Positions 1-36,630 of a stretch of DNA of 36,630 bases are shown here, piece by piece. Source of the DNA: Bryobacteraceae bacterium CoA2 C42. GTDB lineage: Bacteria; Acidobacteriota; Terriglobia; Bryobacterales; Bryobacteraceae. The stretch's first letter is position 1; the number at the start of each line of letters is the position of its first letter. The DNA lies in NCBI GenBank assembly GCA_019931245.1, contig JAINDL010000120.1, forward strand, positions 1 through 36,630. Direction: 5' to 3'. The notes under the pieces were generated by a model. It had not been told where the DNA came from. It was given only the letters and a program-made list of their open reading frames with translations, and searched no databases. Both the position numbers and the translations under genes were made by a program.

Positions 1-535
1 AGACCCGCCCCCTCTAAATCAGCGGTTTACAGATTGGTTTCTGGAGAGTTGACCACGTCGAAAACACCCATTGCCACGTGGCACGGCACGGCGAGCGTTG
101 GTTCATCACCCCCGCCGCAGGCTCATAAGTCCTTTCCTGGGTACGCGCGGGGGCGTTCTCATCCGCGCGGCGCGGCCGCGCGCCAGAAGGCCTCACTCGG
201 CGCAGATATCGCGGAATCCGCCTTCGATCCGGATGCCGCCAAGGCCGGGCTTCAGGACTCCGCCATGACTTATCCCGGGGCGACCACCAGCCCCGGTTTC
301 GACATCGACTATACACTTTCGGCAGTTCATCGACGGTTCGCTTCCGCTCGTCTCTCTGGACCTTACCTGATAGGATCAGGTCCCATCGTTTCCGCGACGC
401 TCACCACCATCGCTCTTAACGACAGCAACTCGCGGTGGTTTGAAGCCTGATCCTGATCTCCGGCTTCGAGGGGCCCGCCGGCATCTCTCTCACAGCCTGC
501 GCGACGGCATTGCTGCCGCCACGTTCTTGGCACAC
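1..535. other. No gene supported; probable mobile or decayed DNA
   Basis: No reading frame here has a convincing start, ribosome binding site or recognisable protein. An open frame at 34-450 (+) has biased, low-complexity composition and no family I recognise. The minus-strand frame at 14-316 is similarly unconvincing. The region leads directly into a decayed gene remnant, so it is probably the edge of a rearranged or mobile segment. I see no terminal inverted repeat that I could place with confidence. Confidence 0.5.
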
Positions 536-1279
536 GGTGGTCTCCGAGCACCATCGCGCCGTTTCCCCCGCCAACCGCGTCGAAGCCGGAATCATCCTGC
601 GCCTCATCGACGCCCAGTGGCGCCTGCTCCGCAACGCCCACCTGCTTTCTCTCGAAATGGAGACCTGCCTCGACGGCACCCGCGCACAACAGTACCCCAA
701 CCTCCCCCCCGTCGACTGCGAAATGGAATGTTCCGCGCCAACCGCATGTGTGTCGACGCCAAATACACCCGCCAGCGATACCGCGAAGAGGCTGCCCTCG
801 TCCGTCTCATCAACGCTACCCACCGCGAACGCAACTCCGTCCGCAAGCTCAACCCGTTGCCCGCCCCGCCCGTGCTCCCTCGCCTCGAGTACATCGGCAA
901 AAAGCAGAGCATCCTCGATCAGGCCCTCGAATTCGAAGAAACTTCCGTACAACCGCAACCCCCTGAAAAGACAGAGGAAGCCGTCTCAGCAGCCCACGAC
1001 CAAAGCCAACCCGCCGGCTGGTGCTACGCCGTCGAACCAATTGCCTCGGCCGCCCGGGGCGAAAGCCAAGACGCTACCCCCACGCCGCGGGCAATTAGCC
1101 CCGCCCCTCGACCCGAAATTTCCCCAACCCCGCAAGCCAATAAGAACAACAAAGAAGCTGACCCGGCCACCAACGACCAAAGCCAACTCGAACCCGAACT
1201 CAAATCCTTCGCCGCCGTCGCCGGAGGGTACCCTACGCTGGGCTGGAACCCGTCTGACGCCGGCGGCGCTTACCCCTAT
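536..1279 (+). pseudogene. Frameshifted remnant of a hypothetical protein family common in Solibacter-like acidobacteria
   Basis: Two pieces of one protein can be read in different frames. The first, about 536-726, contains a helical stretch ending IDAQWRLLRNAHLLSLEMETCL, resembling the 'AARWRLRRLWRIEA' region of uncharacterised proteins that I recall as abundant in Solibacter-type genomes. The second, from about 731, reads MFRANRMCVDAKYTRQRYREE followed by a helix rich in Arg and Glu, which fits the next conserved block, where residues like RYEARLHREY recur. The join requires a frameshift near 726-731. The tail after about 950 is Pro/Gln-rich and its end is unclear; it approaches or overlaps the 3' end of the neighbouring receptor gene. 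Function of the family is unknown. Recognition is from memory of the family pattern, so moderate to low certainty. Confidence 0.4.
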
Positions 1280-4200
1280 TTAGAAAACGAATCGCGCCTG
1301 CACCTGATACATCCGGTTGAGCGAAGAGGTCTGGCTGACCACCCGGCCAAAGTTCGTCGACACCGGGTTCAAATCCGGCGGATTCATCTGCGACCGGTTC
1401 GCCAGATTGATCGCGTCTCCCCGCAACTGCACCCGCACCCGCTCACCGAGCCGGAACTCCCGCAGCAGGTTCACGTTCCACTGGTTCAAACCATCCGCCC
1501 GCAAACCGTTCAGGAACCGGGGAAATACCCGCGTCTGGAATGCCGCCGGTTGGTTGTTCGCCACCCGCTCAAACGGCAGACTCGTGTTGAACCATTGGTT
1601 CAGCGTCTTGTTGCCGCCCAGAGACGCCTCGCTCTCGAAGTTGTCCAGGTTGCCCCGGTAGAAAAGGTTCCCCCAAGCCAGTTGCGGTCCGTTCTGGAAC
1701 TCGTAGGTACCCGCGATCTGCCAGCCGCCGAGCAGGTGGTTCCCAATCCCACTCTGCAGATAGGCCCGTCCCTTGCCGAACGGCAGCTCATAAATGCCGG
1801 TCGCCGTAAACCGGTGCGGACGCGCCGTGTCGCTCGGCCACCAGACGCTGGGCGCCCGGTTGAACTCATTCTCGAGAATATCCCAGCGCATCTGCCGCGT
1901 CGCTCCGTAAGCGGCGTTCAGATTGAAACCCTTCGAAAAGCGGCGCTGGAAGTTGATCTCGAGCGAATGGGTGCTCGCCTTCCCGCTGGGAACGGCGTTG
2001 TTGTTCAGCCCGTTCATGTGCGGAAACTCGCGCAGCAGTTGGTTCTTCGGAATGGTCGGACTCGTGAAGCGGCCGAGCGTCGAAAGGTGCTGGAACAGAA
2101 CCGGATTCGACGTCCGCAGGTCCTGAAAATTACCGATGAAGAAGGGATTCGTCACGTTCCGGTTCAGTTCGTTCGCCAGCGCGTTGTTCCGGGTCGTCGT
2201 GTTGTTCCAGTTACTCTCGGCGAGGTAGTCGAGGCGGGTCGTCACCCCGACGCGGTCGCCGAACTGGCCCCAGTAAGCCACCTCGATCATCATGTTCGAG
2301 GCGATCTCCCGCTGCACGCCGATGCGCCAGCGCTGCACCCGCGGATGCTGACGGTTGAAGTCGGTATAGGTGAAGCCCTGCCCAACGCGCGCCATGGCGC
2401 CCAGGCCGTCCCGCAGCGGGGCATCAAACCGCGTCCCGTCCGCCCGCACCGGAAACGGATCCGACAGCGGCGAAATCCCGGCCCCCGGGTTCCCGGCGTT
2501 CCAGGTGGTCCCAAAATCGTTCGTCAGGTTGGTCACCGTTGCACGCGCGAAGCCGTACTGATCCGCGCCCTGGTTCATCACGTTCAGGGTGTCGAAGTAG
2601 GTACCGAAGCCGCCCCGGACAATCATCCGGTCGCTCAACTGCCACGCGGCCGAAAGGCGCGGCAGCCACATCAACTCACTCCGCCACAGGTTGCGAGGCG
2701 CGCCGTTCTTGCCCGCGTACAGGCTCCCGCCCCGTACCTGAAACTGGCTCACCGGCAGCTCCGGCAGCGGATTGCGCGCGTAGGCCGCGCGCGCCGCCGC
2801 CGCAATCGGCAGCTCCAGATTCGGGTCAAAGTAGGTCTGCGCCCGGTCATAGCGCTCCGTCGGCCCCTGCTCGTACTCCATGCGCAGGCCAAGCGTCACC
2901 GTCAGTTTCCGGTTGATCCGCCACGTATCCTGCCCATACCAGGCGTAATACGGACTCATCAGAGCAAAGTTATCGTTGGTATCCACGAAGACCTGCGTGG
3001 GAATACCCAACTGGAAGGACGCCCAGCCCAGCCCCAAACCCGCCGCCGGGACAAATCCGTCTTCATCCTTCCGCACGAAGTTGTTGGCAAAGCTGAACGA
3101 GCCCGACGTGAAGCCGCCGTTCTGCAGCTGCGTCCGGAAGTGCTGCCGCACGTCGACGCCCGCCCGGATCGAGTGCGGTCCCCGGATGTGCGTCCAGTTG
3201 AACTTGGCCGCCTGCTGCCGGCCCTTCGTGCCCGGGTCGACGGTCACGCCCATGAACATGTCGCCATTCCAGTGCGACATGCCGGGGAACAGCACACGCG
3301 GCATCACGCAACTGGCCGCGCATTTGGCATCCATATAGGTCGGCAAGCCGGCGTCACTCGGTTTGTACTTCCGCGTTCCCAGCCGCTGGTTCTGCAGGAG
3401 AAACCAGTTGGTGTCCACCATCACGTTAAAAATCGTCGAGGCGCTCGCCGTGTACGTCCAGTCGGCCGCCGCGCTCGCCGCCGGCCGCTTCTCGTCCCAG
3501 TTCATCAGCCCCGGTTCGGTCTCATAAGTGAAGTCCTGTGCGCCCTCGAGAAAGTCGCTTTTGAACCAGCGGACGAAAAACCGGTGCTTGTCGCTCGCCT
3601 GATAGTCCACGCGGTTGTTCCACGACCGGTAGTCGACGTTGTTCGGCATCCCGGTCGCCAGATAGTTGTTGATCGGATCCCGCCCGGTCGTATCCACGTT
3701 CGGCAGCGGCATGCGCTTGGCGTAGAAATCGTACATCGCGTTGCGGATTCGCGACTGCGGCAGAATGTTGCCGGCAAACGGCGTCCGTACCCAGTGCCCC
3801 GGCCGCGCCGGATCCACCCGCGTCGAAACCGGGTCATACACCTGATACCGCACCGGGTCCACGCGCAGCAGGTCCGAGTAATCGCCGGCGCGCATCGCCA
3901 GCGTCGGTACCGTGTAGTTGATCTCACTCGGCCGCGCCGACTGCCGGTTTTTCAGCTCCGAAAATCCCAGGAAGAAAAACAGTTTGTTCCGCCCGTCGAC
4001 CACCTTCGGAATGTAAATCGGACCGCTGATCGTCGCCTGATAGTTCAGCGTCTTGCCCGAGTTCAACATCGGCCGCGCCGCCAAAGCGTCCGCTGCCGTC
4101 CTGTTGCCCGCGGCATTCAACGCGGCTACCTGCGCCCAGCGCGCCTGTTTCACAAAGAACGAGGCCGCGTTCCACCGCTGGTTGATGAACTGCAGCGTGC

Positions 4201-4945
4201 TCGTGCCGTGAAACTGGTTGGCGCCCGACTTGGTTGACATCGAAATGCCAAGCCCCGTCGCGTGGCCAAACGAAGCATCAAAGTTCGACGTTTCAATCTT
4301 AAACTCGTCAATCACATCCGGACTCGGCATCACCGAAGCCCGCCGGTCCGTGCCGTTGGTCGACGCGCCATCGATGGACCATTCATTGCCGCCCACCGAT
4401 CCCGGCGTGTTGTACGCCGAACCGCCGCCGACCTGCCCTTGCACGAGGAACTGCGTCGTGCCCGGCACCTGTACGCCCGGCGACATGCGCGCCAGCGCCA
4501 TAATGTTGTTGCCAATCACCGGCAGGTCCATCACCTCCCGGTTCGTAATGCTGCGTCCCGTATGCACGGTGCTCGTATCGAGCATCGGCGCTTCGGCCGA
4601 AATCGTCACCGACTCGGTGACGCCGCCCACTTCGAGTTGTACATTGATCCGAATCTGTTCGCCCAGTCCGAGCGTCACGCGCGCTTGCACGGCCTTCTTG
4701 AAGCCCTTGGCCTCGACGGAAACCGAGTAGATGCCCGGCAACAGCAGCGGCGCTTCGTAGTAGCCCTTTTCGTTGGTGATCAGCCGCGTGGCCGTCGTCG
4801 TGCCGGTGTTGGTGACGGTGACGTTCGCGCCGGTGACGCTCGCCCCCTGCGGGTCGGTCACGGCCCCGGAGATGATGCCGCGCGTATCCTGCGCGGAAAG
4901 CATGGCGGGCAGGGCGGCTGCCAGGCAAAACATCAAAGAACGCAT
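1280..4945 (-). CDS. Oar-like TonB-dependent receptor with carboxypeptidase-regulatory domain
   Basis: A 1221-residue outer-membrane protein. Residues 1-18 form a signal peptide ending LSAQ. Residues about 22-108 are a carboxypeptidase-regulatory-like beta sandwich (GIISGAVTDPQGASVTGA, then NEKGYYEAPLLLPGIYSVSV). A plug domain follows at about 115-260, with the typical WSIDGASTNG and VIDEFKIETSNFDASFGHATG segments, and the rest is a beta barrel ending in the aromatic C-terminus ARFVF expected for BAM-dependent insertion. The start is supported by a GAGGAG ribosome binding site just upstream on the minus strand. Such Oar-like receptors are expanded in acidobacteria and their ligands are mostly unknown; uptake of complex organic matter, adhesion, or protein export are possible. 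It is divergent from the protease at 5072. No frameshift or truncation is seen. Confidence 0.93.
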   Translation of the reverse strand: MRSLMFCLAAALPAMLSAQDTRGIISGAVTDPQGASVTGANVTVTNTGTTTATRLITNEKGYYEAPLLLPGIYSVSVEAKGFKKAVQARVTLGLGEQIRINVQLEVGGVTESVTISAEAPMLDTSTVHTGRSITNREVMDLPVIGNNIMALARMSPGVQVPGTTQFLVQGQVGGGSAYNTPGSVGGNEWSIDGASTNGTDRRASVMPSPDVIDEFKIETSNFDASFGHATGLGISMSTKSGANQFHGTSTLQFINQRWNAASFFVKQARWAQVAALNAAGNRTAADALAARPMLNSGKTLNYQATISGPIYIPKVVDGRNKLFFFLGFSELKNRQSARPSEINYTVPTLAMRAGDYSDLLRVDPVRYQVYDPVSTRVDPARPGHWVRTPFAGNILPQSRIRNAMYDFYAKRMPLPNVDTTGRDPINNYLATGMPNNVDYRSWNNRVDYQASDKHRFFVRWFKSDFLEGAQDFTYETEPGLMNWDEKRPAASAAADWTYTASASTIFNVMVDTNWFLLQNQRLGTRKYKPSDAGLPTYMDAKCAASCVMPRVLFPGMSHWNGDMFMGVTVDPGTKGRQQAAKFNWTHIRGPHSIRAGVDVRQHFRTQLQNGGFTSGSFSFANNFVRKDEDGFVPAAGLGLGWASFQLGIPTQVFVDTNDNFALMSPYYAWYGQDTWRINRKLTVTLGLRMEYEQGPTERYDRAQTYFDPNLELPIAAAARAAYARNPLPELPVSQFQVRGGSLYAGKNGAPRNLWRSELMWLPRLSAAWQLSDRMIVRGGFGTYFDTLNVMNQGADQYGFARATVTNLTNDFGTTWNAGNPGAGISPLSDPFPVRADGTRFDAPLRDGLGAMARVGQGFTYTDFNRQHPRVQRWRIGVQREIASNMMIEVAYWGQFGDRVGVTTRLDYLAESNWNNTTTRNNALANELNRNVTNPFFIGNFQDLRTSNPVLFQHLSTLGRFTSPTIPKNQLLREFPHMNGLNNNAVPSGKASTHSLEINFQRRFSKGFNLNAAYGATRQMRWDILENEFNRAPSVWWPSDTARPHRFTATGIYELPFGKGRAYLQSGIGNHLLGGWQIAGTYEFQNGPQLAWGNLFYRGNLDNFESEASLGGNKTLNQWFNTSLPFERVANNQPAAFQTRVFPRFLNGLRADGLNQWNVNLLREFRLGERVRVQLRGDAINLANRSQMNPPDLNPVSTNFGRVVSQTSSLNRMYQVQARFVF

Positions 4946-5071
4946 CGAAAGACTCCTCGGTGCCCGAAGGGCTCGGGAATTTTATCACAACCCAACTTCC
5001 GGCTGGCGCTCCGGGGCCAGGCGTGATATACAGGACATATCCATCCGCGTTTCGCGGACAGCGGAGGAACC
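4946..5071. promoter_or_regulatory. Divergent intergenic region between Oar-like receptor and S8 protease
   Basis: This 126-bp gap must hold both promoters. On the plus strand there is a TATACA hexamer near 5028-5033, a small perfect hairpin TCCGCG-ttt-CGCGGA at 5044-5058, then a GGAGG ribosome binding site at 5063-5067 placed four bases before the protease ATG. On the minus strand a GAGGAG site precedes the receptor ATG. I cannot assign -35 elements. Confidence 0.4.
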
Positions 5072-8000
5072 ATGATCGTAGCGATAAATCTCGTGCTGGG
5101 CTTTGGGATTGGGGGAAGTTGGTGGGGGGGCAGCTCTCTCGACGAGGCCACGGCGGTGGCGCGGGGCCCGGAGGGCTCTTTCTACGTCGCGGGCACCACC
5201 CATTCCACCGGCCTGACCGCCGCCGGCAGCGGCGTTCTCATCCGGACGGCCAAGGCGCTCTATCCCGGTGACGTCTTCGTCCAGAAGATGGACGCCGATG
5301 GCAAGATCCTCTGGCGCGCCATCCTCGGCGGCTCCTACACCGACCGCGCGAGGAGTCTCGCCGTCGACAAGGACGGCGCGGTGTATGTCACCGGCATCAC
5401 TTACTCGCCGGATTTCCCCATCACGGGCGCCACCTATCGCCGCACCATCGGCAATCCCAACGTGCTGGCCGGCGATGCGTTTCTGTTTAAGTTGACCGCG
5501 TCCGGCGGCGGACCGCTCTACTCCACCTTCTACGGCGGGAACGAAGGCGACGAGGCCAACGCGGTGGCGGTGGACGAGGCGGGGCAGGCGGTGATCGTCG
5601 GCCAGACTTACTCCGACAATCTGCCGACGACAGCGGGCAGCCTGCGGCCCACCGTCTGCGCCGGCTTCGGCTACGACGGCTTCCTCGCCAGGTTCAACGC
5701 CACCGGTACCGGTCTGCTCTACGGAACCTATCTGTGCGGATCGGGCCACGATCTTCCGCGCGCGGTAGCCGTATACGGAGACGGATCGATTTTCGTGGCC
5801 GGAGAGACGGCCTCTACCGATTTTCCGGTTTCGGCCCCGGCGTTCCAGAACCAGCCGGCGGCCGGTAGCCTCGATGCCTTCGCGCTCCGGCTGCAGCCGG
5901 ACGGCAAGGCACTCGTCTGGGGGACGTACTTTGGTGGCGGGGAATCGGAGCGTGTGAGCGCCCTGGCGGTCGATCGCTCGGGACGCGTGGTCATCGCCGG
6001 GGAGAGCCGCTCGGAGGACCTGCCGGGGGCGCCGGGAGCGCCGGCGGGCCTGCAGGACGGCTTTGTAGCCCGGTTCGCCGCCGATGGCGCCGCCGTCGAA
6101 TGGACGCGTCGCTTCGGCGGTAGCCGGGAGGAGTTCGTCACCGCGCTTGACCTCGCCCCGGACGAGTCGATTGTCGTCGGCGGATCCTCCCGCTCGGCCG
6201 GCTGGCTCGGCGAACTCGCGGGGAGCGAAGACGGCTTCGCCGCCATCGTACCCGGCAGCGGCGAGGGTGAGGTGCGGACGTTCCGGCTCGGGGGACAGGG
6301 GCGCGACCGGGTGTATGGCATCCGCGTGGCCGGCGCCCGGGTGGCTGCGGTCGGGGCCACCGAATCGGCGGAGTGGCTGGCGGAGGGAGGCGTCGGCCAA
6401 GGACAGATCGATGCTTTTTTCGCGACCTTCGATCCGGCCCCGCCGGCGCCGCTTGCCGCTGGCAGCGGCAGCGCGGCCGGCGGTGAGCAAATCCCCTTTG
6501 CGCCGCCCACGGCGATGGGGCCGGCGCGCGTGCCGCGCTGGATTGTCGAACTCGCCGCGCCGCCGGCCGCCAGCCAGTTCCGGCGGTGGCAAGGGCAGAA
6601 AGGCGAGGCGCGGGAGAGTGAACTGCGGCAGGCGCGCCAGCGCGTCCGCCCCGGCCAGGCGGCCCTGCGGCCGGTGCTCGAAAGACTAGGCGGACGCGTC
6701 TACGGATCGGCCGACCTGGTGGCCAACGTCCTGTTCGTCGAAGCCCCGCCGGAGGTGGCCGCCAGCCTGCGGTCGCTGGCCGGAATCAAACGCGTGCAGC
6801 CCGTTAGCGAACTGGCGCCCACGCTCGATTCCGCGCTGGCCACCCACTTCGTCTGGAAAGCATGGCAGCGGATTGGCGGGGAGAGCAACGCGGGCGCCGG
6901 CATCAAGGTCGGCATCATGGACACCGGGATCCGGGCCGCCCATCCGGCCTTCGCCGGGGCCGACATGCCCCTCCTGGCCGGCTTTCCGCGTGGCAACCGC
7001 GCGGCGGACCTTGAGAACACCAACAGCAAGGTGATTGTCGCCCGGGGCTACGTGCCGGCCGGACCTACGGCCCATGCCGACGACGACGCCGGCCATGGCA
7101 CCGGCGTCGCCGCGGTCATCGCCGGAGGCCGCAGCGAAACCATGCTCGGACCGGTCAGCGGCGTCGCGCCCGGCGCCTACCTGGCCAGCTACAAGGTCCT
7201 GACCAACGACCCCAGCCCGATGGGGACCGATGACGCCCTCATCCTCGCCCTCGAAGACGCCGTCGCCGATGGTATGGACGTCGTCAACATGAGCATGCAG
7301 CGGCGCGTGTTCCTCCTCCGGCCGGAGGACGACATCCTCACAGATATCTGCGAGCGGATGGTGACCAGCGGCGTCATGGTCGTCCGGTCCATGGGCAACG
7401 AAGGGCCGGACTGGTCCACCATCACGAGTCCCCATCTGGGCGAGTGGGGCATCCTCGTCGGCAGCCATCAGAATTCCCGCGTACTGGGAACCAAAGTCAG
7501 GCTGGCCGATGGCGCCGAGTTCTTCGCGGTACCGGGCGGTAGCGTGAACCTCGATGCGGGCGGATCCCTCACCGGAGAGTTGGCCGATGTGCAGCGTCTG
7601 GCGCGCGATACCTGGGGCTGCTCTCCGCTGCCCGCCGATTCGCTCAAAGGCCGCATCGCGCTGGTGGACCGCGGCGTGTGCACGTTCGGCGTGAAGGGAG
7701 AAAACCTGCGCCGGGCCGGCGCGACCGCCATGGTGGTGCTGGCCCTGGCCAACGCTCCGTCGCCGACGGTCATGGGTATGGGGACAGAGACGCTGCCGGG
7801 CTTTATGGTGTCCTACGCGAGCGGACAGGCGCTGCGGGCCCGGCTCACCCAGGGCTCCGCGACTGCCACCATCCCGCTCAGTTGGCAGCCGGAGAACATC
7901 TCTCCCGATGCCATCGCGGACTCCTCCAGCAATGGCCCCGGACCCTCCAACCTGGGTATCAAGCCCGATCTCGTGGCCACCGGGGAGAACGTCTGGACGG

Positions 8001-8830
8001 CTCGCGCAGCCGGCGGCTTCGCAACGATGTCCGGCACCAGCCTCTCCACCCCGTTCGTGACCGGCGCCATGGCCACCCTGCTGTCCCAACGGCCGGGACT
8101 CGACCCGCGTCACCTCCGCTCGCTGCTCATCAACACCGCCACGCCCATTGCCGATGCCGATGGCATACCCCTGCCGGTGATGAAGCAGGGCGCCGGGCGC
8201 CTGCACGTCGACGCCGCGCTCGCCTCCACGGTGACGGCGTATCCCACCTCGCTCCACCTCGGCTCGAGCACCGGCGACTTCACCCTCGAAAAGAGCGTCC
8301 GGCTGACGAACCTCGCCAGCATGGATACGGCCTGCGACGTCATGGCCGATCCGCGCAACGGCGCGCCGCCGGTGATTGAGCCGCCGCGCGTGAACCTGGC
8401 GGCGGGAGGCGAGGGCAGGTTTCTGCTCCAATGGCAGGGAACCAACTGGGCGCCCGGCCAGTATGAGGGCCATCTGCGCATCCGTTGCGAAGGGGCCGAG
8501 TATCCGCTGTCGATCCCCTACTGGCATGGGGTAACGCGGCGGACGGCCGCAGCGGTCAAAATCGTCCTGTCGCAGGCGACCGGCAAGACGGGCGACATCC
8601 TGTATTTCGCCGCGCAGTTCCGGCTGACGGATGCCGCGGGGCTGCCGGTGGAGAACGCCAAGCCGCAGGTGACGGTGAAGTCCGGGGCGGGTGCCGTGGT
8701 CGAGGTCGTCTCACAGAACGCGGTGTTTCCGGGCATCTACGCCGTGCATGTCCGCCTGGCCGCGGGCCCGACGACCTTTCTGATCACCGCCGGCGCGGTG
8801 ACGAAAGAGTTTACCGTCACCGGGCAGTAA
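5072..8830 (+). CDS. Subtilisin-like (S8) serine protease with N-terminal SBBP repeats and PA-domain insert
   Basis: A 1252-residue protease. Residues about 30-450 contain roughly seven SBBP-type repeats (for example GAVYVTGITYSPDFPITGA), probably a beta-propeller. Residues about 490-595 look like an I9-type propeptide/inhibitor. The S8 core has Asp617 (GIMDTGI), His675 (AGHGTGV), oxyanion Asn776 (SMGNEG) and Ser990 (MSGTSLSTP), so the full catalytic set is present. A PA domain is inserted at about 830-930, between Asn776 and Ser990. Residues about 1065-1252 form Fn3/Ig-like beta domains, as in C5a-peptidase-type subtilases. The start has a GGAGG site. The N-terminus is hydrophobic but lacks the positive charges of a classical signal peptide, so the export route is unclear. 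It sits between two Oar-like receptors. Its 3' end lies inside a strong hairpin. Confidence 0.93.
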   Translation: MIVAINLVLGFGIGGSWWGGSSLDEATAVARGPEGSFYVAGTTHSTGLTAAGSGVLIRTAKALYPGDVFVQKMDADGKILWRAILGGSYTDRARSLAVDKDGAVYVTGITYSPDFPITGATYRRTIGNPNVLAGDAFLFKLTASGGGPLYSTFYGGNEGDEANAVAVDEAGQAVIVGQTYSDNLPTTAGSLRPTVCAGFGYDGFLARFNATGTGLLYGTYLCGSGHDLPRAVAVYGDGSIFVAGETASTDFPVSAPAFQNQPAAGSLDAFALRLQPDGKALVWGTYFGGGESERVSALAVDRSGRVVIAGESRSEDLPGAPGAPAGLQDGFVARFAADGAAVEWTRRFGGSREEFVTALDLAPDESIVVGGSSRSAGWLGELAGSEDGFAAIVPGSGEGEVRTFRLGGQGRDRVYGIRVAGARVAAVGATESAEWLAEGGVGQGQIDAFFATFDPAPPAPLAAGSGSAAGGEQIPFAPPTAMGPARVPRWIVELAAPPAASQFRRWQGQKGEARESELRQARQRVRPGQAALRPVLERLGGRVYGSADLVANVLFVEAPPEVAASLRSLAGIKRVQPVSELAPTLDSALATHFVWKAWQRIGGESNAGAGIKVGIMDTGIRAAHPAFAGADMPLLAGFPRGNRAADLENTNSKVIVARGYVPAGPTAHADDDAGHGTGVAAVIAGGRSETMLGPVSGVAPGAYLASYKVLTNDPSPMGTDDALILALEDAVADGMDVVNMSMQRRVFLLRPEDDILTDICERMVTSGVMVVRSMGNEGPDWSTITSPHLGEWGILVGSHQNSRVLGTKVRLADGAEFFAVPGGSVNLDAGGSLTGELADVQRLARDTWGCSPLPADSLKGRIALVDRGVCTFGVKGENLRRAGATAMVVLALANAPSPTVMGMGTETLPGFMVSYASGQALRARLTQGSATATIPLSWQPENISPDAIADSSSNGPGPSNLGIKPDLVATGENVWTARAAGGFATMSGTSLSTPFVTGAMATLLSQRPGLDPRHLRSLLINTATPIADADGIPLPVMKQGAGRLHVDAALASTVTAYPTSLHLGSSTGDFTLEKSVRLTNLASMDTACDVMADPRNGAPPVIEPPRVNLAAGGEGRFLLQWQGTNWAPGQYEGHLRIRCEGAEYPLSIPYWHGVTRRTAAAVKIVLSQATGKTGDILYFAAQFRLTDAAGLPVENAKPQVTVKSGAGAVVEVVSQNAVFPGIYAVHVRLAAGPTTFLITAGAVTKEFTVTGQ

Positions 8831-8848
8831 CACCCGGTGACGGTAAAC
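8809..8848. terminator. 16-bp perfect hairpin spanning the protease stop codon
   Basis: GTTTACCGTCACCGGG (8809-8824) pairs perfectly with CCCGGTGACGGTAAAC (8833-8848), leaving an 8-base loop that contains the TAA stop codon of the protease (8828-8830). There is no following T-run on either strand, so it is not a textbook intrinsic terminator, but its place between two convergent genes fits a transcription barrier or an mRNA-stabilising 3' structure. Confidence 0.7.
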
Positions 8849-8862
8849 TACCGTGCGGTTTA

Positions 8863-8924
8863 GACGCGCACAGGCCGCTTCGGCCCGGTACCAACCAAGC
8901 CGAAGCGAGTGCGTTGTGCGCGTC
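8863..8924 (-). terminator. Two-tier hairpin just downstream of the second receptor gene
   Basis: An outer 10-bp perfect stem, GACGCGCACA (8863-8872) with TGTGCGCGTC (8915-8924), encloses an inner 9-bp perfect stem, CGCTTCGGC (8876-8884) with GCCGAAGCG (8899-8907). The apical loop holds GGTACC. It lies 4 bases after the minus-strand receptor stop codon, so it probably ends or protects that transcript. No T-run follows. Confidence 0.65.
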
Positions 8925-8928
8925 GTCC

Positions 8929-11900
8929 TCAGAAATAGACGCGGAGACCCAATTGCATCATCCGGTTGAAGTTCGCCTGGCTGGTAATCCGGCCAAACGA
9001 GGCGTTGCCCCACGCCGTGAGCGGCGCCCGGAACATCGGGGTGTTCATCGCATTCAGCGCTTCGGCCCGGAACTGCGCCTTGAACCGTTCGGTCACGCTG
9101 AAGGTCTTGAACAAGGAGATATCCCAGTTGACCTGCTTGAGGAACCGCGAGTTGATGGTGCGGCTCACGTTCCCAAACGTCAAGGCCGGGGCGGCGCTGA
9201 AGGCGCCCGGGTTGAGGTATCCGTTGCCTTCGGTCCACTGCGCGAGCGCGCCGCCGGCCAACGGATTCTGTCCGGTGGCGTTCGGCCGCTGGCTCGCGGC
9301 GAAGATGACGCCGTTGTTGTTGTCGTTCATGCGGATCTGCAGCGGGAAGCCGCTGTTGATCACGCTGACCGCGTTGATCGTCCAGCCGCCCACCGCCATA
9401 TCCGCCCAACGGTTCATCTGGCCGCCAAACGTCCGGCCGCGGCCGAAGGGCAGGTCGTAAGTGGCCGCCAGCGAGTGCCGGTGCGTCGCGTCGATGTTCG
9501 AAAGGCCCCACTCGGCGCCCAGGTTGAAGGCGTCCTGCGGACCGACATTGCCGCCGTTCAGGTTGTTGCCCGCGCCGCCGGCGATGTTGTCAAGGTTCTT
9601 CGACCACGTCCAGGCGTACAGGAAGTTCAGACCCGCCGACATCCGCTTCTGCACGCGCAGAGCCATCGAATCATACTGCGCGCGGCCGTAATCGCCGAAG
9701 ATGTAGGTTAGACTGCCAAAGGCCGGGAAAGGCCGCAGCAACTGCGCCTGCGACACGTTCGCCGAAGCCAGGCCGTCGGTGCCGCCCCGCTGGAAGTAGG
9801 GGTTGGGAACGGCCGCCGCCAGCGCCGCGCGACCCAGCGGGAAGTGCCGGGACTCCACCTGATTGATGTTATAGCCGGCCGTGTTGATCGTCAGATTCTT
9901 CGACCGGGAGCCCACGTAGGCGAGCGAGAGCGCCATGCTGAAGGGCAGTTCGCGCTGCACGTCGAGCGAGTACTGCTGCACATAGGGTGACTTGGCAGTG
10001 GGTTCGAAGATCGACAGCGATTTGCCGATGCCGGTGCGGTCGCCGAGTCCGGCGCCGACCGGTTGGTTGAGGCCGCTGCCGAAAACGTTGGTGAGGTTGG
10101 TGACCGCGTTCGGGGTGAGGCCGCCGTCCGTTGAAGTGAGCGGCTGCGTGGTCGCCGTGAAGCCTTCGGGAAGATGGGGGTTGCCGAGCGCAATCTGCGG
10201 CGCCCAGAAGATGCCGTAACCACCGCGGAGAGTCGTCTTCGCGTTCAGCTGGTAGACAACGCCGAGGCGCGGGGACATCTTATTCCGGTTCGGATTGCCT
10301 ACATAGCGGTTGTTGCCGTCGAGGCCGGCGAACATCACCGCCCCGCGCGTCGGCACGCCGGACTGCTGGCTGATAGAGTTCAGCGCATCGCGGTTGAAGC
10401 CAACGATGAGATTGTTATTGCGCTCCATCAGGCCCGTCTCGTACTCCCAGCGGACGCCGAGCGTGACCGTCAGCTTGGAGTTGATCCGGATGTCGTCCTG
10501 CGCGAACCCCGAGGTGTAGCGGACGAACTGGTGCATGACGGTGGGGACGAATCCGGTAGCGCCGGCGGGCGCGCCGAGCAGGAGGCTGGCCAGATCGGAG
10601 CCGGTCGCCCCGCCGTCGCCGGTGGTGAAGTCACGGCGCGTGAACTGGTCGCTGAAGCTGAACTGCCCGGAGGAGTTGCCGAAGTCAGCGCCCGATAGGC
10701 GGATCAACCGGTAGTCAGCGCCGAACTTTAGATTGTGCCGGCCGATGAACTTGGCGAGCATTCCATGCAGGTTCTTTGAGTTCGGCACGACCAGGAAGTT
10801 ATTGTTGGTTCCCATGTTATCGCCGGCATAGAAGTTCTGGAAACTGACACTGGGAAAGGTCTTGGACGGGATGGAACGGACGAAACCGCCGCTAAAGCCG
10901 AGCGACTCCGGGTTGAAGCCCTGGCTGGCCTGGAAGCCGTAGTTCGGGAACCGGTTGTAGCCGTAGCGCAGGGCGAGGGTGGTCGTAGCGTTCAGCGTCA
11001 TGGTGTTGTTCAACTGCGTCGAATCGACGCGGCGGTCGAGGCGCCACTGCTGCGGCGACGAAGGCGTGGACGGGAACCAGGTCTCGCCGGGCTCGATCGA
11101 GTTATAGCGAAGATAGGAGAGGTTGACGCTCCACATGTCGCTGAAGCGATGGTCGAACTTGATGGTCTTCTGGTCGGCCTTGGACGGTAGCGAGGCCGAG
11201 TACGGCATGCTGTTGGGATCGCCGTGGAAGCGGGGGGCGTTGATGGGCGCCGGGAAGGTGGCGGCAATGGCCCGGCCCACGGGATTCAGCCGGTTGGCGG
11301 GGATGATGTTGCCCGGGAAGGGTTGCCGTGCGCCGTTGGCCTGCGCCGTGGCGGGATCGAAGACCGTCCGGACACTGCGGTTCGTGGCGCTGACAAACGA
11401 CTGGGAGAAGTCGCCGTTGCGTTCCGCCGCCGAGGGCACGGCGGTGGTGCCGGAGTTGGCCTGCGTGTCGCGGTAGCCTTCAAAGGTCGCCCAGAAGAAG
11501 CTCCGGTTTTTGCCGTCATAAACTTTGGGGACGCGAATGGCGCCGCCGAAGCTGCCGTAGTAATTGCGGAAGGGCTGCGGAGTGATGGGCCGGCCGGCGC
11601 GGCGGTTGAAGAACTGATTGGCGAGCCACTCGGTCTGCCGCATGTAGCCGCCGAGCGCACCGTGGTATTCGTTGCCGCCGGACTTCAGGAATCCGTTGAA
11701 CATACCGCCGCCGGAGCGGCCGATTTCGGCGTCGTAGGTGTTGGCCTGCACCTTCATCTCCTGCACGGCTTCGAGTGAGGCGATGATGATGGCGCGGTTG
11801 GCCATGTCGGTGATGGCGACGCCGTCGAGCAGATAGTTATTGCCGCGCACCGGGCCGCCGGCGATGGAAATTTGCGAGGAGCCCGATTGGTCCTGCATGC

Positions 11901-12423
11901 GGGCGTAGCCGGGGTTGCCGACCTGCTGCACGTTGGGTGCGATGCGGGAAAACATGTAGGGATTGCGTCCGAGGTTCGGCAGGTCGATCAGCTTCTGGCG
12001 GTCGATCACCTGCCCCTGGCTGGCGTTCGAAGTTTCAATCAGCGGCACCTCTTCGGTCACCAGGACGGATTCGGTCACCTGACCGACTTCGAGTTTCAGG
12101 TCCACCGTGACGAACTGCTGCGTGGCCACGGCCACGCCTTTCCGCTCCAGTTTTTTGAAGCCGGGAGCCTCGGCCGAAACTGTATAGGCGGCTGGAATGA
12201 CGGAGGCGAAGTTGTACTGGCCGTCGGCAGTGGTCACGGTAGACCGCTGCAGATTCGTACTCTCGTTGGTAAGCGTGACCTTGACGTTAACAACGGCGCC
12301 GCCGCCCTGATCGATAATCAGACCGCGCAAGCCGCCATAGATCGACTGCGCATAACCGGCCGTGGAACCGCCCAAGAAAAAGCCACATGCAGCCAGAGCT
12401 AATCTGGCGTTGCGAAAGGACAT
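8929..12423 (-). CDS. Oar-like TonB-dependent receptor with carboxypeptidase-regulatory domain
   Basis: A 1164-residue outer-membrane protein of the same family as the product of 1280-4945 but clearly divergent. It has a signal peptide (residues about 1-28, ending GYAQ), a carboxypeptidase-regulatory-like domain (about 30-118, GLRGLIIDQGGGAVVNVKV and ADGQYNFASVIPAAYTV), a plug with NNYLLDGVAITD and VQEMKVQANTYDAEIGRSGGG-like segments, and a long barrel ending GLRVYF with the C-terminal Phe of BAM substrates. I chose the ATG at 12421-12423 rather than a start as far up as 12966, because it has a GGGGGA ribosome binding site and begins a proper signal peptide; the longer frame would bury the signal. 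Substrate unknown. It converges on the protease gene. Confidence 0.93.
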   Translation of the reverse strand: MSFRNARLALAACGFFLGGSTAGYAQSIYGGLRGLIIDQGGGAVVNVKVTLTNESTNLQRSTVTTADGQYNFASVIPAAYTVSAEAPGFKKLERKGVAVATQQFVTVDLKLEVGQVTESVLVTEEVPLIETSNASQGQVIDRQKLIDLPNLGRNPYMFSRIAPNVQQVGNPGYARMQDQSGSSQISIAGGPVRGNNYLLDGVAITDMANRAIIIASLEAVQEMKVQANTYDAEIGRSGGGMFNGFLKSGGNEYHGALGGYMRQTEWLANQFFNRRAGRPITPQPFRNYYGSFGGAIRVPKVYDGKNRSFFWATFEGYRDTQANSGTTAVPSAAERNGDFSQSFVSATNRSVRTVFDPATAQANGARQPFPGNIIPANRLNPVGRAIAATFPAPINAPRFHGDPNSMPYSASLPSKADQKTIKFDHRFSDMWSVNLSYLRYNSIEPGETWFPSTPSSPQQWRLDRRVDSTQLNNTMTLNATTTLALRYGYNRFPNYGFQASQGFNPESLGFSGGFVRSIPSKTFPSVSFQNFYAGDNMGTNNNFLVVPNSKNLHGMLAKFIGRHNLKFGADYRLIRLSGADFGNSSGQFSFSDQFTRRDFTTGDGGATGSDLASLLLGAPAGATGFVPTVMHQFVRYTSGFAQDDIRINSKLTVTLGVRWEYETGLMERNNNLIVGFNRDALNSISQQSGVPTRGAVMFAGLDGNNRYVGNPNRNKMSPRLGVVYQLNAKTTLRGGYGIFWAPQIALGNPHLPEGFTATTQPLTSTDGGLTPNAVTNLTNVFGSGLNQPVGAGLGDRTGIGKSLSIFEPTAKSPYVQQYSLDVQRELPFSMALSLAYVGSRSKNLTINTAGYNINQVESRHFPLGRAALAAAVPNPYFQRGGTDGLASANVSQAQLLRPFPAFGSLTYIFGDYGRAQYDSMALRVQKRMSAGLNFLYAWTWSKNLDNIAGGAGNNLNGGNVGPQDAFNLGAEWGLSNIDATHRHSLAATYDLPFGRGRTFGGQMNRWADMAVGGWTINAVSVINSGFPLQIRMNDNNNGVIFAASQRPNATGQNPLAGGALAQWTEGNGYLNPGAFSAAPALTFGNVSRTINSRFLKQVNWDISLFKTFSVTERFKAQFRAEALNAMNTPMFRAPLTAWGNASFGRITSQANFNRMMQLGLRVYF

Positions 12424-12521
12424 CACATTTCCCCCTATTTGACGAGTTGAACGCACTTGCGTCGACAAGGAACACTCGATCCAGCCAGCACACCAGGCTA
12501 AGTGGAGGGACGGGTTGTCAA
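12424..12521 (-). promoter_or_regulatory. Leader and possible promoter of the second receptor
   Basis: On the minus strand a consensus-like TTGACA occurs at 12516-12521, followed about 15 bases later by a weak TAGCCT. That would give a transcript starting near 12480 with a leader of about 55-60 bases that includes the GGGGGA ribosome binding site. The -10 is poor, so this is a tentative placement. Confidence 0.3.
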
Positions 12522-13000
12522 AAGAATAGGCGATTTTGCGGACTAATGCAAGGGTCTCCGGCAAATATGTCAGGGCAAAGTAGAAATGTCCCCTGGTGCC
12601 TGGGTGGTTGAAAGGTGCATGGTAGTCTTGGCCTGCCGGTGAAGCGGAGACGGGCCCTGCCGGCGTGCACCCCGAGCCAGGAGTAGCCGGTCGGAACTCA
12701 TCGCTATCGATGGGCAGGACATGTTCCTCCCGGCGTGTTCCGTCGCCTGGCCCGGGCCCGACCAACGGGAGGCGGCGCCCCGGCCCAGGGAGAAAACCAC
12801 ATCGGACCGATCGACTCCGCATTGCCTCAAAAACGCAGCTCCTCGTCTTTAGCCAAGTGGCGGGAAGGAGATCGCCGCAAACCCTCCTGCAACGATGAAA
12901 ACATGCCCCCGACTTACCGGCCAGTTCGTGCAGAGAGTTTCCCGGTAGCGGGCGACCTTGACGCATCCGCCACTTCCGAAGTCTCGACGCATCAGGCGCC
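12522..13000. other. Gene-free spacer between receptor promoter and IS remnant
   Basis: No supportable gene on either strand. Open frames here are short or are upstream extensions of the receptor frame with no ribosome binding site and unnatural composition. The segment borders the decayed transposase at 13001 and may include the degraded end of that insertion sequence, but I could not identify its terminal repeat. Confidence 0.4.
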
Positions 13001-13950
13001 CTAACCGGTTCGGTGTCCCGAGCTTTGGGCCGCCTTCCCTATCGGCGGGGCCTTCTTCCAATCAAATTTCCCATTCCAGTTGCTCCGCGACGCGGCAGGG
13101 TTCCGCACGAACGGAACCGGCTTGACCTCTACCGCGATACACCGCGCCGTCCAGCCGCTTCTCCACTCGAACCGTGGCCCCGCCCCGCGCAACCCGATCA
13201 CAATCGATTCCCGTTTGACTCGGTACAGCACCTTGTCGAACCGCAGCGTGTCCTCATTGCGAACCTGCCGAGTCTCCACGTGGCTCCATGCACCAGCCAA
13301 ATTGTGCCCCGCCTTGAGCGGTCGATGCGCATTGTCCGGACGGGCCGGCGTTACCATCAGTTCTCTCCCCCACCACGCTCTCTCCCACCACGCTCTCTCC
13401 CACCACACTCTCTCCCACCACACTCTCTCCCACCACGCTCTCTCCCACCACGCTCTCTCCCGCCACACCAGGTAGCTGTCCTCCCGGGACTGATTGGCTT
13501 GGTCCGGCGTCTTCGCCCCAGCCACTCGCAACCCTTTCACGAGCCGGTCTTGCGGCGTCAGAGAGTTCCTCTCTACCCGCCCCCTTGGCCTGCGGTGAAT
13601 GCGCCGCAAGCCAGCCAATTCCCAGTTCCCCCAGGGCGCGCGCGATTTGCGTCGGTGGCATTTCCACCAGATCTTTATCCACTCCCGGTTCATCGTGCCG
13701 ACATTTCTCCGCCGTTCGGAACAGGCTTGCCTGGTCGGTGTAGAACGACACGGGCCGCCCAAATTTCTCCAGGGAGTTCCACGCCAGCTTCCTGTTATCG
13801 GCGGTCGAGTCGTGCCGCACAAACCGCGCAGTGGTCGCATCGTCGATCATCGCAATCAGATGGATGCCGGCTGATGCCGGCGAGTGCGGTCGAGCGCCAT
13901 CGCGCATCGAGAGCATGGGACTGCGATTGACGGCGAAGCCGGCCACCGGA
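13001..13950 (-). pseudogene. Decayed ISNCY-type (IS1202-like) DDE transposase
   Basis: The reading begins near 13950 in one frame with LIAMIDDAT, ARFVRHDST, GRPVSFYTDQASLF, EMPPTQIARALGELGI and AAHSPQAKG, hallmarks of the ISNCY/IS1202 transposase core. It then continues in another frame with GRVERNSLTPQDRLVKGLRVAGAK, NAHRPL, SHVETRQV and a C-terminal KKAPPIGK tail. The frame change sits at a run of five C on the plus strand (13579-13583); removing one base restores AKGRVER. The catalytic Glu is in GRVER, a second Asp in FYTD; the first Asp region (expected near 13900) is scrambled, implying at least one more lesion, and the N-terminal DNA-binding part is missing. A 15-bp tandem array interrupts the segment where relatives have a WWxRE motif. 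The element is dead. Confidence 0.85.
13361..13467. repeat. 15-bp tandem repeat array, about 6-7 copies, within the transposase remnant
   Basis: Six full units of CTCTCTCCCACCAC(G/A) run from 13378 to 13467, with a degenerate extra unit at 13361-13377. Because the unit is five codons, the array stays in frame with the minus-strand transposase remnant and encodes repeated WWER(A/V). Relatives of this transposase have a single WWxRE at this position, so the array is probably a slippage amplification of that codon block. Units differ at only one or two positions, so expansion looks recent. Confidence 0.9.
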
Positions 13951-14156
13951 AAGCGCCACTCCCGGTGCAGCGCCTAGCGGCGGGGCCATCGAGCGAGGCG
14001 AAGGCGTTGTGCTGGCGCTGGCGATGGGAATGTCCTCCGGGTCGTTATTGGAGAACCCCGTGGCTGCCGAGCAACGCCATGGCGTTGTTGAAGATCCATT
14101 CCGGGGACTTGGCGCGGGCAACGGTGACGGCCAGAGAACCGCACCGTCAGTCGCGA

Positions 14157-14162
14157 TATACT
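14157..14162 (+). promoter_or_regulatory. Candidate -10 element (TATACT) of the amidohydrolase
   Basis: TATACT lies 12 bases before the ATG at 14175. If used, transcription would start around 14169, giving a leader of only about 6 bases and no room for a ribosome binding site. The upstream stretch from about 13951 holds no supportable gene. No clear -35. Confidence 0.35.
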
Positions 14163-14174
14163 CCGCTCTTGGCT

Positions 14175-15050
14175 ATGCGACTCCTCGTTCTCCTTGCCGG
14201 TCTGACCGGCCTTCCCCTGCTGGCCGCCGACGCGGACCGTCCGAAGCTTATCGACGCCCACGTCCACTACAACGGCGACCCGGCGTTTCTGGCAAAGTTT
14301 CTGGCCAAACTTGAGTCCGTGAATGGCCAGGCCCTGCTCATCGCAGCGCCGAAGGACATCCCCGCCATCAAAGAGTTCACCGCCGCGCACCCCGGCCGCT
14401 TTCATGGCCTGGGGCAGATGTCGCTCGACCATCCCGACGCCCTCAAACTCGTCGACGAGTTCCACAACGCGGGCTTCCGCGGCCTCGGCGAACTGACGGG
14501 CCCCGAGTACCCGTTCGACGACCGCCGCTACTGGCCCATCTACGAGCGCGCCGAAAAGTACGGCATGATCCTGCTGTTCCACACCGGCATTGTCAACCGC
14601 CGGAACTTCGCCGAACCGATGAACGTCTCCTCGGACCGCATGCGCGTCTCCACGCTCGACCTGATTGCCCGCCGCTTTCCGAAGCTCACTCTGATCGCCG
14701 CCCACCTCGGGAACCCCGACTACGAATGGGCCGCCGAGATCGGGCGCTGGAACCCCAACCTGCTGTTCGATGTCTCCGGCTCGACACTCTACAAAAAACA
14801 GGCCGACCTCACCTTCTTCAAATCCATCTTCTGGTGGGACAACGTCGTCAGCCCGCACACGCCGAAAACCAACGTCAGCGCGTTTGAAAAGCTGGTGTTC
14901 GGGTCGGACGTCTTCGGCGGTGAGATTGCCGAATTCGACCGCGAACTCGATCTGTACCGGAAACTGCTCGCCGCCTGCGGCGTAGCGCCGGCCTCGCAGG
15001 AAAATATCTTCAGCGGCACGCTGGCCAAGGTGCTGGCCAGACAGAAGTAA
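14175..15050 (+). CDS. Secreted amidohydrolase (amidohydrolase 2 / TIM-barrel metal-dependent hydrolase)
   Basis: A 291-residue protein beginning with a hydrophobic signal peptide (residues 1-18, cleavage likely after LLAADA) followed by a TIM-barrel hydrolase of the amidohydrolase-2 family. Metal-ligand candidates are His29 and His31 (DAHVHYN), His136 (LFHTGI), His177 (AAHLGN) and Asp245 (FGSDVF). Family members hydrolyse or decarboxylate cyclic or carboxylate substrates; the specific substrate cannot be told from sequence. The start at 14175 was chosen because it opens the signal peptide; a longer in-frame extension to 13884 would run into the transposase remnant. It ends 4 bases before the convergent response-regulator gene, and no terminator hairpin is obvious between them. 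Confidence 0.85.
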   Translation: MRLLVLLAGLTGLPLLAADADRPKLIDAHVHYNGDPAFLAKFLAKLESVNGQALLIAAPKDIPAIKEFTAAHPGRFHGLGQMSLDHPDALKLVDEFHNAGFRGLGELTGPEYPFDDRRYWPIYERAEKYGMILLFHTGIVNRRNFAEPMNVSSDRMRVSTLDLIARRFPKLTLIAAHLGNPDYEWAAEIGRWNPNLLFDVSGSTLYKKQADLTFFKSIFWWDNVVSPHTPKTNVSAFEKLVFGSDVFGGEIAEFDRELDLYRKLLAACGVAPASQENIFSGTLAKVLARQK

Positions 15051-15054
15051 GCCT

Positions 15055-15693
15055 CTAGCTGATGAACCCGTTCCGCATGGCAAAGCGGACCAGTTCGCCG
15101 GTTGAGTGCAGGTTGAGTTTTTCCATCAGGCGCCCGCGGTGCGCCTCTACCGTGTAGACGCTCAAGCTCAGTTGACTGGCGATATCTTTGTTCGTCTGGC
15201 CCTCGGCGATGAGTTGTAGCACCTCGCGTTCACGGGCCGTCAGCAGGTCCATCGGGTTGGTGACGTGCCGTCGGTAATCCGTCAGCACGGAATCGGCCAC
15301 CGAGGGACTCAAATAGGCATCACCGCGCGCCACGGCGCGGACGGCGTCGAGCAGCGCGTCGTCGTCGGCATCCTTGACGAGATAGCCTTTGGCGCCGGCC
15401 TTGAGCATCTCGCGGACGTAGACCGCGTCGCGATGCATGCTGAGGGCGAGGACGCGGCAGCGCGGCAGGCTTTCGACGATGCGACGCGCCCCCTCAATCC
15501 CGTTCATCCCCTCCATGTTGACGTCCATGATGACGACATCGGGCTGGGTCTTGCCGGCCGCCTCGATCGCTTCAAAACCGTTCTTGCCTTCGGCGACGAC
15601 CTCCATGTCGGGCTGGGCGGACAGGATCATCCGAATGCCGCGACGCACAACGGTGTGGTCGTCCACCAGCAGAATCCGTATCTTTTTCCCCAT
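15055..15693 (-). CDS. NarL/FixJ-family response regulator
   Basis: A 212-residue two-component regulator. The receiver domain (residues about 5-122) has the acidic pair Asp11/Asp12, phospho-acceptor Asp57 (VVIMDVNM) and Lys107 (YLVKDA). A LuxR-type helix-turn-helix occupies about 148-210 (LTAREREVLQLIAEG, NKDIASQLSLSVYTVEAHR). It is the last gene of a minus-strand operon; its GGAG ribosome binding site lies in the last codons of the histidine kinase gene, five bases separate stop and start, so translation is likely coupled. The cognate kinase is the adjacent gene. Targets are unknown; the porin in the same operon and the divergent SulP/DAB genes are natural candidates. Confidence 0.95.
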   Translation of the reverse strand: MGKKIRILLVDDHTVVRRGIRMILSAQPDMEVVAEGKNGFEAIEAAGKTQPDVVIMDVNMEGMNGIEGARRIVESLPRCRVLALSMHRDAVYVREMLKAGAKGYLVKDADDDALLDAVRAVARGDAYLSPSVADSVLTDYRRHVTNPMDLLTAREREVLQLIAEGQTNKDIASQLSLSVYTVEAHRGRLMEKLNLHSTGELVRFAMRNGFIS

Positions 15694-15698
15694 TCTGT

Positions 15699-16664
15699 TT
15701 ACTCCGGTTCGCCGTAACGGGCCGGCGCCTTGACTTCCACCTGTAACCCTCCGCCGGGCGCCTTCGCGAACGTCAGATCGCCGCCGATGTGGCGAGCGCG
15801 GGCGCGCATTCCCACGAGCCCCATGCTCAACTTCTTCTGTACCGCCTCGTCCATGCCCTGACCGTTATCGATAACGCGCAACAGCGCCTGATCGCTCTCT
15901 ACCTCTAAATGTACCTTCACGGCGGTAGCGCCGGAGTGACGGGCGACATTGGTGAGCGCCTCCTGCGCGATGCGGAACAGGTGCGTCTCCTGATCCTCGT
16001 CGAGCCGCCGCGGGCATTGCGAGGTGTAGATGACGTCAATCCGAGTGCGATCGGCAAACCGCTCGGTGAGCCAGCGCAGACCGGCGTCGAGGCCGAAGTC
16101 GTCCAGAATGACGGGGCGCAGGAGCTGCGACAATTCTCGGACGCCGGCTAGCGCCTCTTCGAGAATGCCAACGCATTCGGCGCGGCCGGCTTCGAAGCCG
16201 GGTCCGTCCATGCGCTTCAGCATGCTTTTGAGTCCGGTGAGCGACTGGCCCAGTTCGTCGTGCATCTCGTGGGAGAACCGGCGCGCCACCACCTCCTGGT
16301 CCTGCAGCATCTGCCAGGAGACCTGTTCGAGTTCGGCCGCCTGCCACTCCATGCGGCGAAAGGCCCGGCGGGTAGCCGAGACGGTGAGGCCGGCACAGGC
16401 CGCCGCCATCACGAGGCAAATCCCCAGCACAATCTCCAACTCGTCAAGCAGACGCTGGGACTGCTCCTCGATCTGGCTTTCGAGTTCCGCCCCGCGGCCG
16501 GAGCTGACAAAGTGCCCGCGCACGAGTTCCTGGGCGTTCTCGTGGATCGAGCGCGAACCCTGATAACCGACGTAGGCCGCCGCGATGACGAGCAGAACGA
16601 CGATGGTGAAGCCCAGCGGGAGGATTCGCAAGACATTCTGCTGAGTGAGCCAACTCTGCACCAT
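15699..16664 (-). CDS. Membrane sensor histidine kinase (NarX/DegS type, HisKA_3)
   Basis: A 321-residue kinase with two predicted transmembrane helices (about 14-35 and 77-98) enclosing a short periplasmic segment of about 40 residues that is mostly coiled and charged, so it has no recognisable ligand-binding domain. The dimerisation/phospho-acceptor helix contains RRFSHEMHDELGQSL with phospho-His135. A HATPase domain follows at about 220-315 with AQEALTNVARHS (N box), VIDNGQGMD and GLVGMRARA. It starts 9 bases after the porin stop codon and partners the response regulator downstream. The minimal sensor suggests it detects a membrane or cytoplasmic signal, or uses a partner protein such as the co-transcribed porin; that is inference. 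Confidence 0.93.
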   Translation of the reverse strand: MVQSWLTQQNVLRILPLGFTIVVLLVIAAAYVGYQGSRSIHENAQELVRGHFVSSGRGAELESQIEEQSQRLLDELEIVLGICLVMAAACAGLTVSATRRAFRRMEWQAAELEQVSWQMLQDQEVVARRFSHEMHDELGQSLTGLKSMLKRMDGPGFEAGRAECVGILEEALAGVRELSQLLRPVILDDFGLDAGLRWLTERFADRTRIDVIYTSQCPRRLDEDQETHLFRIAQEALTNVARHSGATAVKVHLEVESDQALLRVIDNGQGMDEAVQKKLSMGLVGMRARARHIGGDLTFAKAPGGGLQVEVKAPARYGEPE

Positions 16665-16673
16665 GGCTTCAGT

Positions 16674-17852
16674 CTACAGGTGAAACTCGACGAAGACGGC
16701 GCAAAATGTCCTGCCGTTGCCATCGCCGCGCTCCCGGAGAAACCGTCCCGGATACAGATGTCCGTGCTGCGCCCCAAGACTGGTGTGGCTCGAGACCCGG
16801 AAATCTGCCAGCAGATCGAACTCCGGGCCAACATCGGCATGCCGGGCGCCGCCCGCGACACCGGGCACAGTGAGAACACCGTTGAAGGCATAGACGCCGG
16901 CGCGGGGGTCGGCGAGCCAGAAGGAGTGACCCTCAACTTTCACGGTAAGCCGCTTTTCGGGGTGTAGCCAGATGCCGCCGCGCAGGTTCTTCGTGTTGCG
17001 TCGGCCAATTTGGTCAGCGATGCCGTAGATGCCGTGGTTGGTCGGGAGGAGCTGGTCGAGGTGGGCCGAAGCATAGTTGGCTTCTCCTAACAGGGCCGGC
17101 TGCCAGAGTCGGTCCCGAAAGTGCCGTTTCAGTTGCGCGGTGGCCGCCCAGTCGCGGTTGCGCTGGCCGAGCGATTCCAGTTCGTAGCTCCAGTGCGACC
17201 CGGCGGCGCCGGCGATGCGTAATCCATAAGTCCAGCCGTGGCCAAGGCCGCTGCGCAGCAGCAGGTAAGGCTCGACTTTGTTTCCGGCCAGCCAAGAGCC
17301 GAACGAAGCGTAGAGGCCATGGAGGTTATTGCCCTCGCGATGGTGATCCCAGGTGTCAGTGCCGTTGACGACGACGGCGCTCGAGAAGATATCGACGCGG
17401 TCATCTCCGTGGTGAATCGCCACGCGCACCGCGTCGAAGGCGCGGGCGGTGTTGCCCCACTCCCCGGCGCCGATGACGCGCTCGGAGCCGAAGGCCATCC
17501 GCTGCCGGCCTGCTTTGATATCCCACCATCCGTTTTCGCTGCCCAGGCGCACGTACGCCTGACGGATATCGGCGCGGTCCTTCATGGCGGCATCCGGGTG
17601 TGGGTAGTGAATGGCCCGCGAATCCTGCCACTGGCCCACAAGGCCGAGCCAGGCCGCCGGCCGCAGTTCGACGTCCAGACGATAGCGTTCGAGCAGGTAG
17701 CTCCGACTGGTGCTCTCGGCTCGGTAACGGACCTGGGCGCCGAGGGTGACCCACGAGGGCAGATGGGAATTGAGCGGGCCACGGCTGTCGGCTGCAAGAA
17801 GAGCAAACGGGGAAAGGAGAGCCCAGAGAGCGAGCGCGGCAAGTGCTCTCAT
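16674..17852 (-). CDS. Outer-membrane porin-like protein (alginate-export/AlgE-type barrel)
   Basis: A 392-residue protein with a signal peptide (residues 1-21, ending LLAAD) and alternating amphipathic beta strands (QVRYRAEST, LDVELRPA, WDIKAGRQRMAFGSERVIGAGEW), ending FVEFHL, as expected of an outer-membrane barrel. The motif AGRQRMAFGSERVIG and the VDIFSSAVVV strand resemble proteins annotated as alginate-export domain porins; transport of alginate itself is not implied. The ATG at 17850-17852 was chosen over the longer frame to 17963 because it begins the signal peptide and has an upstream GAGG. First gene of the porin-kinase-regulator operon, divergent from SulP. Confidence 0.75.
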   Translation of the reverse strand: MRALAALALWALLSPFALLAADSRGPLNSHLPSWVTLGAQVRYRAESTSRSYLLERYRLDVELRPAAWLGLVGQWQDSRAIHYPHPDAAMKDRADIRQAYVRLGSENGWWDIKAGRQRMAFGSERVIGAGEWGNTARAFDAVRVAIHHGDDRVDIFSSAVVVNGTDTWDHHREGNNLHGLYASFGSWLAGNKVEPYLLLRSGLGHGWTYGLRIAGAAGSHWSYELESLGQRNRDWAATAQLKRHFRDRLWQPALLGEANYASAHLDQLLPTNHGIYGIADQIGRRNTKNLRGGIWLHPEKRLTVKVEGHSFWLADPRAGVYAFNGVLTVPGVAGGARHADVGPEFDLLADFRVSSHTSLGAQHGHLYPGRFLRERGDGNGRTFCAVFVEFHL

Positions 17853-17987
17853 ATGACCTCGATTCAGACTACGGGATTCGGGCCGGAGTTCAGCCCCACC
17901 CCCCAGAATCGGTAGTCCCGATGCCCCCTCAAGGGGATGGGAATCTCTTCTGAATCGCCGCAAGCTGGTACCACGGAGAGTTTACTC
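17853..17987. promoter_or_regulatory. Divergent regulatory region, porin/two-component operon versus SulP/DAB operon
   Basis: This 135-bp region must drive both operons. A GGAG ribosome binding site at 17975-17978 serves the SulP start at 17988; a GAGG precedes the porin start. I see no strong sigma-70 pair. It is the natural place to look for binding sites of the NarL-type regulator, but I cannot assign an operator. Confidence 0.4.
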
Positions 17988-19574
17988 ATGTTCCCTGGCA
18001 CCTGGAAGGCCGACCTCGGCTCTGGATTTTTGGTCTTTTTGATCGCCCTGCCTCTATGTCTAGGCATTTCGATGGCAAGTGGCTTCCCCCCGACCGCCGG
18101 CATTCTGACCGCGGTCATCGGAGGACTGCTGGTCTCGTTTCTGGGCAGTGCACGGCTGACGATTAAAGGACCCGCCGCCGGCCTGATCGTCATCGCCCTT
18201 GGCGCTGTTAGCGAGTTAGGAGCCGGCGACAACGTGGCTGGTTACAAACGGGCAATCGCCGCGATCATGGTCGCGGGCGTAATTCAGATCCTGTTTGCCC
18301 TGTGCAAAGCCGGCGCGGTGGGAGACCTCATGCCGCCTTCGGTGGTGCACGGCATGCTGGCGGCCATCGGCGTCATCATTATTTCGAAACAAACCCACGT
18401 GGCCCTCGGCGTTGTCCCGACGGGTAAGGAACCGCTGCACCTGCTGGCCGAGATTCCCCACAGCTTGCTGAACCTGAATCCGGAGGTTTGCTTTATCGGA
18501 TTGCTCTCCCTGCTCATCCTGTTCGGCCTCCCGCTGCTCAAGTGGAAGTGGGTCCGGCAGGTCCCGGGACCGATGCTCGTGCTGCTGACGGCCGTCCCGC
18601 TCGGCCTGTTCTTTGACCTCGAGCACGAGCATAACTACATCCTCGCGAACCACATCTTCCATGTCGGTCCTTCCTTCCTGATCCGGCTGCCGGGATCTCT
18701 CGCGAGCACGATCACGTTCCCCGATTTCTCGGCCATCTTCTCGGCCATCTCCATCAAGTACATCGTGATGTTCTCCCTGGTGGGCAGCATTGAATCGCTG
18801 CTGAGCGTCTCGGCGGTGGACTCCCTCGATCCCGAACGGCGGTCGAGCGACATGAACAAAGATCTGCTCGCCACCGGCATCGGCAATACCCTCGCCGGCG
18901 CGCTCGGCGGTTTGCCCATGATCTCGGAGATTGTCCGCAGCAAGGCGAACATCGACAACGGCGCCCGGACCCACTGGTCGAACTTCTTTCACGGCATGTT
19001 CCTGCTGTTTTCGCTGGCCCTGATTCCGAACCTGTTGCAAGAGATACCGCTGGCCGCCCTGGCCGGCATGCTCATCTACACGGGCTTCCGCCTGGCCTCG
19101 CCCAAAGAGTTCGCACACGCTTACAAAATCGGCCCGGAACAGCTCGCGCTCTTTACCATGACCATGCTCGTGACACTCGCCACGGACCTGCTGATTGGCG
19201 TGGGACTCGGCATGCTGCTCAAAGTCGTACTTCACCTCAAGAACGGCGCCCGGCTGGGCGGTCTCTTCAAGGCGGTCATCGAGGAAGAGCGCAACGGCAA
19301 AGAGCTGACGCTGCGGGTGCGGGAGGCGGCGATTTATACGAACTTTCTCGGCATCAAGCGCCGTCTGCAGAATCTGGACGAAACCGTCGAATCGGTCGTG
19401 GTTGACTTCCAAAACGCCTGGGTGGTGGACCATACGGTTCTCGAAAAGCTCCACACCATGGGGCGGAGTTGGCCCAACCGCCGCCTGGTTCTCGTCGGCC
19501 TCGATGGCCACGAGGCGAGTTCGAACCATCAACTGGCCGCCCGGCGCCGTCCGCGGCCCGTGGGAGCGGCCTGA
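17988..19574 (+). CDS. SulP-family inorganic anion transporter (probable bicarbonate or sulfate carrier)
   Basis: A 528-residue multi-helix transporter of the SulP/SLC26 family. The N-terminal signature VFLIALPLCLGISMASGFPP and the GPAAGLIVI helix are typical. The C-terminal part (about 435-510) is a STAS-like domain (ESVVVDFQNAWVVDHTVLEKL region). I start it at the ATG at 17988, which has a GGAG site seven to nine bases upstream; an ATG at 17937 is possible but its purine run directly abuts the codon. SulP proteins include the bicarbonate transporter BicA, and SulP genes are known next to DabA homologues, so an inorganic-carbon role is likely here. Its stop overlaps the dabA start by one base (TGATG), implying coupled translation. 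Confidence 0.92.
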   Translation: MFPGTWKADLGSGFLVFLIALPLCLGISMASGFPPTAGILTAVIGGLLVSFLGSARLTIKGPAAGLIVIALGAVSELGAGDNVAGYKRAIAAIMVAGVIQILFALCKAGAVGDLMPPSVVHGMLAAIGVIIISKQTHVALGVVPTGKEPLHLLAEIPHSLLNLNPEVCFIGLLSLLILFGLPLLKWKWVRQVPGPMLVLLTAVPLGLFFDLEHEHNYILANHIFHVGPSFLIRLPGSLASTITFPDFSAIFSAISIKYIVMFSLVGSIESLLSVSAVDSLDPERRSSDMNKDLLATGIGNTLAGALGGLPMISEIVRSKANIDNGARTHWSNFFHGMFLLFSLALIPNLLQEIPLAALAGMLIYTGFRLASPKEFAHAYKIGPEQLALFTMTMLVTLATDLLIGVGLGMLLKVVLHLKNGARLGGLFKAVIEEERNGKELTLRVREAAIYTNFLGIKRRLQNLDETVESVVVDFQNAWVVDHTVLEKLHTMGRSWPNRRLVLVGLDGHEASSNHQLAARRRPRPVGAA

Positions 19575-22342
19575 TGACCGAGCCCCACGCTGATCTCGAC
19601 CCTCTGCTCAAACACCTGGCGCACCTGTTGCCGGCGCAGGGGCCGATTGGCGTCTTCATCCACCACAACACGCTGCACGCCTTTCAGCACCTACCGTTCG
19701 AGCAGGCCGTGTGCGAAGCGGCCGCGGTGTTCGGCACCGAACCTTACCTCGCTGAAGAGCACTACCGCGAAGCGCTGCGCCGGAAGCGGATCCGGGCCGA
19801 AGACCTCTACGCCGTCCTTGCAAAGGAACCGAATCCGGAAGTAGCGCCGGGCATAGACCGGCAGGAGTTGCGGTTCGCCTGCCTGCTGCCGGGGGTGCGG
19901 ACCTTTGACGCGGCGAGCATCGCATGGCGGATGGAGGATGGCGACTTGGCGGAGGAGTTCCGCCAGCCGCCGAACCGGGCTCTCTTTGAAGCCGTCGAGC
20001 AGCGGACTCCGGCCGCGGTCGCGGAGGAGGAGGAGGCGGCGGCGCGGCCGGGGGATGCCGTCATTCACCCGCTGCTGATTCGCCTCTCGGCGGCCTATCT
20101 CGACCAGGGCCTCTCCTACTGGCCGATGCCGGGCCGGGAGTTGGGTTTCTACCGGGCCGTGCGGGAGTTGTTCGCGCTGCCGGCGGCGTTTCTGCCGCCG
20201 GGGTTGACGGGTCTCGATCGGGCTTTCCGGCGGCAGCGGGAGCGGCAAATGGACGGGCGCGCGGTAGTGACCGAGTGGCTCGGTCCGGAGGCCTCAGGCT
20301 GGGAATCGAAGCTGCGAGACGAACTGCTGGCGCTACCGGGATGGGCCGGGCTGTTTTCGCGGCTCGAACAAGACCCGGCCTTGTTTGCCCACAACGCGGT
20401 GCCCTGTACGCTTCTCGATTTTCTCGCTGTTCGCCTGACGATGACCCAGGTGGCGACCGCGCACGGGGCGGCGGCACCGCCCGCGGCCGCGCCTTCGGCG
20501 CTGAGCCGGCAAAGGGCCCGGGCAGCAACGCTGTACGATGCGGCGCGCCTACTGCGGCGCAACGCCGCGACGGTGCTGGGTTGGCCGGAGACGGACTGGC
20601 GCCGCTTTGTGGCCGAGGTGGAGGCCTTCGGGCCGGTAGAACGGCGCCGCGTCTACCATCTGGCCTACGAGCGCTGGCACGAACAGCACATTCTACAGGG
20701 CATGGCGGCGCATCGCCGCAACGTCAGCTTCGCGGCACCGCGGGTTCCTCCGGCCGCGCAGCTCTTCTTCTGCATCGACGAACGGGAGGAGTCGATGCGC
20801 CGCGCCCTCGAGGAGGTGGACCCGCGAATTGCCACCTTCGGCGCGGCGGGTTTTTTCGGCGTTGCGATGGACTACAGGGGCATCGACGACGCCGGCAGCG
20901 TGGCGCTTTGCCCGGTGGTGGTCAAGCCGCAGCACGCGGTGCGGGAACAGCCGGCCGGCGGGGAAGAAGACGTCCACCAACGGCGCGAAGGACGGCGGCG
21001 GTTGTGGGCGCGCCTGGTGCGCAGTCTGTCGGTCGGGTCCCGTTCGCTCGTGCGGGGCGCGCTGTCGACGGCGGCGCTCGGCACCTTGTCGGCGGTGCCG
21101 CTGATTACCCGCGTGCTGGCGCCGCGGCAGTACGGCAAGCTGCGGGACGCGTTGAACCGCGCCTTTCTGCCGGCGCCGCGTACGGAGTTGCTGCTGATGC
21201 GGGACGATGCGCGTTTCGAGGATGCGGTCGAAGGGATGTTCCTCGGTTTTTCGGAGGCGGAAAAGGCCGACCGGGTGGCCGGGGTGCTGGCGCCGGTGGG
21301 GCTGACGCACCAGTTTGCCCGCCTTGTCGTGCTGCTCGGCCATGGGTCCACCTCGCTCAACAACCCGCACGAATCGGCCTACGATTGCGGGGCCTGCGGC
21401 GGACGCCGGGGCGGCCCGAACGCCCGGATTTTCGCTCAGATGGCCAACCGACCGCACGTCCGCGCCGCGCTGACGGACCGGGGCGTCACCATTCCCCAGA
21501 CGACGTGGTTCATCGGCGGCGATCACGATACCTGCAGCGATGCCATTACGCTGTTTGACCTCGATGAGGTTCCGCCCACGCATCAGAACGACCTGGCCGC
21601 GCTGCGCACTTCGCTCGACCGCGCCCGCGCCGCGAACGCGCGGGAGCGCGTGCGGCGCTTTGAGTCCTGCCCGGTGGATGTCTCGGCGGCGCAGGCCCTG
21701 CGCCATGTCGAGGAGAGGTCCGAGCATCTGGCCCAGCCCCGGCAGGAGTGCGGCCACGCCACCAACGCGGTCTGCGTGGTGGGGCGGCGCGAGGTGACGC
21801 GCGGCCTGTTTCTCGACCGCCGGGCCTTTCTGGTTTCCTACGATCCGACGGTCGATAGCGGGGCCGCCAACCTGGCGCGAACTCTCGGGGCGGTGGTGCC
21901 GGTCTGCGGCGGCATCAACCTTGAATATTACTTCTCTTCAGTCGACAACGAGCGCTACGGCTGCGGGACCAAACTGCCACATAACGTCACCGGCCTGATC
22001 GGAGTGATGGACGGCCAGGGCAGCGATATACGGACCGGCCTGCCGATTCAGATGGTCGAGATCCACGAACCGGTCCGGATTCTGTTCGTCATTGAGACCA
22101 CGGCCGAGCTGCTCGAAAAGGTGCTCGCGGAGAATCCGCTGGTGAACGAGTTCGTGGCGAACCGCTGGATCCGGGTGGCGATCATGGACCCGGAGTCGGG
22201 GCGGATTCAGATTCGCCGCAACGGGGGCTACGAAGCTCTCGAGGGTGCGCCGCCGCCGCTGCCGGAGGCCGCCAACTCGCATGACTGGTACCATGGCCAC
22301 CTGGACCATCTACCGGTGGCCGTGATCAAAGGAGGCGCATGA
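19574..22342 (+). CDS. dabA: DabA-type inorganic-carbon uptake subunit (DUF2309/UPF0753)
   Basis: A 922-residue protein of the DabA/MpsB family, the cytoplasmic beta-carbonic-anhydrase-like subunit that converts CO2 to bicarbonate vectorially in DAB complexes. The zinc-site residues are all present: Cys400 and Asp402 (FFCIDERE), His590 (LGHGSTSLNN) and Cys605 (AYDCGACGG). The C-x-D and 15-residue His-to-Cys spacings match those described for Halothiobacillus DabA2 (C351, D353, H524, C539). The N-terminal segment with FIHHNTLHAFQHLPFE is also characteristic. The ATG overlaps the SulP stop by one base; its own stop overlaps the next gene by four (ATGA). Known DAB systems couple the reaction to a cation gradient through the DabB membrane subunit encoded next door. 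Confidence 0.95.
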   Translation: MTEPHADLDPLLKHLAHLLPAQGPIGVFIHHNTLHAFQHLPFEQAVCEAAAVFGTEPYLAEEHYREALRRKRIRAEDLYAVLAKEPNPEVAPGIDRQELRFACLLPGVRTFDAASIAWRMEDGDLAEEFRQPPNRALFEAVEQRTPAAVAEEEEAAARPGDAVIHPLLIRLSAAYLDQGLSYWPMPGRELGFYRAVRELFALPAAFLPPGLTGLDRAFRRQRERQMDGRAVVTEWLGPEASGWESKLRDELLALPGWAGLFSRLEQDPALFAHNAVPCTLLDFLAVRLTMTQVATAHGAAAPPAAAPSALSRQRARAATLYDAARLLRRNAATVLGWPETDWRRFVAEVEAFGPVERRRVYHLAYERWHEQHILQGMAAHRRNVSFAAPRVPPAAQLFFCIDEREESMRRALEEVDPRIATFGAAGFFGVAMDYRGIDDAGSVALCPVVVKPQHAVREQPAGGEEDVHQRREGRRRLWARLVRSLSVGSRSLVRGALSTAALGTLSAVPLITRVLAPRQYGKLRDALNRAFLPAPRTELLLMRDDARFEDAVEGMFLGFSEAEKADRVAGVLAPVGLTHQFARLVVLLGHGSTSLNNPHESAYDCGACGGRRGGPNARIFAQMANRPHVRAALTDRGVTIPQTTWFIGGDHDTCSDAITLFDLDEVPPTHQNDLAALRTSLDRARAANARERVRRFESCPVDVSAAQALRHVEERSEHLAQPRQECGHATNAVCVVGRREVTRGLFLDRRAFLVSYDPTVDSGAANLARTLGAVVPVCGGINLEYYFSSVDNERYGCGTKLPHNVTGLIGVMDGQGSDIRTGLPIQMVEIHEPVRILFVIETTAELLEKVLAENPLVNEFVANRWIRVAIMDPESGRIQIRRNGGYEALEGAPPPLPEAANSHDWYHGHLDHLPVAVIKGGA

Positions 22343-23691
22343 CAGAACAACAGGCGATGCTGCTTTTCGTGGTCTTCGGCCCGGGAGTGGTCTTCTTCGG
22401 CTTGTCGCTGCTGTGGCTGCTCGGGTGGAACGCGCCGGAGCGTTTTCTGAGCCGGGTGACGGCGGTGGTCTATGCATCGGCGACGGCCGCGATCCTGTGG
22501 CTCTTATGGCTGGTGGCGGGCCGCGGAGAGCCGGCGGTGGTGGTGGCGCTGGGCGACTGGTTTGCCGTGCACGAATATCAATTCCCGCTGGTGCTGCTCG
22601 GCGATGCGCTCTCCCTCTCGTTTCTGACGCTGACCGTGGTGCTGGTCGGGGTGATCGGCCAGTTCTCCTCAACGTACCTGCACCGCGACCCGGGTTTTGG
22701 CCGCTTCTTTCTGCTGCTGCACCTGTTCGCCTTTGGCGCCCTGCTAATCTTTTCGGCCGGCTCGTTCGATCTGATCATCGGCGGCTGGGAGCTGGTCGGC
22801 ATCACGTCGGTGCTGCTGATCTCCTTCTTCCACTTCCGGGCGGGTCCGGTGGAAAACGCCTGGCGCGTCTTTGTCGTCTACCGGGCTTGCGATCTCGGGC
22901 TGATCACGGCCGCGTTCCTGTTGCATCACGTGGGTCACGTGTCGACCTTTGCCGGGGGCATGCCGCGGGTAGAGGGCGGGACGGCGACGCTGGTGGGTCT
23001 GCTGCTGCTGTTGTCGGCCGCCGGGAAGTCCGCGCAGGCGCCCTTTTCGGGCTGGCTGCCGCGGGCGATGGAGGGTCCGACGCCGTCGAGCGCGATCTTC
23101 TACGGCGCCATTTCGGTGCACGCCGGGGCTTATCTGCTGCTGCGCGCTCAACCGATACTGCTGACATCACCGTTGGCGGGCGCGGCGGTGATCGTGACGG
23201 GGGCGCTGACGGCGGTGCTCGGCACGCTGGCGGGCCGGGCGTGTCCGGACGCCAAGACGGCGCTGGCCTATGCTTCGCTGGCGCAGGTGGGAGTGATCTT
23301 TGTTGAGATCGGGGCCGGGCTGCACTGGTTTGCGGTGCTGCACATTCTCGGCCATGCGGCGGTGCGGACGCTGCAGTTCCTGCGCGCTCCGTCCGCGCTG
23401 CGCGATTTCCATCAGATGCACGCGGCCGCCGGCGGGCAGGTGACGCCGACGGGCAAACATCTCGAACGGGTGGTTCCGACGCGGTGGCAGCTGTGGCTCT
23501 ACCGGTGCGCGATCGACCGGGGCCATCTCGACACGGTGCTCGAATGGGTGATTGTCCGGCCGCTGGTGGGGCTGTCGGTCCTGCTGGCGCGTTTTGATCA
23601 GGTGGGCTTGCCGGCCCGCGCCCCGGCCCCGGCGCCGGGCGTTGTCCGCAGCAGCGAAGCGATGGGTAAACAGGGAGTCCTGCATGGCTGA
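22339..23691 (+). CDS. dabB: DabB-type proton-conducting membrane subunit (NuoL/MrpA-like)
   Basis: A 450-residue membrane protein with about a dozen hydrophobic helices from the proton-conducting membrane transporter family (PF00361). It retains the conserved channel features of NuoL-type subunits: Glu151 in GGWELVGITSVLLI, and Lys230 in AAGKSAQAPFSGWLPRAMEGPTP. The motif LHILGHAAVRTLQFLRAPS near residues 330-350 is characteristic of DabB/MpsA proteins that partner DabA. It starts within the dabA stop (ATGA) and overlaps the next gene by eight bases. Likely role: couple cation movement to DabA-driven CO2 hydration in the cytoplasmic membrane. It is shorter than respiratory NuoL and lacks a recognisable lateral helix extension. 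Confidence 0.9.
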   Translation: MTEQQAMLLFVVFGPGVVFFGLSLLWLLGWNAPERFLSRVTAVVYASATAAILWLLWLVAGRGEPAVVVALGDWFAVHEYQFPLVLLGDALSLSFLTLTVVLVGVIGQFSSTYLHRDPGFGRFFLLLHLFAFGALLIFSAGSFDLIIGGWELVGITSVLLISFFHFRAGPVENAWRVFVVYRACDLGLITAAFLLHHVGHVSTFAGGMPRVEGGTATLVGLLLLLSAAGKSAQAPFSGWLPRAMEGPTPSSAIFYGAISVHAGAYLLLRAQPILLTSPLAGAAVIVTGALTAVLGTLAGRACPDAKTALAYASLAQVGVIFVEIGAGLHWFAVLHILGHAAVRTLQFLRAPSALRDFHQMHAAAGGQVTPTGKHLERVVPTRWQLWLYRCAIDRGHLDTVLEWVIVRPLVGLSVLLARFDQVGLPARAPAPAPGVVRSSEAMGKQGVLHG

Positions 23692-25117
23692 TCTCGCCTT
23701 TCCGTATCTGACTGCCGCGGTGGCGCTGCCGCTGGCCGGCGCGGCGCTGGCCGCGGCGAACGGCGCCCGTGCGCGCATGATCGGCGTGGCGGCCGCCGGC
23801 GGCGCGCGCCTCGACGAGCCTTGGGGGCTGAGCCTGTTTTCGGCCGACCCGCTGAACGCCACCTTCTTGCTGCTCTATTCGCTGCTCACGCTCGGCATTC
23901 TCGCCCTGGCGCCACGGCGGGATTCGACGGGCAAAATCAACGCCGCCACGCTGCTGGTGCTGGCGGCGACGCTGGCAGCCTACGGGGCGGACAATGTGGT
24001 CGTGCTGGCGATCGGGTGGGTGGTTTCGGCGCTGCCGTTCATTGCGGGTCCGTTTCACGGCACCTGGCGGCCACGGGTGGGGCTGACGCTGTCGTGTCTG
24101 GCGCTCTTGGGCGCCCTGGGGATCATTGCGAACGCGTCGATGGCCGACAGTTCGGCGCACCCGCTCTCGCTGGCCGCGCTGCAGGGGCACAACTACGGCG
24201 GATCGGCGGCCTTTGCGCTCCTGATTGCGGCGATTGTATGCAGGAAGGGCATCTTCCCGGCGCACGCCTGGATTGAGGACGCGGCGGAGGCCGGGCCGGT
24301 GCTGCCGTTCTGCCTGTTCCTGAACGGCCATCTGGGGGCGTTTCTGCTGGCGCGGGTGGTGATCCCCGAGTTTCCCCTTTCGGCGCGGGGCGCGTTTCCG
24401 ATCCTGGCGGACCTGGCGCTGTTCACCGCGCTCTACGCCGCCGTGCGGGCAGTGGCGGAGGGGAGCGCGCGCCGGATTTTGGCTTTGCTTGTGCTGAGTC
24501 AGTCGGCCTGTATTCTCGCGGGCCTCGAAAGCGCGACGCAGGAAGGGATCACCGGCGCGCTCGTCCACTGCATCGTGGTGGCGGCGGCGACAACGGGCCT
24601 GTTCTCCGTGCTGCGGCTGATGGAGGTCCGGTTCGGGCGCTCGTTCACCGCGGCCGAGTATCTCGGGCTGGCCCGCTATACGCCGCGCCTGGCGGTGCTG
24701 TTCGCGGTGTGCGGCCTGGCGCTCGTCGGGCTGCCGGGCACACTCGGCTTCTGCTCGGAGGATCTGCTCATTCATGGCACGCTCGTGAGCCATCCGCAGA
24801 TCGGCCTGCTGCTGCCGGTGGCGACGGCGATGAACGCGGTGAGCCTGTTCCGCCTGTTCTCGAAGATCTTTCTCGGCGCCCGGGCCGGGGCGGTCTACGG
24901 CGTTACCGACGCCGCGCCGCGGGAGCGCTGGGTGCTGGCGGCGATCGCCCTGTTCCTGGTGGTGGCCGGGCTGACCCCGGCGACGATCGTTGGCTTCCGC
25001 ACCCAGGCCGCCCAAGCGGCGCAAGCGCCGGCGCACGAGACGGCCGGCGGACCGCTCCCGGCGACCCCGCACGGGGCTATACTGGCCGAAGCATGTCCTG
25101 CCGGTACCTGTCCCTAG
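23684..25117 (+). CDS. Second proton-channel-type membrane subunit (NuoM/NuoN/MrpD-like) of the DAB cluster
   Basis: A 477-residue polytopic membrane protein. The PF00361 hallmark CRKGIFPAHAWIEDAAEAGPV (Lys188) is present, as is LPGTLGFCSEDLLIHG near the C-terminus, both typical of antiporter-like subunits. Where NuoL/M proteins and the preceding subunit carry a conserved Glu in the GWE motif, this protein reads AIGWVVSALPF, with Val113 in the expected position, so one half-channel residue appears to be missing. I start it at the ATG at 23684, overlapping dabB by eight bases; longer in-frame starts lie within dabB. The Ala/Gln-rich C-terminal tail ends 25 bases inside the next gene. Probably a second membrane partner in the DabA complex; alternatively an unlinked antiporter-like protein. 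Confidence 0.82.
   Translation: MADLAFPYLTAAVALPLAGAALAAANGARARMIGVAAAGGARLDEPWGLSLFSADPLNATFLLLYSLLTLGILALAPRRDSTGKINAATLLVLAATLAAYGADNVVVLAIGWVVSALPFIAGPFHGTWRPRVGLTLSCLALLGALGIIANASMADSSAHPLSLAALQGHNYGGSAAFALLIAAIVCRKGIFPAHAWIEDAAEAGPVLPFCLFLNGHLGAFLLARVVIPEFPLSARGAFPILADLALFTALYAAVRAVAEGSARRILALLVLSQSACILAGLESATQEGITGALVHCIVVAAATTGLFSVLRLMEVRFGRSFTAAEYLGLARYTPRLAVLFAVCGLALVGLPGTLGFCSEDLLIHGTLVSHPQIGLLLPVATAMNAVSLFRLFSKIFLGARAGAVYGVTDAAPRERWVLAAIALFLVVAGLTPATIVGFRTQAAQAAQAPAHETAGGPLPATPHGAILAEACPAGTCP
25078..25083 (+). promoter_or_regulatory. Candidate -10 element (TATACT) of the D-aminoacylase-like gene
   Basis: TATACT ends nine bases before the ATG at 25093 and lies inside the 3' end of the preceding gene. 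It would give a transcript starting at or within a few bases of the start codon. No -35 recognised. Confidence 0.35.
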
Positions 25118-26544
25118 TCTTTTCGCTCGCGCTGCTGTGTGGCCAGGCGCCGTATGATCTGGTGATCGCGGGCGGGCGCGTCATGGACCCCGAGTCCCGT
25201 CTCGACGCCCCGCGTCACATCGGCATTCGCAACGGCAGGATCGCGGCCATCTCGACACAGCCGCTCGCGGGCAAAGTCACGCTCTCGGCGGCCGGACGCG
25301 TGGTCGCCCCGGGCTTCATCGACCTGCACTCGCACGGCCACACCAACGAGGCCAACGAGTATCAGGCGCACGATGGCGTCACCACGGCGCTCGAACTCGA
25401 AGTCGGCGTGCCCAACGTGGGCGCCTGGCTCAAGCAGCGGGCCGGCCGCGCTATTCTCAACCACGGCGCCACGGCCTCGCACGGCGCCTCCCGCACAGTT
25501 GCCTTGCGGGAGTTTGCCGCCGAGGCGCCGGGCTGGGTTGACTCTCCCGACAGTTGGCGCGAGCTGATGATGAAGGGCCGCTACAAGTCCATGAGCAGTC
25601 CCGAGGAGTTCAGCGTGCTCGGCGCCACGCTCGAACGCGGACTGCGCGAAGGCGGCCTCGGCGTGGGCATGGCTCATCAATACTACCCGGGCGCCACGCG
25701 CGAGGAGATCTTCCGCGTCTTCCAGATGGCCCGCCGCTGGAAGGCGCCCGTCTATGCCCATGTCCGCTCGATGAGCGCCGATGCCATGCAGGAGGTGATC
25801 GCCAACGCCGCCGCCACGGGTGTCCCGCTCCACATTGTCCACGTCAACTCGATGAGCCTGGGCGAACTGCCGCTCGTGCTCGACCTGATCGAATCCGCCA
25901 ACCAGCGCGGCATCGACATCACGACGGAGGCCTATCCCTACACCGCCGCCTCCACGTTCCTTGAAACCACCATGTTCGACGAGGGCTGGCAGCAGCGCCT
26001 CGGCATCTCCTACGACGGCTTGCAATGGGTGAAGACCGGCGAGCGCCTCACCGAGAAGAGCTTCCACGAGTACCGCAAAGAAGGCGGCGCCGTGATCATG
26101 CACTTTATGAAGCCGGAATGGATCGCGCGCGCCATGGCCTCGCCCTTCGTCATCGTCGCCTCCGACGGCATGCCCTTCGCCCCCGGCGCCCACCCGCGCA
26201 GCGCCGGCACCTTCGCCCGCGTCCTGGGCCGCTACGTCCGCGAACAGAAGGTCCTTTCGCTGATGGACGCCATTGGCAAGATGACCCTGCTGCCGGCGCG
26301 CCGCCTCGAACCGATGGCGCCGGCGATGAAGAACAAGGGGCGCCTGCGCGTCGGCGCCGATGCCGATATCACTGTCTTCGATCCGGCCACCGTCATCGAC
26401 ACCGCCACGTTTGAAAAGGGCCTCAGCTTCTCCGCCGGCATTGACCATGTGCTCGTCAACGGCGTCCCCGTTGTCCGTGACGGCAAGACCGTGGCCAACG
26501 CCTTCCCCGGCCAGGCCGTGACCGGCAACTACGGCAAGCGGTAG
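25093..26544 (+). CDS. Exported amidohydrolase, N-acyl-D-amino-acid deacylase type
   Basis: A 483-residue amidohydrolase. Residues 1-18 are hydrophobic and probably a signal peptide. The family pattern is clear: YDLVIAGGRVMDPES at the N-terminus, His79 and His81 in GFIDLHSHGH, a Glu in LELEVGVPN at the position of the metal-binding Cys/Glu region of D-aminoacylases, His in YAHVRSM and HIVHVNS, and Asp in VASDGMPF, followed by the C-terminal ADITVFDP beta sandwich. Such enzymes deacylate N-acyl-D-amino acids or related dipeptides. It overlaps the preceding membrane-subunit gene by 25 bases but has no visible ribosome binding site and does carry a TATACT just upstream, so it may have its own transcript. 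Functional link to the DAB cluster is doubtful. Confidence 0.88.
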   Translation: MSCRYLSLVFSLALLCGQAPYDLVIAGGRVMDPESRLDAPRHIGIRNGRIAAISTQPLAGKVTLSAAGRVVAPGFIDLHSHGHTNEANEYQAHDGVTTALELEVGVPNVGAWLKQRAGRAILNHGATASHGASRTVALREFAAEAPGWVDSPDSWRELMMKGRYKSMSSPEEFSVLGATLERGLREGGLGVGMAHQYYPGATREEIFRVFQMARRWKAPVYAHVRSMSADAMQEVIANAAATGVPLHIVHVNSMSLGELPLVLDLIESANQRGIDITTEAYPYTAASTFLETTMFDEGWQQRLGISYDGLQWVKTGERLTEKSFHEYRKEGGAVIMHFMKPEWIARAMASPFVIVASDGMPFAPGAHPRSAGTFARVLGRYVREQKVLSLMDAIGKMTLLPARRLEPMAPAMKNKGRLRVGADADITVFDPATVIDTATFEKGLSFSAGIDHVLVNGVPVVRDGKTVANAFPGQAVTGNYGKR

Positions 26545-26551
26545 ATCTCAC

Positions 26552-26557
26552 TATACT
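26552..26557 (+). promoter_or_regulatory. Candidate -10 element (TATACT) of the EF-P-like gene
   Basis: TATACT ends six bases before the GTG at 26564, so a transcript would begin at the start codon itself. The in-frame TGA at 26558-26560 excludes any earlier start codon apart from the three bases that follow it, which makes the leaderless reading attractive here. Confidence 0.45.
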
Positions 26558-26563
26558 TGAGGG

Positions 26564-27139
26564 GTGGCTGCACTCATCGAGGCGCTCGACGTCAAGCGCC
26601 GTACCTTTTTCGAACTCGACAACGTTCCCTATCTCTGCCTGGAGGCCGAGGTCAGCACCCCGACCGCCCGCGGCGGCCAGACCCTCGTCCGGCTGAAGAT
26701 GCGCAACCTGATCACGAGCGGCGTCTTCGACAAGACCTTCAAGGCCGGCGAAAAGTTTAAGGAACCCGACCTGCAGACCGTGCAGGCCTCCTACCTCTAC
26801 CGCGACAACGAAGGCGCCTACTTCCTCGACCAGGAGAGCTTTGAGACCATCAATCTTCCGGATGCCATCCTCGGCAACGCCCTCGATTTCCTGATCGAAG
26901 GCAGCATGATTGATCTGCTCAAGTTCAACGGCAACCCGATCGGCCTTGAACTGCCGCCGAGCGTCGAACTCGCCGTCGCCTACACGGAACCCGGCGTCCG
27001 CGGCGATACCTCGAGCGGCAGCGTCACCAAGCTCGCACGCCTTGAAACGGGCCTTGAAATCAAAGTCCCCCTGTTCATCAAGGAAGGTGAAAAGGTGAAG
27101 GTCTCGACGGAAACCCGCGAGTTCGGCGGCCGCGCCTAA
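26564..27139 (+). CDS. efp: Elongation factor P family protein with YeiP/EfpL-type loop
   Basis: A 191-residue protein with the three-domain EF-P layout: KOW-like domain I (1-65), OB domain II (about 68-130, ASYLYRDNEGAYFLDQESFETI) and OB domain III (about 133-191, ETGLEIKVPLFIKEGEKVKV). EF-P relieves ribosome stalling at polyproline. The domain I tip reads STPTARGGQTLVRLKMRNL, with Arg36 near the tip in a loop longer by about two residues than the Lys34-bearing PGKG loop of classical EF-P; SPTARG is the loop signature of YeiP/EfpL. It may thus be an EfpL-like paralogue or an acidobacterial EF-P with this loop. Start is GTG, forced by a TGA six bases upstream. Its stop overlaps the convergent methyltransferase stop. 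Confidence 0.88.
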   Translation: MAALIEALDVKRRTFFELDNVPYLCLEAEVSTPTARGGQTLVRLKMRNLITSGVFDKTFKAGEKFKEPDLQTVQASYLYRDNEGAYFLDQESFETINLPDAILGNALDFLIEGSMIDLLKFNGNPIGLELPPSVELAVAYTEPGVRGDTSSGSVTKLARLETGLEIKVPLFIKEGEKVKVSTETREFGGRA

Positions 27140-28503
27140 ACCATCTCAAGCACGCCGTGCCGCACCAGATCGCCGATGACGCCCAGGGCTTTCTCCCGGT
27201 CGTGCGCCGATAGTGCACCCAGGCTGGCGCCCAGCGTCTCGCCGCGCGTCACCCAGCGGATGAGGTCCAGAATCCCGTCGCCCACCTGCAGGTTGGGCCG
27301 CAGGCTGCCCCGGCCGCTCCGCAGCGTCCACACCCGCACCTTCTCGCCCAGCGGGCACAAGCCTTCCATGGTCGTCCCGGCGACAATGCGCGCCCGCTGT
27401 TCGAGCCCGTTGCCGGCGGCGCCCGCCGCCCACAACGCATCGATCGCGGCCCGGTCCAGGCCGGCCCACTGCTCCCCCGCCACGGTCAACTGCTCGCCGC
27501 CGCCGGCGCCCACGACCAGCAGCGTCAGCCGGACTTCCTTGACGCCGCATCGCCGCAGATGTTCCACCGTCCGGTGCGCCTCCTCCCACCATCGCCGATC
27601 GCGCTGCCGCTCGGCCTGGGCGCAGTAGATGGCCGCGTCCACTTCGAGATCGACCACGTCCCCACTCACGAGCGCCGTCACCCCGTCGGGAATCGTCACC
27701 ATATCGGCCAGCACAAATCCAATCCCGTTCGCCGTCAGATACTCCGGCATCCGGCTCACCACCAGATGCGCCATCTCATCCCCCCGGCGGCCGCCGTGCA
27801 GATAGACAACTTTTTCCTGGTCGTCGCGCAGCGGGATAAACGGCGGCTGTGACACGATCAGGTCAAAGCGCTCACCCTCGACCGGCGCATACCAGTCGCC
27901 CACCCGGAACTCGGCGTTCGTAATTCCGTTCAGATTTGCGTTGATGCGGGCAAACGCGATGGCCCGCGCATTCAAATCGGCGCCCACCACCCGGTCGGCC
28001 GCACGCGCCAGCACCAGCGCCAGCGCACCGCTGCCGCAACCGAGGTCCAGCGCGGTTTGGACGCGCTCGGCCGGATAGCTCGCCCGCACCAGGAGTGCCG
28101 TGGTGGTGCCGACGCCCATCACATTCTCGGCGGTCTGCTCCGGCCGGTCCGCCAGGATGTAGAGGCTGTCGAGCAGGAACAGCCGCACCGGGCTGCGCCA
28201 TCCCCGCGGCGTCTCTTCAATCAGTCCGCTGCCGGCGGCAAACGCAAAACACTCCTCCCCCAGAGCCGCCACGGCCTCCCCCCGGGTGACCGGCTCATCC
28301 CGCGCCAGCAGACGCAGCGCCAGCGCCGCCGGCTCCTCACTGGCGGCATACTGCACCCGCAGCCAGTCGGCGGCAAACGCCGCCGGAAAACGGCCGACGA
28401 CGCTCTCCTGCCGCTCCACCCACTCGCTCGTCAACCCGATGGCGCGGAAGCGGTCCGCCAGCGCCCCCCACTGCTCTGCTCTGCCCTGCGGAATCGCCAC
28501 CAT
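27136..28503 (-). CDS. Class I SAM-dependent methyltransferase (HemK/RlmG-like)
   Basis: A 455-residue protein. Residues about 1-145 form an N-terminal helical/winged-helix-like region; the Rossmann methyltransferase core follows with motif I ALDLGCGSGAL (153-159), VGADLNARAIAFARINANLNG, and motif IV SQPPF (218-222). N6-adenine or N5-glutamine enzymes usually have NPPY/NPPF here; the Ser-Gln-Pro-Pro form is a variation. The remainder (about 300-455) is a C-terminal domain of unknown role. The layout resembles actinobacterial methyltransferases with a DUF7059-type N-terminus. The substrate, RNA or protein, is not clear. An AAGGAG site lies upstream in the four-base gap and end of the kelch-like gene, so the two are probably co-transcribed. 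The 3' end overlaps the EF-P-like gene by four bases, tail to tail. Confidence 0.83.
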   Translation of the reverse strand: MVAIPQGRAEQWGALADRFRAIGLTSEWVERQESVVGRFPAAFAADWLRVQYAASEEPAALALRLLARDEPVTRGEAVAALGEECFAFAAGSGLIEETPRGWRSPVRLFLLDSLYILADRPEQTAENVMGVGTTTALLVRASYPAERVQTALDLGCGSGALALVLARAADRVVGADLNARAIAFARINANLNGITNAEFRVGDWYAPVEGERFDLIVSQPPFIPLRDDQEKVVYLHGGRRGDEMAHLVVSRMPEYLTANGIGFVLADMVTIPDGVTALVSGDVVDLEVDAAIYCAQAERQRDRRWWEEAHRTVEHLRRCGVKEVRLTLLVVGAGGGEQLTVAGEQWAGLDRAAIDALWAAGAAGNGLEQRARIVAGTTMEGLCPLGEKVRVWTLRSGRGSLRPNLQVGDGILDLIRWVTRGETLGASLGALSAHDREKALGVIGDLVRHGVLEMV

Positions 28504-28507
28504 GGTT

Positions 28508-29494
28508 TTACTCCTTCGGCAGCCGCAGGCTCCACACCTCGCTGCTCAGCGGCTTGGCGTGGCCTCCGGCCACCCATAACTGATCGTCGAACACGAAGAC
28601 GGAGTGCTCATGCCGCGCCTTCCAAATGCGCCCCGACTTCAGCTCCGTCCAGCTCTTTCCGTCGCGCGAGCTCCACACGTCGCCCCAGTTCTGATCCGGC
28701 ACCCTCCCATCGAGCTGCTTGGACCATCCGCCGAGTACCCACATCGCCCCGCGATAGATCGCCGCCCCAAACCACAGCCGCGGGTGCCAGGGCGCCTGGG
28801 GCGTCTCCTGCCGCCAGTTCTTCCCATCGGCGCTCGACCAGACGTCGTTATAAGCGGCATACTCGGGCACATAGTTGCCGCCGCCCAGCACATAGATCCG
28901 CCCACCCAGCACGACGGCCTGATGGTAGGCCCGCGGGGCCCACGGCGCAGCAACCGTTTCGAGACGCCAACTCTTGCCATCGGCGCTCGACCAGACGTCG
29001 TTCTTGAGGCTCCTGGCATCGCCGAAGTAGTAGTTTTCGGTGCCGCCGAGAAGCCACATCCGCCCGCGGAACGCAACGACCGCCGCCGCCAGCCGCGGCG
29101 ACCAGCCGGCCGCTCCCGTCGCCTGCTCCCACTGTTTGCCATCCCGCGACCACCAGACGGCGTTGCTCGCCGAATACCCCGGCAGCCGCCCGTTGTACCA
29201 GCCGCCCATCATCCACATGCGGCCGCCAAAGCTGAGCGACATGGGCAGATCGCTGTGCAGCCACGGGGCAGCATCCGTCACGCGCTCCCATTGCTTGCCG
29301 TCGCCCGAACGCCAGACATCGCGAGGAGGAGCCGAAAACGAGTCGAACCACCCGCCGAGAATCCACAAGTGCTTACCGTGCACGAATTCGCCCTGCGAAT
29401 CGCGCGCCTGCCACGGCGCGGCGCCGTGCAGCGTCCAATCCTGGCCCCGCAGTCCCGCCACGGCCAACAGGGCAACGCCGAACAGTTTTCGCAC
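28508..29494 (-). CDS. Secreted kelch-like beta-propeller protein
   Basis: A 328-residue protein with a signal peptide (residues 1-18, ending AGLRGQ) and five to six repeats of about 50-60 residues built on W(S)S(R/A)DGKxWxxxTxxAPWxPR followed by a V(V)FxGRMWxLGG strand, for example GGRMWMMGGWYNGR and GGRIYVLGGGNYV. This is the pattern of kelch/galactose-oxidase-type propellers. No catalytic residues can be assigned, so it is likely a binding or structural protein outside the cytoplasm. GTG at 29492-29494 was chosen because it opens the signal peptide directly. It is followed four bases later by the methyltransferase gene. Confidence 0.85.
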   Translation of the reverse strand: MRKLFGVALLAVAGLRGQDWTLHGAAPWQARDSQGEFVHGKHLWILGGWFDSFSAPPRDVWRSGDGKQWERVTDAAPWLHSDLPMSLSFGGRMWMMGGWYNGRLPGYSASNAVWWSRDGKQWEQATGAAGWSPRLAAAVVAFRGRMWLLGGTENYYFGDARSLKNDVWSSADGKSWRLETVAAPWAPRAYHQAVVLGGRIYVLGGGNYVPEYAAYNDVWSSADGKNWRQETPQAPWHPRLWFGAAIYRGAMWVLGGWSKQLDGRVPDQNWGDVWSSRDGKSWTELKSGRIWKARHEHSVFVFDDQLWVAGGHAKPLSSEVWSLRLPKE

Positions 29495-29500
29495 CCGACC

Positions 29501-29506
29501 ACAATA
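29501..29506 (-). promoter_or_regulatory. Candidate -10 element (TATTGT, minus strand) of the kelch-like gene
   Basis: Read on the minus strand, TATTGT ends six bases before the GTG start, the spacing expected for a leaderless mRNA. No ribosome binding site is visible in those six bases (GGTCGG is at most a weak one). Confidence 0.38.
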
Positions 29507-29600
29507 CACCACCGGGCTTAGCCCGCGCAGAAAATCGCGCGGCGGCCCACGGCGTTACCCCGAGCAGATGACGCCCCCGGCCAGGAAAAGCCAATGGCGC

Positions 29601-30074
29601 CTACCCCAGCAGCGTCTCGCGCACGCCCGCCCGCAGCGCCGTCACCACGTCACCGTCGGTTTCAAAAGCCAGCGCATACGGGGCCCGGCCTCCCACGACG
29701 AGTACCCGTCCGCGCGGGTCATAGCCGTGAGGCATCACCTCCACGCGGTTTCTGAAGATTGCCCGGATCTCCAACTCCAGGCTTCCCACCCGCCCACCGC
29801 CCAGCGTTTGCCACCGCCCCCCGGCCACGTCAATCCGCACAAGGCGCCCCTCGACAAGCAGAAGTCCGAGGTGCGGATCGCCCCATCCGGCATACACCGC
29901 CGAGCCCCGCGTCTCAATCCGCAGCGCTGCTCCCAACTGCCGCTGCAGCTGCGCCTCGCCCATGCCAATCCGCAGCCGCCCTATACCGTCGAAGCGAATC
30001 CGGTGGCGCGGCGATGGCGGGGCCGCAGTCAACGAACCGGCCGGCAGCGTCCACAGCAGCACGCGGCGCGTCAT
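29601..30074 (-). CDS. Small exported protein of unknown function
   Basis: A 157-residue protein beginning MTRRVLLWTLPAGSLTAAP, a twin-arginine-like but short signal peptide (RR at residues 3-4). The mature part is beta-rich: RIGMGEAQLQRQLGAALRIE recalls the 'GMSxxEVxxxLG' element of BamE/SmpA-like small outer-envelope proteins, but the similarity is only a short motif. The rest contains RGRVLVVGGRAPYALAFETDG, so a substrate or partner is not suggested. It begins eight bases after the stop of the AbrB-like gene and is probably co-transcribed with it. I do not recognise a named family. Confidence 0.6.
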   Translation of the reverse strand: MTRRVLLWTLPAGSLTAAPPSPRHRIRFDGIGRLRIGMGEAQLQRQLGAALRIETRGSAVYAGWGDPHLGLLLVEGRLVRIDVAGGRWQTLGGGRVGSLELEIRAIFRNRVEVMPHGYDPRGRVLVVGGRAPYALAFETDGDVVTALRAGVRETLLG

Positions 30075-30082
30075 GCCCCTGC

Positions 30083-30379
30083 TTAGGCCTGCACCGCCAC
30101 CCACATCCCCGGCCTTTCAGCGCGAATCGCCACGCGCTTGCCCTTCCAGGCGTTCATCTCGGCCGGCACCCGGATGGCGCCGTCTTTATCCACCGCCACC
30201 CGGCGCGAGATCACGCGAACCGGCAGCGGCAGCTCCCGCTCGCCCTCCCGGGTCACCACCCAAACCCCGCCGCCGCTGCGCGGCGCGACAATCACGCTGT
30301 AGAGGCCGCCGGCGCCCAAAGCGGCCGGCAGCGGCATCCGCCCTTGGGCGTCGATAGCGGTCTTCCACGGCTCTGACAT
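30083..30379 (-). CDS. Small protein with two AbrB/SpoVT-like half repeats
   Basis: A 98-residue cytoplasmic protein (no signal or membrane segment). Residues about 8-45 (AIDAQGRMPLPAALG) and 53-85 (VAVDKDGAIRVPAEMNAWKGKRVAI) are two copies of the swapped-hairpin pattern 'D..GRIxxPAxL....G', as in MraZ or tandem AbrB proteins, which bind DNA. The match is by pattern only. Its ATG is 12 bases from the ATG of the divergent selenoprotein candidate, so the promoters of the two genes must overlap the opposite coding sequences. It could regulate itself and that neighbour, which is inference. The ATG at 30377-30379 was chosen because the in-frame extension upstream to 30472 would read through the neighbouring gene. 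Confidence 0.62.
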   Translation of the reverse strand: MSEPWKTAIDAQGRMPLPAALGAGGLYSVIVAPRSGGGVWVVTREGERELPLPVRVISRRVAVDKDGAIRVPAEMNAWKGKRVAIRAERPGMWVAVQA

Positions 30380-30394
30380 AATCTTTAAAGTATG
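30379..30394. promoter_or_regulatory. Back-to-back start region with overlapping -10-like elements
   Basis: Two divergent ATG codons (30377-30379 minus, 30392-30394 plus) are separated by 12 A/T-rich bases, AATCTTTAAAGT. For the plus gene TAATCT (30379-30384) sits seven bases before ATG. For the minus gene CATACT (complement of 30389-30394) sits nine bases before ATG. Neither gene has room for a ribosome binding site, so both mRNAs should be leaderless or nearly so. Confidence 0.4.
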
Positions 30395-30748
30395 GCAACT
30401 TCCCGTATTGATTGGAGCTATCATCGGCCCGGCTGAAAAACCTGCGGCAAAACGCAGGAGTTTCTTGCGCACGCCGGCCTGTCCACGGCCTTACAAGTGG
30501 ACGCCAAAAAGCAGGCGATCGATCGCGCCGGAGCGATCGCGTTGGCCCGCCAGGCCGCGACCGTTTACGCCACCAAAGGCAAAAACGTCCTGCGGCTCGA
30601 CATGAAAACGAACCCGTCCGATGACGAGATCGCCGCGCTCGTCGTTGGCCCCAGCGGCAACCTCCGCGCCCCGGCGCTCCGTGTCGGCAAGACGCTGCTG
30701 GTCGGCTTCGACGAGGGGACTTACTCGACGTTTCTGAACCCTCCGTAG
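30392..30748 (+). CDS. Candidate selenoprotein: ArsC/glutaredoxin-like thioredoxin-fold protein with in-frame TGA (UxxC)
   Basis: Read through one TGA, this is a complete 118-residue protein. It begins MATSRIDWSYHRPG, then TGA (codon 15, 30434-30436), KTC (Cys18), then GKTQEFLAHAGLSTALQVDAKK. The second half has ALVVGPSGNLRAPALRVGKTLLVGF, the cis-Pro-containing end of thioredoxin-fold ArsC/glutaredoxin-like proteins, which in homologues begins with H-R-x-x-C-x-x-C. The TGA thus replaces exactly the first redox Cys, giving U-x-x-C. Both sides are in one frame with no other lesion, codon use is like the neighbours, and a SECIS-like hairpin follows. A plain nonsense mutation in a Cys codon (TGC/TGT to TGA) is the alternative. 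Start is 12 bases from the divergent gene, without a ribosome binding site. A conventional gene caller would report only an 83-residue fragment from 30497. Confidence 0.72.
30453..30469 (+). promoter_or_regulatory. Candidate bacterial SECIS element
   Basis: CGCAGG (30453-30458) pairs with CTTGCG (30464-30469), six pairs including one G-U, closing a five-base apical loop AGTTT. The loop begins 22 bases after the UGA and has G as its second base, both within the published bacterial SECIS consensus (loop 16-37 bases downstream of UGA, G among the first two loop bases). A competing perfect hairpin, CCTGCG (30441-30446) with CGCAGG (30453-30458), is closer to UGA and would be melted by a ribosome stopped there. 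Confidence 0.55.
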
Positions 30749-30758
30749 CCGGACCGTC

Positions 30759-31388
30759 CTACTTCGGCGGCGCCGTCTCTCCCTTCCGTTTCAGAGTCGG
30801 CGCCTTCCGCTTGGACTCCGCGGCGGCCTCTTTCTTCTCGGCCGCCTTCTTCTCGCCCAGCTCTTTTTCCCCCAGCAGCGCCTCGCGTTCCTTGCGCTCG
30901 TTCTGCTCCCGCGCCGCGAGTCGGCCGCCGCGCTCTTTGATGTCGGATTGCGCAATCTCGATCGAGTCATTCGTGGTCTCAAGCGCCGTATCGAGAACCA
31001 GTTCGTACCGGGCAAAGTCCTTCGGCGGCGCTTCTTTGATCCTGGTCAAGCGCTCGGCGAAAACCCGCTCGGCCTGGATCACCGCCATCAGTCCCTCATC
31101 GAGCGCCACCTTGCGCTTGATGGCATCATCGGCGACGGTGTCGGCCGCCTCGATAATCTTGGTGAACTCATCGAGCAGGTCATGCAGCAACGCGCTGCGG
31201 CCCGGCTTCTCGCGCTTGAGCAGGCTGTCCACCTGATCCATCCGCTGCTTGGCGAACAGCATGTAGAGGCGCAGCCGGGCGTTCGGCTCTTGCACCAGCC
31301 GCACCTGATCAACCTCATCAGCCGTCAGAAAATCCTTCTGCGCCGCAAGCGGCAGCAGCGCGCAAAGCAACACAACGGCCAGCCTCAT
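30759..31388 (-). CDS. Exported helical protein of unknown function (third gene of TPR operon)
   Basis: A 209-residue protein with a signal peptide (residues 1-16, ending LLPLAAQ) and an otherwise helical, charged sequence. Residues about 25-150 look like a four-helix arrangement (LRLYMLFAKQRMDQVDSLL, LHDLLDEFTKIIEAADTVAD). The last 60 residues are very rich in Lys, Glu and Ala (GEKKAAEKKEAAAESKRK), probably a disordered or coiled tail. I do not recognise a domain. Its ATG overlaps the preceding gene stop (ATGA), so the three genes 33030-30759 are translationally coupled and likely act together. Confidence 0.8.
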   Translation of the reverse strand: MRLAVVLLCALLPLAAQKDFLTADEVDQVRLVQEPNARLRLYMLFAKQRMDQVDSLLKREKPGRSALLHDLLDEFTKIIEAADTVADDAIKRKVALDEGLMAVIQAERVFAERLTRIKEAPPKDFARYELVLDTALETTNDSIEIAQSDIKERGGRLAAREQNERKEREALLGEKELGEKKAAEKKEAAAESKRKAPTLKRKGETAPPK

Positions 31389-31825
31389 CGGCGCACCCCC
31401 ATAGTCATGTCCACCAGTTCATCCTGCAGCCGCTCGACATAGGCGATCAACTCGTCCATCCGCGGCCGGTCATCAACGCCCAGCAGAGTCTGCAATCCCT
31501 TGAGCCGCCGGCTCAGCTCCCGCAGTTTCAACTCCGCCCGCTTGAAGTACTTGGGACTCCGGCGGGCGTCTTTCCCGGTGGCCTTCAGCGAGGCGACCGA
31601 CAGATCCACCGCCGCCCGAAACTCCTCCACCTCCGGCGCCACCGCCGCCCAGGTCTTGGTTTCGAGCTCCGGCCGCAGCCTCGTCAGCACCTCGCCCGCG
31701 TAGACCAGGGCCAGTTCGCTGCGGCGCTCGAGGTTGGCCTCAGCCTTGACGGCCTCAAGACCACCCGCGCCGGCGGCCGCGGCCGCCCCTACGACTAACC
31801 AAAGAGCGATCCAGCCGGGGTTCAT
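31385..31825 (-). CDS. Small exported helical protein of unknown function (second gene of TPR operon)
   Basis: A 146-residue protein with an N-terminal hydrophobic segment (about 4-22) that is either a signal peptide or a membrane anchor, followed by long amphipathic helices (LEAVKAEANLERRSELALVYAGEVL; RAELKLRELSRRLKGLQTLLG). It resembles the downstream protein in being all-helical, so the two may be distant relatives or partners. No family recognised. ATGA overlaps tie it to genes on both sides. Confidence 0.78.
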   Translation of the reverse strand: MNPGWIALWLVVGAAAAAGAGGLEAVKAEANLERRSELALVYAGEVLTRLRPELETKTWAAVAPEVEEFRAAVDLSVASLKATGKDARRSPKYFKRAELKLRELSRRLKGLQTLLGVDDRPRMDELIAYVERLQDELVDMTMGVRR

Positions 31826-33030
31826 CGCTTATTCGCCATGCGGCTAACAATCCGCAGACGCTGCCGGCCTTTGAACTCTTCTTCGGGCATCTTCCCTCCA
31901 GCCGCGGCCAGAAACTTTTCATAGGCCGGCACAGCTTCTTTATACATCTGCTGGCGGTCGTAGCAAAGGGCCTCAAGATAGAGCACCGAGGCGTTCTGCT
32001 CCTCGCCGAGCGCCTTCAGCCGGGCAAAGGCCTTCAACGTCTGCGGATAGTCGCCGAGCAGAAACAGCGTAGCGCCCAACTCGCTCCAGGCCGGCTTCAG
32101 TTTCGGGTCGAGCTGCGCGGCGGCCAGGAACTCGCGGGCGGCATCGGGCAGGCGCTTGGCTTCGCGATAGATGCGGCCGAGGGTGAGCCGCAGTTCGGCG
32201 TTGCCCGGCTCGGCGGCCGCAGCCTGGGTAAGCAGCGGGGCGGCCTTGTCGTTCTGTTTGGCCTTGAGGTAAGCGGTCGCCAGCGCGAGGCGATTGGCGG
32301 TGGTCGGCGATTCGGCGACGGCTTTTTCGAGCTGGGCGACGGCATCGGCCGCCTCACCCTGCTCAATCAGCAGCACGCCCAGGCGTTCGCGGGCCGCGCC
32401 GTTGTCGGGGAACAGACGGTAGAGCGCCGCCGCTTCGGCCTTCTGGCCCGCGGCCTCGTGGAAGCCCGCCAACTCGAGCAGGGCGTCTTTGTAGGACGGG
32501 TCGGCCTTGGCCGCGCTCTGGTACCAGATGGCCGACTCTTTGACCCGGCCCTGTTTGGCCAGCGCCTTACCGAGCAGGGCCATGGCGAGAGCACTGCTGG
32601 CATCGGCCGCGAGGGCGGCCTGCAGGGCGGTTTCGGCCGGCTCCCAGTGTTCGAGGGTGGCGTGCGCCTCGCCCAGATAATAGTTCGGACGGAACTGTTT
32701 GGGCTGCTGCGCCTGCGCCTTTTCAAGGAGCGGCAAGCCCTCGGCGGCGCGCCCCGTACGCAGCAGCACCACGCCCAGATTCAACTGCGCTTCAAACAGC
32801 TCCGGCTGCTTGGTCAGTACCTTGCGATAGAACGGAATCGACTCGGCCTGGCGATTGACCAGACTGAGCGTCAGCCCGTAGTAGAAGTTGGCCGAAACGT
32901 CTTCGGCATCGGCCTTGAGGGCGGCGCCGAAGTGAAGGAGCGCCTGTTCCAACTTGCTCTCATCGAGGGCTTTCATCCCCAGGGACGTCGGATCCGATTG
33001 CAGCAGCAGAAACAACGCAAGCAGCGTCAT
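31822..33030 (-). CDS. Exported tetratricopeptide-repeat (TPR) protein
   Basis: A 402-residue protein. The first 12 residues are hydrophobic (MTLLALFLLLQS), probably a short signal or anchor. About ten TPR units of 34 residues follow, for example ALLHFGAALKADAEDVSANFYYGL, AQLNLGVVLLRTGRAAEGLPLLEKA and AELRLTLGRIYREAKRLPDAAREFLAAA. TPR arrays are protein-protein scaffolds; no catalytic domain is seen. I chose the ATG at 33028-33030 because it opens the hydrophobic segment; the longer frame up to 33444 would run through the divergent ComEA-like gene. It is the first gene of a coupled three-gene operon, with a TACACT hexamer six bases upstream. Confidence 0.88.
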   Translation of the reverse strand: MTLLALFLLLQSDPTSLGMKALDESKLEQALLHFGAALKADAEDVSANFYYGLTLSLVNRQAESIPFYRKVLTKQPELFEAQLNLGVVLLRTGRAAEGLPLLEKAQAQQPKQFRPNYYLGEAHATLEHWEPAETALQAALAADASSALAMALLGKALAKQGRVKESAIWYQSAAKADPSYKDALLELAGFHEAAGQKAEAAALYRLFPDNGAARERLGVLLIEQGEAADAVAQLEKAVAESPTTANRLALATAYLKAKQNDKAAPLLTQAAAAEPGNAELRLTLGRIYREAKRLPDAAREFLAAAQLDPKLKPAWSELGATLFLLGDYPQTLKAFARLKALGEEQNASVLYLEALCYDRQQMYKEAVPAYEKFLAAAGGKMPEEEFKGRQRLRIVSRMANKR

Positions 33031-33036
33031 AGCTAC

Positions 33037-33042
33037 AGTGTA
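33037..33042 (-). promoter_or_regulatory. Candidate -10 element (TACACT, minus strand) of the TPR operon
   Basis: TACACT on the minus strand ends six bases before the TPR ATG, so the mRNA would begin at or within a base or two of the start codon. Confidence 0.35.
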
Positions 33043-33092
33043 GCGACTGGGCAGGTTAAGAAATCTTTCGCCAACTCCCCGGCAAGTTCCCG

Positions 33093-33098
33093 TACAAT
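33093..33098 (+). promoter_or_regulatory. Candidate -10 element (TACAAT) of the ComEA-like gene
   Basis: TACAAT ends seven bases before the ATG at 33106, again the spacing of a leaderless start. It lies about 50 bases from the divergent TPR -10. Confidence 0.4.
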
Positions 33099-33105
33099 AT
33101 GCCCT

Positions 33106-33411
33106 ATGCTTCTCAGAAAATCTCTTCTCCTGACGGCGGTAGCCCTGTGCGTTGCCATCGCTCCCAGCTTCGGCCAGGCCGCGGCGAAGAAGGCCGCCCC
33201 CGCCAAGGCCGAAGCCGCCGCCGGACTCATTGACATCAACTCGGCCGATGCCGCCACCCTCAAGTCCATCCCAGGTATCGGCGACGCCTACTCGGCGAAG
33301 ATCATCGCCAACCGTCCCTACAAGGGCAAGGACGAAATCGTGAAAAAGGCCGGGGTCCCCCAGGGCGTTTACGACAAGATCAAAGACAAGATCATCGCCA
33401 AGCAGAAGTAG
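33106..33411 (+). CDS. ComEA-like helix-hairpin-helix protein, exported
   Basis: A 101-residue protein with a signal peptide or anchor (residues about 5-24, ending SFGQ), a short Ala/Lys linker, and a C-terminal helix-hairpin-helix pair (LIDINSADAATLKSIPGIGDAYSAKII, then KGKDEIVKKAGVPQGVYDKIKDKI). The IPGIG hairpin is the ComEA/T2SK pattern that binds DNA without sequence specificity. ComEA takes part in DNA uptake; many bacteria also carry small exported HhH proteins of unknown role, so competence is not proven here. The ATG at 33106 was chosen because the signal peptide begins there. Confidence 0.85.
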   Translation: MLLRKSLLLTAVALCVAIAPSFGQAAAKKAAPAKAEAAAGLIDINSADAATLKSIPGIGDAYSAKIIANRPYKGKDEIVKKAGVPQGVYDKIKDKIIAKQK

Positions 33412-33462
33412 GCCATCGGCGCGGCTACGATCCGGATATGTCAAAATTAGAGCTAATCTTCC

Positions 33463-33891
33463 ATGCCAGATAAGACCGTAGCCGCCGCTCTCAATCCCCA
33501 GAAAAACGTGCCGCTAATGCAGTGGGTTGTCCCGGTTTTGGTCGGCTGGCTCATCCCCGGCGCCGGGCATCTCTACCAGGGCCGCAAGCAGCGGGGTCTG
33601 CTGCTGGGCGGCGCTATCGGGATCTGCTTTCTGTTCGGACTCATGATGCGGGGAGCGTTCTTTGAACCGCAAACCGGCGACCTGCTCACGACTCTGATCT
33701 ACACCGGTGGCAACTTTGCCAACAAAATGGTGGGGCTTCCCTACTTTCTCGCCACTTGGCTCGGCTACAACCAGCCCGACGTTGCCGGACACGTGCACGA
33801 TTACGGCACTAAGTTCCTGGCCGGCGCCGGATTGTTGAACGTGCTCGCCCTCGTAGATGCTTACGAGATTGCCACGGGCAAGAAGGACTGA
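33463..33891 (+). CDS. Small integral membrane protein, DUF6677-like
   Basis: A 142-residue protein with three or four hydrophobic helices (about 19-36, 47-66, 92-106, 116-132). The segment GWLIPGAGHLYQGRKQRGLLLGGAIG is a recurring pattern in small membrane proteins of acidobacteria that I recall as DUF6677; the function is unknown. It starts a plus-strand run of four genes (33463-35204) separated by only a few bases, so these are probably one transcript. No good ribosome binding site is visible. Confidence 0.72.
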   Translation: MPDKTVAAALNPQKNVPLMQWVVPVLVGWLIPGAGHLYQGRKQRGLLLGGAIGICFLFGLMMRGAFFEPQTGDLLTTLIYTGGNFANKMVGLPYFLATWLGYNQPDVAGHVHDYGTKFLAGAGLLNVLALVDAYEIATGKKD

Positions 33892-33896
33892 ATCGC

Positions 33897-34082
33897 ATGC
33901 CCAAAATCGCGCTTTCCCATCTCGAAACAGCCATTCTCATGGCTCTGCTCATCTCCGTTGTCCTGGGCGTGGTAACCCGAAAGACCGACAAAGAGCGACT
34001 GCACTACGGCGTGCTCTGCTTTGCCCGTTTTATCGGCACCATCTTCGGCCTGGGCTGGCTCATGAAACTGGGCCACGGCTAG
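33897..34082 (+). CDS. Small membrane protein of unknown function
   Basis: A 61-residue protein with two hydrophobic helices (about 7-27 and 38-56) separated by a charged loop (TRKTDKERLHYG). An AAGGA in the end of the preceding gene can serve as ribosome binding site, and the stop-to-start gap is only five bases, so it is likely translated together with the DUF6677-like protein. No family is recognised. Confidence 0.65.
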   Translation: MPKIALSHLETAILMALLISVVLGVVTRKTDKERLHYGVLCFARFIGTIFGLGWLMKLGHG

Positions 34083-34098
34083 CTGCATCGCGAATTCT

Positions 34099-34440
34099 AT
34101 GCCTACGGCCACGAAAATCTTCACCGAATGGGAAACGGGAGAGGAGACCGGCACCGAACACGCCAAGCTCTACAACGTTGTACTGCTCGATGACGACGAG
34201 CATACCTATGACTACGTCATTGAGATGCTCATGCGCCTGTTCTCGTTAAGCGAAGCCCGCGCCCTGCGCCACACTGTTGAGGTTGATACCCTGGGCCGCA
34301 CCATCGTTTTGACCGGCGAGATTGAAGAGGCCACCGTCGCCCGGGAGATGATCCACGGCTACGGCGCTGACCCACGGATGGCCATCTCGAAGGGCTCGAT
34401 GACTGCCGTGGTCGAACCGGCCACCAACGGAGCCGAGTAG
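34099..34440 (+). CDS. clpS: ATP-dependent Clp protease adaptor ClpS-like protein
   Basis: A 113-residue protein with a flexible 22-residue N-terminus and a ClpS core (YNVVLLDDDEHTYDYVIEMLMRLFSLS, then DTLGRTIVLTGEIEEATVAREMIHGYGADP). ClpS hands N-degron substrates to ClpAP. The residues that hold the substrate amino group in E. coli ClpS are Asn34, Asp35 and His66. Here the aligned positions are Asp31, Asp32 and Asp63, with the same 32-residue spacing, so Asn34 and His66 are both Asp. Specificity may differ from classical ClpS. It sits between a small membrane protein gene and a dehydrogenase gene that starts two bases after its stop. Confidence 0.85.
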   Translation: MPTATKIFTEWETGEETGTEHAKLYNVVLLDDDEHTYDYVIEMLMRLFSLSEARALRHTVEVDTLGRTIVLTGEIEEATVAREMIHGYGADPRMAISKGSMTAVVEPATNGAE

Positions 34441-34442
34441 CC

Positions 34443-35204
34443 TTGGCCATCGCTCTCGTCACCGGCGCATCCCGCGGCATCGGCCGGGCGGCCGCCCTGC
34501 GCCTGGCACTCGACGGGAATGCCGTGGCACTCAACTACCGCGAAAACGCCGAGGCGGCAGGACAAGCCGTCGAGGAGATTCTCCGCGCCGGCGGCCGGGC
34601 AATTGCCGTGCAGGGTGACATTGGCGATCCTGCCTGCGCCCCGGCGCTGGCAGCCGAAATCGACGCCCGCCTCGGACCGGTTACCATCCTCGTCAACAAC
34701 GCCGGTATTCTCCACCGCGGCGACCTCGCCGACTTTGACTTCACACGGATGGAGCCCATGCGCCGCGTCAACGTCGATGGCCTTGTGCACGTCACCCGCG
34801 CTATTGTCCCCGGCATGCAGGCCGCCGGCTTCGGCCGCATCATCAATCTCACCTCCATTGCGGCCTTCGGCACCGCCATGCCCGGCACCACGTTTTACGC
34901 CGCCACCAAAGCGGCCGTGATCGCACTCACCAAGCGCTTTGCCCTCGACCTGGGTCCGCACGGCATCACGGTGAATGCCGTGGCGCCGGGCTTCATCCGC
35001 ACCGATATGGCCGCGGCGGGACGCACCCCGGAGCAGGTGGCGCAGTCGCTCGAGACCATGGCCGCCAAGGCGATGGTCCGCCGCATTGGCACCCCGGAGG
35101 ATATCGCCCACGCCATCTCATTCCTGGCCGGCGAGCGAGCCGGGTTTGTCACCGGGCAGGTGTTGGTGGTCGATGGGGGCCGGACGGACTATCTGGCGCC
35201 TTGA
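34443..35204 (+). CDS. Short-chain dehydrogenase/reductase (FabG-like)
   Basis: A 253-residue classical SDR. The NAD(P) motif TGASRGIG is at residues 7-14, NNAG at 85-88, and the catalytic triad Ser138, Tyr152 and Lys156 (YAATK) is complete; the C-terminal GQVLVVDGG is also conserved. It is most like 3-oxoacyl-ACP reductases, but similar enzymes act on sugars or other ketones, so the substrate is not settled. Start is TTG at 34443, two bases after the ClpS stop. Its 3' end overlaps pgsA on the opposite strand by 56 bases. Confidence 0.9.
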   Translation: MAIALVTGASRGIGRAAALRLALDGNAVALNYRENAEAAGQAVEEILRAGGRAIAVQGDIGDPACAPALAAEIDARLGPVTILVNNAGILHRGDLADFDFTRMEPMRRVNVDGLVHVTRAIVPGMQAAGFGRIINLTSIAAFGTAMPGTTFYAATKAAVIALTKRFALDLGPHGITVNAVAPGFIRTDMAAAGRTPEQVAQSLETMAAKAMVRRIGTPEDIAHAISFLAGERAGFVTGQVLVVDGGRTDYLAP

Positions 35205-35847
35205 TCCGGTTCTGCCGCCGCTGCCGGCGCCGTTCGATCTTCTCATGGCCCTCCAGCTTGATCAGCTCCCGCCGCCGCCGCTGCTTCGTCTGCCCGTCAA
35301 TGTGCTCCCAGAACTTGCCGAAGTACTGGATGGCGCTCACCAGGGCAAAGAAGACAACGCCATACATCCATAGCATCGCAAAGCTGTACCATTCCTTGTA
35401 CCGGATGGAGACCAGCATCAGCGAGATCGCAATCACCTGCATCGCCATCTTGGTTTTGCCGAGGTCGGAGGCCTTGATGGTATAGCCTTCGGACGAAGCG
35501 ATGGACCGTAGGCCGGAGACGGCAAACTCGCGGGCGATGATCAAGATGGCCAGCCAGCCAGGAATCAGCCGGATTTGCACGAGGGAGATCAGGGCGGCCG
35601 AGATCAGCAGTTTATCGGCGACCGGATCGAGCAGGGTGCCCACCGTCGTCACCTGCTTCCAGCGGCGGGCCAGGTAGCCGTCGAGGAGATCGGTCAACGC
35701 CGCAGCCAGAAAAGTCGCCAGGGCCAGGTATTCCTGTGGCACCGGCAAACCGAGAAACTGAATGCGCCAATCCTCCTGCACCAGGGCCGCCACTAGCAGC
35801 GGCACGAAAAAAATACGGAGAATCGTGAGCAGGTTGGGAAGATTCAT
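35149..35847 (-). CDS. pgsA: CDP-diacylglycerol--glycerol-3-phosphate 3-phosphatidyltransferase
   Basis: A 232-residue membrane enzyme of phospholipid synthesis that makes phosphatidylglycerol phosphate from CDP-diacylglycerol and glycerol-3-phosphate. The CDP-alcohol phosphatidyltransferase signature D-x2-D-G-x2-A-R-x8-G-x3-D-x3-D is complete: Asp53, Asp56, Gly57, Ala60, Arg61, Gly70, Asp74 and Asp78. Hydrophobic helices span about 5-24, 40-58, 80-102, 132-148 and 152-170. An Arg/Lys-rich C-terminal tail of about 40 residues follows and is longer than in most PgsA; its last 56 bases overlap the SDR gene. The ATG at 35845-35847 opens the conserved MNLPNLLTILR. Confidence 0.93.
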   Translation of the reverse strand: MNLPNLLTILRIFFVPLLVAALVQEDWRIQFLGLPVPQEYLALATFLAAALTDLLDGYLARRWKQVTTVGTLLDPVADKLLISAALISLVQIRLIPGWLAILIIAREFAVSGLRSIASSEGYTIKASDLGKTKMAMQVIAISLMLVSIRYKEWYSFAMLWMYGVVFFALVSAIQYFGKFWEHIDGQTKQRRRRELIKLEGHEKIERRRQRRQNRIKAPDSPSGPHRPPTPAR

Positions 35848-35882
35848 CCCGGTCTAACCACTATAGCCCGATGCGGGGGAGC

Positions 35883-35905
35883 CCTAGCGGGAGTTTCCCG
35901 CTAGG
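35883..35905. repeat. Perfect 10-bp hairpin between pgsA and the transposase remnant
   Basis: CCTAGCGGGA (35883-35892) and TCCCGCTAGG (35896-35905) are perfect inverted repeats with a three-base loop. It lies downstream of the transposase and upstream of the pgsA start; it may be a terminator for the transposase transcript or part of the element's end. Confidence 0.6.
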
Positions 35906-35918
35906 ATTTCGAAAAAGC

Positions 35919-36005
35919 CACTTAAGTCATTCTTGGCCAGAAAGATAGCGTTTCGGTTCCGTATTTACGACGAGGCTTGGCCGCTCTATCTTCGGCGGTT
36001 AAGTG
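35919..36005. repeat. Imperfect inverted repeat around the transposase stop codon
   Basis: CACTTAA (35919-35925) and TTAAGTG (35999-36005) are complementary, and inside them AAAGATAGCG near 35941-35950 faces CGCTCTATCTT near 35982-35992. The transposase stop codon falls in the right arm. It may form a fold-back at the end of the insertion sequence or serve as terminator. Confidence 0.4.
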
Positions 36006-36630
36006 ATCTTCGGCACTGCGTCGAGGGCCTCGGCCAGAGCCAGGATCTCCGGGTCTGCCTGTTCGAGCTGTAGCCGCACCCGCGGCCGGCCACGCTGGCC
36101 CTTGCGGTCCACTAATCGGCAACAACGAATCGTCGCCAGTTCGGCTGGCAACCGCTGCGCGTCGCCGGCGAAAGCCGTCCGCTCCCGGGCCCGGCAATGC
36201 AACAAAGTGACCAGCAGATAGGCCAATACACAAACGAAAATGCGGACCCGAAGTTTGTGATCCGTCCAATGAAATTGCGGCCGCGTAGCCAACATGCCCG
36301 GGTTCTTCAGATCCCGAAAGGCCGCCTTCACGGGCGATTGTCCACGATCGGCAGCAACGATCTCGGCCGTCGTCCACGCGGCCCGATCCGTCACCAGCAC
36401 TCGCAAACCGAAATACTGCCCTTGCAAACGCCGATACTCGTCTACATCGCACCAGATGCGTAATCGACTTCCCCCGGCCGGGCCGGCCGTCACTTCGTAC
36501 GCCAGGAGGCTTCGGCGCTCGCGAGAAATGCCCCCCTGCTCACCAAAAGTCCTGGACGCGTGGGGCGCGTCATGAGAGCTAGAAACCACTTGCGATGCCA
36601 GTCCAGCTTGCGGGAAAGATAGAAGTGGCG
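35999..36630 (-). CDS. IS1634-type (IS4-like) transposase, C-terminal part, runs off the window
   Basis: The C-terminal domain of a DDE transposase is readable: YFGLRVLVTDRAAWTTAEIVAADRGQSPVKAAFRDLKNPGML, then RPQFHWTDHKLRVRIFVCVLAYLLVTLL, the IS1634 pattern. The first 60 residues of the frame, from 36589, do not clearly match the family and the frame stays open to the window edge, so the gene may be truncated, frameshifted or simply continue outside. The stop codon is at 35999-36001. Intactness cannot be judged here. Confidence 0.72.
   Translation of the reverse strand, partial: PLLSFPQAGLASQVVSSSHDAPHASRTFGEQGGISRERRSLLAYEVTAGPAGGSRLRIWCDVDEYRRLQGQYFGLRVLVTDRAAWTTAEIVAADRGQSPVKAAFRDLKNPGMLATRPQFHWTDHKLRVRIFVCVLAYLLVTLLHCRARERTAFAGDAQRLPAELATIRCCRLVDRKGQRGRPRVRLQLEQADPEILALAEALDAVPKIT

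What the first reader, a model, noticed from the sequence alone, without database searches (positions are those of the whole stretch)
30392..30748. Candidate selenoprotein in an ArsC/glutaredoxin-like thioredoxin-fold family
A full-length family match is obtained only by reading through one in-frame TGA at the position of the first Cys of C-x-x-C, giving U-K-T-C. There is no other lesion on either side, and the second half keeps a conserved GPSGNLRAP segment. A SECIS-like hairpin at 30453-30469 has its apical loop 22 bases after UGA with G at its second position. A routine gene call would truncate this protein to 83 residues. The family with Sec at this position is not one I can name from the published selenoprotein lists.
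Basis: partly seen in the sequence, partly recalled or inferred. Interest (0 to 1): 0.88.

Follow-up and report, generated by a model that had tools for sequence, protein, structure and literature searches.

The report
Genuine selenoprotein of a listed family
The gene very probably inserts selenocysteine at an internal UGA codon, making a small thioredoxin-fold redox protein, but it belongs to a selenoprotein family that a database and a review already list.

Summary
The selenoprotein reading holds; the novelty claim does not. Window 30392-30748 (+) encodes 118 residues with one in-frame TGA (codon 15, U-K-T-C). It matches NCBIfam NF041106 "ArsC family (seleno)protein" end to end (128 bits, cut-off 85). 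A 2026 review lists that model as a UxxC selenoprotein family, citing a 2008 study. The genome encodes selA, selB, selD and tRNA-Sec. All 33 over-cut-off matches in 200 genomes of the order, and all 23 in 297 of the phylum (the window's counted in both), carry exactly one TGA. The hairpin at 30453-30469 is unremarkable alone but covaries across relatives, and its 3' arm uses CTT for Leu in 42 of 43 relatives against 24 of 316 other Leu codons. dN/dS after the TGA is 0.08-0.20. Function is inferred: a selenol-thiol oxidoreductase, probably not a classical arsenate reductase, since Ala replaces the Arg before the presumed cis-Pro in 59 of 59. No Cys form was met within the family, but other phyla were hardly sampled.

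The parts
30392..30748 (+). selenoprotein CDS, 118 aa with Sec at residue 15 (NF041106 ArsC_rel_Se_1)
   Evidence: translation with TGA=U; NCBIfam 128.1 bits, cut-off 85, profile 1-107 of 107
30434..30436 (+). UGA codon read as selenocysteine (Sec15), first position of U-x-x-C
   Evidence: one TGA in 33 of 33 and 23 of 23 over-cut-off matches (the window's own counted in both); at this codon in 59 of 59 distinct stretches examined
30443..30445 (+). codon of Cys18, the presumed resolving thiol of U-K-T-C
   Evidence: Cys in 58 of 59, Ser in 1 of 59
30453..30469 (+). bacterial SECIS-like hairpin, 7 bp with loop GUU, 23 nt after the UGA
   Evidence: 4 of 7 pairs with double-sided changes, 98.8% of cells paired over 23 distinct hairpins of one class
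30647..30673 (+). G86-P94 loop (GPSGNLRAP) with the presumed cis-proline P94
   Evidence: G86, G89, R92, A93, P94 the same in 59 of 59; that P94 is cis and near Sec15 is inferred from the fold family, not measured
30497..30748 (+). truncated 83-aa ORF that a standard gene call would report

Best explanation
The gene makes a real selenoprotein of the known family NF041106. The ribosome meets UGA at codon 15; SelB with Sec-tRNA(Sec), recruited by the hairpin 23 nt downstream, inserts selenocysteine, and a 118-residue protein with the glutaredoxin/ArsC/Spx fold results. Shown here by sequence evidence: the reading frame and its conservation, the machinery genes, and a hairpin under RNA-level constraint. 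Inferred: Sec insertion itself, and the chemistry, in which the Sec15 selenolate attacks an oxidised substrate (disulfide, sulfenic acid or oxyanion adduct) and Cys18 resolves it as a selenenylsulfide that cellular thiols reduce. A general thiol-redox role is more likely than arsenate reduction.
For: Family match 128 bits. selB 366.8 bits, selA 450.6, selD 355.6, tRNA-Sec 70.1 bits, all over cut-off in the same genome; tRNA-SeC anticodon tca. One TGA in 33 of 33 and 23 of 23 over-cut-off matches, and TGA in 10 of 10 loci of genome contigs, found with peptide patterns that leave out codon 15. dN/dS after the TGA 0.08-0.20 against 7 relatives. CTT in 42 of 43 against 24 of 316. 4 of 7 hairpin pairs with double-sided changes, 0 of 500 shuffles as many. 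selA in 27 of 27 genomes that have the family at 75 bits or more, against 192 of 297 overall (compared by eye). Spx chains are the best sequence and structure matches in the PDB.
Against: No direct proof of Sec insertion. In this sequence alone the hairpin is unremarkable (z -1.19; 4 of 60 synonymous shuffles), and its own energy of -7.1 kcal/mol falls just short of the review's -7.5 limit, although the 45-nt fold that contains it reaches -14.9. One of five covariation measures is not striking (further pair types, 48 of 500 shuffles). 16 of 59 distinct relatives do not have this hairpin class. No Cys homologue was met within the family. The redox function rests on fold and motif alone; Foldseek gave no PDB match at E <= 0.001 (best 1.2e-3), and four of the five models were of lower confidence (pLDDT 58.7-71.9).
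Confidence: 0.85

Rival explanations
1. Ordinary nonsense pseudogene: the TGA is a mutation and the protein is dead.
For: A single TGA interrupts the frame.
Against: One TGA in 33 of 33 and 23 of 23 over-cut-off relatives, purifying selection downstream (dN/dS 0.08-0.20), Sec machinery genes, hairpin covariation.
Confidence: 0.01
2. Selenium-dependent arsenate reductase: Sec15 forms an arseno-selenol intermediate in place of the ArsC cysteine.
For: Distant similarity to Pfam ArsC (20.7 bits); published names call such families arsenate reductase-like.
Against: Below the Pfam ArsC cut-off of 24; the equivalog arsC TIGR00014 is not among the 4 families listed for this protein. Ala in 59 of 59 directly before the proline, where the solved Spx relatives align Arg and where ArsC, from memory, has an arsenate-binding Arg. 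None of the 9 window ORFs scanned against Pfam is an arsenic gene; the other ORFs were not scanned.
Confidence: 0.1
3. Spx-like regulator: a redox-switch U-x-x-C protein that binds RNA polymerase.
For: Best PDB matches by sequence and by fold are Spx chains; Spx also carries C-x-x-C.
Against: TIGR01617 (Spx/MgsR) only 26.9 bits against a cut-off of 75.05; the fold match is only moderate (TM about 0.5). The RNA polymerase contact was not tested.
Confidence: 0.1
4. UGA is read as another amino acid or by general read-through, not as Sec.
For: Not excluded by any direct measurement.
Against: tRNA-Sec with tca anticodon and SelB are encoded, and the conserved hairpin has SECIS geometry.
Confidence: 0.02

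Closest known systems
NCBIfam NF041106 ArsC_rel_Se_1, 'ArsC family (seleno)protein' (PMC13188914: 'Arsenate reductase-like protein', UxxC)
   Same: Full-length match well above the cut-off; Sec at the first position of UxxC; small ArsC/Spx-type thioredoxin fold.
   Different: Nothing in kind; a further member from one more genome.
'Arsenate reductase 2' (cd03032, UxxC) of the GOS selenoproteome, PMC2398784
   Same: UxxC ArsC-type selenoprotein; the review cites this study for NF041106.
   Different: The GOS sequences were not compared here. The table counts 238 Cys homologues, whereas none was met here within NF041106. It may include the separate TIGR01617-type Sec proteins seen in L096-L105.
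Spx / MgsR (TIGR01617; PDB 3l78, 1z3e)
   Same: Fold and C-x-x-C position.
   Different: 26.9 bits against a cut-off of 75.05; Arg-Arg-Pro loop replaced by Arg-Ala-Pro.
Selenoprotein arsenate reductase form 1 (UxxS; PMC1088965, PMC2398784, PMC13188914 TIGR00014)
   Same: ArsC-type selenoprotein.
   Different: Motif UxxS and another model, which is not among the matches listed for this protein.

Membership tests
NF041106 ArsC family (seleno)protein | Score above the curated cut-off over the whole profile | tested here: met
   128.1 bits vs 85, profile 1-107 of 107; 120.6 bits in the genome search, which reads through stops
NF041106 ArsC family (seleno)protein | Sec or Cys at the first position of [UC]xxC | tested here: met
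   TGA at codon 15, Cys at 18
Bacterial selenoprotein | selA, selB, selC (tRNA-Sec) and selD in the genome | tested here: met
Bacterial selenoprotein | SECIS geometry: loop 3-9 nt, stem 4-16 bp, G in the first two loop positions, 16-37 nt after UGA (model as in PMC13188914) | tested here: met
   loop GUU, 7 bp, 23 nt; covariation
[quoted passage not shown]
   hairpin alone -7.1; 45-nt fold that contains it -14.9
Bacterial selenoprotein | Selenium in the protein | not testable with these tools
   needs 75Se labelling or mass spectrometry
Classical ArsC arsenate reductase | Score above the Pfam ArsC or TIGR00014 cut-off | tested here: not met
   PF03960 20.7 vs 24; TIGR00014 not listed
Classical ArsC arsenate reductase | Arg directly before the cis-Pro (feature recalled, not from a call) | tested here: not met
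   Ala in 59 of 59
Spx/MgsR regulator | Score above the TIGR01617 cut-off | tested here: not met
   26.9 vs 75.05
Spx/MgsR regulator | Binding to the RNA polymerase alpha C-terminal domain | not testable with these tools
   needs an experiment

The most novel reading that the evidence does not exclude
NF041106 is a Sec-obligate family whose chemistry Cys cannot do: no over-cut-off match in two genome samples lacked the TGA (33 of 33 and 23 of 23), while a sister Spx/ArsC-type subfamily of the same phylum has both Sec and Cys forms. Its conserved Y-x-R-x-x-U-x-x-C (last Cys in 58 of 59) and invariant R-A-P loop (59 of 59) would then define a substrate other than arsenate. Against it: other phyla were hardly sampled, and the 2008 table counts Cys homologues for the UxxC family that the review equates with it.
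Probability: 0.3. Interest if true: 0.4.

Novelty: new member of a known kind. Interest (0 to 1): 0.2.

Why it matters
It shows that a reader working from raw sequence recovered a real recoded gene that ordinary gene calling truncates. The family is already curated, but no test of its function turned up in the searches made here, and the lack of Cys forms in the samples searched gives a way to ask what Sec is needed for. The 43 distinct relatives with the same hairpin class are a useful set for studying SECIS constraint.

Tried and rejected
Pseudogene: rejected on conservation of the TGA and of the frame after it. Classical arsenate reductase and Spx membership: family cut-offs not met. Proof of the hairpin from this one sequence: insufficient; comparison across relatives was used instead. 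Rfam: no SECIS-type match in the window at gathering thresholds; the only match is a group II intron. Gene neighbours: tblastn of six flanking ORFs against 51 of the loci held, whose flanks are only 1.5-3 kb. The ORF at 29601-30104 recurs in L001-L007, 30083-30379 in L001-L005 and L007 (not L006), 30759-31388, 31385-31825 and the TPR ORF in L001-L007 and L094-L095, the kelch ORF in L001, L002 and L004 (plus the duplicate copies of these loci among L083-L091, some with shorter flanks); more distant loci gave no match. The four small ORFs reach no Pfam cut-off and match no NCBIfam model, so they give no functional clue. Cys forms of the family in other phyla: not searched, because the search centre I asked for was not accepted. 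Paper searches: ArsC + selenoprotein + Acidobacteria (2 papers), selenoprotein + NCBIfam + selenocysteine (1), two of arsenate reductase / selenoprotein families / bacterial selenoprotein (20), NF041106 (1), Acidobacteriota + selenoprotein + selenocysteine (3), 'ArsC family' + selenoprotein (0), arsenate reductase + selenoprotein + Spx + selenocysteine (0). Of PMC13188914 I saw passages and part of the reference list; of PMC1088965, PMC1794560 and PMC2398784 passages only; of the other papers listed, the search listing only.

Full report
Observation. The frame at 30392-30748 (+) is ATG to TAG with one TGA at 30434-30436, and translates to 118 residues with U-K-T-C at 15-18. A standard ORF listing gives, in this frame, only the 83-residue piece from 30497.

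Family. With Cys in place of Sec the protein matches NCBIfam NF041106.1 ArsC_rel_Se_1, 'ArsC family (seleno)protein', at 128.1 bits (cut-off 85) over the whole profile; Spx/MgsR TIGR01617 gives 26.9 bits (cut-off 75.05) and Pfam ArsC 20.7 (cut-off 24). The 2026 review PMC13188914 (passages seen) lists 'Arsenate reductase-like protein, NF041106, UxxC' and cites its reference 61, Zhang and Gladyshev 2008. That paper (PMC2398784, passages seen) tabulates 'Arsenate reductase 2, cd03032, UxxC', 42 selenoproteins and 238 Cys homologues. I did not compare the GOS sequences themselves, so the equation of the two is the review's. ArsC-like selenoproteins also appear in the tables of PMC1794560 (passages), and PMC1088965 (passages) has a UxxS arsenate reductase.

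Machinery. The window's genome (6.07 Mb, 237 contigs, 97.7% complete) has selB at 366.8 bits, selA at 450.6, selD at 355.6 and a tRNA-Sec at 70.1 bits, each over its cut-off. ARAGORN calls the tRNA SeC with anticodon tca. Its selD has an in-frame TGA of its own, so this genome probably makes at least two selenoproteins (inference).

Conservation of the UGA. Of 200 genomes of the order, 33 have an over-cut-off match and all 33 show exactly one TGA. Of the 14 genomes listed there as own or same genus, 13 have it; the other, a fragmented assembly (G421), has no match at all. Of 297 genomes of the phylum, 23 have an over-cut-off match and 4 more score 75-82 bits; all 27 show one TGA. The window's own genome is in both samples. 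Ten loci in named genomes, seven acidobacterial and one each labelled Planctomycetota, Zixiibacteriota and Gemmatimonadetes, all have TGA at the codon; the peptide patterns that found them leave out codon 15. Pooling the loci of these searches gives 66 rows, 59 distinct after merging duplicates, with TGA at the codon in 59 of 59. That pool holds only loci with a U, by selection: the three left out (L064-L066, 37-41 bits) have C-x-x-C and belong to another subfamily. After the TGA, dN/dS against seven relatives is 0.08 to 0.20: the second half is under purifying selection.

Co-occurrence. selA at E <= 1e-70 is found in 27 of 27 genomes that have the family at 75 bits or more, and in 192 of 297 overall (lists compared by eye; hypergeometric 3.8e-6). 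The figure is not corrected for kinship: 11 of the 27 come from one genus. selB, selD and tRNA-Sec were tested only in the window's own genome.

SECIS. Alone, the 45 bases from the UGA on fold at -14.9 kcal/mol with z = -1.19, 30 of 200 shuffles as good. The 7-bp hairpin alone has -7.1; 4 of 60 synonymous recodings reach that in the window, and 0 to 17 of 60 over the 37 sequences tested. So a single sequence proves little. Across relatives, 43 of 59 distinct sequences share this hairpin class at the same offset (class set by the loop and the two bases before it, not by the Leu codon); the 3' arm uses CTT for Leu in 42 of 43, against 24 of 316 other Leu codons of the same stretches. Over the 23 distinct 21-mers of the class, 98.8% of cells pair and 4 of 7 pairs change on both sides; 0 of 500 shuffles reach these two values or the covariation score, while 48 of 500 reach the count of further pair types; versions slid by 1-3 bases reach at most 68.9% pairing. 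Kinship is not corrected in the shuffles. The other 16 sequences (L048-L063) use other stems: the 12 of L048-L059 have a 7-bp stem and a 6-nt loop with G second; the last four are weaker. An eight-sequence alignment folded without a given structure yields the same 7 pairs.

Fold and function. AlphaFold2 on 11 sequences gives pLDDT 87.1 for the best model, although the other four models have 58.7-71.9. The closest solved relatives are Spx chains, by sequence (3l78, E 1e-4) and by fold (6gho, E 1.2e-3, TM 0.52; no match at E <= 0.001). In 59 aligned members Y10, R12, G63, G86, G89, R92-A93-P94, G99 and G105 are invariant besides Sec15, and C18 is Cys in 58 and Ser in 1. An Ala directly before the presumed cis-Pro, where Spx aligns Arg and ArsC, as I recall, also has Arg, argues against the classical arsenate site. 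I therefore favour a selenol-thiol oxidoreductase; this step is inference.

Verdict. Very probably a true selenoprotein gene, a further member of a curated and listed family. Not new as a kind; the open points are its substrate and whether Cys forms exist.

Noticed in passing
L096-L105 (e.g. L096:127-477); L065 1495-1833: A second ArsC/Spx-type group (L096 scores 81.9 bits with TIGR01617, over its cut-off of 75.05) has TGA at the matching position (U-T-T-C or U-T-S-C) in all 10 loci L096-L105, which were picked for showing a TGA, and Cys in L065 of a genome in the same genus as L096: a Sec/Cys exchange pair. The NCBIfam model that L096 passes names it a Spx/MgsR regulator.
   Followed up: partly
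L034 1441-2421: selD of the window's genome has an in-frame TGA (U31 of the stretch translated), so SelD is itself probably a selenoprotein.
   Followed up: partly
window 365-482 (-): Rfam group II intron D1-D4-2 match, 99.9 bits (gathering 36). ORFs of 180 aa or more were listed there but not scanned for an intron-encoded reverse transcriptase.
   Followed up: no
window 30083-30379 (-): 98-aa frame divergent from the selenoprotein gene if the inner ATG at 30379 is the start (the mechanical ORF begins at GTG 30472), 12 bases from the selenoprotein ATG; kept beside it in L001-L005 and L007; no Pfam or NCBIfam match.
   Followed up: partly
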